From NCBI RefSeq assembly GCF_000025325.1, contig NC_013743.1, forward strand, positions 310,001 through 374,000: a stretch of DNA of 64,000 nucleotides, read 5' to 3'. The first letter of the stretch is position 1, and each line of letters begins with the position of its first letter. Below the pieces are notes generated by a model. It searched no databases, was not told the origin of the DNA, and saw only the letters and a program-made list of their open reading frames with translations. Source of the stretch: Haloterrigena turkmenica DSM 5511. Its GTDB lineage: Archaea > Halobacteriota > Halobacteria > Halobacteriales > Natrialbaceae. Shown here piece by piece: positions 1 to 64,000 of this stretch. The position numbers and the translations under genes were made by a program.

Positions 1-695
1 CCGTCTTCGGGCTCATTCTGGGCGGCCGAATCGACCAGATCGCCGGCTTCGACTACATCCTCTTTATCGTGCCCGGACTGGTCGTGCTGGGAGCGATCTC
101 GAACGCCTTCGAGAACGCCTCGTTCTCGATCTTCCACGGGAGATGGAACGAGTACATCCACGAAACGCTGACCTCGCCGCTGTCCTACGCCGAGATGGTC
201 GTCGCCTACGTCGCGGCCAGCGCGGTGCGGGGGCTCATCGTCGGCGTCATCATCGCCGCCGTGGGCCGCCTGTTCGTGCCGATAAGCATCGAGCACGGCC
301 TGTTTCTCGTGGCCACGATGGTCGTCATCACGGCGCTGTTCGCCGGCTGCGGGATCATCGGTGGCCTCGTCGCTCGTGACTTCGACGACCTGACCGTGAT
401 GAACCAGTTCATCCTCCGGCCGCTGGTGTTCTTCGGCGCGGTCTTCTACTCCCTCGAGACGTTCGAGCAGGCGTGGCAGGTCCAGCTCTCGCTGGTGAAC
501 CCGATGGTCTACATGGTCGACAGCGTCCGGTACGGACTGCTGGGCCACTCGGACCTGATCGGCGTCGGTATCCTCCCCGCACCGTACACCGAGTTCGCGC
601 CGCTGTTCGCGCTCGGGGTGCTCACGGCGGCTACCGTCCTCGTGCTGGCGATCGACGTCTACCTGTTCAAGATCGGCTACGGACTGACCGACTGA
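1..695 (+). CDS. ABC-2 type transporter permease, C-terminal part (cut by window edge)
   Basis: The reading frame is already open at the first bases and ends at 695, so the true start lies left of the window. About 230 residues are visible. They form five or six hydrophobic segments with the typical ABC-2 layout: a conserved soluble stretch near residues 25-50 of the visible part (NAFENASFSIFHGR), then paired helices and a late F-G-A-V-F-Y-S segment before the final helix. The family forms the membrane half of an exporter for drugs, polysaccharides or lipids. The ATPase partner would be expected just upstream, outside the window. The substrate cannot be told. Confidence 0.85.
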   Translation, partial: VFGLILGGRIDQIAGFDYILFIVPGLVVLGAISNAFENASFSIFHGRWNEYIHETLTSPLSYAEMVVAYVAASAVRGLIVGVIIAAVGRLFVPISIEHGLFLVATMVVITALFAGCGIIGGLVARDFDDLTVMNQFILRPLVFFGAVFYSLETFEQAWQVQLSLVNPMVYMVDSVRYGLLGHSDLIGVGILPAPYTEFAPLFALGVLTAATVLVLAIDVYLFKIGYGLTD

Positions 696-720
696 CCGCG
701 ATCCGTCGAGTCGTCTGTGA

Positions 721-731
721 TACATTTATTT
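721..731 (+). promoter_or_regulatory. TATA box of the zinc-ribbon membrane protein gene
   Basis: The AT-rich stretch TACATTTATTT stands out in GC-rich sequence and is centred about 28 nt before the ATG at 755. This is the spacing expected for a leaderless archaeal transcript. It supports the ATG at 755 over more upstream in-frame starts. Confidence 0.55.
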
Positions 732-754
732 CCCTGACTGCTCGATGTCGGAAT

Positions 755-1288
755 ATGGAAACCGATCACTGTCCGCACTGCGGTGCCTCGCTCTCGCCGA
801 GCGCGAACTACTGCAGCGAGTGCGGGGAGGCGGTAAACGACGACTCGTGGGGATCCTCGAGCGCGGAGAGTTCGTGGGGCGGCGCCGACGACCGGTCACT
901 GGACGGCGCCGGCGACTCGTCTTGGGACGCCGGCAACCCGTGGAGCGGTTCGAGTCCGGAATACGCGTCGGGTCGCCGACCCGAAGGCGATACGACGCTC
1001 GCGGCGATCACGCACGTGCTCGCGATATTCACGTGGGCTATCGGTCCGCTGATCGTTCTCGTCGCTACCGAGGACCCGTTCGTCGAGGAGAACGCGCGAA
1101 ACGCGTTAAACTGGCAGATCGCGTTCACGATCTATATGACCGTCTCGTTCTTCCTCACCCTCGTCGTCGTCGGCATCGTTCCCCTACTGGTCCTCCCGAT
1201 GGTCGATCTGGTGTTCTGCGTCCTCGCCGCGATCAAGGCCGCCGACGGGGAGGCGTGGTCGTATCCGGCGACCCCCGATATCGTGTGA
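755..1288 (+). CDS. Zinc-ribbon DUF4870-type membrane protein
   Basis: A 177-residue protein in three parts. The N-terminus carries a zinc ribbon with Cys6, Cys9, Cys20 and Cys23 (CPHC and CSEC knuckles). A Ser/Gly/Asp/Trp-rich linker covers residues 26-80. The C-terminal half has three hydrophobic segments and the E-N-A-R-N-A-L-N-W-Q motif of the DUF4870 family. The open frame extends much further upstream (to 473), but that part overlaps the permease and reads as a shadow, so the ATG at 755, preceded by a TATA box, is taken as the start. Function of the family is not established; it is a predicted cytoplasmic-membrane protein. Confidence 0.85.
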   Translation: METDHCPHCGASLSPSANYCSECGEAVNDDSWGSSSAESSWGGADDRSLDGAGDSSWDAGNPWSGSSPEYASGRRPEGDTTLAAITHVLAIFTWAIGPLIVLVATEDPFVEENARNALNWQIAFTIYMTVSFFLTLVVVGIVPLLVLPMVDLVFCVLAAIKAADGEAWSYPATPDIV

Positions 1289-1344
1289 GCGCTGGGGAAC
1301 AACCCGCGTGACCGCGACGCGACGGCTGCGTTCCGCCGGTTCGA

Positions 1345-2148
1345 TCATTCGGCCAGACCGAGGACCTCGTCGCGGACCGAACACAGCGTTCCCAGGTGGT
1401 CGTCGTCGATCTCGCGGAGAGTGACGGCCGGCCGGTCCTCGTAGGCGGTTCGGACCGGACCGATCGGGGCGTTTTCGTCGTCGATTCCGTGCCAAACCGT
1501 CACGTCGTCTGGCAGCGGGAGCGACCAGTCGGCCGCGAGCGCCCGACTCTCGCGGACCGCACCCGATGGCCCGGCCGATAGCCCGACGCGAAAGTCCTGA
1601 CCGACGATGCGGGCGGTCTCGTCGTCTACGGCTCTATCGGTCAACTGGTCGACGACGAATCGATCGCCCCGGAACCGTGCGACGATCGCGCCGAACCGGA
1701 ACGCGATGCCCAGGAGTCTCGGGAACCCCACGAGCGGACCGAACGGCCCTCCGTCGTGTGCCGGAACCGGAGCGCCGATCACGCCGACGTCGGAGACGCG
1801 ATCGGCGTGGTGTGCGGCGACGGCCAGCGCGTAGGGGCCGCCGCCCGAGAACCCGGCGACCGCGACCCACTCGAGTCCCAGGGCGTCGACGAGCGCTCGA
1901 CAGTCTCCGGCCCACGTTTCGAACGTTCCGTCCGGATTCGGATCGGAACGACCGTATCCGGGTCGACTCGGCGCGATTACGCGAACGCCTCGAGCGCGGG
2001 CGGAGTCCGAAAGCAACGCTCCGAGGTGGGACGACCCGGGCGTGCCGTGGTGAAAGATCAGCGGCGCGCCGTCCGGATCGCCGTACGTCGCGAACGACAG
2101 CGTCCGATCGTCGGGAAGCGAGATCGACTCCGACTCGGAAACGACCAT
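1345..2148 (-). CDS. Alpha/beta-hydrolase fold protein
   Basis: A 267-residue single-domain hydrolase. The oxyanion region H-G-T-P-G-S is at residues 34-39 and the nucleophile elbow G-F-S-G-G places the catalytic Ser at 101. A late Asp in W-H-G-I-D-D and a His in D-D-D-H-L complete a plausible triad. A TTG start four codons upstream (2160) is possible, but the ATG at 2148 is preferred. The family includes esterases, haloperoxidase-like and epoxide hydrolases, so the substrate is unknown. It lies convergent with the zinc-ribbon gene and downstream of the reductase gene on the same strand. Confidence 0.85.
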   Translation of the reverse strand: MVVSESESISLPDDRTLSFATYGDPDGAPLIFHHGTPGSSHLGALLSDSARARGVRVIAPSRPGYGRSDPNPDGTFETWAGDCRALVDALGLEWVAVAGFSGGGPYALAVAAHHADRVSDVGVIGAPVPAHDGGPFGPLVGFPRLLGIAFRFGAIVARFRGDRFVVDQLTDRAVDDETARIVGQDFRVGLSAGPSGAVRESRALAADWSLPLPDDVTVWHGIDDENAPIGPVRTAYEDRPAVTLREIDDDHLGTLCSVRDEVLGLAE

Positions 2149-2272
2149 ACGAGATGTCAATATCAGGTACGTATCATCGTTACGAACATCGATAGCGGCG
2201 GCTCGATAGCCGACGCTCGTCTGCGACGGCGACTACTCGAACGGCTATCGTCGACCTCGAGTCGCGTCGCCC

Positions 2273-3289
2273 CTACCCGTCGTACTCGGCGACCTTCACC
2301 AACTGCTTCCCGATGTTCTCGCCCTCAAAGAGCCCGAGGAACGCATCGGGCGCGTTCTCGAAGCCTTCCACGACGTTCTCGCGGTACTGGACGTCGCCGT
2401 TCTGGACGAACTGCGAAAGTCGCTCGAGCGCCTCGCCCCACCGGGGCTGATAGTCGCTGACGAGTAGGCCCTCGACCGTCGCGCGGGTCTCGATGAGTTT
2501 GGCGAGCTTTCGCGGCCCCGTCGGCACCTCGGTCTCGTTGTAGAGGGCGATCTGGCCGCAGACTGCGACGCGGGCGTCGAGGTTCAGCCGGGGCCAGACG
2601 GCGTCCGTGATCGGGCCGCCGACGTTGTCGAAGTAGACGTCGACGCCGTCCGGACAGGCCTCGTCGACCGCGGCCGAGAGGTCGTCGGTCTCCTTGTAGT
2701 TGATCGCGGCGTCGAAGCCCAGCTCCTCGGTGAGCCACTCGATCTTCGCCTCGCTGCCGGCGGTGCCGACGACTCGAGCCCCCGAGAGACGAGCGAGTTG
2801 GCCGACGACGGAGCCGACCGCGCCCGCGGCCGCGGAGACGACGACGGTGTCGCCGGGTTTCGGATCGCCGACGTCGTTCAGGCCCCAGTAGGCCGTCACG
2901 CCGGGCATCCCGAGAACGCCCAGCGCCGTCGAGATCGGTCCGTGATCGGGGTTCACCGGCTGGAGTTCGTTCGCGTCCGCGACGGCGTGTTCCGCCCAGA
3001 GGAGGTCGCCGGTGACGATGTCGCCCGCCGAGAACTGGCCGGCGTTAGACTCGAGGACTTCGCCAACGACGCTCGCTCGCATCGGGTCGCCGACGTCCCA
3101 CGGCTCGGCGTACGACTCCGCGTCGCGCATCCGCCCGCGCATGTACGGGTCGACGGACTGGTAGAGCGTCTTCACGAGCACCTCGCCGTTGTCGGGTTCG
3201 GGGCGGTCGACGGTGACGAGTTCGAAGTTCTCCGACGTCGGTTCGCCGACGGGACGACTGGCAAGTCGCCACTGTCTGGTCTCTGCCAT
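2273..3289 (-). CDS. NADP-dependent medium-chain oxidoreductase (2-alkenal/curcumin reductase type)
   Basis: A 338-residue zinc-less MDR protein. It has the family N-terminus (R-P-V-G-E-P, Y-Q-S-V-D-P-Y-M-R-G-R-M), the nucleotide-binding loop A-A-A-G-A-V-G-S-V-V-G-Q in the middle, and a C-terminal E-N-I-G-K-Q-L-V motif. These match NADP-dependent double-bond reductases such as YncB/CurA and leukotriene B4 dehydrogenase-like enzymes, which reduce alpha,beta-unsaturated carbonyls. The natural substrate is not predictable. The ATG at 3289 follows directly from the conserved N-terminus. The hydrolase gene follows 124 bp downstream on the same strand. Confidence 0.9.
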   Translation of the reverse strand: MAETRQWRLASRPVGEPTSENFELVTVDRPEPDNGEVLVKTLYQSVDPYMRGRMRDAESYAEPWDVGDPMRASVVGEVLESNAGQFSAGDIVTGDLLWAEHAVADANELQPVNPDHGPISTALGVLGMPGVTAYWGLNDVGDPKPGDTVVVSAAAGAVGSVVGQLARLSGARVVGTAGSEAKIEWLTEELGFDAAINYKETDDLSAAVDEACPDGVDVYFDNVGGPITDAVWPRLNLDARVAVCGQIALYNETEVPTGPRKLAKLIETRATVEGLLVSDYQPRWGEALERLSQFVQNGDVQYRENVVEGFENAPDAFLGLFEGENIGKQLVKVAEYDG

Positions 3290-3435
3290 ACGCCTACGAG
3301 GGCGGGCCGACGGGTGAACGTTGGGCTCCCGGAAGGCGACGAACGGTCCCGATCGTCGATCCGAACGCGAGGCCGGCGCGGCCGCGGATGCCAGCGAGTC
3401 GAACCTTTTTGGTCGCCGTTCGTGTACGTCTCGGT

Positions 3436-4140
3436 ATGGAATCCCCTCGAGACACGCTCGAGACCCTGCTCGCCGGCAACGAGCGCCACGTCGAGGCGCT
3501 GCCCGAGGACTACTTCGCGGAGGTTCAGACGGGCCAGCACCCGACCGTCGTCGCGATCTGCTGTTCGGACTCGCGGGTCTCTCACGAGGGCATGTGGGGG
3601 ATCGATCGGCCGGGCGCGGTCTTCACGCCGAGCAACATCGGCAACCAGATCTGGGACGAGGACGACGGCGAGCGGATCGTCGACGGCGGCGTCCTCTACC
3701 CGATCCACCACACCGGTACCGACGTCGTGGTCGTCGTCGGCCACACCGGTTGCGGGGCCGTCACCGCGGCTTACCACGTCGTGACCGGCGAGGAGCCGCC
3801 GGGACCGCAGGGCGTCGACAAGTGGGTCGATCAGCTCGTGCCCGTCATCGAGGAGGCGCTCGAGAGCGGACTGATCGACACCGACGCGGACGAGGAGCGG
3901 GTGATCAACCAGCTCGTCGAGTACAACGTCGACTACCAGGTGCGATCGCTCACGGAGGCCGACGAGATTCCGGACGACGTCACCGTCTACGGCTTCGTCT
4001 ACGACTTCCAGGGCGTCTACGGCGATGAACCCGGACGGACGTACCTCGTCTCCGTCGACGGAGAGACCGACCCCGACGCGCTCGCCGGTCTCGCGCCCGA
4101 GGGGTACGAGGCGACGGCTCGCAGTTTGTTCCACCAGTAG
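3436..4140 (+). CDS. Beta-class carbonic anhydrase
   Basis: A 234-residue enzyme that interconverts CO2 and bicarbonate in the cytoplasm. The zinc-binding and catalytic signatures are plain: C43-S-D45-S-R47 and H103-x-x-C106. The frame stays open to 3388, but the ATG at 3436 gives the normal N-terminus for the family. A T-rich stretch (CCTTTTTGG, about 3403-3411) could be the TATA element of a leaderless transcript. The gene lies beside a TRIC channel gene and the DAB bicarbonate pump, which suggests a role in handling inorganic carbon; that link is inferred from position only. Confidence 0.92.
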   Translation: MESPRDTLETLLAGNERHVEALPEDYFAEVQTGQHPTVVAICCSDSRVSHEGMWGIDRPGAVFTPSNIGNQIWDEDDGERIVDGGVLYPIHHTGTDVVVVVGHTGCGAVTAAYHVVTGEEPPGPQGVDKWVDQLVPVIEEALESGLIDTDADEERVINQLVEYNVDYQVRSLTEADEIPDDVTVYGFVYDFQGVYGDEPGRTYLVSVDGETDPDALAGLAPEGYEATARSLFHQ

Positions 4141-4187
4141 TCCCGTCACTCGGGACCAGTTCCACGGCTCTCACGCCTGGGACTGGT

Positions 4188-4844
4188 TTAGTGCTCGACC
4201 AGTCCTAACCCCTGTATCGTCGGCAGATTCCAGTCGTACGTGACCGCAGCTAACCGCGTTACCACGGTCACAACCGCACAGATTCCAGCAGCGGTGTTCC
4301 CGGAGACGCCGACGGTCGCCGCCACAAAGTACACACTCCCGCCCAGCACCGCACAGCTCGCGTAGAAATCGTCGAACAGGATGAACGGAGAGCGATCCAG
4401 AAGGATGTCGGCGAACGCACCGCCACCCACCGCGTTGATCGTCGCGATGGCGATGACGCCGAACACCGAAACGCCCGCTTCGGTTGCGACGATCGCACCG
4501 GTCGTCGTAAACGCGGCGAGTCCGATTGCGTCCGCGACCAGCGTGATCGGATGCGTGTCCGGCGTCGTGAGGACGACGCTCAGTGCGATCGCTAACCCGA
4601 CTCCGAGCAGTCCCAGACCGATTTCGATCGGGGACTGAAGCGCTAACGGAACCCGCGTCACGAGGATGTCGCGCGTCGCTCCGCCGGCGAACGCCATCGC
4701 CAACCCGACGATAGTGATTCCGAGCACGTCGAACTCCTCGCGGATCGCCTTCGATGAGCCGACGAGGGCGAACGCGATCAACCCGATCGTGTTCATCACT
4801 GCGAACGGATCGCCGAACAGCGCTGCGAGGAGACTCTGCCCCAT
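4188..4844 (-). CDS. TRIC/UPF0126 family membrane channel-like protein
   Basis: A 218-residue integral membrane protein with about seven hydrophobic segments and two homologous halves. It shows the family glycine motifs A-F-A-G-G-A-T-R-D (around residue 55) and V-G-G-G-A-F-A-D (around residue 140). Prokaryotic members form trimeric cation-permeable channels related to the eukaryotic TRIC proteins. It lies between carbonic anhydrase and dabA. On the minus strand it is 139 bp downstream of dabA, so it could be read through from the dab operon or counterbalance charge during bicarbonate uptake; both are speculation. Confidence 0.85.
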   Translation of the reverse strand: MGQSLLAALFGDPFAVMNTIGLIAFALVGSSKAIREEFDVLGITIVGLAMAFAGGATRDILVTRVPLALQSPIEIGLGLLGVGLAIALSVVLTTPDTHPITLVADAIGLAAFTTTGAIVATEAGVSVFGVIAIATINAVGGGAFADILLDRSPFILFDDFYASCAVLGGSVYFVAATVGVSGNTAAGICAVVTVVTRLAAVTYDWNLPTIQGLGLVEH

Positions 4845-4983
4845 TGCACGCCCCTAATAGAACGGGTCTCTTGAGTGCTCCGAGACGACCTCTCGCACGG
4901 TCAACCGGACCCGAACCGCGCCGTTCGCAACGGTGTCTGCGGCATCGTGCCGGAACGGTGTGCGATCGATCGCCAGTCGAGCC

Positions 4984-7497
4984 TCAGTCGTCGTCCGCCG
5001 TCTGCGGGACCGGCGCGGGCTCGGTCTCCGGTTCCGGCGTCGCCTCGGCCTCGACCTCGACCTCGGCCTCTGTCGCCCACTCGAGGTCGCCGGCGTACTG
5101 GAAGACGGCGTTGTCCTGCTCGGGGTCCACGACCGTCAGGTCGCCGATCCAGCCGTTGTCGAGCAGCGTGCGCACGTCCCCGTGCTTACGGAGGATCTCG
5201 GTCACGCGATCGACCGGCGCGTGGATCACGGCTGTCAACCGCAGCGGCTGGTGGTACGGCTGGTCGTCGTCGACCTTCAGCGACTGGAGCGGCAGACCGG
5301 TCATCAGGTCCCCGCCGTTGCCCTGCAGGACGCCGACGTTGCCGATCGGGTTCTGGGTGATCTTCGAGCCGCTGCCGTAGACCGCGTTGTCGACGGTCGC
5401 GAAGTAGTACTGGTTGTTGATCCACTGGGTGACGACCAGCGGCCCGGTGAAGATCGCCTCGAGCGCGTCCCCGTCCGGATCGGTCGTCCAGTCGTAGGAG
5501 TGGAGGAACGCGCGCCCGTCGAGGTTCCGATCTTCGGTCAGTTCGCGGGGACCGATGACGAACGAGGCGTTGCCGGCCAGCCCCCACTCGGGGCGGGCCT
5601 CGGCCCAGTCGGCCGCCTTGCGTTCGACTTCGCCGACCGCGTCGTCGCCCGCCGACGCGGTGCGTTCGGCCGCGGAATCGGCGCGAGCCGCCTCGAGGTC
5701 CGCGCGGAGGGACGCGAGGTCCTCGCGATGGCTCTCTGGCACCGCATTGTCGAACAGTTCGATCTCGTCGGTCGTCGTGTTGTGCTCGCCCGCGAGGAAG
5801 ACGGTGTCCTCGGGGACGTCGATCCCGCGCTCGCACAGTTCGGCCCGCACGTCCTCGTCGTTACAGATCTCGGCGAGCACGCGGGCGTTCGGGCCGCCCG
5901 GGTTCCCCGCGCAGGCCCCGCAGTCGAGACTCGAGTCGAAGGGGTTGTTCGTCGTCTCGCTGGCGTGGCCCGCGAAGACGACCAGGCGGGCGAACTCCGT
6001 CCACCCCATGAGTTCGAAGGCCGTCGCGGCGTACTCGACTTTCTCCTCGAGGGTCATCCCCTGCGGAAGGGCGTGGTCGGCGTGGCCGTGGTCGTCGTAC
6101 GCGTCGTAGTCGACGGCCGGGGAGGCGGCCTCGTGGTAGCCCGGCACGCGCTCCTCGACGGCGCGCTCGAGCGCGGCGATCGCCGAGGGCGACAGCGTCC
6201 GCGCGGCCATCGCCGAGCCGTAGGCGCTGCCGGCGCCCTCGACGAACGTGAACGCGGCGACGACGTTGCTCTTGAGCGTCGTGAAGTGGTTGCGTACCGC
6301 GCTCGCCACCCCGGTCCATCGGCCGCGGGTCGTCGCCGCGTCGCTCTCCTCGTCGGGCCGGTCGACGACGCGGTGCTGCGGGTCGACGATCGGCGGACAG
6401 GCGTCCGTCTCGGCGTGCGAGTCGTGCTTCCGATGGCGCATCGGAACCCCGAAAAAGCCCGCGTAGCCGTGGGTCTCGTAGGGGCCCTGGGCCTCGATGT
6501 GGCGGCGGATCACCTCCGAGCGGGTATCGATGCAGAACACGAGCTGTGCGGCCGGTCGCTCCCCGTCGTCGGCCTCGGACGGGTCCGTCACCGAGTCGTC
6601 GATCTCCTCGAGGAGGTGCTCGCGGTAGCTGCGTTCCCACGCGGTCAGCCAGATCTCGGGCAGGGGGACCTCGCCGTCGGCGTCGCTCGCGTCGACGGTC
6701 ACGGCGGTGGCGGCGGTCGTCGCGTCGTCCGTACTGCCGTCGTCGACCGCCTCGGGATCGATCGGCGCGTCCAGCAGGTCGGCCAGCGTCAGCCGCACCG
6801 CCAGATACTCCGGCAGCGTGATCGGGTACTGCTCCTGCCACGCGTTGGCGTCGGCGTCGGTCCGCTGCTTGATGAACCCGCTCCAGCCCGGGAGCGCGGC
6901 GAGGTGGTGCTCGAGGACGTCCATCAAGCGACTGTCAGGGTAGTCGCTCAGCGCCGCCTCGAGCGCCTCGGTCGCCGTCTCGGGAAGATCGTCGGGGTCG
7001 TCACAGCCGGGCACGTCGCCGTCGTGGGGAGCCATCTCGCGCCAGGCGGCGTAGAACCCCGCCTCGCGGTTCGGCATCGACCACTTCGCCCGTCCCTGAT
7101 CGAGGAAGGCCGCGAGCCACTTCGTCAGCACGCGGTCGACGGCCGCGGTCGCGTCGTCGGTCTCGGTGCCGCGCTCCGCCTCGGTTTCGGCCATCTCGTC
7201 CAGAAGCGTCTCGGGGTCCCGGTCGATGCCGCGGGCCTCGAGTTCCGCCCGCAGCGCGTCGGGATCGATCCGGCCGGTCTCCCACGCTCGGCGGAAGACC
7301 GACGGATGCGGGTAGCCGCGACCGCCGAACAGGCGTTCGCCCTCCGCGATGGCTTCGTGGAACGGCTCGTCCTCGAACCCCGAGAGGGGGTTGGCCGTGA
7401 CGAACGAGTGCAGCGGCCAGACCGAGCCGATGCGCTCTGCCGCGCGGTCGATACACTCCTCGATGCGACGACGGTCGTCGGTTTCCTTACGCGTCAT
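4984..7497 (-). CDS. dabA: DabA, inorganic-carbon pump subunit (DUF2309/UPF0753)
   Basis: An 837-residue protein of the DUF2309 family. It is the carbonic-anhydrase-like subunit of the DAB pump, which converts CO2 to bicarbonate vectorially using the cation gradient through DabB. The four residues known to form the zinc site are visible: C322 and D324 in F-C-I-D-T-R-S-E, H511 in F-A-G-H-A-S-E, and C526 in L-D-C-G-A-C. The length is normal for the family. Acidic haloarchaeal insertions occur near 250-275 and 600-625. Its first 11 nt overlap the end of dabB, which is strong evidence for translational coupling in one operon. Confidence 0.93.
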   Translation of the reverse strand: MTRKETDDRRRIEECIDRAAERIGSVWPLHSFVTANPLSGFEDEPFHEAIAEGERLFGGRGYPHPSVFRRAWETGRIDPDALRAELEARGIDRDPETLLDEMAETEAERGTETDDATAAVDRVLTKWLAAFLDQGRAKWSMPNREAGFYAAWREMAPHDGDVPGCDDPDDLPETATEALEAALSDYPDSRLMDVLEHHLAALPGWSGFIKQRTDADANAWQEQYPITLPEYLAVRLTLADLLDAPIDPEAVDDGSTDDATTAATAVTVDASDADGEVPLPEIWLTAWERSYREHLLEEIDDSVTDPSEADDGERPAAQLVFCIDTRSEVIRRHIEAQGPYETHGYAGFFGVPMRHRKHDSHAETDACPPIVDPQHRVVDRPDEESDAATTRGRWTGVASAVRNHFTTLKSNVVAAFTFVEGAGSAYGSAMAARTLSPSAIAALERAVEERVPGYHEAASPAVDYDAYDDHGHADHALPQGMTLEEKVEYAATAFELMGWTEFARLVVFAGHASETTNNPFDSSLDCGACAGNPGGPNARVLAEICNDEDVRAELCERGIDVPEDTVFLAGEHNTTTDEIELFDNAVPESHREDLASLRADLEAARADSAAERTASAGDDAVGEVERKAADWAEARPEWGLAGNASFVIGPRELTEDRNLDGRAFLHSYDWTTDPDGDALEAIFTGPLVVTQWINNQYYFATVDNAVYGSGSKITQNPIGNVGVLQGNGGDLMTGLPLQSLKVDDDQPYHQPLRLTAVIHAPVDRVTEILRKHGDVRTLLDNGWIGDLTVVDPEQDNAVFQYAGDLEWATEAEVEVEAEATPEPETEPAPVPQTADDD

Positions 7498-8986
7498 TGT
7501 AGTCCTCCTTGTCGGTGAGCACGGTGTTCGGATCGGGTTGGGAGAGGTTCAAAAGCGAGACGTAGAGGCGCTTGCTCGAGCGGTACCAGCCGAGTTCGGC
7601 CACGAGGTAGGCGCCGACGAACAGGGCGACGACGAGGTAGTGGGCGACGGTCATCTCCGTCGAGACGTGGGTCATCGGCACGCCCGACAGCATCGTCGAA
7701 ACGGCGTTGAACGCGATGGCGTAGCCGCTGATCGCGGTCAGGACGACCAGCGGGGCGCTGACGAACCTGACCGACGCCGGCAGGGTCGAGCGCCGAAGAA
7801 TGTCCCGTGCCGCGGTCAGCGTCGTCAGGACCACGACCAGCGTCAGGATGGTCCCGCTGTTCAACTCGAGGCTCGTCGCCTTCCCGGTGAGGACGCCGAA
7901 CAGGACGCCGCCGCCGACGGCGGTCGCCAGACTGACGGCGATCCCGGAGAAGCCGAGATGCGTGTCTTTCCCGTCTTTCGGCACCGCTTGCTCGACGGCG
8001 GCGCCCGACGAGAGGAAGAGGTACGCCTTGTAGAAGCCGTGGAGGACGAGGTGGGCGATCGCCGCGGCGAAGAAGCCGAGGCCGCACTGCAGTATCATAA
8101 AGCCCATCTGGGCGATGGTCGAGCAGCCCAGCTTGCGTTTGACGTCCGTCTGGACGAGGATCATCGCCTGTCCGAGGAGGGCGCTGACGGCGCCGAGCAG
8201 AACGACGAACGACATGATGGCGAGATGGTCGGCGACCACCGGAGCGAACCTGGTTAGCAGGACCCCGCCCGCGTTGACGAACCCGGCGTGCATCAGGGCC
8301 GACGCCGGCGTCGGCGCCGTCATCGACGACAGCAGCCAGTTGTGGAAGGGGAACAGGGCCGACTGGATGATCGCCGCGAGGACGATCCCGCCGGCGGCGA
8401 CGAGGCCGACCGTCCGCGAGACGCCCTCGAGGGCGCCGAAGATGCCGGTGAGGGTGGTCGCGCCCGTCGCCCAGGCGAGGAGGGCCAGCGAGGCGGCCAG
8501 CAGGCCGCTGCTGGCGAGGAAGTACCGACGAGCGAGGGCGGACGCGGCCCGCGCCTGCTCCCACTCGCGGACGTGACCGATGAGCGACGCCATGAGCAGC
8601 CCCATCGCCAGCCACGCCGCCGCGAACAGCGCGACGTGGTTCGCCGCGGTCAGCGTCATGACGACGAGCGTGAACCCGAGAACGCGGTAGTAGAACCGAT
8701 CGATGTGGCGGTCCCCGGCCATGTAGCGCCGGGAGTAGCTGTGGACGATCCCGCTGAAGAAGGTCACCACGACCCACATCACCGCGGTCAATCCGTCGAC
8801 GCGCAGCGCGCTCGAAAACTCCCACCCGGCACCGTTCCGGGCCGCCAGCGCGAGTACCCCCAGACTGAGGGCGAACAGCGCCCAGACCGTCCACGTCGAC
8901 GCTCGGGGAACGACCGAGGTCGATGGCGTCGGTTCGGAGAGTTGTGCGACGGCGTCGTCGGATGTGGGTGCACTTTCGTCGGTCAT
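7487..8986 (-). CDS. dabB: DabB, proton-conducting membrane subunit (NuoL/MrpA-like)
   Basis: A 499-residue polytopic membrane protein with the proton-conducting fold of complex I subunit 5 and Mrp antiporters. Family motifs include H-S-Y-S-R-R-Y-M (around 75), the segment P-F-H-N-W-L-L-S-S-M-T-A-P-T-P-A-S-A-L-M-H, and D-V-K-R-K-L-G-C-S-T-I-A-Q-M-G. Complex I genes are absent here and dabA follows, so this is the DAB partner that powers CO2/bicarbonate uptake. The frame is open to 9190, but the ATG at 8986 is chosen because the extra stretch would contain the promoter and palindrome at 9084-9128. Confidence 0.92.
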   Translation of the reverse strand: MTDESAPTSDDAVAQLSEPTPSTSVVPRASTWTVWALFALSLGVLALAARNGAGWEFSSALRVDGLTAVMWVVVTFFSGIVHSYSRRYMAGDRHIDRFYYRVLGFTLVVMTLTAANHVALFAAAWLAMGLLMASLIGHVREWEQARAASALARRYFLASSGLLAASLALLAWATGATTLTGIFGALEGVSRTVGLVAAGGIVLAAIIQSALFPFHNWLLSSMTAPTPASALMHAGFVNAGGVLLTRFAPVVADHLAIMSFVVLLGAVSALLGQAMILVQTDVKRKLGCSTIAQMGFMILQCGLGFFAAAIAHLVLHGFYKAYLFLSSGAAVEQAVPKDGKDTHLGFSGIAVSLATAVGGGVLFGVLTGKATSLELNSGTILTLVVVLTTLTAARDILRRSTLPASVRFVSAPLVVLTAISGYAIAFNAVSTMLSGVPMTHVSTEMTVAHYLVVALFVGAYLVAELGWYRSSKRLYVSLLNLSQPDPNTVLTDKEDYNDA

Positions 8987-9095
8987 GCTTCGATTTCGCG
9001 CTCGACCAGCACGGGATCGCGGCCGGATCGCGCCGAATCGCTTCCGGCAACACTTGCGCCGCCGGTCGTCTTCACCCAATATACGAACAGACTGG

Positions 9096-9104
9096 TTATT
9101 ATAG
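9096..9104 (-). promoter_or_regulatory. Probable TATA box of dabBA
   Basis: On the minus strand this reads CTATAATAA. A start about 25 nt downstream (near 9070) would give dabB a leader of roughly 85 nt. It lies 10 nt downstream of the palindrome at 9114-9128. Confidence 0.5.
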
Positions 9105-9113
9105 CCTTTGGTT

Positions 9114-9128
9114 CGAACAAATTGTTCG
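9114..9128. promoter_or_regulatory. 15-bp palindrome CGAACAA-A-TTGTTCG, candidate regulator site of dabBA
   Basis: A perfect 7-1-7 inverted repeat next to the TATA element. A further half-site, CGAACAG, lies at 9084-9090, exactly 30 bp away (about three helical turns) on the other side of the TATA box. Lrp/AsnC proteins bind short imperfect palindromes in phased arrays, and an lrp-like gene is next door. Binding by that protein is inference. Confidence 0.45.
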
Positions 9129-9291
9129 GCCCTCGCTTCCTCGTGGACGATCGTGATAATTACACCACTCATCGCGAATGTCTCGGTCACGGAACGCCGT
9201 AGTCGCCGGTTGCGAGGACCACAGCGAACGGAAACCCGAAAACGGGCGGAACGAAGGGGTATTCGTCCGGAAACGGAGACGCTTCGTCGCG

Positions 9292-9756
9292 TTACTGGGA
9301 GGCGAATTCGTCGAACGACGTCGACCGGTGGCTCCGCACGAGCACCTCGTCGGTGATCGTCAGCCCCATGTCCGAGATCTCCTGTGCGATCGGCGTGATT
9401 TCTCGGTCGTTCTTGACGACAGCCGTCACGAGCAGGTTCTGTTCGCCCGTGACCAACTCCTGTACCGAGACGACGCCCGGAATAGCGAGGATATCGTCGA
9501 TGTAGTCGCCCCGCTCCGGAATCGACGCCGTGCAGTAGAGGAGCATCCGAATCGGATATCCGGACTTCGTGTAGTCGATGTTCGCGCTGTAGCCTTTGAT
9601 GACGCCCTCGGACTCCAACCGCTGAATGCGTTTGCGAACGGTACTCGAGGACGCGTCGGTCCGTTCGGCGATTTCGCTCGACGAGAGGTTCCGGGCTTCC
9701 TCCTGGAGCGCGTAGAGAATCTCCCGATCGACCGCGTCGAGTTCGTAGTCCGTCAT
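9292..9756 (-). CDS. Lrp/AsnC-family transcriptional regulator
   Basis: A 154-residue regulator. Residues 5-55 form the winged HTH (L-S-S-S-E-I-A-E-R-T-D-A-S-S-S-T-V-R-K-R is the recognition part). Residues 70-145 form the RAM ligand and oligomer domain, with V-T-G-E-Q-N-L-L-V near the centre. The frame is open to 9900. The ATG at 9756 fits the family N-terminus (D-x-V-D-R-E-I-L) and sits 25 nt after a TATA box at 9777-9784 (minus strand CTTATACTC), so the transcript is probably leaderless. Position upstream of dabBA suggests that it may sense a metabolite and control the pump. Confidence 0.88.
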   Translation of the reverse strand: MTDYELDAVDREILYALQEEARNLSSSEIAERTDASSSTVRKRIQRLESEGVIKGYSANIDYTKSGYPIRMLLYCTASIPERGDYIDDILAIPGVVSVQELVTGEQNLLVTAVVKNDREITPIAQEISDMGLTITDEVLVRSHRSTSFDEFASQ

Positions 9757-9976
9757 ACGGTCCGTTTGTCCGCGATGAGTATAAGGAACTTCTGCTGACA
9801 AAACGCGAGAACCGCTGTTCGCACGCCGATCCGCCACACCGTACGCTCGAGGGAGTCCTGTCGCCGTCGATGTCGGCACTCGTCGCCAGAGGTGTAGCAC
9901 TCGCCGCTATCGTCGTCGCTACTCGACCCCGTCACCGTCGGTACCGTTTTGCTGTTCGCACGCGCATTCCTCTCGC

Positions 9977-10195
9977 ATGCGACGGTTCCTCGAGTCCGAC
10001 ACGGGGTTTTACTACGCGGTCGGGCTGTTCACGGTTCTCGTCTTTCTCGGCGGGCTGGTCGTCCTGGCGGTCGTCAGCCCCGGAGATATCGGCGCGACCG
10101 AACTCGGCGGACTCGTCGTCGGATTCTTCCTGTTCATGCTGGTCTTTTTCGTCTCGGTAACGGTTCGTCGGCTCGAGGACCGCGACGAACTGTGA
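9977..10195 (+). CDS. Small two-helix membrane protein
   Basis: A 72-residue protein with two strong hydrophobic segments (residues 12-34 and 44-65), a short acidic N-terminus starting M-R-R-F-L-E-S-D, and a charged tail R-R-L-E-D-R-D-E-L. It was not recognised as a named family. It stands alone between the Lrp gene (divergent) and the cold-shock gene. The codon pattern is haloarchaeal (strong third-position GC), which supports a real gene. Its role is unknown. Confidence 0.7.
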   Translation: MRRFLESDTGFYYAVGLFTVLVFLGGLVVLAVVSPGDIGATELGGLVVGFFLFMLVFFVSVTVRRLEDRDEL

Positions 10196-10305
10196 CGAAC
10201 GCCGATTTTCGCCGAAACGCGGCCGACGGCGCGCTATTCCTTCGATATCGAGCGCTGAGTCGAGCCGCAGGCTTTATCCGTGTCGCGGCGCTCTCTTCAG
10301 AAGCA

Positions 10306-10500
10306 ATGGCGAAAGGAACCGTTGATTTCTTCAACGACACTGGCGGCTACGGATTCATCGAAACTGAGGACGCGGACGAGGACGTCTTCTTCCACATGGA
10401 AGACATCGGCGGCCCCGACCTCGAAGAAGGACAGGAGCTCGAGTTCGACATCGAGCAGGCCCCCAAGGGCCCGCGCGCGACGAACGTCGAGCGCCTGTAA
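10306..10500 (+). CDS. cspA: Cold-shock domain protein (CspA-like)
   Basis: A 64-residue single cold-shock domain, which binds single-stranded RNA or DNA. RNP1 is seen as G-G-Y-G-F-I-E and RNP2 as D-V-F-F-H. The opening A-K-G-T-V-D-F-F-N is typical of haloarchaeal copies. The ATG at 10306 is preceded by a TATA-like TTTAT at about 10272, so the leader is short or absent. An RNA chaperone role is known for the family. Confidence 0.93.
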   Translation: MAKGTVDFFNDTGGYGFIETEDADEDVFFHMEDIGGPDLEEGQELEFDIEQAPKGPRATNVERL

Positions 10501-10659
10501 GGCGAATTCGCGGAGGTATCGGCACTTCAGAACTGTATTTTACACCGGCGAGCGGCGGCGCTGTCGTCGGCTGCGTCCTGAGCGCAATCCCGGCAGAGTG
10601 GTTTCGGTTCCCACGTGTTGGTAGATATAAGCGCACGCGAGCGATCGTGATCGACACCC

Positions 10660-10779
10660 ATGTTCGCCCCTGCAATCGGCGTTCCCGAACTCTCGATTAT
10701 CCTGTTCAATCTGGTGCTCGTCCTCGGCGCTCTCGGCGGCGTCTGGTACCTCCTCGGCCGACTGCGCGGCGCGCTGTAG
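10660..10779 (+). CDS. 39-residue single-helix membrane microprotein
   Basis: A short open frame starting M-F-A-P-A-I-G-V-P-E-L and ending L-G-R-L-R-G-A-L. One hydrophobic helix covers residues about 11-33 and is followed by basic residues, as in a single-pass protein with its C-terminus inside. A good TATA sequence (TAGATATAAG, 10622-10631) lies 30-35 nt upstream, and third codon positions are GC-rich. No family was recognised. Small size limits certainty, but promoter and composition both support a real gene. Confidence 0.6.
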   Translation: MFAPAIGVPELSIILFNLVLVLGALGGVWYLLGRLRGAL

Positions 10780-10823
10780 CGATCGACCCGGATCGTTTTG
10801 TGGATCCGGCGCCGACTCGAGGT

Positions 10824-11189
10824 ATGTCCGATCCGCTGATCCGCCGCCGCGACGAGATCGAGTACGAAACGGTCGACGCGGCCGACGGCCTCGAGAAGGG
10901 CGTCCTCGTCAGCGACGACCACGGCGCGCCCCACTTCGCGATCCGCCGGTTCGTCCTCGAGCCCGGCGCCGAGGTGCCGAAACACACCAACGACGTCGAA
11001 CACGAGCAGTACGTCCTCGAGGGCGAGTACACCGTAGGCATCGGGAACGAGGAGTACGCGGTCGAAGCCGGCGATTCGCTGCTCATCCCCGCCGGGACGG
11101 TCCACTGGTACCGCAACGAGGGCGACGATCCCGGCGCGTTCATCTGTGCCGTCCCGAACGGCGACGACGAGATCGAACTGCTCGAGTGA
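10824..11189 (+). CDS. Single-domain cupin protein
   Basis: A 121-residue beta-barrel cupin. Motif 1 runs over residues 48-70 with metal ligands in K-H-T-N-D-V-E-H-E-Q-Y-V-L-E-G. Motif 2 is P-A-G-T-V-H-W-Y-R-N near residue 92-101. The three-His plus one-Glu metal site is therefore plausible. Small cupins include sugar isomerases, dioxygenases and ligand sensors, so the reaction is unknown. The ATG at 10824 is chosen because the upstream extension to 10647 overlaps the microprotein gene. Confidence 0.88.
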   Translation: MSDPLIRRRDEIEYETVDAADGLEKGVLVSDDHGAPHFAIRRFVLEPGAEVPKHTNDVEHEQYVLEGEYTVGIGNEEYAVEAGDSLLIPAGTVHWYRNEGDDPGAFICAVPNGDDEIELLE

Positions 11190-11255
11190 ACGTCACGGAG
11201 AGCGGACGAATGAGGTCGTCCCGACTCGGTCGGCAACCACAAGTACTAAACGTCT

Positions 11256-11271
11256 TTTAGGATAACCTAAA
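11256..11271. promoter_or_regulatory. TTTAGG-N4-CCTAAA palindrome, candidate iron-repressor operator (copy 1)
   Basis: A 16-bp inverted repeat with 6-bp arms and a 4-bp centre, placed between the TATA-like TACTAAA (11244-11250) and the ATG at 11277. The TTAGG/CCTAA arms resemble DtxR/IdeR/SirR-family operators, which block transcription when iron is plentiful. An identical-arm copy occurs before the binding-protein gene at 13390-13405. Which repressor binds is inference. Confidence 0.7.
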
Positions 11272-11276
11272 CCCCG

Positions 11277-12386
11277 ATGGTAGAAGCGCAGTCGGTCGGC
11301 GAGCGCGCGGCGACTCGGGACCGAGAGGGGTGGGTCACTGGGACGCTCGTGCTCTTCTGTTTGGCGAGTGCGATCATCACGGTCGTCGCCGGACTCGTAC
11401 AGGTGACGTTCGGAGAGTACTCGATGACGTTCGTGGAGGCGTGGGGGGCGGTGTTCGAACCCACTGTGATGTTCAACCTCGAGGCGTGGTCGGCGTTTCT
11501 CTTCGGCACCGAGCTCCCCGAGATGAGCACGGACAGCGTCGTGGTGTGGAACCTCCGGCTCCCCCGCGTCTTCGTCGCGATCATCGCCGGCGCGACGCTG
11601 GCGATCTCCGGGGCGATCTTCCAGGCGGTGACCCGAAACGAGCTGGCCAGCCCCTTCGTGCTCGGGGTTAGCTCCGGCGCCGGGTTCGCGGTGCTGGCGA
11701 CGCTCGTCGTCTTCACCGGGTTCGCGCCGTACCTCCCGCTGATCGCCGCCGTAGGGGGAACCGTCGCCTTCCTGGTCGTCTACGGGATCGCCTGGAAGGG
11801 CGGGACCAGCCCCGTTCGCCTCGTGCTCGCGGGCGTAATCGTCAATATGGTCTTCCAGTCGCTCCAGCAGGGGCTGTTCTTCTTCGTGGATGATCTGGGC
11901 GTCGCTCAGACGGCCATCGCCTGGCTCACGGGCTCGTTTACCGGCACGGGGTGGGGAGAGGTCCGGATCGCCCTCATTCCGGGCATCGCCTCGATCGCCG
12001 TTGCACTCGCCAGTTCGCGGCAGTTGAACGTCTTGTTGCTCGGCGAGACCACCGCCAAGTCGCTGGGGATGCGCGTCGAGCGCGTTCGCTTTTTCCTCTC
12101 GGCGGTCGCCATTCTCGCGGCGAGCGTCGCGATCGCCGTCGCGGGCATCGTCAGCTTCTTCGGCCTCGTCGTTCCCCACATCGTCCGGAACGTCGTCGGC
12201 GGCGACTACCGACAGCTGATGGTCGGCTGCCTGTTCGCCGGTCCGGCGCTGATGGTCACCGCCGACGTCGGCGCCCGCCTCGCGCTGGGCGGGATGCAGA
12301 TGCCCGTCGGCGTCGTGACCGGGCTAGTCGGCGGCCCCTACTTCCTCTATCTGATGCGCAAGCAGCAGTCGATGGGTGAGCTATAA
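11277..12386 (+). CDS. FecCD/BtuC-type ABC permease (iron-siderophore, haem or cobalamin importer)
   Basis: A 369-residue permease with 8-10 membrane helices. Diagnostic motifs are W-N-L-R-L-P-R-V, the G-A-x-L-A-I-S-G-A-I-F-Q stretch (residues ~105), P-F-V-L-G-V-S-S-G-A-G-F-A, and the late G-x-V-S-F-F-G-L-V-V-P-H-I-V-R segment. It forms the translocation pore of a class II importer together with the ATPase whose ATG overlaps its stop by one base (TAATG). The palindrome overlapping its transcription start points to metal-dependent repression, so an iron chelate is the likeliest substrate. Confidence 0.93.
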   Translation: MVEAQSVGERAATRDREGWVTGTLVLFCLASAIITVVAGLVQVTFGEYSMTFVEAWGAVFEPTVMFNLEAWSAFLFGTELPEMSTDSVVVWNLRLPRVFVAIIAGATLAISGAIFQAVTRNELASPFVLGVSSGAGFAVLATLVVFTGFAPYLPLIAAVGGTVAFLVVYGIAWKGGTSPVRLVLAGVIVNMVFQSLQQGLFFFVDDLGVAQTAIAWLTGSFTGTGWGEVRIALIPGIASIAVALASSRQLNVLLLGETTAKSLGMRVERVRFFLSAVAILAASVAIAVAGIVSFFGLVVPHIVRNVVGGDYRQLMVGCLFAGPALMVTADVGARLALGGMQMPVGVVTGLVGGPYFLYLMRKQQSMGEL

Positions 12387-13237
12387 TGTCACAGAACGAG
12401 TCGCAGATGACCCAAGAACGGATCACCGACGGCGACGGCGTCGCGGTCGAGAGCGCACTGGTCGGCGAGGACCTCGCGTTGAGCTACCCGACGACCGAGG
12501 AGACGATCGTCGAGTGCGCCCGACTCGATATCCCCGAAAACGCCGTGACCGCACTCGTCGGGCCCAACGGCAGCGGGAAGAGTACGCTGCTGAAGTCGCT
12601 CTCGAACCACCTCGAGCCCGAACGCGGGACGGTCCGAATCCACGGCGAGGAACTCGACACGTTCAACCGGAAGGAACTGGCTCGCGAACTGGGCGTCCTC
12701 TCCCAGGAGAACGACTCGCTGAGTTCGATCACTGTCGAGGATCTGATCTACCACGGTCGCTATCCGCATCGTGGCTTCTTCGACAGCGTCAGCGAGGAGG
12801 ATCACGCGGCCGTCGAACGCGCCCTCGAGTTGGCGGGAATCGAGGAGCTCCGGGACGCCGAACTCGGCCAACTGAGCGGCGGTCAGAAGCAACTGGCCTG
12901 GATCGCGATGGTGCTGGCCCAGGACACGGACGTCCTCCTGCTGGACGAACCGACGACGTTCTTGGACGTCCACCACCAGTTCCGCGTCCTCGAGACGATC
13001 CGGCAGTTAAACGAGGAGAAGGGGGTCACCGTAGCCGTCATCCTCCACGACATCGCTCAGGCCGCCCGCTTCGCGGATTACCTGGTCGCGATGCACGATG
13101 GGGAACTGTACGACTGGGGCCCGCCGGAGGAGGTCGTGACCGAGCAGTTGTTGGCCGATGTCTTCGGCGTCGAGGCGACCGTCCAGCACGAGCCCGAACT
13201 GCAGGTATTGCCCCGTCGAGCGCTACCCGAACGCTGA
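12386..13237 (+). CDS. FecE/BtuD-type ABC ATPase
   Basis: A 283-residue ATPase that powers the importer. Walker A is G-P-N-G-S-G-K-S-T (59-67), the signature is L-S-G-G-Q-K-Q (163-169), Walker B is V-L-L-L-D-E-P-T (183-190), and the switch His lies in I-L-H-D-I-A-Q. The start overlaps the permease stop codon, so the two are translationally coupled. The N-terminal ~20 residues are an acidic extension, as is common in haloarchaea. The C-terminus includes the V-F-G-V-E-A-T-V region found in siderophore/haem importers. Confidence 0.93.
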   Translation: MSQNESQMTQERITDGDGVAVESALVGEDLALSYPTTEETIVECARLDIPENAVTALVGPNGSGKSTLLKSLSNHLEPERGTVRIHGEELDTFNRKELARELGVLSQENDSLSSITVEDLIYHGRYPHRGFFDSVSEEDHAAVERALELAGIEELRDAELGQLSGGQKQLAWIAMVLAQDTDVLLLDEPTTFLDVHHQFRVLETIRQLNEEKGVTVAVILHDIAQAARFADYLVAMHDGELYDWGPPEEVVTEQLLADVFGVEATVQHEPELQVLPRRALPER

Positions 13238-13389
13238 GAGTCGGAACAGCTATACTTCGTTGAGCTGGCCTAAAAACTGGTGGCGACCGACGACGGAACG
13301 GCGAGATGTGGCCGATATCGTTACCGACGACGCGTAATCGGTGGGACTACGGACCGGCCGCCTCTATGAGTTCGGAACACTTTTGATGG

Positions 13390-13405
13390 TTTAGGCCAAC
13401 CTAAA
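13390..13405. promoter_or_regulatory. TTTAGG-N4-CCTAAA palindrome, candidate iron-repressor operator (copy 2)
   Basis: Same arms and same 4-bp spacing as the copy at 11256-11271, here 5 bp before the ATG at 13411. It implies a second, co-regulated promoter for the substrate-binding protein within the cluster. A weak TATA-like CACTTTTGAT lies just upstream (13378-13387). Confidence 0.7.
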
Positions 13406-13410
13406 TTCCG

Positions 13411-14544
13411 ATGACCGACGAATCCCTCTGGACGAGACGCAACGTCCTTCGAACGAGCGGCGCAGTCGCCGGAACGGCCGCGTTGGCCGGCTGTATCACC
13501 GGCGAGGAGAACGGAGACGGTAACGGAGACGGTGACGGTGGCGACGACGTCGACGGGCCGTACACGGTCTCGATGCCGCCGGTCGGCGAGGTCGAGTTCG
13601 AGTCGGTGCCCCAGACGTGGGCCGCCGGTACCGGGGATTGGGCCGATATGGGGATCGCACTGGGTCTGGAGCCCCCGAAGGCCCTCTATCTCACGCGGCG
13701 GCTCCATACGGGGTATTACGACGACATTCCCGACGTGAGCGTCGATCCGAACGCGATCGATTCACTCTGGGACGACGAGTTGACCCGCGAAGAGTTCCTG
13801 ACCCTTGCCGAGGAAGTGGATCTCTTCGTCATGGATCCGAACTTCCTCAAGGGGCGGGCCAACTGGAGCGACGAAGACATCGAGCAGGTCGAAACGACGG
13901 GGACGCCGTTCTTCGGGAACACGATCTTCTCCCGGGACTACCCGTGGCATCAGGACTACGACTACCTCTCGATGTACGAGGCCTTCGAGAAACTCGCCGA
14001 AGTCTTTCAGGAACAGGAACGATTCAGCGAGTTCGAGACGCTGCACGACGACTTCCAGTCGGAACTCGAGAGCGTCGTGCCCACGGGCGACGGACCTGGG
14101 GCTGCAGTCCTGTACCCGCAGTTGGAGGAGGACTCCTTCCTCCCCTACCTCATCGACGAGTCGACGACTTTCAAACACCTACGGGACCTCGGGGTCGAGG
14201 ACGCGCTCGCGACCTCCGACGTCGAGGACTTCCACAGCGGCCGCGGGTCGGTCGACTACGAGACGCTCCTCGAGATCGATCCGGAGTACATCCTGCTTCG
14301 TACCGAGCAGTACCTCTCCGAGGAGGAGTTCCAGCAGGACATCGTCGAACCGATGCAAAGCCACAACGTCGGGCAGGAACTGACGGCCGTCCAGAACGGC
14401 GACATCTACAAGACCCTGCCGTTCTATCAGGGCCCGATCATCAACCTCGTCGCCACGCAGCGGTTGGCCCAGCAGCTCTACGACGTCGAGGACGACCTGT
14501 TCGACCCGCAGGCCGTCAGCGACATCGTCAACGGCGACTTCTAA
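13411..14544 (+). CDS. Tat-exported lipoprotein, iron-type ABC substrate-binding protein
   Basis: A 377-residue binding protein for the importer. The signal has a twin-arginine motif (T-R-R-N-V-L-R, Arg9-Arg10) and a lipobox L-A-G-C with the lipid-carrying Cys28, followed by a Gly/Asp/Asn-rich tether (30-47). The mature part has the helical-backbone layout of the FecB/BtuF/TroA-like superfamily (S-M-P-P-V-G-E-V-E-F early, I-D-P-E-Y-I-L-L-R late). It has its own operator-like palindrome but belongs functionally with the permease and ATPase upstream. The ligand is unproven; iron chelates are favoured by the operator. Confidence 0.88.
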   Translation: MTDESLWTRRNVLRTSGAVAGTAALAGCITGEENGDGNGDGDGGDDVDGPYTVSMPPVGEVEFESVPQTWAAGTGDWADMGIALGLEPPKALYLTRRLHTGYYDDIPDVSVDPNAIDSLWDDELTREEFLTLAEEVDLFVMDPNFLKGRANWSDEDIEQVETTGTPFFGNTIFSRDYPWHQDYDYLSMYEAFEKLAEVFQEQERFSEFETLHDDFQSELESVVPTGDGPGAAVLYPQLEEDSFLPYLIDESTTFKHLRDLGVEDALATSDVEDFHSGRGSVDYETLLEIDPEYILLRTEQYLSEEEFQQDIVEPMQSHNVGQELTAVQNGDIYKTLPFYQGPIINLVATQRLAQQLYDVEDDLFDPQAVSDIVNGDF

Positions 14545-14637
14545 ACGACCCTCGAGTTCCGGACTCGAGGTCCGCCGCGACCTCTGAAGATCCGTCTCTC
14601 GGTTCTCCAGACGGCAGACGGCGTCGACTGAAGCCGC

Positions 14638-16989
14638 TTACTGGGACTCAGTCCACGTGAATTCCTGTGAGCCGTCCGTCGACGCCTCGTCGGCTCCGCC
14701 AGCCGTCGATTCGTCCGTATCACTGGGCACCGCATCGTCTCCCTCGCCGTTCGTCGGCTCGAGCTCCGCGTCCGGCTCGACTGCCACCTCGAACGTCGAG
14801 AGCGCGTCGGAAAGGTCCTGTGCGCGCTCGGACAGCGACGTCGCGGTGTGAGAAACAGTGACGAGCGACGAGGTCTGTTCCTCCGCGGCCGCGGCGACGG
14901 TCTCCGCCTCGGCGCTGGTCTCCTCGCTGATCGCCGTCACGTCGTCGGTCATCGAGACGACCTCCTGGGTCGCGGCGGCCTGTTGCTGGGTCGCCGCCGA
15001 GATCTCCTGAATCCCGTCGTTGGTCTCGTCGGCGAACTCGGAGATTTCCTCGAGGGCTGCGACTGACGTTTCGACTGCGTTGCGGTGGGCCGCGATCCGC
15101 TCGTCGGTTTCGCGGACGACGGCCGCCACGCGGTCCGCTTGCTCGTTGACTCGCTCGAGGCGGGCTTCGATGTCCGTCGCTGCCTCCTGTGTGTCCTCGG
15201 CGAGGGACTTGACCTGATCTGCGACCGCGGTGAACTCCGCGTCGTCGGATCGCGAGCGCGCCGCCTCGATCGAGGCGTTGAGCGCGAGCACGTTCGTCTG
15301 TTGCGTGACGTCGCCGATGAACGCCAGCAGATCGTCGATCGCCTCGAGTTCGTCCTCGAGTCGGTCGACCTCCGCGACGGCCTCGTCGGCCTCCGCCTCG
15401 ATGGCGTTCATCCCGTCGATCGCCCGGCGCGCCGATTCGCGGGCGTCCGTGCTCGTGGCGGCGGTCCGCTCGGCGAGCGTGGCCACCTGCGAGGAGGTCG
15501 CGGCGATCTCCTCGGTCGTCGTCGAGAGTTCGTTAACTTCGTCGGCGATCGCCGTGAGCTGCGTGCTCTGGCGTTCGGCGCCGTCGGCGATCTCCTGGAC
15601 CGACGTCGTCACCTGCTCGGAGGCCGACCGCACCTCGGCGACGCCCTCGGCGGTCGACTCGGCGCTCTGGTCGACCGCGTCGGCGAACGCCCGCGTCGCG
15701 GCGACCGTCGCCTCGATGTCGTCCATCATGCCGTTGAACTCCCGGGCGACCGTCTCCATGGCCTCGCTCTCGTCGTCGGGCTCGAGCCGACGCGTGAGAT
15801 CGCCGTCCGCGCAGGCGCGCATCGTTTCGCCGTACTCGTCGGCCGTCCGCTCGAGGTGTCGAGAGAACCGTTCGGACTCGGTCCGCGCCCGCTCGGCCTC
15901 GGCCCGGGCCGCCTCGGTCTCCTCGAGGCGCTCGCGGAGCGACCGTCGCATCCGGTCGATCGACCGGTGTAACTCGCCGAGTTCGTCGCGCCGCTCGGAC
16001 TCGACCGGCTCCTCGAGGTTCCCGTCCTCGATGGCCGCCGCTCGCTCGGAGAGGTCCCGCAGCGATCGGGCGGTGTTTCGGCCGACGGTCGCGCCGAGCA
16101 CCACGATGCTCGCGAAGACGACGCCCAGCATGCCGAGGATCTGCAGCGAGATGTCCGACTGCAGCGAGTAGGCCTGGGCGGCGGGGACGCGGGTCGTCAT
16201 CGTCCACTCCCCGTTTCCGTTCTCGATCGGCGCGTAGCCGACGACGGTCTCCTCGCCCGCGCCGGACTCGATCGACGTCGTTCCGGCGTCGCCGCCGACC
16301 GCGCCCGCCTCGAGGACGTCATCGCGAAGGAGCAGCGAGCGGTCCTCCGCGAGCACGACGGTCCCCGAGCCGTCGACGACGACCGCGTCTTTCGTACTGT
16401 CGCTGGCGATCACCGCTCGAGACAGCGACTCGAGGTCGACAAGCCCGACGACGTGGTCCGAGTCGCCGGGGACGGTGCTGACCGCGAGCATCGCCGGCCG
16501 ACCGTCCGCGGTCTCGAACGTCTCGGTGAACGTGACCCGGCCCTCGGCCTCGATCGCGCTCGAGAGCCGTTCGTCGGCCGCCTCGCTGAGGCGACCGTCC
16601 TCGACGACGGCGTCCGTTCCGGCCTCGATGTCGACGGTCCCGTTCCCGGCGTCGACGTAGTACGCCCCCTCGAAACCGGGGCGTTCGTTCAGCCGGTGTA
16701 ACGAGTCGGAGATCGAAACGCGGTCGTCGTTTCGAAACTCGAGCGATCGAGTGAGCGATTCCAGATTTCGTTCGGACGATTCCAACCAGCCGTCGAGTCG
16801 CTCGGCATCGCTCTCGGCGTCGCTGACGAGCCGCGACTCGACGTCGTCCTCGAGTTCGGAGCCGGTGTGTGCGTAGATGACGCCGCCGAACACCCCCACG
16901 ACGAGCAACACCACGAATAGCGCGGCACCGAACCGGAGCGCGTAGCTGCTTCGAACACCCGGAACTCCCCGTAACGGATTCAAATCCAT
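14638..16989 (-). CDS. Methyl-accepting chemotaxis transducer (Htr-type)
   Basis: A 783-residue membrane sensor. TM1 covers residues ~17-40, an extracellular Cache-like domain ~45-280, and TM2 ~285-310 (L-G-M-L-G-V-V-F-A-S-I-V-V-L-G). HAMP modules follow (~310-370 and ~375-430), then the cytoplasmic signalling coiled coil ~450-740 with the hairpin tip around D-V-T-Q-Q-T-N-V-L-A-L-N-A-S-I-E-A-A-R. It would relay an extracellular ligand signal to CheA/CheW and control swimming. The ligand is unknown. The acidic tail ends in E-F-T-W-T-E-S-Q. No che genes are nearby. Confidence 0.93.
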   Translation of the reverse strand: MDLNPLRGVPGVRSSYALRFGAALFVVLLVVGVFGGVIYAHTGSELEDDVESRLVSDAESDAERLDGWLESSERNLESLTRSLEFRNDDRVSISDSLHRLNERPGFEGAYYVDAGNGTVDIEAGTDAVVEDGRLSEAADERLSSAIEAEGRVTFTETFETADGRPAMLAVSTVPGDSDHVVGLVDLESLSRAVIASDSTKDAVVVDGSGTVVLAEDRSLLLRDDVLEAGAVGGDAGTTSIESGAGEETVVGYAPIENGNGEWTMTTRVPAAQAYSLQSDISLQILGMLGVVFASIVVLGATVGRNTARSLRDLSERAAAIEDGNLEEPVESERRDELGELHRSIDRMRRSLRERLEETEAARAEAERARTESERFSRHLERTADEYGETMRACADGDLTRRLEPDDESEAMETVAREFNGMMDDIEATVAATRAFADAVDQSAESTAEGVAEVRSASEQVTTSVQEIADGAERQSTQLTAIADEVNELSTTTEEIAATSSQVATLAERTAATSTDARESARRAIDGMNAIEAEADEAVAEVDRLEDELEAIDDLLAFIGDVTQQTNVLALNASIEAARSRSDDAEFTAVADQVKSLAEDTQEAATDIEARLERVNEQADRVAAVVRETDERIAAHRNAVETSVAALEEISEFADETNDGIQEISAATQQQAAATQEVVSMTDDVTAISEETSAEAETVAAAAEEQTSSLVTVSHTATSLSERAQDLSDALSTFEVAVEPDAELEPTNGEGDDAVPSDTDESTAGGADEASTDGSQEFTWTESQ

Positions 16990-17149
16990 CGGATTGGGAA
17001 TTCTATCAGGTATACGTGTAACTCACTATGAGTGATATGTACGGCTATAGTCCGCTCGTCGTCGGTACGAACGGATACGTCGTCGCCGTTCGTCGGGGCG
17101 CACCGAAACCGACAGTGGTTGTCGCTTCCACGGTTCGCGCTCGAGTTCG

Positions 17150-19261
17150 GTGCAGTCCGAACCGCTGAAATACCGTCCCGCCATACGGCCACTCGTGTCG
17201 AAGCAGGTCCAGGAGGTCGAAACGATCTTTTGTCACGCGACCGGTGACGATTATCTCATCGTCGTCGAGCGCGACGGAAAGCGGCTGTTCCGGGCGAAGC
17301 TCGGACTCTCCGAGACGTCGGCGGGCCCCCGTCCCGCGAAGTTCCGGCTGAAGCAGGGCTCGAGCGAGGAGCCACGCCAGCCCGACGAGTTCGTCGAACT
17401 CGCCCGGCGAGCCGGGCGGATCCGCATCTCCGAGCAGACCGCCCCCGAGAAGCGACGCGAACTGCGGGAGATGCTCGAGGGCTACCAGCTCGAAGACAAG
17501 TCCAAGACCGTCCGGACCTGTCGCTACTGCGCCTCCGCGGGGCGGTACTCACCGATCACGACCGAGACCGCCGTCAAGGACGACAACGACTGGATTTGTC
17601 GTGACTGCGCCCGTCAAGAACTCGAGCGCCAGCTCACCTACTCGGGCAGCGGCGAGGTGACGGCCGCCGCGAAGGACCGCCTCGAGGACCTCATGCTCGA
17701 AGTTCAGGACTTAGAGCGGATCGTCAACCTGCTGCAGGGGCAGTTAGACCCCGACCTAACGAAGTTCGATACCATCTCGGCGACGACCGACGAGGTCGAC
17801 CCCGTCCGAGTGGACTCGCTGAACCTGCATCCGGGACTGCAGAACCTGCTCGAGGACCGGTTCGAGACGCTGTTGCCGGTCCAGAGCCTCGCCGTCGACC
17901 ACGGCCTGTTCGACGGCGACGACCAGATGGTCGTCTCGGCGACGGCGACCGGGAAGACGCTGGTCGGCGAGATGACCGGGATCAACCGCGTGTTAAACGG
18001 CAAGGGGAAGATGCTCTTTCTCGTCCCCCTCGTCGCGCTCGCGAACCAGAAGTACGAGGACTTCCAGGACGAGTACGGCCACCTCGTCGACGTCTCCATC
18101 CGGGTCGGCGCGAGCCGCATTTCGGACAACGGCAACCAGTTCGATCCGAACGCCGACGTCATCGTCGGTACCTACGAGGGGATCGACCACGCCCTCCGGA
18201 CGGGCAAGGATATGGGCGACATCGGGACCGTCGTCATCGACGAGGTCCACACCTTAAAGGAGGAAGAACGTGGCCACCGGCTGGACGGCCTCATTTCCAG
18301 ACTGAAGTACACCTGCGAACAGCGCGCGAAGCGACGGGACGACTACGGCGGCGCCCAGTGGGTCTACCTCTCGGCGACCGTCGGCAACCCCGAACAGCTC
18401 GCGACGGCCCTCGAGTCGAAGCTCATCGAGTTCGAGGAGCGCCCGGTGCCTATCGAGCGCCACGTCACATTCGCCGACGGCCAAGAGAAGGTCCGCATCG
18501 AGAACAAGCTGGTCAGACGGGAGTTCGACACGGAGTCCTCGAAAGGGTATCGGGGCCAGACGATCATCTTCACGAACTCCCGCCGACGGTGTCACGAGAT
18601 CAGCCGAAAGCTGGACTACTCGGCCGCCCCCTACCACGCCGGGCTGGACTACAAGCGCCGGAAGAAGGTCGAACGTCAGTTCGGCGAGCAGGAGCTCTCG
18701 GCGGTCGTCACGACCGCGGCGCTGGCCGCGGGGGTCGACTTCCCGGCCTCGCAGGTGGTCTTCGACTCGCTGGCGATGGGGATCGAGTGGCTCTCCGTCC
18801 AGGAGTTCCACCAGATGCTCGGCCGCGCGGGCCGGCCCGACTACCACGACAAGGGGACGGTGTACGTGCTGGTCGAACCCGACTGCTCCTATCACAACTC
18901 GATGGAGATGACCGAGGACGAGGTCGCGTTCAAACTCCTCAAGGGCGACATGGAGTCGGTGATGACCCACTACGATGAGGCCGCCGCCGTCGAGGAGACG
19001 CTGGCGAACGTCACCGTCGGCGGCAAGGCCGCCAAGGCGCTCAACGACCGCATGCTCGGCGACGTGCCCACCAAACACGCCGTCGGCAAACTCCTCGAGT
19101 ACGACTTCATCGACGGCTTCGAACCCACGCCACTGGGACAGGTGGTCACCCAGCACTTCCTCGATCCCGGCGAGGCGTTCGCCCTGCTGGACGGCATCCG
19201 GAAGGACGCTCATCCCTACGAACTGATCGCCGACCTCGAGTTGCGCGACGACGACCTGTAA
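17150..19261 (+). CDS. Ski2-like DEAD/DEAH helicase with zinc knuckle (DUF5814-type N-terminus)
   Basis: A 703-residue helicase. The N-terminal ~220 residues hold a haloarchaeal-type domain with a four-Cys zinc site (C124, C127, C150, C153) and a predicted coiled coil (170-200). The helicase core has A-T-A-T-G-K-T (264-270), D-E-V-H (364-367), S-A-T (408-410) and Q-M-L-G-R-A-G-R-P (motif VI). These place it near Hel308/Ski2 helicases, which act on branched DNA or RNA. The GTG at 17150 gives the longest plausible N-terminus; GTG at 17195 is an alternative, and no ATG start fits. Substrate unknown. Confidence 0.88.
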   Translation: MQSEPLKYRPAIRPLVSKQVQEVETIFCHATGDDYLIVVERDGKRLFRAKLGLSETSAGPRPAKFRLKQGSSEEPRQPDEFVELARRAGRIRISEQTAPEKRRELREMLEGYQLEDKSKTVRTCRYCASAGRYSPITTETAVKDDNDWICRDCARQELERQLTYSGSGEVTAAAKDRLEDLMLEVQDLERIVNLLQGQLDPDLTKFDTISATTDEVDPVRVDSLNLHPGLQNLLEDRFETLLPVQSLAVDHGLFDGDDQMVVSATATGKTLVGEMTGINRVLNGKGKMLFLVPLVALANQKYEDFQDEYGHLVDVSIRVGASRISDNGNQFDPNADVIVGTYEGIDHALRTGKDMGDIGTVVIDEVHTLKEEERGHRLDGLISRLKYTCEQRAKRRDDYGGAQWVYLSATVGNPEQLATALESKLIEFEERPVPIERHVTFADGQEKVRIENKLVRREFDTESSKGYRGQTIIFTNSRRRCHEISRKLDYSAAPYHAGLDYKRRKKVERQFGEQELSAVVTTAALAAGVDFPASQVVFDSLAMGIEWLSVQEFHQMLGRAGRPDYHDKGTVYVLVEPDCSYHNSMEMTEDEVAFKLLKGDMESVMTHYDEAAAVEETLANVTVGGKAAKALNDRMLGDVPTKHAVGKLLEYDFIDGFEPTPLGQVVTQHFLDPGEAFALLDGIRKDAHPYELIADLELRDDDL

Positions 19262-19398
19262 TCGCCCTCGAGCCGACCTGCATTTCAAGTTCGCACGAGT
19301 CGGCCGGAACGCTTTTGCCGAACGTATCAGCGGCCGGAACGGTAAAGAGTGCGTCGTCCGAGGTACGAGTAGCGCCGGGGACCAGCCCGGAGAGACCA

Positions 19399-20103
19399 AT
19401 GGAGCCAGCTACCCCTTCCGTGATCGATCCGCCGGCAAACGTCTTGCTCGTTCACGAGAAACACTGCGAGCCGGCCGTCTGTCCGGATCTCTGCCACGAC
19501 ACCGGCGCGACGGCAGACCTCAGGGTTTCGTTCGCGGACAACCGGCCGGATCGTCCGGACCCGGACGAAGTGACGGGGAAGGTCGGCCTCCTGACGGTCG
19601 GTGACGTCCTGATCGAGGACGCCGCCGAGTCGGCCCGCGACTTCGACCAGCGGGTCGTCGTCGACGCGGTTCGCGATCCGACCGATCTCTCCGCCATCGG
19701 TGTCGCCGTCAGTCGGTTCTGTAAACACTGGTCCGACGAGCGACTCACGGTCTGTTTCGACTCGCTGGACGCCCTGCTCCGGTCGACGCCGCCGAAAGAC
19801 GTCTTCCAGTTCGTGCACGTGTTGACCAATCGGCTCTCGAGCGTCGACGCGTACGCGCACTTCCACTTCGATCCGACGCGCCACGACGACCGCGTCGTCT
19901 CGACGTTCGGGGAGATCTTCGACGCGGTCGTCGCCGAGGCGGGCAGCGAGGACTCGCTGCCGGAAGCGACCGACGAGGACGTCGCCGAGCTGCTGGCGGC
20001 GTGGACCGACGGGACCGACGACTCCGACAGCGAACTCGAGTTCGCCGTCGAGCCGTCGACCGAAGCGACCGACGAGGATATCGCGCGGATCTTGGGGAAC
20101 TGA
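19399..20103 (+). CDS. DUF7504-like RecA-fold remnant protein (haloarchaeal)
   Basis: A 234-residue protein. It opens with a strand like those of KaiC/RecA-type ATPases (N-V-L-L-V-H) but lacks a Walker A lysine motif. A second core strand is T-V-C-F-D-S-L-D-A-L-L, followed by F-Q-F-V-H-V-L-T-N-R-L and Y-A-H-F-H-F-D-P. This pattern fits a haloarchaeal family of degenerate RecA-like proteins often linked to signalling. The acidic tail has two T-D-E-D-V/I-A repeats (residues ~193 and ~225). The ATG at 19399 is preferred over an upstream in-frame GTG/TTG at 19315. Role unknown. Confidence 0.7.
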   Translation: MEPATPSVIDPPANVLLVHEKHCEPAVCPDLCHDTGATADLRVSFADNRPDRPDPDEVTGKVGLLTVGDVLIEDAAESARDFDQRVVVDAVRDPTDLSAIGVAVSRFCKHWSDERLTVCFDSLDALLRSTPPKDVFQFVHVLTNRLSSVDAYAHFHFDPTRHDDRVVSTFGEIFDAVVAEAGSEDSLPEATDEDVAELLAAWTDGTDDSDSELEFAVEPSTEATDEDIARILGN

Positions 20104-20125
20104 CGGCTCGGTCGTGGTCGGGGCC

Positions 20126-20143
20126 GGCGACTGGGGGGTCGCC
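20126..20143 (+). terminator. GC-rich hairpin between convergent genes
   Basis: GGCGAC and GTCGCC arms (20126-20131, 20138-20143) enclose a G-rich loop and are followed by the G-rich 14-mer GGGGGTGGCGATAG at 20145-20158. The site lies between two convergent genes, where a 3'-end structure is expected. The 14-mer recurs twice at 57.5-58 kb. Confidence 0.4.
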
Positions 20144-20161
20144 AGGGGGTGGCGATAGCGA

Positions 20162-20416
20162 TTACGGAACGAAGGCGACACCGAACAGCGCGAACAGGAT
20201 TACTGCAGCCGCGCCGAGAATCCCACCGAGGCCGACGATCACGAGCACTACAGGGGTGACGGCGATCGAGAGGCCGAAGACGACGTGGCTGAGGAACAAC
20301 ACCACGAGTCCCGCGACCGCGTTGACGATGAAGGGAGCGAGCGCGCGGACGAGCACTGCTGCGACCAGCACGCCCACGAGGACCGCAATCAAGACGAGGA
20401 TTTCGAGACCAGTCAT
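20162..20416 (-). CDS. BofA-like small membrane protein
   Basis: An 84-residue, almost entirely hydrophobic protein with two or three membrane segments. The central A-P-F-I-V-N-A-V-A-G-L-V-V-L motif is the signature of the BofA family (pro-sigma-K processing inhibitor in Bacillus). Haloarchaea have no sigma-K, so its role here must be different and is unknown. The ATG at 20416 begins the family-typical first helix. It is convergent with the DUF7504-like gene. Confidence 0.75.
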   Translation of the reverse strand: MTGLEILVLIAVLVGVLVAAVLVRALAPFIVNAVAGLVVLFLSHVVFGLSIAVTPVVLVIVGLGGILGAAAVILFALFGVAFVP

Positions 20417-20501
20417 GCACGCGGCGGTATCACGTCGACCGCCAAAACCGTTCGGCCGGTAACGAAACCCTTTATGACCTGCACCTTTTAGGAGGGAGTA
20501 C

Positions 20502-20574
20502 GGGATCGTGGGTTAGCTTGGTATACTTCGGGCCTTGGGTGCCCGTGACCCCGGTTCAAATCCGGGCGATCCCA
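20502..20574 (+). tRNA. tRNA-Pro (UGG)
   Basis: A 73-nt cloverleaf. The acceptor stem GGGATCG pairs with CGATCCC, and the discriminator is A. The anticodon stem CGGGC/GCCCG encloses the loop CUUGGGU, giving anticodon UGG (Pro). The T arm is CCCGG-UUCAAAU-CCGGG. CCA is not encoded. An AT-rich element (CCTTTATG, about 20468) upstream may be its TATA box. Confidence 0.95.
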
Positions 20575-20575
20575 T
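20553..20575 (+). repeat. Direct repeat, copy 1 (3' end of tRNA-Pro)
   Basis: The last 22 bases of the tRNA plus one base are repeated exactly at 20676-20698. Integrative elements commonly use tRNA 3' ends as attachment sites and leave such duplications. Confidence 0.75.
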
Positions 20576-20578
20576 ATT

Positions 20579-20608
20579 GCTGCCGCTCGCAAATCCGCGA
20601 GCGGTAGC
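20579..20608 (+). terminator. Strong hairpin just after tRNA-Pro
   Basis: Arms 20579-20590 and 20597-20608 pair over 12 positions with one G-T mismatch around a 6-base loop (AAATCC). It starts five bases after the tRNA and is followed by TATTG. It could end the tRNA transcript or guide processing. Confidence 0.4.
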
Positions 20609-20675
20609 TATTGAAAGAGCCCGGATTTGTGGTAGACCGAGGTTCTGCGAACGAAGTGAGCAGGTTCTCGGGCGT

Positions 20676-20698
20676 GGTTCAAATCCGGGCGATCCCAT
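20676..20698 (+). repeat. Direct repeat, copy 2 (tRNA-Pro 3'-end fragment, att-like)
   Basis: An exact 23-base copy of the tRNA-Pro 3' end without the rest of the tRNA. An 11-base inverted copy of part of the T arm lies at 20619-20629 (GCCCGGATTTG versus CAAATCCGGGC at 20680-20690). The 100 bp between carry no gene. It looks like the scar of an integrated or excised element. Confidence 0.6.
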
Positions 20699-21146
20699 CC
20701 TCTTAAAACGATTTTCGCTGAAACAGTTAGCGACACAACCGTTTCACTACGTCTAACGGGGCATAGTTGTGGTGTGCCGTACCGTCGAACTCGAGCCACC
20801 GGTCTGCGAGTTCTGTGAGTGTTGCATACTACGTGATGATCAGTTGTGCCCCGCGCTCGAGGACGGGAGGTGTCAGCCATGACGTTCCCCCGGAACCGGT
20901 CGTGCACGATGTGCACGGCCAAAGCGGTCGATCCAACGGCCAAATCTCGCTTCGTGAAGAACAGCTGGCTGCTGCGACGGGAGACCATCAAGGAGATACC
21001 GAACAGTCGGAACTGAGTGCCGAGACGCAAGCGATGTTCTCCGGACCGGTCGGCGACGTATCTTCTCAGAACCCGACTCTGGCATCTACTACTCAACGAC
21101 GTCCGATGAAAACGACAAAAGGTGCTGAATCCCGGTCGTTGGGTGC

Positions 21147-21956
21147 CTAGCTACGCTGACGGGCTAACAGCAACGTTCCCGCAAGCACGGCAGAGAGTGC
21201 ACCGCCGATGCCGAAGCCGGGAACTGATTCGTCCTCCTCGGTTTCGCTGTCGTTGTCAGCGGACTCGGTGTCGTTGTCAGCAGCAGTATCGTCGGTAGCA
21301 CCGTCGTTCTCCGAAGTAGTCGTGTCGTTGTCAGCGGGCTCGGTGTCGTTGTCAGCAGCAGTGTCGTTCTCCGAAGTAGTCGTGTCGTTGCCCGCGACCT
21401 CGGTGTCGTTGTCAACAGCAGTATCGTCGGTAGCAGTGTCGTTCTCCGAAGCAGTCGTGTCGTTGCCTGCGGCCTCGGTGTCGTCGTCAGCAGCCTCGGT
21501 GTCGGTAGCACCAGTCTCGTTGGTAGCACCGTCGTCCGCGGTATCGGTAACAGTGAGTGTCCCTGAACGTTCCTCGTCACCGGCAGTGACTGTCCACTCG
21601 TAGTCACCTTCGGGGAGGGCAATCCCTTCAGCAGTGAAGGTGACAGACCCCGTGTCGTCGGTGCTGGCAGTCACTTCCTCCTGAATCTCTTCTCCATTGA
21701 TCTCGAAGACGACGTCAGTCTCGGCTGGCTCGCCATCGGCGGTAGTCACGGTGACGTCGAACGTGCTCGCTTCAGTCGTCGCGACCGAATCCGGTGCATC
21801 GACTGTCACCTCGAGGTCAGTATCAGCACCGTCGTCGGCGTTTGCAGCGGCCGCGGTTGCTGCGCCCGCAGCGACTGTCGACAGAGCGACCATCGACACG
21901 ATCATCACTGCGGCGAGTACGGTCCATCGCGTTTCTCGAGTTGTTTCGAATGTCAT
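21147..21956 (-). CDS. PGF-CTERM surface glycoprotein with NDT-rich stalk
   Basis: A 269-residue exported protein. A signal peptide covers residues ~1-40 (hydrophobic V-L-A-A-V-M-I-V-S-M-V-A-L-S). One Ig-like domain follows (~45-130: D-L-E-V-T-V-D-A-P, V-V-F-E-I-N-G-E-E-I, Y-E-W-T-V-T-A-G-D). Then comes an Asp/Thr/Asn-rich stalk (~135-235) built from imperfect repeats of D-N-D-T-E-x-A-x-N-D-T-T-x-S-E-N-D with about ten N-glycosylation sequons (NDT, NDS, NET). The C-terminus has P-G-F, a hydrophobic helix and R-Q-R-S, the PGF-CTERM signal for archaeosortase processing and lipid anchoring. The ATG at 21956 gives a normal signal peptide. Confidence 0.88.
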   Translation of the reverse strand: MTFETTRETRWTVLAAVMIVSMVALSTVAAGAATAAAANADDGADTDLEVTVDAPDSVATTEASTFDVTVTTADGEPAETDVVFEINGEEIQEEVTASTDDTGSVTFTAEGIALPEGDYEWTVTAGDEERSGTLTVTDTADDGATNETGATDTEAADDDTEAAGNDTTASENDTATDDTAVDNDTEVAGNDTTTSENDTAADNDTEPADNDTTTSENDGATDDTAADNDTESADNDSETEEDESVPGFGIGGALSAVLAGTLLLARQRS

Positions 21957-22485
21957 GTGTTTCGGGTAGTGTCTGAGCGGATTTTCATCGAATCGCCGGC
22001 GCCGTCTGCAGTACCACGCCGTCAGCCTCCGAAGCGTAGTACCGGCGGTTTCGCGGCGTGCAATCGGCGGAGACCGCGGCGGATGAGTCAGTGTTGGCCG
22101 CACGCGAATCCGGTAGCGGCGACCAGTCCCGTTTCACGGCTCCTTCGCCTCGAGTCGACGCCGTCTCCGGTTCGCTACTGCGGTCGGTTCGAGTCTGCGA
22201 GGGTGAGTATCCCTCCGTGTTTTGGATCCGTTGCCTATCGCCGTTCTCCGACTCACACGGTTATACTTACAATCGAGTTAGCGATGGTCTCGGGATAGTC
22301 TCACTCACTACATACGTGTCGGTTGAAATTTCAAGCAGCGAAACGGCGACTCGAGATCGCGTATCTCCCGACCTGTCGGGCGTACGTTCACGTACCCGGG
22401 AAAGAGATCAATTTCACCGGCCGAACAGGGTGCAACGCGCTATCAGGACGATAATAATGATCTGTTTCTCCGAGGTATCGATCAC
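21957..22485. other. Intergenic region between divergent genes
   Basis: This 529-bp stretch shows no convincing gene; open frames here give basic, low-complexity products. It contains a 12-bp perfect palindrome TTGAAATTTCAA (22323-22334) and a small hairpin CCCGAC-CT-GTCGGG (22367-22380). It probably carries promoters for the glycoprotein gene on the left and the Tat carboxypeptidase-like gene on the right. Confidence 0.5.
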
Positions 22486-23367
22486 ATGGGACCATTGCAA
22501 CCATCCCGACGAACACTGTTGACAGCCGCAGCCAGTTGTGCACTCGCCGGCGTCGCTGGTGCTAATTCGAACGCAGAATCCGACAGCGACCTTACGAGAG
22601 ACTCACAGCAAATTCTCGACGGCACTGACCACGAAACGACGGTGTACCGGACGGTTGCAGCCGCCGACGGACCGACCGTGCTGGTCGTTGGCGGAGTACA
22701 CGGCAACGAGGTTGCGGGATACGAGGCGGCGAGCGCCATTGCTGAGTGGGAAATCGATGCCGGCACGCTCGTAACGATCCCCTACGCGAACGCCGATGCT
22801 GTCGAGCAGCGGACGCGCACGGGGGAGGATGGCGTCGATCTCAACCGTCAGTTCCCCGAAGGCGAGGAGCCAACGACAGACCTCGCCAGAGAACTCTGGA
22901 CCGTCGTCGACAACTACGATCCCGACGTGGTCATCGACCTCCACGAGTCGATCGGCATCTACGCCGGCGGCCCCGTCGACGGCGTTGGACAGGCGATCTT
23001 CCACTCGAACAGTACCGAGACCGCCACCGATGCCGAGCAGGCTGCCGACGCCGTGAACCGAAACCACGTCGATAAACCGGGGCTCGAGTTCGAGACTGAT
23101 ACCTTTTCCAAACCGGAAAACGAACCGAGCGGGTTGCTCGTCCATAAGGCCGCTCGAGATCTGAACGCGCAGTCGTTTCTCATCGAAACCCTCTCGCGCG
23201 GCCCCGACCTCGAGACGCGCATTCACTGGCACACACGGTTAGTCACGAACCTAGTGGAAGAGGGACTGTTCGAACCTGAGCCAGCGACCGATGACTCGGC
23301 CGGTGACACATCGGACGACTCCGATGACGAGCCAGTCATCGAAGAGTGCCCCGAAGACGCTCTCTGA
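22486..23367 (+). CDS. Tat-exported zinc carboxypeptidase/aspartoacylase-like protein (M14/succinylglutamate desuccinylase superfamily)
   Basis: A 293-residue protein. A twin-arginine signal starts it (P-S-R-R-T-L-L-T-A-A-A-S), so it acts outside the cell. The zinc site is visible as H72-x-x-E75 in G-G-V-H-G-N-E and H153 in V-V-I-D-L-H-E-S. R121 in D-L-N-R-Q-F-P and E234 in F-L-I-E-T-L fit substrate binding and catalysis. The family removes terminal amino acids or acyl groups from small amides or peptides. The tail (from ~265) is Asp-rich and ends with a Cys-containing E-E-C-P-E-D-A-L. Substrate unknown. Confidence 0.85.
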   Translation: MGPLQPSRRTLLTAAASCALAGVAGANSNAESDSDLTRDSQQILDGTDHETTVYRTVAAADGPTVLVVGGVHGNEVAGYEAASAIAEWEIDAGTLVTIPYANADAVEQRTRTGEDGVDLNRQFPEGEEPTTDLARELWTVVDNYDPDVVIDLHESIGIYAGGPVDGVGQAIFHSNSTETATDAEQAADAVNRNHVDKPGLEFETDTFSKPENEPSGLLVHKAARDLNAQSFLIETLSRGPDLETRIHWHTRLVTNLVEEGLFEPEPATDDSAGDTSDDSDDEPVIEECPEDAL

Positions 23368-23497
23368 GAACGCCGCAGAACCTTCGTTTTCGACAGTCAA
23401 ACCATTGAGCTTGCACGATGGACAATCGCGGTATACGGGTCGGCTACTTTCCGGGCTCACCACTGGCTGCCGGCGAACGCCTACTGATGGGCGGTGA

Positions 23498-23505
23498 GTA
23501 TTTAG
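23498..23505 (+). promoter_or_regulatory. TATA box of the 144-residue hypothetical gene
   Basis: GTATTTAG is about 27 nt before the ATG at 23529, the usual spacing for a leaderless transcript. It decides the start codon, because the reading frame is open from 23418. Confidence 0.55.
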
Positions 23506-23528
23506 TGTTGTTTGTTGACAACCCACAC

Positions 23529-23963
23529 ATGAAGTCCGAATCGATTCGCGACCCCGATTCCGACGACGAGCGACCCGTCCGCTTGCTTTCGGATACTGAG
23601 TCGTTCGTCACGCTACCGCCGGCGCCCGACGACGCGACTGTAGCGGTCGTTCGCACCGATCCGGACGTCCGACTGTTGACCACTATCAGCACCAACGAGG
23701 AGAGTGCGTGGCCGGGAGTGAGTCAAGCCCCGGGACGGATCGTCGAGACCGACGACGGTCGGCGAAGCGAGTTTCGACTGGACGTCGATACGTTCGTGGA
23801 CGCGGATATCCTGGACGTCACCGACGAGACGGGAACGCGGAGCGTCCGATCGATGACCGTCAGCTACCGACGCGAATCGCACCTCGAGCGCCTCCGACGC
23901 CGGCTTCGACGGTGGTGGGCGACGCGTGGGACGCGACCTGCACGGCCCGTACCCCGTTTGTGA
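23529..23963 (+). CDS. Hypothetical cytoplasmic protein
   Basis: A 144-residue protein not assigned to a family. It begins M-K-S-E-S-I-R-D-P and has an acidic N-terminal 110 residues with predicted beta strands (A-T-V-A-V-V-R-T-D-P-D-V-R-L-L-T-T-I). The strongly basic tail is rich in Arg and Trp (L-R-R-R-L-R-R-W-W) and could bind nucleic acid or membrane lipid. No signal peptide or membrane segment is seen. It is preceded by the carboxypeptidase-like gene on the same strand but has its own TATA box. Function unknown. Confidence 0.65.
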   Translation: MKSESIRDPDSDDERPVRLLSDTESFVTLPPAPDDATVAVVRTDPDVRLLTTISTNEESAWPGVSQAPGRIVETDDGRRSEFRLDVDTFVDADILDVTDETGTRSVRSMTVSYRRESHLERLRRRLRRWWATRGTRPARPVPRL

Positions 23964-24065
23964 CTACGGTGTGACTCATCCGTGGAGTATCGGTTCGACT
24001 CGAGGCGAGCCCTGGAACGGGACTCACTGGCCTCGTCCAGTTACGACCGAGCGAAGACGGACTCC

Positions 24066-24509
24066 TCAGGCGTCGTCGGAGCAGTCGCGGTCGTGATCGA
24101 CATCGCTCTCCTCACAGCCCCAATCCTCGGGAACGGATTTCTCGGCGAGCGCGGTGAAGTCGATGTCCTCGACGGTAACGTCCGTGAGCACCGCGCCCTG
24201 CTCGCGCGCCCAGTCGAACTCCCGGAGGTCGAGTTCGTACGGGAACTCGACCCGCGTCTGGTGGAAGTCGTAGCGATCGGTCTCGCGGAAGTAGAGCCCG
24301 GCGGTGACGACTTCGGCGTCCGGATTCTGCGTCTGTATCGTCGCCGTGTAGCAGTCGCGAATCCGGATGTGGATCCGATCCGAGTCTACATCGTAGCCGC
24401 CGTCGGTCACCCGCGGAGCGTCGTCGCCCCCGACGACGCCGGTCGTCGTGGCGCCGGTTCCAACGGCCGCGAGCACCGCCCGTCGCGTCGGTCGTTCGGC
24501 TCCGGACAT
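24066..24509 (-). CDS. Tat-exported hypothetical protein
   Basis: A 147-residue protein with a twin-arginine signal (P-T-R-R-A-V-L-A-A-V-G-T-G) and no lipobox cysteine, so it is probably released or held by other means. The mature part looks like a small beta-rich domain (I-H-I-R-I-R-D-C-Y-T-A-T-I-Q-T, A-G-L-Y-F-R-E-T-D). Three cysteines, at the centre and in the acidic tail, could form a disulfide. No family was recognised. It is convergent with the preceding hypothetical gene. Confidence 0.7.
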   Translation of the reverse strand: MSGAERPTRRAVLAAVGTGATTTGVVGGDDAPRVTDGGYDVDSDRIHIRIRDCYTATIQTQNPDAEVVTAGLYFRETDRYDFHQTRVEFPYELDLREFDWAREQGAVLTDVTVEDIDFTALAEKSVPEDWGCEESDVDHDRDCSDDA

Positions 24510-24696
24510 ACGACACTACGCACGTCTACCCGACGGATAACGGTTGTTCGAGGCCACACCACTCGAGGCTGCCCAAAGGGTTTATTGTGATTCTCGCTCC
24601 GGTCGCTCGATTTGCTTGCCGCGTCGACTATTCAGTTGACGCGACTGTCCATGCAAGCCGAACGGCTTCCCCAGCGGGTCGCATCACTCGAGACCA

Positions 24697-25347
24697 ATGT
24701 CGAAATCGGGTGGCGGCGTCACGGCCCGTCTCAAACGCTGGCTCATCAACGGGACCGCGCTGACGATCCCGCTGGTGATTACCATACTGGCGTTGATCCT
24801 CGTCGTGGATTTCGTTCTGGGGATGCTCTCGCCGATCGTCCGCGGCGTGATGTTCGTCTGGCCGAACGAGCCGCCGGAGGCGGTCGTCCAGTTGGCCATG
24901 ATGGTCTCGCTGTTCGCCTTCTTTCTGCTGGTCGGTATCGTCGCCGAGTACACGCCCGGCAAGGCGATCTCCCAACGCGTCCACGCGACCATGGAGACTA
25001 TTCCGGGCGTGAGCACGATCTACGAGAGCGTTCGGCGAGCCAGCAAACTGCTGGTCGACGACGACACGGACCAGTTTCAGGACGTCAAACTCGTCGAGTT
25101 CCCCCATCGAGACGCCTACATGCTGGGCTTTCTGACGGCTCAGACGCCCCCGGAAATCGAGACGCAGGTCGAGAACGGGCCGATGGTGACGATCATGGTT
25201 CCGCTGGCACCTAATCCGACGACGAACGGATTCATTATGCACATGCCCGCCGAACACGTCTACGACGTTGACGTCACCGTCGAGGAGGCCTTCCGCGCGA
25301 TCGCGACGCTGGGCGTCGCCTCCGACGATCTCGGCGACGCCACCTGA
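24697..25347 (+). CDS. DUF502-family membrane protein
   Basis: A 216-residue protein with two membrane helices, at residues ~18-45 (L-T-I-P-L-V-I-T-I-L-A-L-I-L) and ~65-90. A cytoplasmic domain follows with the family motifs I-P-G-V-S-T-I-Y-E-S-V-R, V-E-F-P and P-N-P-T-T-N-G-F-I. DUF502 proteins are widespread in bacteria and archaea without a proven function. The ATG at 24697 gives the family-typical short basic N-terminus. It is isolated, 344 bp before mcm. Confidence 0.88.
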   Translation: MSKSGGGVTARLKRWLINGTALTIPLVITILALILVVDFVLGMLSPIVRGVMFVWPNEPPEAVVQLAMMVSLFAFFLLVGIVAEYTPGKAISQRVHATMETIPGVSTIYESVRRASKLLVDDDTDQFQDVKLVEFPHRDAYMLGFLTAQTPPEIETQVENGPMVTIMVPLAPNPTTNGFIMHMPAEHVYDVDVTVEEAFRAIATLGVASDDLGDAT

Positions 25348-25691
25348 GCGCGGCGACAGTCTCTAGTCCCTGACGGTCACCGAATGCCCCAAAATAGCTT
25401 GGCCGTACATACATACTCGAGCGGACCAAATACGCAGTGTGGCCACGTGACCTGACTGGGAACCAGGACACGGCGTGTGCATCGCCGGCGACCGCCGGCG
25501 ACGAGAGCGGCGAACGGACGGTTCGTCGTGGCCCGGCATCGATCCGTCCGGTTTTGACGCCGACTGCGATCTCGAGCCGAGCGACGGCACCGGTCCGCGG
25601 TCAGCGACCCCAGCCGTCACGGATCGGCCGCGGTTCAGTTCCGCCCTGCTTTGCTACCATTTATACCGGCTGGCGCCCCTACGAGAGTGCA
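25348..25691 (+). promoter_or_regulatory. mcm upstream region with TATA box
   Basis: No gene is seen in these 344 bp. A TATA box TTTATACC (25660-25667) lies about 28 nt before the mcm ATG, so the transcript is probably leaderless. The segment 25478-25503 holds two copies of CGCCGGCGA, which can form small hairpins. The mcm reading frame is open upstream to 25437, but the TATA box argues for the ATG at 25692. Confidence 0.55.
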
Positions 25692-27794
25692 ATGGCGCAA
25701 GCGGGCAATTCTGAACTCGTCGACTCGTTCGAGCAGTTCTTCCGCAACTACTACGATAACGAGATCAAGCAGCTTGCGCAGCAGTATCCGAACGAGCAGC
25801 GCTCGCTTCACATCGACTGGCAGGACCTCTATCGCTACGACCCCGATCTCGCGGACGACTTCCTCGCCCAGCCCGAACAGCTCCAGCGCTACGCCGAGGA
25901 GGCGCTGCGACTGTACGACCTCCCGATCGACGTCAGCCTCGGACAGGCCCACGTCCGAATCCACAACCTCCCGGAGACCGAATCTCCCGAGATCCGGGAG
26001 ATCCGCGCTCGCGATATGAACTCGCTCGTGGAGGCCCGGGGCATCGTCCGGAAAGCGACCGACGTCCGCCCCAAAATCGAGGAAGCCGCCTTCGAGTGCC
26101 AGCTCTGTGGCACCCTGACTCGCGTTCCCCAATCGAGCGGCGACTTTCAGGAACCCCACGAGTGTCAGGGCTGTGAGCGACAGGGTCCGTTCCGCGTGAA
26201 CTTCGACCAGTCCGAGTTCGTCGACTCCCAGAAGCTCCGCATCCAGGAGAGTCCCGAGGGACTGCGGGGCGGCGAGACGCCCCAGTCGCTCGACGTCCAC
26301 GTCGAGGACGACATCACCGGCGAAGTCACGCCCGGCGATCACGTCTCCGCGACCGGCGTCCTCCGCCTCGAGCAACAGGGCGACCAGCAGGAGAAGTCCC
26401 CCGTCTTCGACTTCTACATGGAGGGGATGTCCGTGGACATCGACGAAGAGCAGTTCGAGGACATGGACATCACCGACGAGGACAAGAAGGCGATCTACGA
26501 TATCTCGAATCAGGACGACGTCTACGAGCAGATGGTCGCCTCCATCGCGCCCTCGATCTACGGCTACGATCAGGAGAAACTCGCGATGATTCTGCAGTTA
26601 TTCTCGGGCGTGACCAAGCAGTTGCCCGACGGCTCGAGGATCCGCGGGGACCTGCACATGCTCCTTATCGGGGACCCCGGTACGGGTAAGTCGCAGATGC
26701 TGAGCTACATCCAGAACATCGCGCCCCGAGCCGTCTACACCTCCGGGAAAGGGTCCTCCTCGGCGGGACTTACTGCAGCCGCCGTCCGCGACGACTTCGG
26801 CGACGGCCAGCAGTGGACCCTCGAGGCCGGTGCGCTCGTCCTCGCCGACCAGGGGATCGCTGCGATCGACGAACTCGACAAAATGCGCGCGGAAGACCGC
26901 TCTGCCATGCACGAGGCCTTGGAGCAACAGAAGATCTCGGTCTCGAAGGCCGGTATCAACGCCACCCTCAAGTCCCGCTGTTCGCTGCTCGGCGCGGCAA
27001 ACCCGAAGTACGGCCGGTTCGATCAGTACGAGCCGATCGGCGAGCAGATTGACTTAGAGCCGGCGCTCATCTCCCGATTCGACCTGATCTTCACGGTCAC
27101 CGACCAGCCCGACGAGGAGAAAGACCGCAACCTCGCGGAGCACATCATCACTACGAACTACGCCGGCGAGTTGACCACCCAGCGCGAGGAGATGACTTCG
27201 CTGGACGTGAGTGCCGAGGAGATCGACGAAATGACCGATCAGGTCGACCCCGAGATCGACGCCGAACTGCTGCGCAAGTACATTGCCTACGCGAAGCAGA
27301 ACTGCCACCCGCGGATGACCGAGGCAGCCCGGAACGCGATCCGAGACTTCTACGTGGACCTGCGCGCGAAGGGGACCGACGAGGACGCTCCCGTTCCCGT
27401 CACGGCGCGAAAGCTCGAGGCACTCGTCCGCCTCTCGGAGGCCAGCGCCCGCGTGCGCCTCTCGGACACGGTCGAGGAGTCGGACGCGAACCGCGTCATC
27501 GAGATCGTCCGCTCGTGTCTCCAGGACATCGGCGTCGATCCGGAGACGGGCGAGTTCGACGCGGACATCGTCGAGGCCGGGACCTCGAAGTCCCAGCGCG
27601 ACCGGATCAAGAACTTGAAACAGCTGATCAGCGACATCGAGGAGGAGTACGACGACGGCGCGCCGGTCGACATCGTCATGGAACGGGCCGAGGAGGTCGG
27701 CATGGATCAGTCCAAGGCCGAACACGAGATCGAGAAACTCAAGCAGAAAGGCGAGGTCTACGAGCCGAGTACGGACACCCTCCGAACGACGTGA
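25692..27794 (+). CDS. mcm: Replicative DNA helicase MCM (no intein)
   Basis: A 700-residue hexameric replicative helicase. The N-terminal domain has a zinc site (C136, C139, C158, C161). The AAA+ core has Walker A G-D-P-G-T-G-K-S (327-334), then Y-T-S-G-K-G-S-S-S-A-G-L-T-A-A, Walker B I-A-A-I-D-E-L-D-K-M and the arginine finger region L-I-S-R-F-D-L-I-F. The last ~70 residues form a winged helix (V-D-I-V-M-E-R-A-E-E-V-G-M). Many haloarchaeal MCMs carry inteins at the Walker A or nearby sites; all these motifs are contiguous here, so none is present. Confidence 0.96.
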   Translation: MAQAGNSELVDSFEQFFRNYYDNEIKQLAQQYPNEQRSLHIDWQDLYRYDPDLADDFLAQPEQLQRYAEEALRLYDLPIDVSLGQAHVRIHNLPETESPEIREIRARDMNSLVEARGIVRKATDVRPKIEEAAFECQLCGTLTRVPQSSGDFQEPHECQGCERQGPFRVNFDQSEFVDSQKLRIQESPEGLRGGETPQSLDVHVEDDITGEVTPGDHVSATGVLRLEQQGDQQEKSPVFDFYMEGMSVDIDEEQFEDMDITDEDKKAIYDISNQDDVYEQMVASIAPSIYGYDQEKLAMILQLFSGVTKQLPDGSRIRGDLHMLLIGDPGTGKSQMLSYIQNIAPRAVYTSGKGSSSAGLTAAAVRDDFGDGQQWTLEAGALVLADQGIAAIDELDKMRAEDRSAMHEALEQQKISVSKAGINATLKSRCSLLGAANPKYGRFDQYEPIGEQIDLEPALISRFDLIFTVTDQPDEEKDRNLAEHIITTNYAGELTTQREEMTSLDVSAEEIDEMTDQVDPEIDAELLRKYIAYAKQNCHPRMTEAARNAIRDFYVDLRAKGTDEDAPVPVTARKLEALVRLSEASARVRLSDTVEESDANRVIEIVRSCLQDIGVDPETGEFDADIVEAGTSKSQRDRIKNLKQLISDIEEEYDDGAPVDIVMERAEEVGMDQSKAEHEIEKLKQKGEVYEPSTDTLRTT

Positions 27795-27857
27795 CGTCGC
27801 CGATCGGCGTCTGCATTCTGTCGTCGAATTGCGTTCGACACACCGCTGGCCGCCGCT

Positions 27858-28757
27858 TCAGAGTTCTCTGAGATTCATCACCGTCGAACGGATCGTCACC
27901 GGCGCGACGTCGGCGACGGTGGCCGCGTCGGCCTGCGTGATCGTCGGCCACTCCGCGCGTTCGCCGGCGGCCTTGTAGAGACACGCCGCGGCGACCCCAC
28001 TCGGGTTGCGGCCGCCGATCAGCCCCTCCTCGAGGAGCGTGTCGACGTACTCGCGCGCCCGGTTCTCGATCGCCGTCTCGAGGTCGAGTTGCGAGGCGTA
28101 CCGCGGCAGGTACTGCGTCGGATCGATCGGCCCCGTCGGGAGGCCGAGTTCGCGATTGAGCGCGTCGTAGGCGACGGTGAGTTCGTCCTCGTCGGCGCGG
28201 GCGACGTCGGTGATTTCGTCGATCGTCCGTGCGTTCGAGCGCGTTCGACAGGTCGCATACACTGCAGCGGCGGCGAATCCCTCGAGCGATCGACCCTGGA
28301 GGAGCCCTTCTGACTGAGCCGACTCGAAGAGCGCACACGACTGTTCTCTAGTTGATTCCGGCAGCGAGAGATGGGTGTTGATCCGGCGAATCTCGGTGAA
28401 GCCGTAGACCTGGTTCCGGTCGGCTTTCGAGGAGATCCGCGCTCGATTGTGTTCGCGCCGCAGTCGGGCGATCTGGCGTCGTTTCCGTCCGGTTAATCGG
28501 GCGCTGTACTTGCCGCTCGAACCGGAGCCGTAGCCGATTTTCGTGGAGAGTCCGCGATCGTGTCGCGAGCGGGTCAGGGGCGCGCCCGTCCGCCGTTGAT
28601 CGGTCTCCTCGCCGTCGAACGAGCGCCATTCGGGGCCGCGATCGATCGCATCCTCCGACGAGACGAGACCGCACTCCTCACAGATCGTTTCGGTACCTCG
28701 AGTCCGCAATCTCCCATCACATTCGGGACAGACGGGAGCTGAATCCGTGTTCACCAT
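27858..28757 (-). CDS. tfb: Transcription initiation factor B (TFB)
   Basis: A 299-residue general transcription factor, the TFIIB homologue that bridges TBP at the TATA box and RNA polymerase. The zinc ribbon uses C10, C13, C26 and C29 (C-P-E-C, C-E-E-C). The B-finger region is R-G-P-E-W-R-S-F. Two cyclin repeats cover ~105-190 (S-L-E-G-F-A-A-A-A-V-Y-A-T-C-R) and ~200-295 (N-P-S-G-V-A-A-A-C-L-Y-K-A-A). Haloarchaea carry several TFBs for different promoters; which one this is cannot be told. It is convergent with mcm. Confidence 0.95.
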   Translation of the reverse strand: MVNTDSAPVCPECDGRLRTRGTETICEECGLVSSEDAIDRGPEWRSFDGEETDQRRTGAPLTRSRHDRGLSTKIGYGSGSSGKYSARLTGRKRRQIARLRREHNRARISSKADRNQVYGFTEIRRINTHLSLPESTREQSCALFESAQSEGLLQGRSLEGFAAAAVYATCRTRSNARTIDEITDVARADEDELTVAYDALNRELGLPTGPIDPTQYLPRYASQLDLETAIENRAREYVDTLLEEGLIGGRNPSGVAAACLYKAAGERAEWPTITQADAATVADVAPVTIRSTVMNLREL

Positions 28758-28905
28758 TGGTAATTTCCTTCTGCGAAATTAGTTAGTCAGACCATGGTAC
28801 TTAAAACACTGGAATTTCGAAGGTAATTAACGACGATCTGTCCTATCAAGAAAATCTCAGTTCGCGGTCGGCCGATCGCCGCGACGTTCGGTCGATACGA
28901 TACTG

Positions 28906-29178
28906 CTACGAGTCACGGAAGCGCTCGACTAGAGCGGGAAGCCGGCCGTCGGATACCGAACTCCCGTCGGTCGCCGCGCGGTCCTCTAGGAGGCGTTCGT
29001 ATCGATCGATCACCGCCTGCCGGCGTCGCTCGCTCGCCTCGAGTGCGTCCTCGAGGGCGGCGACCCGTAGTTCGAGTTGCGTCCGTTCGATACGAGCGGC
29101 AAGCGGAACGGACGGTCGCTGGTCGCTCGAGTCGATGGGAGGGGGTGTAGGGTCAGTACCCTGGCGGTCGGCGGACAT
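28906..29178 (-). CDS. Small coiled-coil hypothetical protein
   Basis: A 90-residue protein. After a Pro-rich, disordered start (T-D-P-T-P-P-P-I-D), a heptad pattern runs through residues ~30-70 (L-E-L-R-V-A-A-L-E-D-A-L-E-A-S-E-R-R-R-Q-A-V-I-D-R-Y-E-R-L-L-E-D-R), predicting a helix or short coiled coil. No family was recognised. It lies 115 bp downstream of threonine synthase on the same strand. The reading frame is open upstream into that gene, so the ATG at 29178 is a choice, not a certainty. Confidence 0.6.
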   Translation of the reverse strand: MSADRQGTDPTPPPIDSSDQRPSVPLAARIERTQLELRVAALEDALEASERRRQAVIDRYERLLEDRAATDGSSVSDGRLPALVERFRDS

Positions 29179-29293
29179 GGGTCGCCGTTCGATTCGATTT
29201 CGTCGGGGAAAAACCTCAGTCAGTCGGCCGTCAGACGCGTCCGACGCGCGTCGTCCTGCCGTCTGACTCGCGTCCGTCTGACCCGTGGCCGTC

Positions 29294-30553
29294 TCAGTCC
29301 TGCAGGTGCTCGAGCACGCCGTCCGTGTCGGCCGGCACGGGTTCCGGGTCGCTCCCCGCCGCGGCGGCGGCGTCGGGGTCCTTGAGCAGGTGGCCGGTCG
29401 TGAGACAGGCGACGCGCTCGTCGTCGTCGACGATCCCTTCCGCGCGGAGCTTTCGGAGCCCGGCAACTGAGGCGGCGGAGGCGGGTTCGACACCGATTCC
29501 TTCGCCCGCCAGATCTCGCTGAGCTTCGGTGATCTCCTCGTCGGAGACCGCGACGGCGGTGCCGCCCGTCTCGCGGATGCCGGGCAGGGCCTTCGGCGCG
29601 TTGACGGGGTTGCCGATCCGGATCGCGGTCGCTCGCGTCTCGACGTCCTCCCAGCGCCGGACCTCGTCGGCGCCGTTCTCGACGGCCTCGACCATCGGCG
29701 CCGCGCCCTCGGCCTGGACGCCGGTCAGCTTGGGGACGTCGTCCTCGTCGAGTTCGCCCGCCTGGACGAGTTCGCGGAAGGCCTTGTACAGCGCCGAAGT
29801 GTTGCCGGCGTTGCCGACCGGCAGGACGATCCGGTCCGGCACGGTGTCGTAGTCCGCGAGGAAGCCCTCGAGGATCTCGAGGCCGATCGTCTTCTGGCCC
29901 TCCAGCCGGAAGGGGTTCAGCGAGTTCAGCAGATAGGCCTCGCCCTGTCCCGCGAGCTCTTGGACGATGTCGAGGCAGGCATCGAAGTTGCCGTCGACCT
30001 CGAGAATGCGGGCGCCGTGGAGGCTGGCCTGGGCGATCTTGCCCGCCGCGACCTTCCCCGCGGGGAGGAGCACGAGCGTCTCCATCCCGCCGCGGGAGCC
30101 GTAGGCGGCCAGCGCGGCGCTCGTGTTGCCCGTCGACGCACAGGCGAGGCGGCCGACGCCGAGTTCCTTCGCGACCTTGACGCCGACGGTCATGCCGCGG
30201 TCCTTGAACGAGCCGGTCGGATTCATTCCCTCGTGTTTGATTCGCAGGGCCTCGACGCCGATCGACTCCTCGAGTCGGGGCACCTCGTACAGCGGCGTCG
30301 CACCTTCCTGGATCGAGACGCCCGATTCGAAGGGCAGGGCGTCGGCGTAGCGCCAGACACCCTCGCCCTCGAAGTCGTCGAACGTCGGGAGGTCGGCGTA
30401 GCGGACCTCGAGCAGGCTGTCGCAGTCGTCGCAGGTGTAACGGACGTCGTCGAAGGGCGCGAACGTCTCGCCGCACTCGATACACTCGAGCCAGACGCCG
30501 TCGTCGGCGTCGTCCGGGACGGCCGGCTGATCAGCGGAGAGGCTGAGACTCAT
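29294..30553 (-). CDS. thrC: Threonine synthase with N-terminal zinc ribbon
   Basis: A 419-residue PLP enzyme that converts O-phosphohomoserine to threonine, the last step of the pathway. The PLP lysine is K117 in N-P-T-G-S-F-K-D-R-G. The phosphate loop G-N-A-G-N-T-S-A and the S-T-G-N-T-S-A-A-L-A motif are present. Residues 24-44 hold four cysteines (C24, C27, C41, C44), a ribbon seen in several archaeal threonine synthases. The ATG at 30553 starts the recognisable N-terminus; upstream residues in the open frame are shadow. A HTH regulator gene lies 53 bp upstream on the same strand. Confidence 0.94.
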   Translation of the reverse strand: MSLSLSADQPAVPDDADDGVWLECIECGETFAPFDDVRYTCDDCDSLLEVRYADLPTFDDFEGEGVWRYADALPFESGVSIQEGATPLYEVPRLEESIGVEALRIKHEGMNPTGSFKDRGMTVGVKVAKELGVGRLACASTGNTSAALAAYGSRGGMETLVLLPAGKVAAGKIAQASLHGARILEVDGNFDACLDIVQELAGQGEAYLLNSLNPFRLEGQKTIGLEILEGFLADYDTVPDRIVLPVGNAGNTSALYKAFRELVQAGELDEDDVPKLTGVQAEGAAPMVEAVENGADEVRRWEDVETRATAIRIGNPVNAPKALPGIRETGGTAVAVSDEEITEAQRDLAGEGIGVEPASAASVAGLRKLRAEGIVDDDERVACLTTGHLLKDPDAAAAAGSDPEPVPADTDGVLEHLQD

Positions 30554-30606
30554 TGTCCCTCGAGAGGGAGGCGACGGGGAAAAAGTAAGTGGATTCGGCA
30601 GCGGGT

Positions 30607-30990
30607 TCACGGCGGCGCGCCGTCGAACTCGTCGATCACCTCGTGTACCGTCGCCGCCCACGCGTCCAACGCCTCGTGGAGCATCGCCTTCGTCTCGGGA
30701 ACGGGGACCGCGGTAAACTGGTAGACGTAGCCGCCGCCGTCGAGCAATCGTCTGTCGCGCCGAACGAGCCCCCGGTCGCGCAACGTCGACAGCGATCGAG
30801 TGACCGTGCTCCGGTCGCGCTCGAGCGCGTCGGCCAGTTCGTCGATCGTGCTACCCGGCCGTTGACGGAGGACGAGATACGTTCGCGTCTCGTGATTCTC
30901 GATTCCGAATACGCAGCTCATCACTTCCTCGAACGGCGGGTCGGACTGCTCCATCAACTCCCCGAGGCGGTGCTGGGAACGGTCGGTCAT
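30607..30990 (-). CDS. TrmB/MarR-like winged-HTH regulator
   Basis: A 127-residue DNA-binding protein. The winged helix covers residues ~25-95: helix 2 and 3 are S-T-I-D-E-L-A-D-A-L-E-R-D-R-S-T-V-T-R-S-L-S-T-L, and the wing is L-L-D-G-G-G-Y-V-Y-Q-F. A C-terminal helix (E-T-K-A-M-L-H-E-A-L-D-A-W) probably dimerises. It sits 53 bp before thrC on the same strand, so it may be cotranscribed or regulate it; this is positional inference. No ligand domain is visible. Confidence 0.8.
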   Translation of the reverse strand: MTDRSQHRLGELMEQSDPPFEEVMSCVFGIENHETRTYLVLRQRPGSTIDELADALERDRSTVTRSLSTLRDRGLVRRDRRLLDGGGYVYQFTAVPVPETKAMLHEALDAWAATVHEVIDEFDGAPP

Positions 30991-31036
30991 ATCGGTCCGT
31001 ACGACCGACGAGGTGAAAATAGTCGCTGGACCGCGT

Positions 31037-31282
31037 TCACGCGTCCTCGACCGCTCCGTATCCCATCTTCCGAATACAGGCTCGCATCTCGCGTTCGCTC
31101 TCGTGTCGGTGCAGCCGCGTCGGCGTGTCGCAGTAGAACACCGAGCCGTCGTACCGCAACGTCACCTCGTGTTCAGCGTCGAGAATTGTCGTCGTCACCA
31201 CGACTCGCCGACCGTCCCGAATCGCGGTTATGATCTCGTCGGCCGTGCACTCCCCGGCGTCGATCCGCAGCGGATCGGGCAT
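31037..31282 (-). CDS. Small conserved haloarchaeal-type protein, unknown function
   Basis: An 81-residue acidic alpha/beta protein starting M-P-D-P-L-R-I-D. It has strand-like stretches R-R-V-V-V-T-T-T-I-L and H-E-V-T-L-R-Y-D-G-S-V-F-Y-C-D-T-P, and ends with M-R-A-C-I-R-K-M-G-Y-G. Regular spacing and acidic bias indicate a real gene. The open frame extends to 31390, but the ATG at 31282 begins the well-composed part. It is 46 bp upstream of the HTH gene on the same strand. No function can be assigned. Confidence 0.65.
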   Translation of the reverse strand: MPDPLRIDAGECTADEIITAIRDGRRVVVTTTILDAEHEVTLRYDGSVFYCDTPTRLHRHESEREMRACIRKMGYGAVEDA

Positions 31283-31405
31283 CGTCCGCCACTGTGCGGA
31301 CCACTTCAAAGAGCCTTTTCCCGCCGTCAGTGATGTGATCACGGGTATGCGTGGCCGATACACGACCGAGGTACTGATACACACACCCATGCCCTACGAT
31401 CGGAC

Positions 31406-31876
31406 ATGAGTCAAGAAACGGCGACTCGAACCGACGAACGGACGACGACCGCACTCGCTCCGTGGCAAGCGGGAACCGTCGGCGGTATCCTCGGTGCCGT
31501 CGTCTTCGGGGCGATGATGGCGATGCAGACGCCCGCCGTCCTCGAGGCCGCGATTCCGGCCATGTACGGTCTCGAGGGCGGGCTCGCGGGGACGATACTC
31601 CACGTTTCCCACGGGGCCGTCCTCGGTGTCGTCTTCGCGGCGCTGCTGGTTGCGGCGGGCCGATCCCATCTCGGCGCGGGTTCGGCCCTCGTCGCCGGTT
31701 TGGTCTACGGCATCGCGGTTTGGGCGGTCCTCGCCGTCGTCGTCATGCCGATCTGGCTCTCGGCGGTCGGGTTCGGAATGGCGCCAGCCGTCCCTAACGT
31801 CGCCGTCGAGAGCCTCGTCGGTCACGCCGCGTACGGCCTCATCCTCGGCGTCACGTACTCGCTGCTCGCGCGGTAA
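31406..31876 (+). CDS. Four-helix integral membrane protein, unknown function
   Basis: A 156-residue protein with a 20-residue polar start and four hydrophobic segments (~22-42, ~60-85, ~90-118, ~135-155). Gly/Ala-rich helices with conserved-looking V-G-G-I-L-G-A-V-V-F-G and L-H-V-S-H-G-A-V-L-G-V-V-F suggest a compact helical bundle. It matches a type of small haloarchaeal membrane protein without known role. It is divergent from the preceding small gene and convergent with argF. Confidence 0.7.
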   Translation: MSQETATRTDERTTTALAPWQAGTVGGILGAVVFGAMMAMQTPAVLEAAIPAMYGLEGGLAGTILHVSHGAVLGVVFAALLVAAGRSHLGAGSALVAGLVYGIAVWAVLAVVVMPIWLSAVGFGMAPAVPNVAVESLVGHAAYGLILGVTYSLLAR

Positions 31877-31931
31877 CGCGAGCGGGCGGGTTCGAACACG
31901 GTGCCGATCACCTTTTTGTCCGGGTCCTTCC

Positions 31932-32000
31932 TCACTTCGTTCGGTCGAACCACTCGGAAAAACCTATCAGCGAGAACGAATCTCTCGCTGAACGAAGTGA
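31932..32000. repeat. Nested palindrome bounded by 11-bp inverted repeats
   Basis: TCACTTCGTTC (31932-31942) and its exact complement GAACGAAGTGA (31990-32000) bound a 69-bp unit. An inner hairpin has 9-bp arms TCAGCGAGA/TCTCGCTGA (31967-31975, 31983-31991). A further direct copy of the inner arm follows (TCAGCGAGA, 32009-32017). The 11-mer also occurs at 20649-20659 in the tRNA-Pro scar. It may be a small non-coding repeat element or a convergent terminator. Confidence 0.5.
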
Positions 32001-32059
32001 AGCGACGGTCAGCGAGAGACCAAAAATTCCGAACGCTCACGATGTTCGCGTTCGGTCGC

Positions 32060-32989
32060 TTACTCGAGCAGCCAACTCAGTAACGCCTTCTGAGCGTGGA
32101 GCCGGTTCTCGGCCTGGTCGAAAACGACCGAGCGGTCGCTCTCGATGACGTCGTCGGTGATCTCCTCGCCGCGGTGGGCGGGCAGACAGTGCATCACCGA
32201 GGCGTCGGCGGTGTGCTCGAGGAGGTCCGCGCTGATCTGGAACCCCTCGAAGTCGTTCATCCGGACGTCGCGTTCGTCCTCCTGGCCCATGCTGATCCAG
32301 ACGTCCGTGTAGATGATATCGGCGTCCGTGGCGGCCTCGACGGGGTCGTGGGTCGTCGTCGGGTCGCCGCCGAGGTCGCGGGCGCGCTCGAGCACCGCGT
32401 CGTCGATACCGTACCCCTCCGGCGTCGCGACCGTCAGGTCGATATCGGTCAGCGCGGCGCCGACCGCGAACGACTGGGCGACGTTGTTGCCGTCGCCGAT
32501 CCAGGCCGCGGAGACGTCTTCGAAGCCGCCCTCCTGCTCGCGGATCGTCAGCAGATCGGCGAGCGTCTGGCAGGGGTGGGCATCGTCGGTGAGTCCGTTG
32601 ACGACCGGCACGGAGGAGTACTCCGCTAACACCTCCATGTTTCCGTGTTTGAACACTCGGGCCATCACCGCGTCGACGTACCGCGAGAGGGTTCGCGAGG
32701 TGTCCTTCAGCGGTTCGCCCCGTCCCAGCTGGATGTCGTCCTCGCCGAGGAAGACGGCGTGGCCGCCCAGCTGGGTCATCCCCGTCTCGAAGGAGACGCG
32801 GGTGCGGGTGCTCGGCTTCTGGAAGATCATTCCCAGCGTCTGGCCCTCGAGGTCCTCGTGGTCCTCGCCGGCGTGCTGAGCGCGTTTGTACTCCGCCGCA
32901 CGCTCGAGGATGGCGTCTAGTTCGGCCGGCGTGACGTCGTCGACGTCGAGGAAGTGTCTCGGCTCCGTCTCGTTCGTTGCTGTTGTCAT
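32060..32989 (-). CDS. argF: Ornithine carbamoyltransferase
   Basis: A 309-residue enzyme that joins ornithine and carbamoyl phosphate to citrulline. The carbamoyl-phosphate motif S-T-R-T-R is present (F-Q-K-P-S-T-R-T-R-V-S-F-E), with H-P-C-Q-T-L-A-D in the middle and the ornithine-binding H-C-L-P-A-H-R-G late. The last gene of the minus-strand arginine cluster, it starts 19 bp after lysK/argE. The ATG at 32989 gives a normal N-terminus; an upstream open extension overlaps lysK. Confidence 0.95.
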   Translation of the reverse strand: MTTATNETEPRHFLDVDDVTPAELDAILERAAEYKRAQHAGEDHEDLEGQTLGMIFQKPSTRTRVSFETGMTQLGGHAVFLGEDDIQLGRGEPLKDTSRTLSRYVDAVMARVFKHGNMEVLAEYSSVPVVNGLTDDAHPCQTLADLLTIREQEGGFEDVSAAWIGDGNNVAQSFAVGAALTDIDLTVATPEGYGIDDAVLERARDLGGDPTTTHDPVEAATDADIIYTDVWISMGQEDERDVRMNDFEGFQISADLLEHTADASVMHCLPAHRGEEITDDVIESDRSVVFDQAENRLHAQKALLSWLLE

Positions 32990-33008
32990 GGTATGATCTG
33001 TAAAACGA

Positions 33009-34079
33009 CTATTGCTCACTGAGCGTCCGCGCGACGCGCTCGAGGACCGACACCGACTGGTCAAACTCCGACAGCGGCAGTCGTTCGTCGGGCGCGTGAT
33101 CGAGGTCCGAGTCGCCCGGCCCGTAGGTGACCATCGGGCAGTCCCAGGCCCCGGCGTAGATGTTCATGTCGCTCGTGCCTGTCTTTCGCACCAAGCGGGG
33201 ATCGCCGCCTTCCTTGCGGATGGCGACGCGAAACGCCCGTGCGACCTCCGTCCGCGGGCTCATCATCACCGGCGGGACCTTGTCCTTCCAGGTCACGGTC
33301 CCGACCTCGAGTTCGGCCTCCGTGGCTTCGCGGACGGCTCCGACGTCGAGCGCCGGCGGCACGCGCAACTGGACGTCCATCGTCGCCTCGACGGAGAGGC
33401 CGTCGTCGCTGACGCCGCCCTCGATGTCGACCGGCTTGGTCGTCACCTGCTCGAAGACCGGTTCGTACTCGTCGCCCTCGAAGTACTCCTCGACGGCCGA
33501 CCACCAGCGGACGGCGTGTTGGATCGCGTTCGGGTCCGGCCGGGAGGTGTGGCCGGACTCGCTTGTCGCGACGTACGTGCCGGCGATCAGGCCGCGATAC
33601 CCCAGCGTGATCCCGTCGGCACCGGAGGGTTCGCCGTTGACGACGGCATCCGGTTGCTCCTCGCGGTCATCGACCAGGTAGCGCGACCCCTTCGAGTCGA
33701 CCTCCTCGCCGACGACGCCGACGAAGGAGACGCCGGTGCGGACGGCGGCGGCCGCCATCGCGGCGAGCGGTCCCGTCGCGTCGACGCTGCCGCGACCCCA
33801 GAGGATCTCGTCGTCGCCGGACTCTTCGACCTCGACGGGGATGTCCCCCGGCACGGTGTCGATGTGCGAGGTCAACAACACGGCGTCGTCCGCCGGCGCG
33901 CGGACGTTCCCGACCGCGTCGATCCAGACCTCCCGGTCGTGGACCTCGAAGAATTCCACGAGGCGCTTGGCCGCCTCGCGTTCCTCGCGGGTGGGCGACG
34001 GGATCGAGACGAGATCGATGAGCAACTCGCGGGCCTCGGCAGCCGACACGTCCGTCGGTTCGCTCGAGTCCGCGTTCAT
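33009..34079 (-). CDS. lysK: LysK/ArgE-type [LysW]-ornithine/lysine hydrolase
   Basis: A 356-residue M20-family zinc peptidase that releases the finished amino acid (ornithine in this context) from the LysW carrier. Metal-site motifs are S-H-I-D-T-V-P-G-D, G-R-G-S-V-D-A-T-G-P-L-A, G-E-E-V-D-S-K-G and a late H in L-D-H-A-P-D-E. The ATG overlaps the stop of the aminotransferase gene by 4 bp (ATGA), which indicates coupling. The neighbouring argF, argG and argH point to arginine, not lysine, as product, though dual use is known in archaea. Confidence 0.9.
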   Translation of the reverse strand: MNADSSEPTDVSAAEARELLIDLVSIPSPTREEREAAKRLVEFFEVHDREVWIDAVGNVRAPADDAVLLTSHIDTVPGDIPVEVEESGDDEILWGRGSVDATGPLAAMAAAAVRTGVSFVGVVGEEVDSKGSRYLVDDREEQPDAVVNGEPSGADGITLGYRGLIAGTYVATSESGHTSRPDPNAIQHAVRWWSAVEEYFEGDEYEPVFEQVTTKPVDIEGGVSDDGLSVEATMDVQLRVPPALDVGAVREATEAELEVGTVTWKDKVPPVMMSPRTEVARAFRVAIRKEGGDPRLVRKTGTSDMNIYAGAWDCPMVTYGPGDSDLDHAPDERLPLSEFDQSVSVLERVARTLSEQ

Positions 34080-35224
34080 GATTCGGTGTCGGATGCGACG
34101 ACCGCGGTCAGCGCGTTCACGAGTCGATCCGCCTCCGCCTCGTCGATCACGAGCGGCGGCAGCAGACGCAGGACGGTCCGCCCCGCGGGAAGCGCCAGTA
34201 CCTGGTGGTTCATCGCCAGATCGCGAGCCGCGCGGTTCGCACCGCGTTTCAACTCGAGGCCGACGAGCAGGCCCTCGCCGCGGACCTCGCGGACCGAATC
34301 GCCCAGCGCGGACTCGAGTTCGGTCATGAGGTAGTCGCCGATCTCGGCGGCGTGAGCGGGCCGCTCCTCCTCGACCAGCGTCGAGACGGTCGCGTGGACC
34401 GCCGCGGCGACGACAGGGCCGCCGCTGAACGTGGCGTTGTGCGAGGCCGCGCCGTCGGCGATCCAGTCCTGCACCGCGACCGCGCCGACGGGCAGGCCGT
34501 TGCCAAGTCCCTTCGCCGTCGTGAGGATATCGGGCGTGACGCCCGCGTTCTGGCAGGCCCACATCGAACCCGTCCGGCCCATGCCGGTCTGGACCTCGTC
34601 GAGGACGAGCGCCGCGCCGGCCTCGTCGGTGAGTTCGCGGGCGGTCTCGAGGTAGCCCGCCGGCGGGACGTTGATCCCGCCCTCGCCCTGAATCGGCTCG
34701 AGGATCACGGCCGCGGTCTCGTCGTCGACCGCGTCGGCGAGTTCGTCGCCGTCGCCGTAGGGAACGAACTCGATGTCGCCGGCCAGCGGCTCGTACGGTT
34801 TCTTGTACTTGTCTTTCCAGGTAGCCGCGAGTGCTCCCATCGTTCGTCCATGGAACGACCGGGTCGCCGCGACGATCTTCGACTCGCCGGTCGCCGACCG
34901 GGCGAACTTCAGAGCGGCCTCGTTGGCTTCGGTCCCGGAGTTACAGAACCAGGCGCCCTCGAGTCCGTCCGGCGTCGACGCGACGAACGAGGCGTAGGCG
35001 TTCTCGCGCGCCTCGACGGGGTAGGAGGAGTCGACGAACGTCAGGTCGCCGACCTGCTCCTGGACGGCCTCGACGACGGCGGGATGAGAGTGGCCCAGCG
35101 GCGTACACGCGAAACTCGCGCCGGCGTCGATGTACTCAGTGCCGTCGGCGGTGTAGAGAAACACTCCCTCGCCGCGCTCGATGCCGATCGGCTTGCTTCC
35201 GGAGACGAAATCGAGATCGCTCAT
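34076..35224 (-). CDS. argD: LysJ/ArgD-type [LysW]-aminotransferase
   Basis: A 382-residue class III PLP aminotransferase that converts the LysW-bound semialdehyde to the amine with glutamate as donor. Motifs include N-S-G-T-E-A-N-E-A-A-L-K, the PLP aspartate in V-L-D-E-V-Q-T-G-M-G-R-T-G, and the PLP lysine in T-T-A-K-G-L-G-N-G. It overlaps the kinase gene upstream and the hydrolase gene downstream by 4 bp each, so the cluster is one operon. Confidence 0.92.
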   Translation of the reverse strand: MSDLDFVSGSKPIGIERGEGVFLYTADGTEYIDAGASFACTPLGHSHPAVVEAVQEQVGDLTFVDSSYPVEARENAYASFVASTPDGLEGAWFCNSGTEANEAALKFARSATGESKIVAATRSFHGRTMGALAATWKDKYKKPYEPLAGDIEFVPYGDGDELADAVDDETAAVILEPIQGEGGINVPPAGYLETARELTDEAGAALVLDEVQTGMGRTGSMWACQNAGVTPDILTTAKGLGNGLPVGAVAVQDWIADGAASHNATFSGGPVVAAAVHATVSTLVEEERPAHAAEIGDYLMTELESALGDSVREVRGEGLLVGLELKRGANRAARDLAMNHQVLALPAGRTVLRLLPPLVIDEAEADRLVNALTAVVASDTES

Positions 35225-36078
35225 TGCGTTACTTCCTCCGTGTCGGTATCTAACACGCCGGGCTCGAGGGTCGTGCCCTCACCGTCTAGCGCGCTCGAGA
35301 TCGGTTCGTCGGCGTTGGCGGTCGCGACGATCACCGATGCGGCGCCGCCCTCGAGCGCTTCTTCGGAGGCCATGACCTTCTTCGTCATGAACCCTTCCGC
35401 GGCGTCCTTGACGGCCTCGAACTCCTCGGGGGTCGACGCCGAATCGATCTTGGTGGACTCGTCGTCGGGGTCCTCGTAGATCCCCGAGACGTCTGTGAGG
35501 ACGACGAGGTCGGCCTCGAGCGCGCCCGCGATCGCGGCCGCGGCGCGGTCGGCGTCGGCGTTGACCGCCGTGTAGCCGCCGGACTTCTCCTTGCCCAGCA
35601 TGGGAACGGAGACGACGGGCGTGTAGCCGCCCTCGAGGGTCGTCTCGAGCAGGTCGGCGTTGACCGACTCGATCTTGCCGGAGTGGTCGCCGCGCTTGAT
35701 CTTCTTCTTGCCGTCCTCTTTGACGCGGACGGCGGACTTGCGCTTGCCCTCGAGCAGCTTGCCGTCCGTACCGGAGAGGCCGACGGCGTCGACGCCCTCG
35801 TTGTGCAGGCTCTCGACCAGATCGGTGTTGAGCTTGCCGGGCATGACCATCTTGAAGACGTCCATCGTCTCCTCGTCGGTAAAGCGCCCGACGACGCCGC
35901 CGGGGGTCTCGACGTAGGTGGGCTCTTTCCCGAGGTCCTCCAGGGTCTCGTCGACGGCGGTCGAACCGCCGTGCGTCAGCACGACGTCCTCGCCGTCCTC
36001 GACGAGGCTCGCGACGTCGGCGAGCGCTCCTTCGGGATCGACGGCGCGTGCGCCGCCGATTTTGACGACAGTAGTCAT
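35221..36078 (-). CDS. argB: LysZ/ArgB-type [LysW]-glutamate/aminoadipate kinase
   Basis: A 285-residue amino-acid kinase that phosphorylates the side-chain carboxylate of the LysW-bound substrate. The N-terminal V-V-K-I-G-G-A, the substrate region L-T-H-G-G-S-T-A-V-D and the nucleotide site L-T-D-V-S-G-I-Y are visible. It is a little longer than many bacterial ArgB proteins. It starts one base after the argC stop and overlaps argD by 4 bp. Confidence 0.92.
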   Translation of the reverse strand: MTTVVKIGGARAVDPEGALADVASLVEDGEDVVLTHGGSTAVDETLEDLGKEPTYVETPGGVVGRFTDEETMDVFKMVMPGKLNTDLVESLHNEGVDAVGLSGTDGKLLEGKRKSAVRVKEDGKKKIKRGDHSGKIESVNADLLETTLEGGYTPVVSVPMLGKEKSGGYTAVNADADRAAAAIAGALEADLVVLTDVSGIYEDPDDESTKIDSASTPEEFEAVKDAAEGFMTKKVMASEEALEGGAASVIVATANADEPISSALDGEGTTLEPGVLDTDTEEVTQ

Positions 36079-36079
36079 C

Positions 36080-37156
36080 TCAGGGTGCCCCCACGGGGTG
36101 GAGCCCCGTAAACTCGAGTCCGGCCGTTTCCTCGAGACCGAGCGCGATGTTGGCCGCGTGGACGGCCTGTCCGGCCGATCCCTTCATCATGTTGTCGATC
36201 GCCGAGAAGACGACGATGCGCTTGTTCGAGGGGTCGAGTTCGAAGCCGACCTCGGCGAGGTTAGTGCCGGCGACCGATTTGGGCTCCGGATACCGATACA
36301 CACCGGAGCCGCCGGCGGCCATCCGGACGAACGGCTCGTCCTCGTAACACGCGCGGTAGGCCTGCCACAGGTCGCCCTTCGAGACCGGCCCCGAGGGGAA
36401 GACGTGGTTCGTCGCGCTGGCGCCGCGGATCATATCCACGGCGTGGCAGGTAAAGGAGACGCTCGTGTCGAGGAACTGCTCGATCTCGGCCTCGTGGCGG
36501 TGGCCAGTCGGCGCGTACGGACGGACGACGCCAGAGCGCTCGGGATGCGAGGAAGCCTCGCCGCCACCGGCGCCTCCCTCGGAAGAGCCGACTTTGACGT
36601 CGACGACGATCTGCTCGCCGCCCTCGAGGATGTCGTGCTCGAACAGCGGGTACAGACCCAGAATGGTGGCAGTGGCGTTACAGCCGCCGCCGGCGATCAG
36701 GCCCGCGCCCTTGAGGTTCTCGCGGTTTATCTCCGGGAGCGCGTACTCGGCCTTCTCTAGGTACTCGGGCGACTCGTGGCCGTCGTACCACTCGTCGTAC
36801 TGCTCCTCGCTCTCGAGGCGGAAGTCCGCCGAGAGGTCGACGACGGTGTCTGCGATCTCGAAGAACTCGTCGATCTGGCCCATGGAGACGCCGTGAGGCG
36901 TCGCCGCGAACAGGACGTCGACGCTCTCGAGGTCCTCCGGTTCGGTGAAACGCAGGTCCGTCCCGCGGAGCGGCGGGTGGACGGAGCCGACGCTCTTGCC
37001 GGCCTTCGAGCGGCTGGTGACCTCCGTGAGTTCGAAGTTCGGGTGGCCCGCGAGCAGGCGAAGCAGTTCGCCGCCCGTGAAGCCGGAGCCGCCGATGACC
37101 GTCGCGGTGACGGTCTCGGCGTTCGCGTCGGCGCCGGTCTCGGTGCCGACCGCCAT
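36080..37156 (-). CDS. argC: LysY/ArgC-type [LysW]-phosphate reductase
   Basis: A 358-residue NADPH-dependent dehydrogenase that reduces the LysW-linked acyl phosphate to the semialdehyde. The Rossmann start is V-I-G-G-S-G-F-T-G-G-E-L-L-R. The catalytic cysteine lies in A-G-G-G-C-N-A-T-A. A Gly/Glu/Ser segment (K-V-G-S-S-E-G-G-A-G-G-G-E) is normal for this family. It overlaps the lysX stop by one base. Confidence 0.93.
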   Translation of the reverse strand: MAVGTETGADANAETVTATVIGGSGFTGGELLRLLAGHPNFELTEVTSRSKAGKSVGSVHPPLRGTDLRFTEPEDLESVDVLFAATPHGVSMGQIDEFFEIADTVVDLSADFRLESEEQYDEWYDGHESPEYLEKAEYALPEINRENLKGAGLIAGGGCNATATILGLYPLFEHDILEGGEQIVVDVKVGSSEGGAGGGEASSHPERSGVVRPYAPTGHRHEAEIEQFLDTSVSFTCHAVDMIRGASATNHVFPSGPVSKGDLWQAYRACYEDEPFVRMAAGGSGVYRYPEPKSVAGTNLAEVGFELDPSNKRIVVFSAIDNMMKGSAGQAVHAANIALGLEETAGLEFTGLHPVGAP

Positions 37157-38040
37157 CAGGCGCTCACCTCGAGTTCGTCTTCGGTCTCGGCGTCGGCTTT
37201 CGACTCGAGCCAGTCGACGACGGTGCCGGCGACGTCGGTCTCGACGGCGCCGTCGAGGGCTTTGAATTCGACCGTGTGGTTGACCTCGTGGACGGTGTAG
37301 CCGTCCTCAGTTTCCATCAGGTCGATGCCCAGCAGGCCACCGCCGACGGCGTCGCTGGCCTTCTTCACGAGGGCTTTCGCCTCCTCGTCGGGCTCGAAGA
37401 CGTCCGTCTCGGCACCCTTGGCGGCGTTGGTGATCCAGTGGTCGGAGGATCGGACCATGCCGGCGATGGGTTCGCCGTCGGTCGCGAGCACGCGAATGTC
37501 GCGGCCGGGCTTCTCGACGAACTCCTGGACGTAGAACACCTTGTGCTCGTAGTGGCCCAGCGTCGCCTTGTGCTCTAAGATCGCCTCCGCGGCGTCCTTC
37601 GAGTCGATCTTGGCCATCAGGCGTCCCCACGAGCCCACGACGGGTTTGAGGACGCAGGGATAGCCGAACTCTTCGATGGCTTCCATCGCGGTCTCCTTGG
37701 TGAAGGCGACCTTCGTCGCGGGCGTGGGTACGCCCGCCTTCTCGAGTGCGAGGCTGTTTTTCACCTTATCGGCGCAGATGTCCGCGGTCTCGTGGCTGTT
37801 GACCACGGGGATGCCGTACGCCTCGAAGAACTGCGTGGCGTACAGGCTCCGGCTCGTGGCGAGACAGCGGTCGACGACGATGTCGAGGTCCGCGAACTCC
37901 TCGGGCGCCTCGCTGATGTCGAAGGTCTGCTTGCGGACGTCGATCTTCTCGATCTCGTGGTCGCGCTCGCGAAGCTCGTTCAGGAGGAGCTTCTCGTCCT
38001 TGCGGATCCGGGAATAGAGTATTCCTACTTGCAAGGTCAC
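37156..38040 (-). CDS. lysX: LysX/ArgX-type LysW ligase (ATP-grasp)
   Basis: A 294-residue RimK-like ATP-grasp ligase that couples glutamate (for arginine) or aminoadipate (for lysine) to the C-terminal glutamate of LysW. It starts with GTG (T-L-Q-V-G-I-L-Y-S-R-I-R). ATP-grasp elements include C-V-L-K-P-V-V-G-S-W-G-R, F-V-E-K-P-G-R-D-I-R-V and V-H-E-V-N-H-T-V-E-F-K. Its GTG overlaps the lysW stop by 4 bp. Adjacent arg genes favour glutamate; the preference cannot be proven from sequence alone here. Confidence 0.92.
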   Translation of the reverse strand: MTLQVGILYSRIRKDEKLLLNELRERDHEIEKIDVRKQTFDISEAPEEFADLDIVVDRCLATSRSLYATQFFEAYGIPVVNSHETADICADKVKNSLALEKAGVPTPATKVAFTKETAMEAIEEFGYPCVLKPVVGSWGRLMAKIDSKDAAEAILEHKATLGHYEHKVFYVQEFVEKPGRDIRVLATDGEPIAGMVRSSDHWITNAAKGAETDVFEPDEEAKALVKKASDAVGGGLLGIDLMETEDGYTVHEVNHTVEFKALDGAVETDVAGTVVDWLESKADAETEDELEVSA

Positions 38041-38201
38041 TCACCCCAGTCCTCTTCGAGCTCCGGGGCTCGCTCGAGGACTGGCGGCTCGGTGTCGACG
38101 ACTTCCAGCTCTGCTCCGCACGTGGTACAGTCAACGATCTCTCCCACTTCCAGATCGTCGTGCAGGGACACCTCAGCCCCACACTCGACGCATTCGGTCA
38201 T
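38037..38201 (-). CDS. lysW: LysW amino-group carrier protein
   Basis: A 54-residue acidic carrier protein. Intermediates are attached through an amide to its terminal glutamate, which protects the amino group during synthesis. The zinc ribbon has four cysteines: C4-V-E-C7 and C26-x-x-C29 in V-D-C-T-T-C-G-A-E. The protein ends with the essential E-D-W-G-E. It is the first gene of its operon; a TATA element (minus CTTTAAG, 38229-38235) lies about 30 nt upstream, so the mRNA is probably leaderless. Its stop overlaps the lysX GTG. Confidence 0.95.
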   Translation of the reverse strand: MTECVECGAEVSLHDDLEVGEIVDCTTCGAELEVVDTEPPVLERAPELEEDWGE

Positions 38202-38519
38202 TGTACCTGCAACTGGGGGCCGGTGTCCCTTAAAGCCTTCGAAATTAACAGCAAAATTACATTAACTGCACTGTCCGCTAACGGTCTCCTGACGCCAGCA
38301 TACCGCAGTTTTAATTTGACATATCATTTGGTAGGTAGTTTGTCCCCTCGCGGGGACGGCCGCAGCGGGAACGGAGTTCCCGCTCGCCCGTAGATTCGTT
38401 TCTCGCCTACGGACGGCGGGAGCGAAGCCCCCGCTGGCTCGCAGGTCCGAGCAGACGGACCTGCGAACGGCGGTAGTCGCGGCGGTCGCGGACGGCGCGG
38501 AGCGACGGCGGGAACGGCC
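38202..38519. other. lysW upstream region with promoter and hairpin repeats
   Basis: This 318-bp region has no gene. Near lysW it is AT-rich with the TATA element and two ATTAAC boxes 17 bp apart (38244-38249, 38261-38266). ATTAAC also occurs upstream of argG (41534-41539), so it could be a shared arginine-control motif. Towards argH (38340-38520) it is GC-rich and consists of successive hairpins: 38342-38357, 38364-38384 and 38441-38464. Confidence 0.5.
38364..38384. repeat. 9-bp-arm hairpin with 3-base loop (intergenic copy)
   Basis: Arms AGCGGGAAC and GTTCCCGCT enclose GGA. It has the same design as the hairpins inside argG and argH (8-9 bp arms ending GGAAC or GGAGC, 3-base loop). A second hairpin (GCAGGTCCG/CGGACCTGC, 38441-38464) and one with GTCCCC/GGGGAC arms (38342-38357) lie nearby. 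Confidence 0.6.
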
Positions 38520-40184
38520 TCAGACATAGCCGTTCACCTCCTCGCGGAGCGCCTCGTGGGCCGCCTCGAGCGCCGCGTCCAGTTCCTCGAGGGTTGCTTG
38601 ATCGTCCGACTGCGACTCGCGAGCGAGTTCGAGTTGGTCGGCGACCGCCTCGGGGGCGGGGCCGCCCTGCGAGTCGCGACTCGCCACGCTCGCGGCGGGA
38701 TCGAGGGCTTCCTCGACGGCGTCGGGGTCGACCAGCGACTCGAGGGGTTCGCCCAGTACGTCTCTGGCGGCGGCCTCGAGGGCGTCGTAGTCGGCCCCGT
38801 TGTCGCGCGGCTTCGCCGCGTGACTGTCCGCGGAACTGCGTTCCGCGCTATTTTCCGCGGCGTGTGCGACCAGTTCGTGTGCGGTGCGGAACGGCAGACC
38901 GTTGGCCGCCAGGAGGTCGGCGACGCCGGTCGCCGTCGAGAACCCCTCGCCGGCCTCGGCAGCTAGCGTCTCCTCGTTCCAGTCGGCCGTCGCGACCGCG
39001 CCGGCGGCGACCTCGCTGGCTTCCGTCACGGCGTCGACGGTGTCCCAGGCGTGGGTCGTCGCCCGCTGGAGGTCCCGGTTGTACGCGCGCGGCAGTCCCT
39101 TGAGCGTCGTCGTCAGCCCCTGTACCCCGCCGGCCGCGTCGCCCGCGACCGCGCGGACGAGCTCCAGCGTGTCGGGGTTTTTCTTCTGGGGCATGATCGA
39201 CGACGTCGAGGAGTAGTCGTCCGAGAGGTCGACGAAGCCGCGGTTCGCGAAGATGACGACGTCTTCGGCGAGCCCCGACAGCGTCGTCGCGTGCGTCGAC
39301 AGCGCCTGCGTCGCCTCGAGCAGGAAGTCCCGGCTCGAGGAGGCGTCCATCGAATTTTCGACGACAACGGCGGAGCGCTGCTCCGCCGAGCTCCCCCTCG
39401 CGTTGCTCGCGGGACCCCCGTCGAAGCCGAGTAATTCGGCCGTCCGCTCGCGGTCGATATCGAACGTCGTCCCCGCGAATGCGGCCCCGCCCAGCGGCGA
39501 CTCGTTGATCCGACCGTAGGCCTCGAGGAGCCGCGCCGTGTCGCGACGCACCGCGCCCTCGTAGGCCAGCGCCCAGTGGGCGACGGTGGTCGGCTGGGCG
39601 GGCTGGAGGTGGGTGTAGCCGGGCATGATCGTCTCCGCGTGTGCCTCGGCGACCGCGACCAGCGACTCGCGCAGCGCCAGCGTCGTCTCGATGGACTCAA
39701 GAACATCCTCGCGCAGGCGATACCGGATGCAGGCCGCGACCTCGTCGTTGCGCGAGCGCGCGGTGTGCATCTTGCCGCCCTCGGCGCCGATGCGCTCGAT
39801 GACGGCCGTCTCGATGGCCTCGTGGACGTCCTCGCCGTCGGGCAGAGAGTCGTGGCCGTCGACCTCGATGGCGTCCAGCGCGGTCAGAATCTGTCCGGCC
39901 ACGTCGTCCTCGACGATCCCCTGCTCGGCGAGCATCACCGTGTGCGCGCGGTCGACCTCGAGGTCGGCCTCGAAGATCCGTTCGTCGGCTGCGAGCGAGG
40001 AGAGGAAGCTCCGGGCGGGGCCGCCGCTGAAGCGGTCCCGGCGGACGACGCCGTCGGATCCCGAATCCGACGAGGATCGCGATCCAGTGGATCGCTCACC
40101 GCCCTCACTGTCGGGGTCGGTTCCACCGTCGGTGGCGGCCTCCGACTCGAACGCGGGCCCGTCGTGAGCGCTCTCCTCGGTCAT
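38520..40184 (-). CDS. argH: Argininosuccinate lyase with in-frame repeat insertions
   Basis: A 554-residue lyase that splits argininosuccinate to arginine and fumarate. The catalytic loop is S-S-I-M-P-Q-K-K-N-P-D; H-T-A-R-S-R-N-D-E and T-H-L-Q-P-A-Q-P-T are also intact, so it is probably active. It is about 60-90 residues longer than usual. The excess is in low-complexity inserts: near the N-terminus (~15-50), after L-L-G-F-D-G-G (~260-275), and around A-E-N-S-A-E-R-S-S-A-D-S-H (~445-465). Each coincides with hairpin-forming DNA. It starts two bases after the argG stop, so the two are cotranscribed. Confidence 0.93.
   Translation of the reverse strand: MTEESAHDGPAFESEAATDGGTDPDSEGGERSTGSRSSSDSGSDGVVRRDRFSGGPARSFLSSLAADERIFEADLEVDRAHTVMLAEQGIVEDDVAGQILTALDAIEVDGHDSLPDGEDVHEAIETAVIERIGAEGGKMHTARSRNDEVAACIRYRLREDVLESIETTLALRESLVAVAEAHAETIMPGYTHLQPAQPTTVAHWALAYEGAVRRDTARLLEAYGRINESPLGGAAFAGTTFDIDRERTAELLGFDGGPASNARGSSAEQRSAVVVENSMDASSSRDFLLEATQALSTHATTLSGLAEDVVIFANRGFVDLSDDYSSTSSIMPQKKNPDTLELVRAVAGDAAGGVQGLTTTLKGLPRAYNRDLQRATTHAWDTVDAVTEASEVAAGAVATADWNEETLAAEAGEGFSTATGVADLLAANGLPFRTAHELVAHAAENSAERSSADSHAAKPRDNGADYDALEAAARDVLGEPLESLVDPDAVEEALDPAASVASRDSQGGPAPEAVADQLELARESQSDDQATLEELDAALEAAHEALREEVNGYV
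38669..38684. repeat. 16-bp perfect palindrome inside argH
   Basis: GCGAGTCGCGACTCGC reads the same on both strands. It encodes part of a non-conserved V-A-S-R-D-S-Q-G-G-P stretch near the C-terminus of ArgH. It belongs with the other hairpins clustered in this gene. Confidence 0.5.
38806..38847. repeat. Two hairpins inside argH (C-terminal insert)
   Basis: CGCGGC-TTC-GCCGCG (38806-38820) is followed by CGCGGAAC-TGC-GTTCCGCG (38829-38847). Both have 3-base loops. They encode an insert R-S-S-A-D-S-H-A-A-K-P-R-D-N-G that interrupts an otherwise conserved helical part of the lyase. Confidence 0.6.
39368..39419. repeat. Coding palindromic repeat, copy in mid argH
   Basis: CGGCGGAGC-GCT-GCTCCGCCG (39368-39388) forms a perfect 9-bp hairpin. 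The 52 bases from 39368 align without gaps to 40204-40255 in argG with 39 identities (75%). In ArgH it encodes an insert after F-D-G-G, next to the conserved V-E-N-S-M-D-A motif. Confidence 0.65.
40052..40137. repeat. Coding palindromic repeat, copy at argH N-terminus
   Basis: Hairpin CGTCGGAT-N5-ATCCGACG (40052-40072) is followed by GCGATCC-AGT-GGATCGC (40079-40095) and ends with CCGTCGGTGGCG. The same start (GTCGGA-N7-TCCGACGAGGATC) and the same end occur in the argG copy. It encodes A-T-D-G-G-T-D-P... to S-S-S-D-S-G-S-D-G-V. Confidence 0.65.
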
Positions 40185-40186
40185 CG

Positions 40187-41476
40187 TTATTCCTCGTCCT
40201 CTACGTCGGAGCCTTGCTCCGACGAGGATCCGCTCGCTTCGCTCGCGTCACCGCCGCTGCCGTCGGTGGCGAGTTCCGGCTTCTCGACGTCCTCGGCGTT
40301 GGCCGCGATCGCCTCGTTGGCGAGGCGGCGCTGGAAGCCGTGGTACTTCGCGACGCCGGTGGCGTCCTCCTGTTTGATCTTGCCGACCGTCTCGGTGTCG
40401 AAGGACGCGTGCTCAGCGGAGTACGCCGCGAACTTGCTGTCGCGTGCGACCGCGCGGGCCTGGCCGCCTTCGAAGCGGATCGTGACGGTCCCGGTGACGC
40501 GTTTCTGGGTCTCGGCGATGAAGCCCTCGAGCGCGCCCACGAGCGGCGCGTCGATCAGGCCCTCGTAGCCCTTCTTCGACCACTTCTGGTCGATCAGCTG
40601 CTTGAATTCGCGTTCCTCCTGGGTCAGGACGAGCCCCTCGAGCGCCTCGTGGGCGTTGAGCAGGGTCGTCGCCGCCGGGTGCTCGTAGTTCTCGCGGACC
40701 TTCAGCCCGAGCATGCGGTCTTCCATCGAGTCGGTGCGGCCGACGCCGTAGGCCCCGGCCACGCCGTTGAGATGCTCGATGAGTTCGACGGGTTCGTACT
40801 CGACGCCGTCGACGGCGACGGGGTAGCCCTTCTCGAAGGTGATCTCGATCTCCTGGGTCTCGCCGGTCGGCGCCTGGGTCCAGGCGTAGATGTCCTCCGG
40901 CGGGACGTAGTTGGGGTCCTCTAAGTCGTCGCCCTCGACGGAGCGGCTCCAGAGGTTGGTGTCGATCGACCAGTCGCCGCCGCTGCCGCCCTCGACGGGC
41001 AGGTCCTTCTCCGCGGCGTATTCCTGTTCCCACTCGCGGGTCAGCCCGAGTTCGCGCACGGGGGCGATGACCTCGAGGTCGGAGTCGCGCCAGATCGCTT
41101 CGAAGCGGAGCTGGTCGTTGCCCTTGCCGGTACAGCCGTGGGCGATACCGGTACAGTCCTGTTCTTCGGCGACCTCGAGGATCGCTTCGGCGATCACCGG
41201 GCGAGCCAGGGCCGTCCCCAGCGGGTAGCCCTGATAGGTCGCGTTCGCGCGAACGCCCTCGAGACAGAGGTCGGCGAACTCTTCTTTCGCGTCGACGACG
41301 TAGTGCTCTAAGCCGAGCGCGTCGGCGGTCTCTTCGGCTTCCTCGAACTCGGAAGCCGGCTGGCCGACGTCAACCGTGACGCCGATAACGTCGTCGTATC
41401 CGTACTCTTCCTCGAGCAACGGGACACAGACAGTCGTGTCCAGGCCGCCCGAGAACGCAAGTGCCACGCGGGTCAT
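40187..41476 (-). CDS. argG: Argininosuccinate synthase
   Basis: A 429-residue enzyme that condenses citrulline and aspartate with ATP. The ATP pyrophosphatase loop is A-F-S-G-G-L-D-T-T-V, followed by later motifs H-G-C-T-G-K-G-N-D-Q and S-I-D-T-N-L-W-S-R-S-V-E-G. The C-terminus carries an extra tail of about 30 residues, D-G-S-G-G-D-A-S-E-A-S-G-S-S-S-E-Q, encoded by a hairpin repeat shared with argH. A minus-strand TATA-like CTTAAG (~41508) lies about 30 nt upstream of the ATG. It leads the argG-argH unit. Confidence 0.95.
   Translation of the reverse strand: MTRVALAFSGGLDTTVCVPLLEEEYGYDDVIGVTVDVGQPASEFEEAEETADALGLEHYVVDAKEEFADLCLEGVRANATYQGYPLGTALARPVIAEAILEVAEEQDCTGIAHGCTGKGNDQLRFEAIWRDSDLEVIAPVRELGLTREWEQEYAAEKDLPVEGGSGGDWSIDTNLWSRSVEGDDLEDPNYVPPEDIYAWTQAPTGETQEIEITFEKGYPVAVDGVEYEPVELIEHLNGVAGAYGVGRTDSMEDRMLGLKVRENYEHPAATTLLNAHEALEGLVLTQEEREFKQLIDQKWSKKGYEGLIDAPLVGALEGFIAETQKRVTGTVTIRFEGGQARAVARDSKFAAYSAEHASFDTETVGKIKQEDATGVAKYHGFQRRLANEAIAANAEDVEKPELATDGSGGDASEASGSSSEQGSDVEDEE
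40204..40271. repeat. Coding palindromic repeat, copy at argG 3' end
   Basis: CGTCGGAGC-CTT-GCTCCGACG (40204-40224) is a perfect 9-bp hairpin with a 3-base loop, followed by GAGGATC, a tandem CTCGC motif and CCGTCGGTGGCG. It is read in the same frame as the argH N-terminal copy, so both give acidic Ser/Gly-rich peptide. Confidence 0.65.
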
Positions 41477-41853
41477 GTCGTATGCGAGGAAAGCGGAAGG
41501 AGGGACTTAAGCTCATTGGTTTAGGTCCCGTAAATTAACGGTAGAGAAGCTGCTAATTGGAAATTCTGCGTTTGATGGATCGTTGGAACGAACCGGTTCG
41601 AGGGGAGGTAGGTAGTAGTCGGGCTCAACGGCCCGGCCGTCGCCGTCGCGGTCGCCGCGGAGAAACAGCCCCGTCGGTACCGGGTGCGGCGGTCGTGGCG
41701 CCGACGGTGTGACTCATTGGTGGTGCTATGAGCAGCATCGGTATTAAATCCTGCTACCTCGCAAATATCGCGGGTATCAGGCCGCGAGCCGGCTGTGCGG
41801 TGGTGTCACACCACATAGAAGCGAACAGTGCGAACGCATTGGGCCGGCGGCGG
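41477..41853. other. argG upstream region
   Basis: No gene is seen in this 377-bp region. The part next to argG is AT-rich and carries the probable argG promoter (minus strand) and the AAATTAAC box at 41532-41539, also found upstream of lysW. The rest (41580-41850) is ordinary GC-rich spacer. Confidence 0.5.
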
Positions 41854-42990
41854 CTACTCTTCGTCTTCCCCGTCGGGCAACGCCAGGACGTTTTCCCGAC
41901 CGATCCGAAAGACGTCGATCTCCCCGTCCTCGCGCAGTCCGCTGACGACCTGACTCGTCTTCGCCTCGGTCCAGTCCAGTTCCGAGACGACTTCCTGCTG
42001 TTTGATCCGTCCGCCACGCTTCTCGAGCAACTGCAGGACGCGTTCCTCGTTGCTTAACAGTTCAGGGGGCGGCATCTCGTCCTCGGGCGCGGCGGCGTTC
42101 CCGTTCGTCGTCGACCCACCGTTCGTCACGCTGGCCGACCGGTCGCCGGCACGATCGCCTCTGAGCCACCAGCCGGCCGCGCCGACGGTCGCGAGCAGGG
42201 CGAGGGCACCGAGGACGAGCAGCCACGGCCTCGGCCCGTCGGTTCCGGGATCGGCTTCGGTCGACGGGTCGGTCTCGTTGCTCTCCTCGATCATCACGAT
42301 GGTCGGCGGCGTCGACGAGAACGGATCGCCGGCGTCGCCCCACCGGACCGACTCCAGATCGCTGTCTTCGGAGCCGCCGGTTACCGACCCGCCGTCCCCT
42401 TCGGGCTCGGGGCTGACCTCGTCGATGGTGTACCCTTCGGGCGCGTACACCTGTAACCAGGTTCCGCTGGGCAGGGAGAGGCCGACGAGCGCCGAGCCGG
42501 CCTCGATTTGGGTCAGTTGCGGGTAGGCGAACGAGTCCCACTCGAAGGTCACCACGACGTGGCCCATCTCCCGCGGCGCGGAACTGTTGTCCGTCGCGAC
42601 GGTGACGTTCTCGATCGCCATGTCTCGGTCGGTCGCGTTCTCCCCCTCGCGGAGGATGTCGTTCCACCGGTCTTCCTGGCTGTCGGCGTACACCTCCTGA
42701 TTCGACTGGACGTCGCTACTGAGTTGCCCCCACTCCTCGTCGGTCTGGTTCTCGAACCGGTAGTCGACGACGAACGTCGCCGACCCGTTTTCGTGGACGA
42801 AGACGTCGATGAGTATCTCGTCGGCCTCGTCAAGGCGGTCGCTCGCGCTACCCTCGTCCTGCAGGGCTACCCCCTGGGATCCGGCGTCGGCGGCCGCACC
42901 GATCGGAACCGCAACGGTCGCCACGAGCATGCACCCGATTCCCACGAGCACCCAGAACAGGGCCCAACGCCCCTGCTCTCTCAGGTCCAT
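41854..42990 (-). CDS. Membrane-anchored protein with extracellular domain and cytoplasmic winged-HTH
   Basis: A 378-residue protein in four parts: signal peptide (~10-35), extracellular beta-rich domain (~45-230) with N-x-S/T sequons, one membrane helix (~250-272, W-L-L-V-L-G-A-L-A-L-L-A), and a cytoplasmic winged helix (~310-378, E-R-V-L-Q-L-L-E-K-R-G-G-R-I-K-Q-Q-E-V-V). This architecture occurs in haloarchaeal putative transmembrane regulators. It could pass an envelope signal straight to DNA; targets are unknown. Reading frame extends to 43143, but the ATG at 42990 gives a clean signal peptide. Confidence 0.8.
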   Translation of the reverse strand: MDLREQGRWALFWVLVGIGCMLVATVAVPIGAAADAGSQGVALQDEGSASDRLDEADEILIDVFVHENGSATFVVDYRFENQTDEEWGQLSSDVQSNQEVYADSQEDRWNDILREGENATDRDMAIENVTVATDNSSAPREMGHVVVTFEWDSFAYPQLTQIEAGSALVGLSLPSGTWLQVYAPEGYTIDEVSPEPEGDGGSVTGGSEDSDLESVRWGDAGDPFSSTPPTIVMIEESNETDPSTEADPGTDGPRPWLLVLGALALLATVGAAGWWLRGDRAGDRSASVTNGGSTTNGNAAAPEDEMPPPELLSNEERVLQLLEKRGGRIKQQEVVSELDWTEAKTSQVVSGLREDGEIDVFRIGRENVLALPDGEDEE

Positions 42991-43075
42991 TATAGATATA
43001 TGCCAGAGCCGCCCAGATAGGTCTTTCCGAGCCCGTAACGGTGTATTTTTCACACAGTCAGGTGTCCGTGACTGT

Positions 43076-43270
43076 ATGCACGACTCGCGCGGCGAACTCG
43101 AGGTCGAGACCCTCCTGAAAATCGTCCTCGCACTATTCGCCATCTTCCTGGCGTTTCAGATCCTAGAGATGGTCATCGGCGGTATCGCGAGCCTGCTCGG
43201 CCCGTTCTTCGTCCTCGTTCAGCTGGGGGTCGCCCTCGTGATCGTCCTCTGGCTCCTCGAGCGGATCTGA
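43076..43270 (+). CDS. Small two-helix membrane protein
   Basis: A 64-residue protein. A polar start (H-D-S-R-G-E-L-E-V-E-T) is followed by two hydrophobic helices (~14-36 and ~40-62) joined by a Gly-rich turn, and it ends L-L-E-R-I. Similar small proteins are common in haloarchaea without known role. A TATA-like GTATTTTT (43052-43059) lies about 20-25 nt before the ATG, which fits a leaderless message. It is divergent from the membrane-HTH gene and 53 bp before the RNA ligase-like gene. Confidence 0.7.
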   Translation: MHDSRGELEVETLLKIVLALFAIFLAFQILEMVIGGIASLLGPFFVLVQLGVALVIVLWLLERI

Positions 43271-43323
43271 ACGGACCCGTCGACCATCACACTGATACGC
43301 GAATACGCCCTACGTCGACCGAA

Positions 43324-43824
43324 GTGTACAGCGTCAACGTTCCGGTCCCCGGACGCGTCCGTCGGCTCGCCGACGAGCTCTACCCCGAACTCGTCGGTTT
43401 CGACCGCGTCCGCGAGGACCACTCGTGTCTGCTCAAACGCCTCGGCGAGGCCGACCACGTCGCCCAGCTGCAACACCGCGCCCACCGCGCGCTCGAGGGC
43501 GAACCCGCCGTCGAGGCTCGAATTACGGGTATCGACTACTTCGAGGAGCCGCCGCTCGGGACCGCCCCCGTCGTCTACCTCGCCGTCGAGAGCCCCGGCC
43601 TCGAGTCGATCCACGCCGATCTGACCGACTCCTTCGAGACCGTTGAGGGACTCGAGGGCGGCGACTACGTCCCTCACGTCACGCTGGCCCGCGGCGGCGA
43701 CCTCGAGGCCGCAAAACGCGTGGCCGACCGCGAGATCGAGCCGATCCAGTGGACGGTCAGCGAACTCGAGTTCTGGGACGGGACGTACAAGTTACCGGTG
43801 AGTCGGGTCTCGTTGCCCGCCTGA
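43324..43824 (+). CDS. 2H phosphoesterase (2'-5' RNA ligase-like)
   Basis: A 166-residue protein of the LigT/2H superfamily, which acts on RNA ends or cyclic phosphodiesters. The second signature is H-V-T-L-A-R-G. The first signature position reads D-H-S-C-L-L, with Cys where Thr/Ser is usual. It starts with GTG (43324), giving the family start Y-S-V-N-V-P-V-P-G. Whether it retains ligase or phosphodiesterase activity is uncertain. Confidence 0.8.
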   Translation: MYSVNVPVPGRVRRLADELYPELVGFDRVREDHSCLLKRLGEADHVAQLQHRAHRALEGEPAVEARITGIDYFEEPPLGTAPVVYLAVESPGLESIHADLTDSFETVEGLEGGDYVPHVTLARGGDLEAAKRVADREIEPIQWTVSELEFWDGTYKLPVSRVSLPA

Positions 43825-43847
43825 GGTTCCCTACGGCGGGACTCGGG

Positions 43848-46019
43848 CTACGGCGCCGGCGTCTCGCCGTCGTAGGCGTCGTGATCGCCGTAGAAGTTCA
43901 GCATCGAGAACTTCAGCTTCTCGGGGTCGATGTCGATCAGTTCCTCGCGCTCCTCGTGGGGGAAGGTGCCGTTGACGCTGTACCGACCGAGGTCCGATTT
44001 CGCGGACCTCGAGTAGCGACGGTCCAGCAGCGCGCGAACGCCCACGTCCTCGGGCGAGCGGATCACGCGGCCCAGCGCCTGTCTGGTCTTCCGAACGGTG
44101 GGGATCTCGACGGCGTAGCGCCAGCCCGTCTCGGTCCCGTCGAACGCCGCGTCGTAGGCCTCCTGAACCGCCTCGGCGCGGTCGTCGAGGTGGGGGTACG
44201 GAACGCCGACGACCAGCACGGTGTGTGCGTCGTCGCCGTCGAAACTGACGCCCTCCGCCAGCGTTCCCCACAATGAGGTACAGAGCACGGCGCCGTCGTC
44301 CGCGACGAACTGCTGGCGTAACTCTTCGACGGACGTCCCGGGCTCGTCCAGATAGACCGTCTTTTCGGTCCGCCCCTCGAGTCGCTTTGCGTATCGCTCG
44401 GCCTCCCCGTAGTTGGGGAAGAAGGCGAGGGTGTTCCCCGGGGTCATGCGGACGGCGTCGTGGATCGTCTCCGCGACTTCCTCCTGGACCGCGGGGTCGT
44501 CCCGGTCCGAGGAAAACAGCGGCGGCGTCTCGACGGCGTAGGTCCGTCGGTGTTCAGCCGGGAACTGGAGCCCGTAGGCCATCGTGACGGGGTCCTCGAG
44601 GCCGAGCACGTCCTCGGTGACGTCGAACGGCTGCAGCGTCGCGCTCATCAGGATCGTTCCGTACACCTCCTCGAACAGCCGGCCCGTGACCTGGCGGGGG
44701 AGACAGGTGTACAGCTCCGCGCGGCCGTAGATTTCGTCGGTGCCCGCGTCTCGAGTGACGGAGACGACCGGGTAGAGTCCCTCCTTGCTCCCCTCGTTCA
44801 TCCAGGCGCTGACGAACGCCGCGGCCTGTAAGGTCTGACACTCTGTCCGCGTGGCGGTCTCGCCCTCGCGGTAGGCCTCCTCGTACTGCTCGTCTAGCTC
44901 CTGGCCCAGTTTCATCGCGGCCTCGAGATCGTCCTCGATCCCCCGACCGGAGTACCGTTGCAGGAACTCGAGCGTGAGATCGTCCTTCCGGTCTTCGTTG
45001 GCGATCGAGATATCCTCCCAGTTCTCGTCGATCCGCTCGCGCTCGCCGAAACCGAACGAGTCCTCGTAGGTCTCGACGAGCGCACGGTGAAAGGCCGAGA
45101 GGACGTTGGCGGCGTCCTCGGATCGCGGGTCGTCGGCGTCGGCCAACTCGTCGAGCGCGGAGTCGAAGGTCCGCTCGGAGCAGGTTCGGGTGGCGTGTTC
45201 GCGGGCGGCGTCCTCGACGTTGTGGGCCTCGTCGAAGACGGCGATGACGTCCTCCGGATCGCGGCCGAGCCATCGGAAGAACTGCTCGCGGATCATCGAG
45301 TCCAGCAGGTGGTGGTAGTTACAGACGACCAGGTCGACGCCCTCGATCCCCTCCTTCAGCAGTTCGTAGCCGCAAAAGCCCTCCCGTTCGGCGTACTCGT
45401 AGATCTCCTCCGGCGTCCGGACGTCCTCGAAGAGCCACGCGAAGAAGTCGTCCGTATCCTGGGTGAGATTATTGCGGTAGTAGTCGCAGACGTTCTGTTC
45501 TTCTAAGTCCTCGAGTCGCTCCTCGATGGACTCGAGTTCGTCCATCACCGCCGAGCGGGCGTCGGCCGCGCCGCCGTCGCCGCCCTGACTCTCCTCCAGT
45601 AGTTCGCGCTGGCGGCGCTCGAGTTGCCGTTTGTCCCGCTCGGCGTCGACGACGGCGCGGGTGTTGTCCCGCAGGGCCTGGCACTCCTCGTAGCCGACGT
45701 CGATGTGACACATGGAGGATTTCCCCTTGAACACGATCGCCCGAATGTCCTCCTCGCGGGTGATCGCGCGGGCTTCGGCGACGAACTGGCGCATCTGCTG
45801 GTGGACGTTGGTCGTGATGACGACCGTCTTGTCCTGCTCGCGGGCCACCTCGAGGGCGGGGACCAGCGACGAGAGGGTCTTGCCGGTCCCGCAGGCGCCC
45901 TCGAAGAGGACATCCTGGCCGCGGGTCAGCGAGTTGTGGATGCGGTCCATCGCCTCGCGCTGGTTCTCGTACGGCTGGTCGTACGGGAAAAAGCGCATGT
46001 ACCCGGCTGTCTCGGACAC
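43848..46019 (-). CDS. XPD/Rad3-family 5'-3' DNA helicase with iron-sulfur cluster
   Basis: A 723-residue SF2 helicase of the XPD/DinG group, involved in DNA repair. Walker A is G-A-C-G-T-G-K-T (41-48), the DEAH box is D-E-A-H (263-266), and the motif VI region is Q-A-L-G-R-V-I-R-S. The four cysteines of the 4Fe-4S domain are C104, C113, C178 and C216; between the second and third lies a charged, coiled-coil-like stretch. The GTG at 46019 (S-E-T-A-G-Y-M-R-F-F) is taken as start; the ATG at 45998 is possible. The open frame to 46094 adds unlikely residues. Confidence 0.92.
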   Translation of the reverse strand: MSETAGYMRFFPYDQPYENQREAMDRIHNSLTRGQDVLFEGACGTGKTLSSLVPALEVAREQDKTVVITTNVHQQMRQFVAEARAITREEDIRAIVFKGKSSMCHIDVGYEECQALRDNTRAVVDAERDKRQLERRQRELLEESQGGDGGAADARSAVMDELESIEERLEDLEEQNVCDYYRNNLTQDTDDFFAWLFEDVRTPEEIYEYAEREGFCGYELLKEGIEGVDLVVCNYHHLLDSMIREQFFRWLGRDPEDVIAVFDEAHNVEDAAREHATRTCSERTFDSALDELADADDPRSEDAANVLSAFHRALVETYEDSFGFGERERIDENWEDISIANEDRKDDLTLEFLQRYSGRGIEDDLEAAMKLGQELDEQYEEAYREGETATRTECQTLQAAAFVSAWMNEGSKEGLYPVVSVTRDAGTDEIYGRAELYTCLPRQVTGRLFEEVYGTILMSATLQPFDVTEDVLGLEDPVTMAYGLQFPAEHRRTYAVETPPLFSSDRDDPAVQEEVAETIHDAVRMTPGNTLAFFPNYGEAERYAKRLEGRTEKTVYLDEPGTSVEELRQQFVADDGAVLCTSLWGTLAEGVSFDGDDAHTVLVVGVPYPHLDDRAEAVQEAYDAAFDGTETGWRYAVEIPTVRKTRQALGRVIRSPEDVGVRALLDRRYSRSAKSDLGRYSVNGTFPHEEREELIDIDPEKLKFSMLNFYGDHDAYDGETPAP

Positions 46020-46209
46020 GGTGAGTGATTGGTTCCCGCTACGATAAAAGGATTCGTCTCGGTTCGGGGTTCCGACCGACGCCCGGCGTCGCATTCGTAC
46101 GGTTCGTCCGTCACCGATGCGACGCCGAAGCTATGGAATCGATGTCACGTAACGAGGGCCGGCTATCGCGCGGTACAGCGACAAACGTGTCGAGTCCATC
46201 GCCTCGAAC

Positions 46210-46629
46210 ATGGCCATCCCGGGGTACGATTCGAGCAACGTCGCGGAGTACACACTCGAGCAGGTCGGCGCTCGCGTCGATATCGTCGCGGGCGTCGTGC
46301 CCGACGCGTTCGGCCTCGAGAAGAGCGCCGACGAGCCGCCGGTCGACGCGCTCGCGGATCCCGTCGACCTCGCGGCCCTCGACGAGGTGAAGGCGATCGA
46401 GGCGATGCGAATCGCGCTCGTCTACGATCCGTCCAGACTGCCGCCGGGCGCGAGTCCGACCGACGTCGCGGTCGCCGTCGATACCGACGAGGGGTGGGAG
46501 CCGCTCGAGTCGACCGTCGACTTGGAGGAGACGACGGTGACGGCCGTCCTGAACGATCGGCCGCCGGGGTCGACGGTCGTCGCGGGCTACGACGACCGGG
46601 ACGACGAGTCAGTCGAACCGGCCGACTGA
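46210..46629 (+). CDS. Hypothetical acidic protein
   Basis: A 139-residue protein with no signal or membrane segment. Predicted strands and an internal W-E-P-L-E-S-T-V-D-L-E-E-T-T-V-T-A-V-L segment suggest a small beta domain similar in feel to modules found in archaeal surface proteins, but no export signal is present. The N-terminus reads A-I-P-G-Y-D-S-S-N-V-A-E-Y-T. Acidic composition and GC-rich third positions support it as real. It lies divergent from the XPD gene. No function assigned. Confidence 0.6.
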   Translation: MAIPGYDSSNVAEYTLEQVGARVDIVAGVVPDAFGLEKSADEPPVDALADPVDLAALDEVKAIEAMRIALVYDPSRLPPGASPTDVAVAVDTDEGWEPLESTVDLEETTVTAVLNDRPPGSTVVAGYDDRDDESVEPAD

Positions 46630-46640
46630 CGGATCGCCGC

Positions 46641-47594
46641 CTACGTCTCCGGCTCGATGTAGACCTTCTGTATCTGGTCGTCGTGATCCTGCAGGGCCCG
46701 CTCAAGCGCCGTGATGCGCTCGTCGATCGTTTCGGCGTCGAGAGCGGGATCGAACGCGACGTCGGCCGTGAGGAGCAGTTCCTCGGCCCCGAAGTAGACG
46801 GTCCGGAGATCGATGAGTTCGGTGACGCCGTCCCAGTCGGCGACGATCCGTCTGAGTTCGTCCTCGTCCTCCTTGGGGAGGCTCTCTCCGAGGATGAGCC
46901 GCTTGTTCTGCCACGCGAGCGCGACCGCGAATCCCATGAGCATGATCCCGATGAGCAGGGCGGAGCCGGCGTCGTACATCGGATTTCCGGTGGTCCTGGT
47001 GAGATAGATCCCGAAGAGGGCGATCCCCGCGCCGGCCAGTGCGATGGTGTCCTCGGTGAGTGCGGTCAGGGTCGTCACGTCGCTGGTCTTTCTGAACGCC
47101 TCGCGGAGGCTCGTCCAGCCGTGTTCGTCCATCTGGCGGCTGATCCCCTGATAGGCCTTCCAGAGCGCGTAGGACTCGAAGGCGATCGCCCCGAGCAGCA
47201 CCGCGTAGTTGACGTAGACCGGATCGAGGGGCTGTCCGAGCAGCGTGACGTCCTCGCTGGCGCGGTGGACGCCGCCGTGGGTCAGCGCGTCGTAGCCGTG
47301 GTGTGCGCTCTCCCAGCCGGCGATGCCGAAGAGCATAATGCTGACGAGGAGGCTGTAGAAGAACTGCGCCTTCCCGTGACCGAACGGGTGGCTCCGGGTG
47401 GCCTCCTGTGCGCCGTACTTGATCCCGACCAGCAGGAAGATCTGGTTTCCCGTGTCCGAGATCGAGTGGTACGTCTCCGACAGCATCGCGGGACTGCCCG
47501 TCAGCAGATACCCGCCGAACTTCAGAATCGCGATCGCGCCGTTCGCGAACAGTGCGGCGAGGACGACGGAGGTGCTACTGGCCATCGTCACCAT
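46641..47594 (-). CDS. Cation diffusion facilitator (CDF) family transporter
   Basis: A 317-residue metal exporter of the SLC30/CDF family, which expels divalent metals in exchange for protons. The metal-site helix motif is Y-H-S-I-S-D-T-G-N-Q, followed by S-H-P-F-G-H-G-K-A-Q. The second site is A-L-T-E-D-T-I-A-L-A-G-A. The cytoplasmic C-terminal ferredoxin-like domain covers ~240-317. Metal specificity cannot be read. ATG codons at 47594 and 47585 are both possible starts. It is convergent with the hypothetical gene upstream in coordinates. Confidence 0.92.
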   Translation of the reverse strand: MVTMASSTSVVLAALFANGAIAILKFGGYLLTGSPAMLSETYHSISDTGNQIFLLVGIKYGAQEATRSHPFGHGKAQFFYSLLVSIMLFGIAGWESAHHGYDALTHGGVHRASEDVTLLGQPLDPVYVNYAVLLGAIAFESYALWKAYQGISRQMDEHGWTSLREAFRKTSDVTTLTALTEDTIALAGAGIALFGIYLTRTTGNPMYDAGSALLIGIMLMGFAVALAWQNKRLILGESLPKEDEDELRRIVADWDGVTELIDLRTVYFGAEELLLTADVAFDPALDAETIDERITALERALQDHDDQIQKVYIEPET

Positions 47595-47682
47595 GTTCGG
47601 ACGTATCCGTTAAAAGTGTCGGCCGCGCGACGACAGTGTCCGACTTCGAAAGGAACCTGTCGACGCCGCTCGAAGGGCGACC

Positions 47683-48210
47683 ATGATCGCGATCTTCTCG
47701 GACACGCATAGCAGCGACGGCCACGACCTCGAGGGCGAGGCCCTGTCCGTGGCCCGCGAGGCAGACACCGTGATCCACGCGGGCGATTTCACGAGCGCGT
47801 CGGCCCTCGAGGCCTTCCAGCGGGAGTGCAATCTGCTATATGCCGTCCACGGCAACGCCGACGGCCCGGCCGTCCGAGAGCGCCTGCCGACGGCCCGCAC
47901 GGTCGAGGCCGGCGGCGTTCGCTTCGCCGTCACCCATCGTCGGGACGGCGGCGAGACGGGACTGGCGATATTCGGCCGCTCGCGGGACGCCGACGTCGTC
48001 GTCTTCGGCCACAGTCACCGCCCGACTGTGACCGAGACCGAGGACCTTCTCCTGTTGAACCCCGGCAGCCACGCCGATCCGCGCGGGAACCGGCCGGGAT
48101 TCGCCGTCCTCGAGGAGCGAGCGAACGGAGACGGCCTTGAGGGCGAGATCCACGAACCGGACGGAACGGTCCTCGAATCGTTCGAACTCGAGGTCCGGCA
48201 CGAACGGTAG
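47683..48210 (+). CDS. YfcE/MJ0936-type metallophosphoesterase
   Basis: A 175-residue calcineurin-like phosphodiesterase. Metal ligands are seen in order: D7-x-H9 (S-D-T-H), D in H-A-G-D-F, N in H-G-N-A-D, H in V-T-H-R, and G-H-S-H. Members hydrolyse phosphodiesters in vitro; cellular substrates are mostly unknown. It is divergent from the CDF gene with an 88-bp spacer. Confidence 0.9.
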   Translation: MIAIFSDTHSSDGHDLEGEALSVAREADTVIHAGDFTSASALEAFQRECNLLYAVHGNADGPAVRERLPTARTVEAGGVRFAVTHRRDGGETGLAIFGRSRDADVVVFGHSHRPTVTETEDLLLLNPGSHADPRGNRPGFAVLEERANGDGLEGEIHEPDGTVLESFELEVRHER

Positions 48211-48358
48211 CGAAGACGCGTCGCGTTGACGGCGCTGTTCCAATTCGATGTCGATCGTCAAGTCGGAGCGCGGTCACTGCGGCGCTTGGACGCTCACCGA
48301 TGAGAACGCTCGGCTATCGCTCGCCGACCTCGTCGGCGTCGGTCGGCGAGCTATCGGA

Positions 48359-49141
48359 TCACGACAGTTTGGAGCGAACCGACGAGAGGAGTCCGCCCGA
48401 GTCGACCGGTTCTTCGTCGCCGGCATCCTCAGTCGTCGCCTCGCCGACCGCCGATTCGGATCGGTCGCTCTCCGGGTCGGCGAGCAGTCGGTCGACGGAC
48501 TCCTGTTCGGCCGCGTTCATCCCGGCCGCACCGGGCTCGCCGGCCGGTGATGACGCGGCGCTCTCGTCGGCGGCCGACTCCTCGGCACCCCACTCGAAAC
48601 CGTCGTCGACACCACCGTCATCACCGTCGCTGCTGATACTGCCGACGATCTCCGAAACCGCGTTCTCCGGCAGCTTCGCTCCGTCGTCATCCGGCTCCGT
48701 CTCTCGTTCGGAAAACGCGACTTCGGTCGCGGTCGATGTCGCGTTCTGCCGACCGGTATCGTCGGGATCGCTGCCGGCCAGTGCTTTCGGCCGTCCGGTC
48801 GCCGCTTCGGCGCCGGTGGTTTCCCGTCGAACCGCCTCGAGGGCCGACTCGAGTTCGTCGATCCGATCCTCGAGCCGGTCAACGGTCGCGACGGCCGTCG
48901 CGGCCTGCCGCTCGACGTCGTCGTTGACCGACTCGACGTTGTCGACGAACCCGGTCAGCGACTCCGTCTTCGCCTCGAGGGCAGCGAGTCGCCGTTCCTG
49001 TTCGTCGAGCCGCGTCTCGAGGCGTTCGACGGTCTCGGTGAGCGTCGCCAGATCCCCCAGCTCATCGACCTCGTAGTCGCCGTCGATGACGGCCCGTTCG
49101 ACGGCGGCGAGACGATGGTCGATTCGATCGATATCGGCCAT
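48359..49141 (-). CDS. Coiled-coil protein with acidic disordered tail
   Basis: A 260-residue protein. Residues 1-105 form a long heptad-repeat coiled coil (L-E-T-R-L-D-E-Q-E-R-R-L-A-A-L-E-A-K; V-D-R-L-E-D-R-I-D-E-L). Residues ~110-245 are low-complexity and very acidic. The end, G-L-L-S-S-V-R-S-K-L-S, is a short amphipathic helix, a common partner-docking element. It lies 165 bp downstream of the HerA-like ATPase gene on the same strand, so the two may act together. No enzymatic motif is present. Confidence 0.75.
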   Translation of the reverse strand: MADIDRIDHRLAAVERAVIDGDYEVDELGDLATLTETVERLETRLDEQERRLAALEAKTESLTGFVDNVESVNDDVERQAATAVATVDRLEDRIDELESALEAVRRETTGAEAATGRPKALAGSDPDDTGRQNATSTATEVAFSERETEPDDDGAKLPENAVSEIVGSISSDGDDGGVDDGFEWGAEESAADESAASSPAGEPGAAGMNAAEQESVDRLLADPESDRSESAVGEATTEDAGDEEPVDSGGLLSSVRSKLS

Positions 49142-49306
49142 GGGCTATCTGCCCTCTCGTTCCCATTTAAACCTCAACACGAAGAAAGGGTCCAATAGCG
49201 GGAGTTGGCTCCCTCGAGCGGCGGATGCGCGGTTCAGTCAACGCGACGGGACCGATGTCGTCGACCAGCGGCCGGTCGTCCGTGACGGAACGGCCCGGAA
49301 GTCGAT

Positions 49307-50386
49307 TCAGTCGGTGCCGACCGTCGGAGCGGTGTCAGAGTCAATGTAGTCGCTCGCCCGCGGGCTGTCGCCGCCGTGGGGCGTGTCTCGCCACCGAACC
49401 TGCGCGGCGTGGACGGTCTCCGTGGCGTCGTCGATGACCACCACTTCGCCGGGCTCCGTCGGCATTCGGTCGTCGAGCGACCCGTTCATGTACGTCGGCT
49501 GGGCGCTCTCGAGCGCCTCGAGATCGGCCTCGGAGGTGAGCCGGTGGGAGACGAGGACGTCCGACTGGGAGATGCCGACCGGCGGGACGGCGCCGGGCCG
49601 CTGGGTCGCGGTCACGAGGCTGACTCCCGGCGCGCGGCCGCGCGTAAGAATCGTCCGGAGGGCCGGCTCGGCCACGCCTTCGAAGAACGTGTGGGCCTCG
49701 TCGAGCAACAGCCAGGGGAGCCGATCGATCGTCCCGCGGACTCGAGCCCGGTAGAGCGCCTCGCCGACGCCGCGACAGATGGCGTTCATGGCTCGAGCCT
49801 CGAGCCCGGAGACGTCGACGATCGTCACCTCCGGCCCGCCGAGGTCGGCCGCCGAGAGGCCGTCGGGATCGAAGACGTCCCACGACGCCGCGAGGTTCAG
49901 GTGGTTGATCGCGGCCCGCTTGTCCGCGTCGGGCGCGTCGGTCGCCTCGACGTGGTCGCGCATGGCGGCGATGGTCGCCGATTCGGTCGCCGCCTGCCAG
50001 ACGAGGCTCCCGGCACCGCTTTCCGGCGAGAGATCCAGCAGCGCACACCAGGATTTCGGGTCGAGCGAGGTCGCTTCGACGGCCGGAGAGGAGACCACAT
50101 CGGTCGGTACCGGATTGCCCTCGGCGTCCTCGGCGAGCGTGTCGAAGACGCCCATCGGATCGACGATCACGGGCGCGACGCCCCGCGATCGCGCGAGTTC
50201 CTCCGCGATGACGCCCATCGTGAACGACTTTCCGTACCCGCGCTTGCCGACGACGAGCATTGCGTGCGGGCCGTCGAGGTCGAGAAAGAGGTCGGCCCCT
50301 TCGCTCCCATCGAGCGCCCGGTATCGACCGAGTCGTCCTGCGGGTCCCTCCGCTAGCTCGTCGCCGCGCCCAATTACGAAGCTCAT
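49307..50386 (-). CDS. HerA/VirB4-like ATPase
   Basis: A 359-residue P-loop ATPase of the HerA/FtsK superfamily (DUF87-like). Walker A is G-K-R-G-Y-G-K-S (47-54), Walker B is W-L-L-L-D-E-A-H, with a later T-Q-R-P motif typical of pumping ATPases. No NurA nuclease gene is nearby, unlike classical herA loci. Members move DNA or protein through a ring. The ATG at 50386 begins S-F-V-I-G-R-G, typical for the family, and a minus-strand TATA-like TATATAG lies at about 50403-50411. The coiled-coil gene follows; two membrane RCK-C genes diverge from it. Confidence 0.85.
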   Translation of the reverse strand: MSFVIGRGDELAEGPAGRLGRYRALDGSEGADLFLDLDGPHAMLVVGKRGYGKSFTMGVIAEELARSRGVAPVIVDPMGVFDTLAEDAEGNPVPTDVVSSPAVEATSLDPKSWCALLDLSPESGAGSLVWQAATESATIAAMRDHVEATDAPDADKRAAINHLNLAASWDVFDPDGLSAADLGGPEVTIVDVSGLEARAMNAICRGVGEALYRARVRGTIDRLPWLLLDEAHTFFEGVAEPALRTILTRGRAPGVSLVTATQRPGAVPPVGISQSDVLVSHRLTSEADLEALESAQPTYMNGSLDDRMPTEPGEVVVIDDATETVHAAQVRWRDTPHGGDSPRASDYIDSDTAPTVGTD

Positions 50387-50645
50387 AGAGATAATATCCC
50401 CACTATATAAATTATAATTTTCTGCCATAGTTTAAGTATAAAGGGTAGAGGAATAGCGGCATGCTCCGCAAGGAAATGCGAACTGGCGGCTCCGATCGCG
50501 GATCGAGCAGTCGCTTCCGTCCGGGCGGCAGGTCAATCGCGGGACGGCCGAGTCGGCGATCCGCCGGGAAGCGACAGGTGATGTTCGGCGCCCCCTCGAG
50601 AAAGACGGGGCATCGAACCGGTACGACGGCACGAGTTGAGACGCT
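50387..50645. promoter_or_regulatory. Divergent promoter region, AT-rich
   Basis: The 50387-50450 segment is the most AT-rich in this part of the window (TATATAAATTATAATTTT and GTATAAAG). It lies between the HerA-like gene (minus) and the membrane gene pair (plus). The minus-strand TATA at 50403-50411 fits a leaderless HerA message. A second element (AAGTATAAAGG, 50434-50444) could serve the plus strand, with a leader of about 175 nt. Confidence 0.5.
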
Positions 50646-52004
50646 ATGGATACGGTAGCGTACGAATCGGTGATCGGAGTCTCGTACGGGCTGTTGATCG
50701 CCGTCGTGACGGCGTCCCTCGTCGCGGCGGTCGCGATCGGCCTCGGCTACGTCCAGCGGCGACGACTGCCGCGGGCCGCGTCGGGCGTGATCGCGATCAC
50801 GCTGACCGTTGGGATCGGCTACGCGATCGGCGTCTTCGCCGTCGATCCTCTGTCGGCGCAGGCGGTCCGGATCGCGACGGCGCTGTTCGTCACCGGGGTG
50901 ATCGCCGCCTACGCGGGCAGTCTTGGCTGGCGACTCGCGACCGAACTCCCGCGGAAGACGTCGCTTCCTGTCGAGCGCGGTCGGACGCTCTCCGGCGATG
51001 CGATCGACGCGGTCGACGTGATGGGACAGGTGACGATCCGCGCCAGCGGCGAGGTCCGCGCCTTCGAGGGGTATCCGCCGCTCGACCCCGACCTCCGGGC
51101 GGCCCTCGAGGACGGAGCGTGGCGACTGCCGGCGGATCTGCCGCTCGCGGAACTCGAGACCCGCCTCGAAGACCGATTGCAGACGACCTACGACCTCGAG
51201 GCAGCCTCGGTCGCCGTCGACGGTCGGGGGTGGGCGACGATCACCGCGGCACCGCCGTCCAACGGCATCGCGAGGCAGGTGCCGAAGGGATGGCGTGCGG
51301 TCTCGGTCCCGGCGTTGCTTCCGACGGGACTGGCACCGGGCGACGACGTTCTGGCGATGACCGACTTGACGACCGTCGCCGGGACCGTACTCAGCACGAC
51401 TGTCCGCGGAGGTAAGGGCCTGCGCGCGGACGGCGGTCACACACGAGGTACTCCGGCCGCGGATTCGTCCACTGCGATCGACGACCGCCCCACGGGTACG
51501 GAGACCGGCGAAGCGGCGCGGCCGTCGGCCACAGCGGTCCGCGGCGGCGAGGGCCAGGTGACCGTCGCCGTCCCGACGACCGACGCCGAGACGCTGCTCG
51601 AGGCCGACCGGGCGCGGATCGTCGTCGAACCCGGTGAAACCACCCACGAATTCGACGCGGTCTCGCTGCTCGAACGCGACGGGACGGCGATCCGCAAGGT
51701 GACGCTGACCGAGCCGATACTCGAGGCGCTCGACAACGACGCCCTCGGTCTGGAGGTGTTCGCGGTCCGCCGCGACGATATCGGTGAAACCTGCGACGCC
51801 GGCGAGACGGATCGGACTGACGACGAGACCGGCCACGCCGACGCGACGGCGGGCGAGTGGCAGTTCGATCCCGATCCGTCGGCGATCGCGGTCGGCGTGG
51901 AGGCGTTCCTCCTCGGAACCGACGGGTCGGCCGTCGACGCCGATCCGGATCCAGACGCGGCCCCACGCGACGGCGACCGCCGATCAATCGAGGTGGCCTA
52001 CTGA
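50646..52004 (+). CDS. Membrane protein with RCK-C (TrkA-C)-like domains, first of a pair
   Basis: A 452-residue protein. Three hydrophobic helices occupy ~12-35, ~45-66 and ~75-98. A cytoplasmic part follows with a predicted ligand-binding domain (~115-235) and a TrkA-C-like segment (~300-385: G-Q-V-T-V-A-V-P-T-T-D, I-V-V-E-P-G-E). The tail is Asp-rich. TrkA-C domains bind nucleotides or ions and regulate channels and transporters. Its stop is one base from the ATG of the next gene, which has the same layout, so the pair probably forms a complex. Substrate unknown. Confidence 0.7.
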   Translation: MDTVAYESVIGVSYGLLIAVVTASLVAAVAIGLGYVQRRRLPRAASGVIAITLTVGIGYAIGVFAVDPLSAQAVRIATALFVTGVIAAYAGSLGWRLATELPRKTSLPVERGRTLSGDAIDAVDVMGQVTIRASGEVRAFEGYPPLDPDLRAALEDGAWRLPADLPLAELETRLEDRLQTTYDLEAASVAVDGRGWATITAAPPSNGIARQVPKGWRAVSVPALLPTGLAPGDDVLAMTDLTTVAGTVLSTTVRGGKGLRADGGHTRGTPAADSSTAIDDRPTGTETGEAARPSATAVRGGEGQVTVAVPTTDAETLLEADRARIVVEPGETTHEFDAVSLLERDGTAIRKVTLTEPILEALDNDALGLEVFAVRRDDIGETCDAGETDRTDDETGHADATAGEWQFDPDPSAIAVGVEAFLLGTDGSAVDADPDPDAAPRDGDRRSIEVAY

Positions 52005-52005
52005 G

Positions 52006-53262
52006 ATGACGATGCTCGCGCTCGAGATGATCGGTGCAATCGACCTCCTCGGAACGGCGCTCCAGAGCGGCGACGCGTTCGGCGGATCGACGACGGTCGA
52101 GTGGACGCGGACGGCCCTGCTGGGTATCCTCGGTTACGGGCTGCTGGCGGGCGTCGGCGCGCTCACGGTCGCGTTCGGTTATCGTGGCGCGACCGTTCGC
52201 AAATCACCGCACGGAGCGGCCGTCCTCGCCGGACTCGCACTCCCGTCTGGCTGGCTCGTCCTCGAGGCGCTCCGCCGCGGTGAGGTCGTCGTCGATTCGC
52301 CGCTGGTCCACTACACGTCCGGCAGTTATCTCCTCGGGCTGGTGGCCGCTGGCGCCCTCGCTGCGACCGGCGGCTATCGGCTCGGCGACCACCTCGCGTG
52401 TGGCGTCTACGACGTGACGGAACTCGAGACCGACGGATCGGCCGCGGATCTCGTCCGATCGGCCGGACTCGCCGTCGCGGTCGCGCTCCCCGAGTCGATC
52501 GACGACGCCGAGGGGTACCCCGCCGTCGACGACGCCGTCAAACGAAAACTGGCGGGACGACAGTTGCGCTTCCCGAACGACCTCACGCTGCCGGAACTGC
52601 GATCCCGGCTCGAGGCGCGCCTCGAGTCCGACTTCGATATCGGCTACGTCCGCGCCGAACTCTCCGAGGACGGCGCCGTTGAGGCCGTTTCCGTCGGTGA
52701 CCGGACGCACGGGATCAGCCCCTCGCTGGGACCGGATCGGGTCGCCGTCGCCGTCGCCGGCGATCCGCCCGCGCGGGCGAGCACCGGCGACCCGGTCGAG
52801 GTCTGGACGGACGGCGACACCCGGCAGTTCGTCGCGACGGGGACGCTGCGGGCCAGTACGGGACCGATCACGACGCTGCTCGTCGACGCGGACGACGCCG
52901 AGGCGTTCGATCCCGGCCAACGGTATCGCCTCACGACGCGGCCGGAGACGCCGAGCGCCGGCCACGCGCTGGTCGCCGCGATCCGAACCGGTGACGAGAC
53001 GGTGACGGCGACCACGGCCGAGGACGGCGGCCCGCTCGAGAGCGAGTTCGCCGGCTGGGTGCCGGGCCGCGTGCTGGCGATCGAACGCGACGACGAGATC
53101 GTCTCGCTGCCGGCCGACAAGGACCCGCTCGAGGCCGGCGACACGCTCTACGTTTTCGGGACGCCCGACGAACTCGAGGCGTCGCCCTCGGACGCGGACG
53201 ACTCGACGTTGGAGGCGGACGCGGACGAACCGCCGGAAGCGACGCCGCAGACGGTGGACTGA
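52006..53262 (+). CDS. Membrane protein with C-terminal RCK-C (TrkA-C)-like domain, second of a pair
   Basis: A 418-residue paralogue of the preceding protein: three N-terminal helices (~32-55, ~63-83, ~103-122), a middle domain (~150-330) with P-E-S-I-D-D-A-E-G-Y-P and L-P-E-L-R-S-R-L-E-A-R-L-E resembling the partner, and a clear RCK-C fold near the end (~335-400: V-L-A-I-E-R-D-D-E-I-V, D-P-L-E-A-G-D-T-L-Y-V-F-G). An acidic tail follows. It starts one base after the first gene stops. The annotation potassium transport regulator is possible, but no Trk/Ktr pore gene is present here. Confidence 0.75.
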   Translation: MTMLALEMIGAIDLLGTALQSGDAFGGSTTVEWTRTALLGILGYGLLAGVGALTVAFGYRGATVRKSPHGAAVLAGLALPSGWLVLEALRRGEVVVDSPLVHYTSGSYLLGLVAAGALAATGGYRLGDHLACGVYDVTELETDGSAADLVRSAGLAVAVALPESIDDAEGYPAVDDAVKRKLAGRQLRFPNDLTLPELRSRLEARLESDFDIGYVRAELSEDGAVEAVSVGDRTHGISPSLGPDRVAVAVAGDPPARASTGDPVEVWTDGDTRQFVATGTLRASTGPITTLLVDADDAEAFDPGQRYRLTTRPETPSAGHALVAAIRTGDETVTATTAEDGGPLESEFAGWVPGRVLAIERDDEIVSLPADKDPLEAGDTLYVFGTPDELEASPSDADDSTLEADADEPPEATPQTVD

Positions 53263-53390
53263 CCGCCGGCACCGTCCGCTCGAGGCGTTAACCGCAGTCG
53301 GGAGATGCGTTCGCTACCGGCGACTCCGAACCGCAGGCCGGCCGGACGCCAAGGGCAATAGCTTTCGACCCCCTGATACAATATACGCGT

Positions 53391-54347
53391 ATGTCCGAAC
53401 TACGCGGTGCTGCCGAGACGGCCGTCCGGCAGTGTCTCGCCCTCGAGAGCCAGGAATCGTGTGCGATCGTCACCGACGACGACCGCGTTCCGATCGGGGA
53501 GGCCCTCTACGAGGTCGCAAGCGAGATCACCGACGACGCGGTCATCGTCCGCTACCCGCCCGGTGAGACTCACGGGAGCGAACCGCCCGAACCCGTCGCC
53601 GCGGCGATGGCCGGGGCGGACGTCGTCCTCGCGCCGACGACGAAGAGTCTGAGCCACACGCGGGCCCGAACCGAAGCCAACGAGGCCGGCGCCCGCGTCG
53701 CGACGCTCCCGGGGATCACCGAGGACGTTTTCACGACGGGGCTAGACGCCGACTACGAGTCGATCGCCGCCCACTGCGAGGACGTCAGAGCGCAGGTCGC
53801 CGACGCCGACGAGGTCCGCGTGACGACTCCCGCAGGCACCGACATCACGTTCGGGATCGGCGACCGCGAGTGGCTCTCGGATACCGGGATCGTCCACGAG
53901 GCCGGCCAGATGTCGAACCTGCCCGCCGGCGAGGTGTTCGTCAGCCCCGAGACCGCTGACGGGACGTTCGTCGTCGACGGGACGATGCGACCCCACGGCC
54001 TGCTCGAGGAGGGGCAGCGACTCACCTTCGAGGTCGAGGACGGGCTGGTCACGCAGATCTCTGACGACGAGATACGGGAAACGGTCGAGGGTGCGGCCGA
54101 AGACGTGGGCGACGCCGCGTACAACCTCGCGGAACTGGGGATCGGAACGAACGTCGCGGTCACCGACCTCGTCGGCTCCGTCCTGTTGGACGAGAAGGCC
54201 GGTGGCACCGTCCACATCGCGATCGGTGACAACGCGGGCATCGGCGGCGAGACGGAGGCGCCGATCCACCTCGACGGGATCCTGCGGGAACCGACGGTGT
54301 ACGCCGACGGCGAGTCGATCGACCTTCCGACCGCGACTGACGCCTGA
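53391..54347 (+). CDS. M29-type aminopeptidase-like protein
   Basis: A 318-residue protein similar to thermophilic aminopeptidase T (family M29), which is a dicobalt/dizinc exopeptidase. The visible core includes A-G-A-D-V-V-L-A-P-T, the residues E-A-G-Q-M-S-N-L-P-A-G-E-V-F-V-S-P (N-L-P-x-G-E is a family hallmark), and late G-x-N-A-G-I-G-G-E-T-E-A-P-I-H. It is shorter than classical M29 enzymes (~400), as are several archaeal members. The ATG at 53391 follows a TATA-like TACAATATA at 53376-53384, too close for a leaderless start, so the promoter may be further up. Activity unproven. Confidence 0.75.
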   Translation: MSELRGAAETAVRQCLALESQESCAIVTDDDRVPIGEALYEVASEITDDAVIVRYPPGETHGSEPPEPVAAAMAGADVVLAPTTKSLSHTRARTEANEAGARVATLPGITEDVFTTGLDADYESIAAHCEDVRAQVADADEVRVTTPAGTDITFGIGDREWLSDTGIVHEAGQMSNLPAGEVFVSPETADGTFVVDGTMRPHGLLEEGQRLTFEVEDGLVTQISDDEIRETVEGAAEDVGDAAYNLAELGIGTNVAVTDLVGSVLLDEKAGGTVHIAIGDNAGIGGETEAPIHLDGILREPTVYADGESIDLPTATDA

Positions 54348-54505
54348 TCGACGGCGTGACTCGAGCGGTCCGGATCTGGGCCTGGGTCGTTCCGGCCTCG
54401 AATTGCACGCACGGACCGACTTTCTGTCTCGTCTGAACGATAACCTATCTCGACGATCTGTGAGAACCTAGTGGATTCAAGGGGTGACAGGAAGAGTTCG
54501 GACCG

Positions 54506-55087
54506 ATGCGCGACACTCGAGAGTACGATATTCAGGGGATCGAACTCGTCGACGACCGATACACGGTCGAACAGGGACTCATTCGGAACAAGTACAGGGC
54601 GCTCGACGCCGGCGGGAACACCGTCCTCAAGGGGAAACAGAAGATGTTCAAGCTGAAAGAGGAGTTCCCGTTCACCGACGGGGACGGTAACGAGGTGTTC
54701 ACGGTAAAGGCCGGAGGGATCATGGACGTCGCGGGCAACTACGTCCTCTCGGACGCCCAGACCGGCGAGGACCTCGTCGCGCTGGACAACGACTACTCGC
54801 TGCTGCGAGACACGTGGACGATCCGCGACGCGACGACCGAGGAGAAACTGGCCGAGATCAACTCTCGCGGCGCGATGGTAACGCTGGCCCGGAACGTCGT
54901 TCCCTTCGGCGAGTGGATCCCGCACAAGTACGAGATCACCGACGCGGAGGGCGCTCACGTCGGCTCGATCAGCGGCCGAATCTCGTTGCGCGATCGCTAC
55001 GATATCACCATCGACGACGCCAGCACCGTCCCGAAAGAGCCCATCGTCGCCGCGGCGATGGTCATCGACGCGATTCAGGGGAACTAG
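54506..55087 (+). CDS. LURP-one/tubby C-like domain protein
   Basis: A 193-residue beta-barrel protein of the LURP-one-related/tubby C-like family. The repeating strand pattern is typical: Y-D-I-Q-G-I-E-L, K-Y-R-A-L-D-A-G-G-N-T-V-L-K-G, V-F-T-V-K-A-G, Y-V-L-S-D-A-Q-T-G, and the final helix A-A-A-M-V-I-D-A-I. Eukaryotic homologues bind phosphoinositides; the archaeal role is unknown. Several upstream in-frame starts exist, but the ATG at 54506 fits the domain start. Confidence 0.85.
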   Translation: MRDTREYDIQGIELVDDRYTVEQGLIRNKYRALDAGGNTVLKGKQKMFKLKEEFPFTDGDGNEVFTVKAGGIMDVAGNYVLSDAQTGEDLVALDNDYSLLRDTWTIRDATTEEKLAEINSRGAMVTLARNVVPFGEWIPHKYEITDAEGAHVGSISGRISLRDRYDITIDDASTVPKEPIVAAAMVIDAIQGN

Positions 55088-55173
55088 CCCTCTTCGGAGC
55101 ACCCAGAGCGCCAGAACCGAACTCGCGGCCGGTTCGATCGACCCCGTTCTCGACTGGACGACGGCTTCAATCG

Positions 55174-55182
55174 CTTTTTAGG
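55174..55182 (+). promoter_or_regulatory. TATA box of the HVO_0476-like gene
   Basis: CTTTTTAGG lies about 26 nt before the ATG at 55204. It decides that start, because the reading frame is open upstream to 54814. Confidence 0.5.
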
Positions 55183-55203
55183 TGCGTAGCGTCTAGAACG
55201 GTT

Positions 55204-55857
55204 ATGAGCGAAATCCCGGATCGGGTTCCGACGCCCTGTCCTTCGTGCTCGCCGGACCTCGAGACGGTCCACGAGGTACTCACGGAAGGCGGCGGCACCC
55301 TCACGGTTCGTTGTAGCGAGTGCAGTCACGTCCACAAGATCCAGCCCGAACGCGAGCGAGAGGTCACCCTCGACGTGGTCGTCTCCCAGGGCGGCGAGTC
55401 CTTCACCGCGAACGTAACGACGCCCGAAGACGAGACCGTCGAGGTCGGCGACGAGTTCATCCTCGAGACCGAGGAAGTGCTCTCGACGGTTCGGGTCACG
55501 AGCGTCGAACTCGACGGCCAGAAGCGCCGCGAGGAAGCATCCGTCGAGGATATCGAGACCGTCTGGACCCGCGAGGTTGACAACGTCGCAGTCAACGTCA
55601 CGGTCCACCCCCAGGACGGCTCGCGCGACGACAGCCGCAGTGTCACGGTCCACGTCCCCGGCGATTACGAGTTCGAGGTCGGCGAGGTCGAGCAGTTCGG
55701 CGACGACGAGTTCGAGATCGACGCGTTCGTCGTCCGCAACGACGCTGCAGGCTACGATCGGGACCGCTACGAGATGGAGGGCGATTCAGTCCCCGCAAAG
55801 GACGCAAAACGCATCTACGCCTACGACCAGCAGACCAGCGCCTGGTCTGCCTGGTAG
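55204..55857 (+). CDS. HVO_0476-like zinc finger protein
   Basis: A 217-residue protein with an N-terminal zinc knuckle pair (P-C-P-S-C and V-R-C-S-E-C, residues ~12-40), followed by beta-strand-rich modules (T-L-D-V-V-V-S-Q-G-G-E-S-F-T-A-N-V; E-V-G-D-E-F-I-L-E-T-E). It ends with the family sequence A-K-R-I-Y-A-Y-D-Q. This is a conserved haloarchaeal family of unknown function; an RNA- or protein-binding role is plausible from the ribbon. It is followed by two PIMT-type genes on the same strand. Confidence 0.82.
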   Translation: MSEIPDRVPTPCPSCSPDLETVHEVLTEGGGTLTVRCSECSHVHKIQPEREREVTLDVVVSQGGESFTANVTTPEDETVEVGDEFILETEEVLSTVRVTSVELDGQKRREEASVEDIETVWTREVDNVAVNVTVHPQDGSRDDSRSVTVHVPGDYEFEVGEVEQFGDDEFEIDAFVVRNDAAGYDRDRYEMEGDSVPAKDAKRIYAYDQQTSAWSAW

Positions 55858-55976
55858 GGCGCTGATCGGACGCCGTTCGCGCCCGGTATCGGCCTCGTGC
55901 GACAGTCGAGGATCGCTCGAACGGTGCCGGCACTCGCCACCCACGGTCTATTGCTTGCGAGACGGTATATCGGACC

Positions 55977-56642
55977 ATGTTTCGTAACTTCGGTTCCGAT
56001 TCCGAGTCCGATCCCGACGACTACGAGGCCGCACGCGAGCGCATGGTTCGGACCATCGCGTCTCGAGTCGACGACGATCGCGTTCTCGAGGCCATGGAGT
56101 CTGTCCCCCGCCACGCTTTCGTCCCGCCGGACCGACGGGATCGGGCCTACGAGGACCGGCCCCTCCCGATCGGGGACGGACAGACGATCAGCGCGCCACA
56201 CATGGTTGCCGTGATGGCCGATCTGCTCGGCTTAGATTCCGGCGACGAGGTCCTCGAGATCGGCACCGGTTGTGGCTACCACGCCGCGGTCACGGCCGAG
56301 CTCGTCGGCGACGAGGCGGTCGCGACCGTCGAGTACAGCGCCGAACTCGCCGACCGGGCCCGCGAGCAACTCGCGGAACTCGGGTACGACGGGGTCGACG
56401 TTCGGACCGGCGACGGTCGCGAGGGCTGGCCCGAGCACGCGCCCTACGACGCCGCGTACTTCACGTGCGCGACTGCGGAGCTCCCCGATCCCGTCGCCGA
56501 TCAGGTGCGCCCCGGCGGCACGCTCCTCGCGCCGATCGGGTCCGGATTCCAGACGCTCGTCGAGGCGACGAAACGGGGGGACGGACGGCTCGAGCGCACC
56601 GAGCACGGCGGGGTCCGGTTCGTGGAAATACGCGGCCAGTAA
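55977..56642 (+). CDS. pcm: Protein-L-isoaspartate O-methyltransferase
   Basis: A 221-residue repair enzyme that methylates isoaspartate in aged proteins using S-adenosylmethionine. The active-site region D-G-Q-T-I-S-A-P-H-M-V-A is intact, motif I is L-E-I-G-T-G-C-G-Y, and post-I is A-T-V-E-Y. Its ATG at 55977 is followed by an acidic Ser/Asp-rich extension (~6-16). A second, divergent PIMT-like gene follows 75 bp downstream. Confidence 0.92.
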   Translation: MFRNFGSDSESDPDDYEAARERMVRTIASRVDDDRVLEAMESVPRHAFVPPDRRDRAYEDRPLPIGDGQTISAPHMVAVMADLLGLDSGDEVLEIGTGCGYHAAVTAELVGDEAVATVEYSAELADRAREQLAELGYDGVDVRTGDGREGWPEHAPYDAAYFTCATAELPDPVADQVRPGGTLLAPIGSGFQTLVEATKRGDGRLERTEHGGVRFVEIRGQ

Positions 56643-56717
56643 CGGCGGGTTGACCGCTCGATACCCGCCGGGTGGCGCAAGCGCGCCATTGATAACGACC
56701 CGAGCGATACCTTCAGT

Positions 56718-57467
56718 ATGGACCCTGCGGTACTGCGCGAGGATATGGTCGACGGCCTCGAGTCCGCGGCCAAGGACGTCCTCCACGACGAGGTCGTCGC
56801 CGTCGCGATGCGGGACGTTCCCCGCCACGAATTCCTCGAGGACGATCGATCGGCCTACGCTGACCGAGAACACGAGGTGTTGGGAACGCGCGTCCTCGCT
56901 CCGAGCACGGCCGCCCGATTACTGCAAGCGCTGGCCCTCGAGGACGACCACGAGGTGCTGATCGTCGGCGCCGGGGTCGGCTACACGGCCGGGGTCGTGG
57001 CCGAAGTCGTCGGCGAGACCAACGTCCACGCGGTCGATATCTCCCGACCGCTGGTCGTCGAAGCCCGCCAGAACCTCGCTCGAGCAGGCTACGAGGGCGT
57101 ACTGGTCGACCGCCGCGACGGCGCCGACGGCCTCCCGGAATACGCGCCGTTCGATCGCGTGCTCCTCGAAGCCGCCGCCGTCGAGCCCCCACGAGCCCTG
57201 CTCGAGCAACTGACCGACGACGGCCGACTGGTGTTTCCGCGGGGAACCCAGCGACAGCGACTCGAGGCCGTCTCGGCCGACGGCAGGCGCTCGCAGTTCG
57301 ATCCTGTCTCGTTTGCGCCGCTGTTGGTCGAGGGCGAACAGTCGGGCGCCGTCGAGCGGAACCGGACGGCTCGCGAAGACCGGGAGTATGCCGTGCGCCG
57401 CGCGGAATCCCGACGCGGTTGGGAACAGGACTGGATCGAGTGGGAGGAGTCGATCGGCTCGCAGTGA
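56718..57467 (+). CDS. Divergent PIMT-like methyltransferase
   Basis: A 249-residue paralogue of pcm. The methyltransferase core is kept with motif I L-I-V-G-A-G-V-G-Y, V-H-A-V-D-I (post-I), and E-Y-A-P-F-D-R-V-L-L-E-A-A-A. The catalytic T-I-S-x-P-H stretch of true PIMTs is replaced by V-L-A-P-S-T-A-A-R, so its substrate or activity has probably changed. The N-terminal ~45 residues (V-P-R-H-E-F-L) still align with PIMTs. An extra C-terminal tail rich in Arg/Trp (R-R-G-W-E-Q-D-W-I-E-W) is present. Tandem arrangement with pcm implies duplication. Confidence 0.85.
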   Translation: MDPAVLREDMVDGLESAAKDVLHDEVVAVAMRDVPRHEFLEDDRSAYADREHEVLGTRVLAPSTAARLLQALALEDDHEVLIVGAGVGYTAGVVAEVVGETNVHAVDISRPLVVEARQNLARAGYEGVLVDRRDGADGLPEYAPFDRVLLEAAAVEPPRALLEQLTDDGRLVFPRGTQRQRLEAVSADGRRSQFDPVSFAPLLVEGEQSGAVERNRTAREDREYAVRRAESRRGWEQDWIEWEESIGSQ

Positions 57468-57515
57468 GGTTGTCGATCTGACTGAACAGCCGCCGCTTCC
57501 GGCACCGTTCCGGGA

Positions 57516-57620
57516 AAAGGGGGGTGGGGGATTGGGGGTGGCGATAGAGTATCGAAGATCGCCACTAATTCGTACACGCCACGGGAGATTAACTATACTT
57601 CCTCTGTAATTAGTAGGGTG
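57516..57620 (+). repeat. G-rich intergenic repeat, copy 1
   Basis: It starts with several G-runs (57519-57538), then GGTGGCGATAGAGTATCGAA with an inverted repeat TGGCGAT/ATCGCCA (57539-57564), and ends with AT-rich ACTATACTT and TAATTAGTA. The same order of blocks recurs at 57920-58037. The 14-mer GGGGGTGGCGATAG (57534-57547) also occurs at 20145. Confidence 0.7.
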
Positions 57621-57919
57621 TTGATCCTTTCATCTAATTATTTAGATGCCGAAGATGAGTCGCTGAGACGGGTCCGTCGGACCGGTGCTCGAGCCGGACA
57701 CGATCCTGACGACTGGGGTGAGTAGCGATCGATTTCGCTCGCTTGCGGTGGCCACCGTTGGTCTCACGTCGAGAGTCGTCCGCGGCCGGATTCCAGTCAG
57801 TTCGAACACGGAACTCACTAAGAACAATCAATCGGTGCGTACAACGGCGACTACTCGACGATGTCGCTGGTCGAGCGCCGGCAGCGAACTACGCTGATGG
57901 CTCTCGGTCGGTAGATCAG

Positions 57920-58037
57920 GGGGGAAAGTTGGGGGTGGGGGGATTGGGGGTGGCGATAGACTATCGCAGATCGCCATTTACCCGTATGTACCGGGAGGTG
58001 GTAAGTATAGCTTCTAATCAATTAGTGGTCTCCAGGA
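57920..58037 (+). repeat. G-rich intergenic repeat, copy 2
   Basis: G-runs at 57919-57950 are followed by GGTGGCGATAGACTATCGCA, then GATCGCCA, AAGTATAGCTT and AATTAGTGG. The block order matches copy 1, with the G-rich part longer here. It ends a few bases from the 3' end of the convergent regulator gene. At least four runs of four or more G could form a quadruplex. Confidence 0.7.
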
Positions 58038-58048
58038 CAGGATACTAA

Positions 58049-60151
58049 TCAACTAGACTGCCCGTTGAACGCCAGCGTAACGAGCTTTCGCTCGGCCGCT
58101 CGCAGGTGGTAATGGTACGTTGGGGGCGTGATGTCGAGGGCATCGGCGAGGTCCTCGCCGGTGCTCTCTCGCGGCCACTCGAAGAACCCGCTGTAGTGGG
58201 CCGCCTGTAACGCCTCGAACTGCTTGTCGGTGAGCCGCTCCTCGAGGTGGGTGTCGAGCTGTCGGGCCGACCGCGTGCTCGTCGTCTCGCGTCGGGCCTC
58301 GAGTTCCGTCTCGGGATACCCCTCCCTGATCGCCTCGACCAGCGACCGGGTTTCGACCCGCTGGGGGACCTCGAGGACGAGCGTCGTCGACCCATTCCGC
58401 GCGGTCGCGGTCCGCAACTGGACGTCGAAGGTCCGTAGAATCTCTAAGATCGGCGACGAGGTGACCGTCACCTCGAAGAGAATCTCGTCGTCGCCTTCCG
58501 AGACGATCGAGACCGTCTCGAGCGACGCCCACTCCTCGAGCGGCGTGAGATCGGCGGTGTCCGGCGCGCTGACGAACATGACGACATCGTCGTCCCGTTC
58601 GATAATTCCCTCGATGGTCACCGCCCCCTCGACGTACTCGGCAAACCGGTTCAAGAGCAGTCGCGAATCGTGAACGGCGAGTTCGAGCTCGAGTCGGCTG
58701 TCCGTCAGCATGGCTCGCGTCCGCTCGACCGATCGAATCGCGTGGCCGATCGTCTCGCCGAGTTCGCCGAGAACCTCCAGTTCGCTGTCGCCGACCGAGT
58801 CGACCCCCGCCACGTGGACGAGCAAGACGCCGTACTGGCGTTCGGTATCGGTCAGCGGGACCGCCAGAATCGTCTGATAGCCGTAGGTCAACGCCTCCTT
58901 TCGACGCCGATCCCAGCCGTCGGCCTCGAGCACGTTCCGGACGATCTGCACGCGGCCGGTCTCGAGGGTCTCCGCGACCAGGGAGAGTTCGGGCGCGCAC
59001 TCACCGTCGTCGCGAACGCGGTCGATAAAGGCCGCGTCGATGCCGGCCCAGGCCGTCGGCTCGGACGGCTCGTCGTCGCTTGAGGCGATCCAGGCGAAGC
59101 AGTAGCGCTCGGTGTCGGCCAGCCGCTCGCACACCGTCGTCTCGATTTCGGTCCGCGTCGAGGCCTGGGCCACGCCGTGATTGATCTCGCGAACGATCTC
59201 GTTGGTGTGATTGAGCCGCGTCAGCTCCTCGTTTTGCTGGGTGAGCGTCCGATCGTGGTCCCGGAGCAGTTGCTCGCGCTCGGCCCGATCGAGCGCCGCC
59301 TCGGTGTTGGCCGCCAGGATGTGCAGCAGTTCCGTCATCGTCTCGTCGAAGCCGTCGACGTCCTCGGTGCCCGCGACCAACACGCCGTGGGTCCCCAGCG
59401 GGACGATCAGTTCGCTCCGGCTCAACGTCTTGGTGTCGGCGTCCCGCGTCACGTCCCCGTAGTAGGCGCTCTCCCCCTCCGAGAACACCTCCCAGACGTG
59501 GCCCTCTCCCTGCTCGAACTGCATCTCCGGATCGACGAGTTCCCGCGACTCGCGGATCGACGCCGCGTGCACTAAGATCCCGTTCGTCGGCTCGAACGTG
59601 TACGCCGCGGCGACGGGCACGTCGAGGATCTCGCCCGCGGTATCGACCGCCGACTGGTAGATCTCCCGTTTCGTGCTCGCACGCATCAGATCCCGCGTCG
59701 TCTCGTGTAACGTCGTCAGCGTCCGCTCGTACCGTCGCTCGCTCTCGCGCAGTTCCGTCTCGGTCCGATACTGGGACACCGCGTTCGTGATCTGGTTCGC
59801 CAACAGCGCGTACTGCTCCTTGCCGGACTCCTTCTGCAGGTACTGGGTCACGCCGGCCGCGATCGCCTCGCTGGCGATCTCCTCCGAGCCCCGCCCCGTA
59901 AACAGAATAAACGGCAGATCCGGATCGCCCTCGCGAACTCGCTCTAACAGCTCTAAGCCCGTCATCTGGGGCATCTCGTAATCGCTGACGATGCAGTCGA
60001 TCTCTCGTTGCTCGAGGATCTCCAGGGCCGCCGTCGCGTTCGTCGCCGCTTCGGCGACGATCGCATCGCGTTCGCGTTCGAGCATTTCGCCGGCGAGATC
60101 GGCAAAGCCCGGTTCGTTGTCGACGATGAGAACGGTGATCGGTTTCGTCAT
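58049..60151 (-). CDS. Receiver-GAF-Bat type regulator (bacterio-opsin-activator-like)
   Basis: A 700-residue regulator. An N-terminal receiver domain has D11, the phosphorylation Asp D57 in I-V-S-D-Y-E-M-P, T85 and K107. A linker helix and two GAF sensor domains follow (~150-290 and ~320-480). Then come a Bat-type domain (~490-620) and a C-terminal HTH_10 (~640-695: L-T-D-K-Q-F-E-A-L-Q-A-A-H-Y, ending in T-Y-H-Y-H-L-R-A-A-E-R-K). It would turn a phosphorelay and ligand or redox input into promoter control. No cognate histidine kinase is adjacent. Confidence 0.9.
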   Translation of the reverse strand: MTKPITVLIVDNEPGFADLAGEMLERERDAIVAEAATNATAALEILEQREIDCIVSDYEMPQMTGLELLERVREGDPDLPFILFTGRGSEEIASEAIAAGVTQYLQKESGKEQYALLANQITNAVSQYRTETELRESERRYERTLTTLHETTRDLMRASTKREIYQSAVDTAGEILDVPVAAAYTFEPTNGILVHAASIRESRELVDPEMQFEQGEGHVWEVFSEGESAYYGDVTRDADTKTLSRSELIVPLGTHGVLVAGTEDVDGFDETMTELLHILAANTEAALDRAEREQLLRDHDRTLTQQNEELTRLNHTNEIVREINHGVAQASTRTEIETTVCERLADTERYCFAWIASSDDEPSEPTAWAGIDAAFIDRVRDDGECAPELSLVAETLETGRVQIVRNVLEADGWDRRRKEALTYGYQTILAVPLTDTERQYGVLLVHVAGVDSVGDSELEVLGELGETIGHAIRSVERTRAMLTDSRLELELAVHDSRLLLNRFAEYVEGAVTIEGIIERDDDVVMFVSAPDTADLTPLEEWASLETVSIVSEGDDEILFEVTVTSSPILEILRTFDVQLRTATARNGSTTLVLEVPQRVETRSLVEAIREGYPETELEARRETTSTRSARQLDTHLEERLTDKQFEALQAAHYSGFFEWPRESTGEDLADALDITPPTYHYHLRAAERKLVTLAFNGQSS

Positions 60152-60260
60152 TGGTTACCAGTAGCGCCAGTTGTTGCAGTCCACTGAGGGATCACCGAGC
60201 GGGTACTAAATAATTAGGTTCTCGAGCGACAACGCCGTCGGACAGTTCTCGCGGCGGCTA

Positions 60261-60680
60261 TCAGGGAAGTCGCCGTTCGAATCGATACCTCTCGGCTCGC
60301 TTGACGTTCGGATGATCGATTTCGGGTTCCGTGAGTCGGAGATACGTGTTTTTTCGTCCGGCGGCCTCGAGCGGCACCCAGTACAGTTCGTCGGTATCTT
60401 TGCACCGAACCGCGAAGGCGTCGATATCGCCGTCGTAATCGGTCAGTGCAACGGTTCCGTCGACGGTGGTTTTGCTCGCAGTTTTGAACCGAACGACCTC
60501 GTCTTCGATCCACCCCGTCTTACACTGTACGCGACGCAGTCCGTGTTCCGTATCCACGACGAGATCGTATCTATCGTTATCCCCGAACGGGATCGAAACG
60601 GAGTATCCGTGCTCGATCAGCGCGGCGATGATCTGCGCCTCCGTTTCGTCGCCGGTCTGTTTCGTGTTCCGCGGTGCCAT
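60261..60680 (-). CDS. PD-(D/E)XK nuclease-like protein (group I intron-type PDDEXK_5 family)
   Basis: A 139-residue protein with the core of a small endonuclease: an early Glu in G-D-E-T-E-A-Q-I-I-A-A-L, D in N-D-R-Y-D-L-V-V-D, and Q-C-K in R-R-V-Q-C-K-T-G, forming E...D...(Q)xK. The first helix and spacing match small host-encoded PD-(D/E)XK proteins related to intron endonucleases. No intron is nearby. The ATG at 60680 is chosen over one at 60701, because the family starts near A-P-R-N-T-K-Q-T-G-D-E. Target unknown. Confidence 0.75.
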   Translation of the reverse strand: MAPRNTKQTGDETEAQIIAALIEHGYSVSIPFGDNDRYDLVVDTEHGLRRVQCKTGWIEDEVVRFKTASKTTVDGTVALTDYDGDIDAFAVRCKDTDELYWVPLEAAGRKNTYLRLTEPEIDHPNVKRAERYRFERRLP

Positions 60681-61041
60681 AACAGCGCTCTCGCTCGGCA
60701 TCCATCATAAACGTCAGAACGGTTCGTCAAACGATCTATTCGAAGCGTCGAGTTTCGTCTGCTGCAGCCACTCAACTTCTCAATTCCCACTACGCACTGT
60801 TCCTCGTATTGATCGTGAGAAGGATTCGAGACGGTAGTTGATCCTCAAATACTCGTCAACACCGAACGATCCGCTCATCGAATTGAGGTCGAAAAGCGCT
60901 CGGAGCGAGAGTTGAACTGCCTGAACTCACCTGCCTCGGTTGGCTCGTTCCGTCGTTCAACTCCCTTATTTCCGTCTTTCCGCTCATCAGTGACGAGCAC
61001 ACGCTATGCGGTACTCGTCGGTTGTTGTTCGCGGAAGAAGA

Positions 61042-61114
61042 CGCCCGGAGCGGGATTTGAACCCGCGTCACGACCGTGACAGGGTCGTATGATGGGCCAC
61101 TACACCATCCGGGC
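61042..61114 (-). tRNA. tRNA-Asp (GUC), copy 1
   Basis: A 73-nt cloverleaf on the minus strand. The acceptor stem is GCCCGGA/TCCGGGC with discriminator G. Anticodon stem CGACC/GGTCG holds loop CUGUCAC, giving GUC (Asp). The T arm GCGGG-TTCAAAT-CCCGC is regular. CCA is not encoded. Upstream flank (61115-61155) contains a TATA-like TTAATACCG, shared with copy 2. Confidence 0.95.
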
Positions 61115-61426
61115 TTCCAACGCAACTCATCGTTTCCCGGTGACGGTATTAAGGGTTGTGTTCTGGATATTATTCAGCTGTCTTATCATTATCGAAGACC
61201 GTCTCCCGTTTGGCGCTCCTCGAAGTAGTCAACCGAGATAGAGCATATTTCCCAGGGATCACTTCGATCTATCTGCGGAAAAAGGCTCCTACAGTGGGAT
61301 TCAACCATCAAACCCCGCTCACCTTGCGCGGTCGTTCGTGCGGTTCGGGCCCTTCTTACCGGCTCCGGTCCCAGAACACTCGCGAACAACGAACTGGCCG
61401 TTCACCGAATTGAAATTGGAAGAAGA
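61115..61426. other. Spacer between the two tRNA-Asp genes
   Basis: The 312 bp hold no convincing gene. The first ~40 bp match the flank beyond copy 2 (61500-61540) except for a few changes, so the duplication included the promoter. The bases just before copy 2 (GGAAGAAGA) also match those before copy 1. Confidence 0.6.
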
Positions 61427-61499
61427 CGCCCGGAGCGGGATTTGAACCCGCGTCACGACCGTGACAGGGTCGTATGATGGGCCACTACACCATCCGGGC
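61427..61499 (-). tRNA. tRNA-Asp (GUC), copy 2
   Basis: Identical to copy 1 over all 73 positions, on the same strand, 385 bp away. The flanks are also similar (CTTCCAACGCAACTCATCG on both). Two equal genes raise tRNA-Asp supply, useful in a proteome so rich in aspartate; that link is inference. Confidence 0.95.
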
Positions 61500-61816
61500 T
61501 TCCAACGCAACTCATCGTTTCCCGGAGACAGTATTAAGACTTTCCAATTGATCACCGTGTGGTACGGCGAATCGAAACACGGAGGCTCCCTCGAGCCCAC
61601 CCAATGACACACCTCCACACGCTCCACAAGGAATTTAACTGATACTGGGGTACTGTCGCACGTGATCGGTGCCTCCGGTCAGGGCCGCTCCGGTCGAGTA
61701 GCCGCGCTACCCGCTCGAGTTAGTAACCGTTAAATGCGTCCCGGCGGTATTCTGCTGTAGTATCTCGTGACAGCCGCTTCTCTCCCGATAGCCGACACGC
61801 ACACCAACCCCAACAC
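61500..61816. promoter_or_regulatory. Upstream region of the RNA polymerase operon
   Basis: No gene is seen in these 317 bp. The left end carries the tRNA-Asp copy 2 promoter (minus strand). AT-rich spots at 61630-61640 (GGAATTTAAC) and 61727-61734 (GTTAAATG) are possible TATA elements for rpoH on the plus strand, with a leader of about 60 nt from the nearer one. Confidence 0.4.
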
Positions 61817-62044
61817 ATGGTAGACGTAAGCCAACACGAACTCGTTCCGGAGCACACCGTACTCGACGAGGACGCGCTCGAGGAAGTCCTCGACGAGTAT
61901 GCCATCGACCGCACAGACCTGCCGAAAATCAAGCGCAGCGATCCCGCCCTACCGGACGATGCGGAGATCGGAGACGTTATCAAAATCGTTCGGAACTCAC
62001 GGACAGCCGACCAGGCAGTCGTATACCGACTCGTGGTGGAATAA
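61817..62044 (+). CDS. rpoH: DNA-directed RNA polymerase subunit H (Rpo5)
   Basis: A 75-residue subunit equal to the C-terminal domain of eukaryotic Rpb5; it helps bind downstream DNA. It shows the family pattern: L-V-P-E-H at the start, [10 protein letters not shown] in the middle, [13 protein letters not shown] and Y-R-L-V-V-E at the end. The stop is directly before the ATG of rpoB'', the standard archaeal order H-B''-B'-A'-A''. Confidence 0.97.
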
Positions 62045-63619
62045 ATGTCAATGGAACTCAATCGCGAGAAACGGCGAGAGATCTCGCGCGAATACTTCGC
62101 GAAGGAACGGATCGCCGAACACCACTACCGATCGTTCAACGCCTTCCTCAACCGAGGGATGCAGGAAGTCGTCGACGAGAAGGAGACGATCGACACGGAC
62201 ATCGGCGACAAGGAAGGGGAGGAACCCGTTCACGTCAAACTCGGCGACGTCCGCGTCGTGACCCCCCGCGTCAGGGAGGCGGACGGCTCGGAAGAGTTGC
62301 TCTATCCGCAGGAAGCCCGGCTGCGCAACATTACGTACTCCGCGCCGGTCTTCATGGAAATGTCTATCGTCAAAGGCGAGGAGGGCGACCAGCGGGTCGT
62401 CGACTCCACCGAGACGAAGATCGGTCGGATGCCGATCATGGTCGGCTCCGACAAGTGTAACATCGCCGGCTTCTCCGACGAGGAACTCGTCGAGATCGGC
62501 GAAGACCCTGCAGACCCGGGCGGCTACTTCATCGTCAACGGCTCCGAGCGGGTGCTGATGACCAGCGAGGACCTCGCACCAAACAAGATCCTCGCCGAGT
62601 ACGACACCAAGTACGGCGACGAGATTCAGGTCGCCAAGACCTTCTCCCAGCGCCGTGGCTACCGCGCGCTCGTTCTCTGCGAACGAAACCGCGAGGGACT
62701 GCTCGAGGTCTCGTTCCCGTCGGTATCGGGCTCGATCAACTTCGTCACGCTCGTCCGCGCGCTGGGTCTGGAAAGCGACGAGGAGATCGTCCACAAGGTC
62801 TCGAACGACCCCGAGGTCGTCAAGTACATGCTGGAGAACCTCGAGGCCGCCGAGGTTCAAAGCGAAGAGGAGGCCATCGAGGAACTCGGGAAGCGCGTCG
62901 CCTCCGGCCAGGGGAAGAACTACCAGCTCAAGCGCGCGAACTACGTCATCGACCGCTATCTCCTGCCGCATCTCCACGAGGACGGCGTCGAGGAGGAAGA
63001 CGTCCGCATCAACAAGGCCCACTACCTCTGCCGGATGGCCGAGGCCTGCTTCGAACTCGCGCTGGGTCGGCGCGACTCGGACGACAAGGACCACTACGCG
63101 AACAAGCGCCTGAAGGTCAGCGGCGACCTGATGAAAGACCTGTTCCGGACCGCGCTGAACAAGCTGGCCCGGGACGTTAAGTACCAGCTCGAGCGCGCCA
63201 ACATGCGAAACCGGAACCTCTCGGTCTCGACGGTCGTCCGCTCGGACGTCCTGACCGAGCGCTTAGAGCACCCGATCGCGACGGGCAACTGGGTCGGCGG
63301 CCGCTCCGGCGTCTCGCAGCTGGTCGACCGAACGGACTTCATGGGCGTTCTGAGCCACCTGCGCCGCCTTCGGAGCCCGCTTTCCCGCTCACAGCCGCAC
63401 TTCGAAGCGCGGGACTTACACGCGACCCAGTGGGGTCGCATCGGGCCCTCGGAGACGCCCGAGGGACCGAACTGTGGGTTGGTGAAGAACTTCGCGCAGT
63501 CGATGGAACTCTCCCAGAACGTCGAGGACGAACAGGAACTCAAACGCGAACTGGCATCGATGGGCGTCGAGGGGATTCCCGGCCTCGAGGGCATCGAACG
63601 ATCGACCGCAGACGACTGA
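62045..63619 (+). CDS. rpoB2: DNA-directed RNA polymerase subunit B'' (Rpo2N)
   Basis: A 524-residue protein covering the N-terminal half of the second largest subunit, which is split in haloarchaea. Landmarks are Y-R-S-F-N-A-F-L-N-R-G-M, Y-F-I-V-N-G-S-E-R-V-L, and H-L-R-R-L-R-S-P-L-S-R followed by W-G-R-I-G-P-S-E-T-P-E-G-P-N-C-G near the end. The ATG directly follows the rpoH stop. It is followed after six bases by rpoB'. Confidence 0.97.
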   Translation: MSMELNREKRREISREYFAKERIAEHHYRSFNAFLNRGMQEVVDEKETIDTDIGDKEGEEPVHVKLGDVRVVTPRVREADGSEELLYPQEARLRNITYSAPVFMEMSIVKGEEGDQRVVDSTETKIGRMPIMVGSDKCNIAGFSDEELVEIGEDPADPGGYFIVNGSERVLMTSEDLAPNKILAEYDTKYGDEIQVAKTFSQRRGYRALVLCERNREGLLEVSFPSVSGSINFVTLVRALGLESDEEIVHKVSNDPEVVKYMLENLEAAEVQSEEEAIEELGKRVASGQGKNYQLKRANYVIDRYLLPHLHEDGVEEEDVRINKAHYLCRMAEACFELALGRRDSDDKDHYANKRLKVSGDLMKDLFRTALNKLARDVKYQLERANMRNRNLSVSTVVRSDVLTERLEHPIATGNWVGGRSGVSQLVDRTDFMGVLSHLRRLRSPLSRSQPHFEARDLHATQWGRIGPSETPEGPNCGLVKNFAQSMELSQNVEDEQELKRELASMGVEGIPGLEGIERSTADD

Positions 63620-63625
63620 TCAATC

Positions 63626-64000
63626 ATGAGCAGCCAACAACGAGACGCGAAAGTGTACGTCAACGGGTCGCTGGTGGGGACCCATCCCGATCCGCACGAG
63701 CTAGCCGAACAGATCCGCGAAGCGCGACGCATCGGTGACGTTTCCGAGATGGTCAACGTCTCGGTGAAAGAGCGCACCCGCGAAGTGATCGTCAACGCCG
63801 ACGCCGGCCGCGCGCGACGACCCCTGTTGGTCGTCGAGGACGGCGAACCGCGCATCTCCCAACAGGAGATCGAGGCGCTGCAGGACGGCGACCTCGAGTT
63901 CGACGATCTCGTCGACCACGGCTACGTCGAATTCATTGACGCCGAGGAGGAAGAGGACATCCTCGTGGCCGTCGACGAAGAGCACCTCACGGAGAAGCAC
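63626..64000 (+). CDS. rpoB1: DNA-directed RNA polymerase subunit B' (Rpo2C), N-terminal part (cut by window edge)
   Basis: The first 125 codons are in the window. They start S-S-Q-Q-R-D-A-K-V-Y-V-N-G-S-L-V-G-T-H and include R-R-P-L-L-V-V-E-D-G, a conserved strand of the second half of the subunit. It completes the split subunit with B'' and will carry the catalytic lysines and zinc site beyond the right edge. The spacing of six bases implies one operon with rpoH and rpoB''. Confidence 0.95.
   Translation, partial: MSSQQRDAKVYVNGSLVGTHPDPHELAEQIREARRIGDVSEMVNVSVKERTREVIVNADAGRARRPLLVVEDGEPRISQQEIEALQDGDLEFDDLVDHGYVEFIDAEEEEDILVAVDEEHLTEKH

Follow-up and report, generated by a model that had tools for sequence, protein, structure and literature searches.

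A HerA-type ATPase and a coiled-coil protein as candidate accessory components of a type IV pilus system in haloarchaea

Introduction

Among the type IV pilus (T4P) systems of haloarchaea is the one classified as subclade 4F by Makarova, Koonin and Albers 2016 (PMC4858521), which the accessible part of that paper describes with an intracellular coiled-coil protein (arCOG07564), a PilC/TadC-type partner, minor-pilin-like genes, a secretion ATPase that frequently bears a Cys-rich N-terminal domain and, in dispersed loci, an FtsZ-like neighbour. The same source reports that the retraction ATPase PilT is missing in archaea. In type IV secretion, HerA/VirB4-type and VirB11-type ATPases belong to one pilus-building machine, according to the available portion of PMC12624023, and in Sulfolobales the HerA/VirB4-like CedB is associated with Ups pili, Ced and Ups jointly serving chromosomal DNA import, as stated in the part of PMC11868833 that is accessible.

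Results

The genes and their products

The four reading frames considered here are open and intact in the window, the whole stretch of 64,000 nucleotides of Haloterrigena turkmenica DSM 5511 that was analysed (C1:310001-374000), at the positions given by the initial annotation. The features are the following:

48359..49141, minus strand: DUF7310 coiled-coil protein, 260 aa (PF23991, E=1.9e-29)
49307..50386, minus strand, with the ORF reaching 50428: HerA/VirB4-type ATPase, motifs GKRGYGKS (Walker A), WLLLDEAH (Walker B), TRGR and TQRP
50403..50417, minus strand: AT-rich TATA-like element (minus-strand sequence TTTATATAG) ahead of the probable ATPase start, found by eye in the sequence
50646..52004, plus strand: M1, with N-terminal membrane helices (three by hydropathy), a mixed alpha/beta domain, an RcpC-like beta domain and a divergent RCK-C-like end
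52006..53262, plus strand: M2, with N-terminal membrane helices, middle domains as in M1 and a TrkA-C (RCK-C) domain (PF02080, E=2.4e-6)
53391..57467, plus strand: M29 peptidase, LURP-one-like, HVO_0476-like and two PCMT-like genes, context outside the system

The ATPase is a member of the HerA/FtsK-type superfamily: its DUF87-type core (PF01935, DUF87/HerA, E=1.6e-7) scores 32.1 bits, the cut-off being 23.2, and has Walker A and Walker B as well as arginine motifs, whose core residues are invariant in 16 of 16 sequences. The PDB sequence matches are HerA-class chains (best E=1.6e-5) and the predicted fold matches Sulfolobus HerA (Z 29.2, 320 residues, 4.0 A), the antiphage HerA 8xav (Z 27.1), the DndH C-domain (Z 26.5) and VirB4 (Z 24.9, 309 residues, 3.3 A), which bears out the HerA/VirB4-like identity first proposed. 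In contrast to VirB4, the protein is much smaller and is devoid of the VirB4 N-terminal domain. The SIR2, DUF4297 and Dnd partners of the HerA-class defence ATPases were not noticed in the mapped loci. Translation probably starts at 50386 (MSFVIG) and not at 50428, and the corresponding start is used by 5 of 11 gene-called relatives. As regards the full N-terminal HAS barrel of canonical HerA, Walker A begins at residue 47 from this start, and the model, whose N-terminus is of low confidence, aligns to Sulfolobus HerA from HerA residue 97 on. AT-rich sequence is found in the intergenic region, initially regarded as a promoter region shared by the two divergent gene pairs, but it is confined to the ATPase side.

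Canonical HerA adjoins NurA. The absence of a neighbouring NurA, already pointed out in the initial annotation, holds true, the sole NurA match in the genome lying at C1:644153-645094, about 0.28 Mb away; a NurA-type repair helicase was rejected on the ground that NurA is not at the locus.

The DUF7310 protein is composed, as had been described, of an N-terminal coiled coil, an acidic linker (28% D+E, 5% K+R) and a short C-terminal hydrophobic tail. The tail pattern, which was written after the tails had been seen, recurs in 46 of the 55 relatives; shuffling the tails gives an expectation of 4.0. By comparison of descriptions the protein fits the subclade 4F coiled-coil protein and is probably arCOG07564, a putative assignment.

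M1 and M2, whose genes are separated by a single base as first noted (last base of M1 52004, first base of M2 52006), are paralogous (hhalign 99.9%, E=4.8e-33). The common design attributed to them stands as regards paralogy and the TrkA_C domain of M2 (27.8 bits against a PF02080 cut-off of 27), but the window M1 has no TrkA_C match. In the M2 model three helices are confident and a further one, at the N-terminus, has low confidence, so that the three-helix count is not firm. At E up to 0.1, PF02080 is matched by 17/17 M2 and 5/18 M1 proteins, in agreement with an RCK-C family. M2 residues 320-396 match the RCK-C domains of subunits such as KhtT, MthK and KtrA (KhtT with c-di-AMP: Z 9.2, 77 residues, 3.1 A), from which the window protein differs in that its RCK-C domain sits on a membrane protein with an RcpC-like domain and is encoded apart from a channel. 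Given the RCK-C domain, M1/M2 probably have their soluble part in the cytoplasm.

M2 residues 236-320 resemble RcpC (9gzr_A, 83 residues, 2.4 A) with a middling Z of 8.4, and M1 of the window reaches 14.3 bits with PF16976, whose cut-off is 28.8; two of the 18 M1 proteins match this profile with E no higher than 0.1, the better one at 0.0018. The identification of M1/M2 as true RcpC was rejected since they fall below the cut-off, and a resemblance of fold to RcpC is claimed and nothing more. RcpC of Tad pili is periplasmic in the source as far as it is accessible, unlike the probable location of M1/M2, and the fold is also present in the channel-linked family.

In the sister clade, M1/M2 adjoin a K+ channel having an RCK-N domain and in which no RCK-C domain was detected. 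In the M2 tree, which holds three genes twice (L071/L111, L083/L106 and L090/L129), the pilus-linked copies form their own clade, separate from the channel-linked ones. M1 and M2 look like copies of a K+ channel accessory pair, and the RCK-C part of a widespread haloarchaeal K+ channel may come from separate membrane proteins. The statement that there is no channel gene is accurate for the window, but a paralogous M1/M2 pair elsewhere in the same genome has one.

Gene order and its split

In relatives, the common order is M2-M1-DUF7382 divergent from HerA-DUF7310-DUF7311-PilB-PilC. The HerA-DUF7310-DUF7311 order is present in 17 of 20 loci, mostly picked for their similarity to the window, and DUF7382 is upstream and divergent in 33 of 45 named haloarchaeal loci. 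In the latter type of count, 33 non-haloarchaeal loci of 80 (25-36% identical) were left out; among these, a PilB profile match is limited to L222. DUF7310 is directly downstream by script in 5 of 43 loci, and L162 and L196, which fail the overlap rule, also show it. The gene caller used for the loci was based on amino-acid frequencies and missed some genes.

In this genus the arrangement is split: in the genome under study DUF7310, HerA, M1 and M2 are on the chromosome, and DUF7382, DUF7311, PilB and PilC on contig C5. The split is complementary, DUF7382 directly adjoining DUF7311-PilB-PilC without HerA and DUF7310 on G000 C5 and G196 C4. Minor-pilin-like DUF7283 and DUF7285 are encoded at 2.77 Mb of the chromosome, and DUF7310, DUF7311, DUF7283 and DUF7285 have one match each in the genome. 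The window ATPase nests within the clade of operon-type ATPases (SH-aLRT 96); separation of the ATPase from PilB/PilC is seen outside this clade and also in its members L110, L161 and L163. An FtsZ-like neighbour is present at pilus loci, and of 22 gene calls of the PilB-type ATPase, 16 have at least four Cys within the N-terminal 170 residues, the C5 copy included, the remaining six being shorter (425-604 aa); a Cys-rich N-terminal domain, frequent in subclade 4F, is thus present here.

The expectation that the four-gene order would be conserved gave a mixed outcome. Among the 33 genomes of the window's family with a strong ATPase match (G045 excluded), the coordinates place the membrane pair no more than 10 kb from the ATPase in 23, and in the other ten it is elsewhere (six), lacks an M2 match (two) or has no listed place (two). 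Of the named haloarchaeal loci, 39 offer 9 kb or more of upstream sequence; the pair is linked to the ATPase in 7 of these and not in the other 32, and its position within the cluster varies among loci in both side and orientation.

Co-occurrence in haloarchaeal genomes

Presence was compiled by hand and defined by thresholds chosen for this analysis (HerA E<1e-50, DUF7310 about 1e-7, DUF7382 about 1e-6, any listed match for DUF7311 and M2); 184 genomes have DUF7310 by the chosen threshold and 187 by the curated cut-off. In raw counts that ignore shared ancestry, among 242 haloarchaeal genomes the ATPase and DUF7311 are both present in 174 and both missing in 57, with 2 having the ATPase only and 9 DUF7311 only (phi 0.88). 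Similar values are obtained with DUF7310 (both 174, ATPase only 2, DUF7310 only 10, neither 56) and DUF7382 (both 173, ATPase only 3, DUF7382 only 8, neither 58), whereas the correlation with M2 is weak (phi 0.36). In the window's family alone, 33 genomes have both the ATPase and DUF7311, 26 neither and one each the ATPase only or DUF7311 only; five genera of this family (g1, g2, g3, g5 and g11) have both states, and within them the ATPase and the pilus marker agree genome by genome. In G045, one of the two ATPase-only genomes, the match is limited to residues 169-332 and the Walker A half is absent, indicating a decayed gene. Haloferax volcanii, a laboratory strain, has matches to DUF7310, DUF7311 and DUF7382.

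Discussion

The ATPase and the DUF7310 protein are, with a probability of roughly 60%, a cytoplasmic accessory part of one haloarchaeal T4P system, which is probably subclade 4F. What the analysis shows is the gene content, co-occurrence, gene order, the split, paralogy and fold matches. The nine genomes that have DUF7311 without a strong ATPase match indicate that the ATPase is accessory, hence dispensable to the pilus system. In contrast to the shared traits, the accessible part of PMC4858521 makes no mention of the HerA-type ATPase, of DUF7382 or of M1/M2. Solved HerA-class relatives mostly act on DNA or have defence or nuclease partners, which counts against a pilus role, and the best-ranked results of a literature search included no paper linking a HerA-type ATPase to haloarchaeal pili.

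A tentative alternative, overlapping with the pilus-accessory reading and differing from it in the substrate, is that the ATPase is a DNA pump that serves DNA uptake or exchange together with the pilus, like CedB with Ups pili. DNA translocases and other HerA-class ATPases are its nearest folds and it co-occurs with a T4P system; however, inspection of the neighbouring genes brought no VirB6/CedA-like channel protein to notice, nor any membrane anchor in the ATPase itself, unlike CedB and CedD, which carry membrane helices and N-terminal domains. Haloarchaeal mating, furthermore, is described in the accessible literature as occurring via cell bridges.

An ordinary chromosomal DNA-repair HerA, tied to the pilus as a by-product of shared lineage-specific gene loss, would explain the HerA fold and motifs, but it is improbable in view of the gene order with DUF7310, DUF7311, PilB and PilC, the agreement inside the five mixed genera, the decayed gene of G045, the just 46 or so residues ahead of Walker A and the NurA encoded elsewhere.

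A single membrane-gated complex of the four genes, with M1/M2 as an ion-sensing gate and the ATPase driving transport, is very unlikely: the linkage counts and the separate clade of pilus-linked M2 copies are in its favor, but the weak co-occurrence with M2, the unlinked loci, the changes of side and orientation of M1/M2 and the lack of an evident pore weaken a self-contained pump. Of the membrane-gated pump or ion-sensing complex initially suggested, the motor, the coiled coil and the ion-sensor-like membrane proteins are present; the single complex is not upheld since motor and coiled coil track the T4P system by presence and order, and the idea of a membrane-gated motor is retained as a sub-hypothesis within the pilus reading.

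For the accessory pilus role, we infer the following scheme of ring assembly, substrate, tethering and sensing. The HerA-type protein would form a hexameric ring and serve as a second motor alongside the PilB/VirB11-type ATPase, like VirB4 with VirB11. At the base of the pilus it might act on a substrate inserted in the membrane, for which the pilin-like DUF7382 is one candidate. VirB4 has reportedly been connected with pilin dislocation (Kerr and Christie, 2010); we know of no HerA-type protein moving pilins in a T4P. The DUF7310 protein could tether or position the ATPase via its conserved tail, and M1/M2, possibly recruited from a K+ channel module, may act as sensors in the membrane, binding an ion or a small ligand through their RCK-C domains and tuning the pilus machine. 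c-di-AMP is present in Haloferax.

It is conceivable, though doubtful, that this archaeal pilus runs on two different ring motors, PilB of the VirB11 type and a compact ATPase of the HerA/VirB4 type on a coiled-coil adaptor, the latter giving a retraction, pilin-extraction or DNA-pumping step, and that control by ions or c-di-AMP comes from a membrane RCK-C pair taken over from a split K+ channel. Archaea are reported without PilT; the HerA-type ATPase, seldom found without this one pilus system (2 of 176 strong matches), is a concrete candidate for a missing motor or for a pilus-linked DNA pump.

As a separate observation on the genes following M2, the ATPase is often found in such a neighbourhood across haloarchaea: of 39 named loci, 28 have PCMT, M29 or HVO_0476-like genes no farther than 10 kb from it.

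Gene content and the ATPase

The HerA-type ATPase is, with a probability of roughly 60%, an accessory part of a haloarchaeal type IV pilus system. It belongs to four intact genes at 48359-53262, lying as the initial annotation had placed them in a haloarchaeal genome of 5.44 Mb and seven contigs:

48359-49141, minus strand, coiled-coil protein of the DUF7310 family (Pfam)
49307-50428, minus strand, HerA-type ATPase
50646-52004, plus strand, membrane protein M1
52006-53262, plus strand, membrane protein M2

Sequence and predicted model (pLDDT 78, pTM 0.80) identify the ATPase as a compact member of the HerA type; it matches DUF87 (Pfam) and HerA-class PDB chains in sequence searches, its core motif residues are invariant in 16/16 aligned proteins, and the top fold match is Sulfolobus HerA (Z 29.2), followed by an antiphage HerA (27.1), DndH (26.5), VirB4 (24.9) and, lower, TrwB (19.4). 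The start is likely at 50386, which places Walker A from residue 47. The closest named relative found, Haloterrigena salina, has a 95% identical ATPase, and in the HerA tree the window protein is nested in the operon-type clade, separate from the M29/PCMT-locus type.

The acidic linker of the DUF7310 protein is closed by a short tail, whose pattern, written post hoc with the tails already seen, occurs in 46 of 55 relatives, where shuffled tails would give 4.0; we infer an adaptor with a docking peptide.

The pilus cluster in related genomes

The usual order in related loci is ATPase, DUF7310, DUF7311, a T2SSE/PilB-type ATPase and a PilC/TadC-type gene, past which DUF7283 and DUF7285 are found; DUF7382, a short membrane protein, is commonly divergent and upstream of the ATPase. 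Among 20 loci, most of them picked for likeness to the window, HerA, DUF7310 and DUF7311 are in line in 17 and M1/M2 fall inside the mapped stretch in 16. DUF7311 is missing beside the ATPase gene of the window, that of the congener G196 and that of L110.

In the available part of Makarova et al. 2016 (PMC4858521), subclade 4F is a pilus system of halobacteria that has a unique coiled-coil protein, a secretion ATPase often rich in Cys and, as a gene neighbour, an FtsZ-like gene. The present loci fit this description: at least four Cys lie within the first 170 residues in 16 of 22 PilB gene calls, and the reported FtsZ-like gene agrees with a CetZ-like gene adjoining DUF7310 in L119, L122, L124 and L261 (the Pfam scan covered the L119 protein). 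In these four loci the tubulin-like gene is divergent from DUF7310 and HerA is elsewhere. In the available part of the same paper no HerA-type ATPase is listed among the 4F components, and no paper linking such an ATPase to haloarchaeal pili was found among the best literature matches listed.

Co-occurrence across the class

In 242 genomes of the class, with HerA counted as present at E below 1e-50 and raw counts that ignore shared ancestry, HerA and DUF7311 have the same state in 231 (174 with both, 57 with neither; 2 have HerA only and 9 DUF7311 only); DUF7310 and DUF7382 behave similarly. M2 serves as internal contrast (both 163, HerA only 13, M2 only 42, neither 24; phi 0.36). In the window's family the HerA and DUF7311 counts are 33 both, 1 HerA only, 1 DUF7311 only and 26 neither, and in the five genera holding both states the two agree throughout. 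Since nine genomes have DUF7311 without a strong ATPase match, the pilus system can dispense with the ATPase. In one HerA-only genome, G045, the match aligns at residues 169-332 only, DUF7311 gives no match and DUF7310 a weak one; its ATPase gene is decayed (L260:7824-8285), with DUF7382 kept nearby.

In G144, a genome lacking DUF7311 and any strong HerA match, locus L111 keeps pilus-clade M1/M2, adjoining genes that in the window's genome flank the pilus genes of contig C5; L111 is possibly a remnant of a lost pilus locus.

A probable divided system in the window's genome

The remaining components are found at other sites of the same genome:

C5:20632-21159, DUF7382, 74 bases from DUF7311
C5:20093-20557, DUF7311
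C5:18114-20060, PilB, after DUF7311
C5:16292-18106, PilC, after PilB
C1:2.77 Mb, DUF7283 and DUF7285 (chromosome)

Neither HerA nor DUF7310 lies between the four C5 genes; the chromosome carries both, together with M1/M2. Contig C4 of G196 has the same arrangement as C5. DUF7310, DUF7311, DUF7283 and DUF7285 each give one match in the whole genome, and the simplest reading is a single pilus system with an operon that came apart in this genus. About 4 kb from the C5 pilus genes, a 595-aa DUF87 protein has coiled-coil-like matches (L147:10095-11882).

Possible role of the ATPase

In type IV secretion, as the available part of PMC12624023 describes it, VirB11 lies under the VirB4 hexamer, and pilus formation draws its energy from both ATPases; VirB4-type and VirB11-type ATPases are both found here too, in one pilus system, which favours the HerA-type ATPase as a second motor, by analogy one that would act at the pilus base. 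The main rival, in which the ATPase pumps DNA in the manner of Ced/Ups as outlined in the sources available, differs over the substrate. For the second motor, ring assembly, the substrate and sensing by M1/M2 are putative.

The membrane pair and its channel-linked copies

Sequence comparison shows M1 and M2 to be paralogues. The M2 model (pLDDT 77, pTM 0.33) has long N-terminal helices, a region resembling RcpC (residues 236-320, a middling Z of 8.4) and an RCK-C domain (320-396; KhtT match, Z 9.2), domain placement being unsure because of the low pTM. Within the pilus cluster M1/M2 adjoin two MinD/ParA-like genes in L099 and L101, and in L102 and L104-L108 the pair is flanked by two such genes, one per side; in all of these loci the setting resembles that of TadZ in Tad pilus systems.

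The window's genome holds a second such pair:

L092:7441-9938, M1/M2-type pair; a K+ channel gene (Ion_trans_2, TrkA_N) is read divergently from it

At 20 further loci with pair copies away from the ATPase, this K+ channel and a ThiS-like gene are each present in 19. All 13 channel proteins that were scanned carry TrkA_N, and their listed families, up to E 0.01, do not include TrkA_C; channel and RCK-C membrane pair possibly form a split RCK channel. The M2 tree has 63 rows, 59 of them distinct. One of its branches, supported at 100, separates 26 rows, 24 channel-linked, from 37, of which 29 are pilus-linked; the other eight are mostly short-flank loci, and the true exceptions are G144 and G181. 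The pair appears to have arisen by duplication of a channel accessory and, in some of the class, to have been relocated to the pilus locus. The K+ channel divergent from a membrane RCK-C pair with a ThiS-like gene is widespread in haloarchaea; channel and pair span L092:6006-9938 (C1, about 606-610 kb), with similar arrangements at L238-L257.
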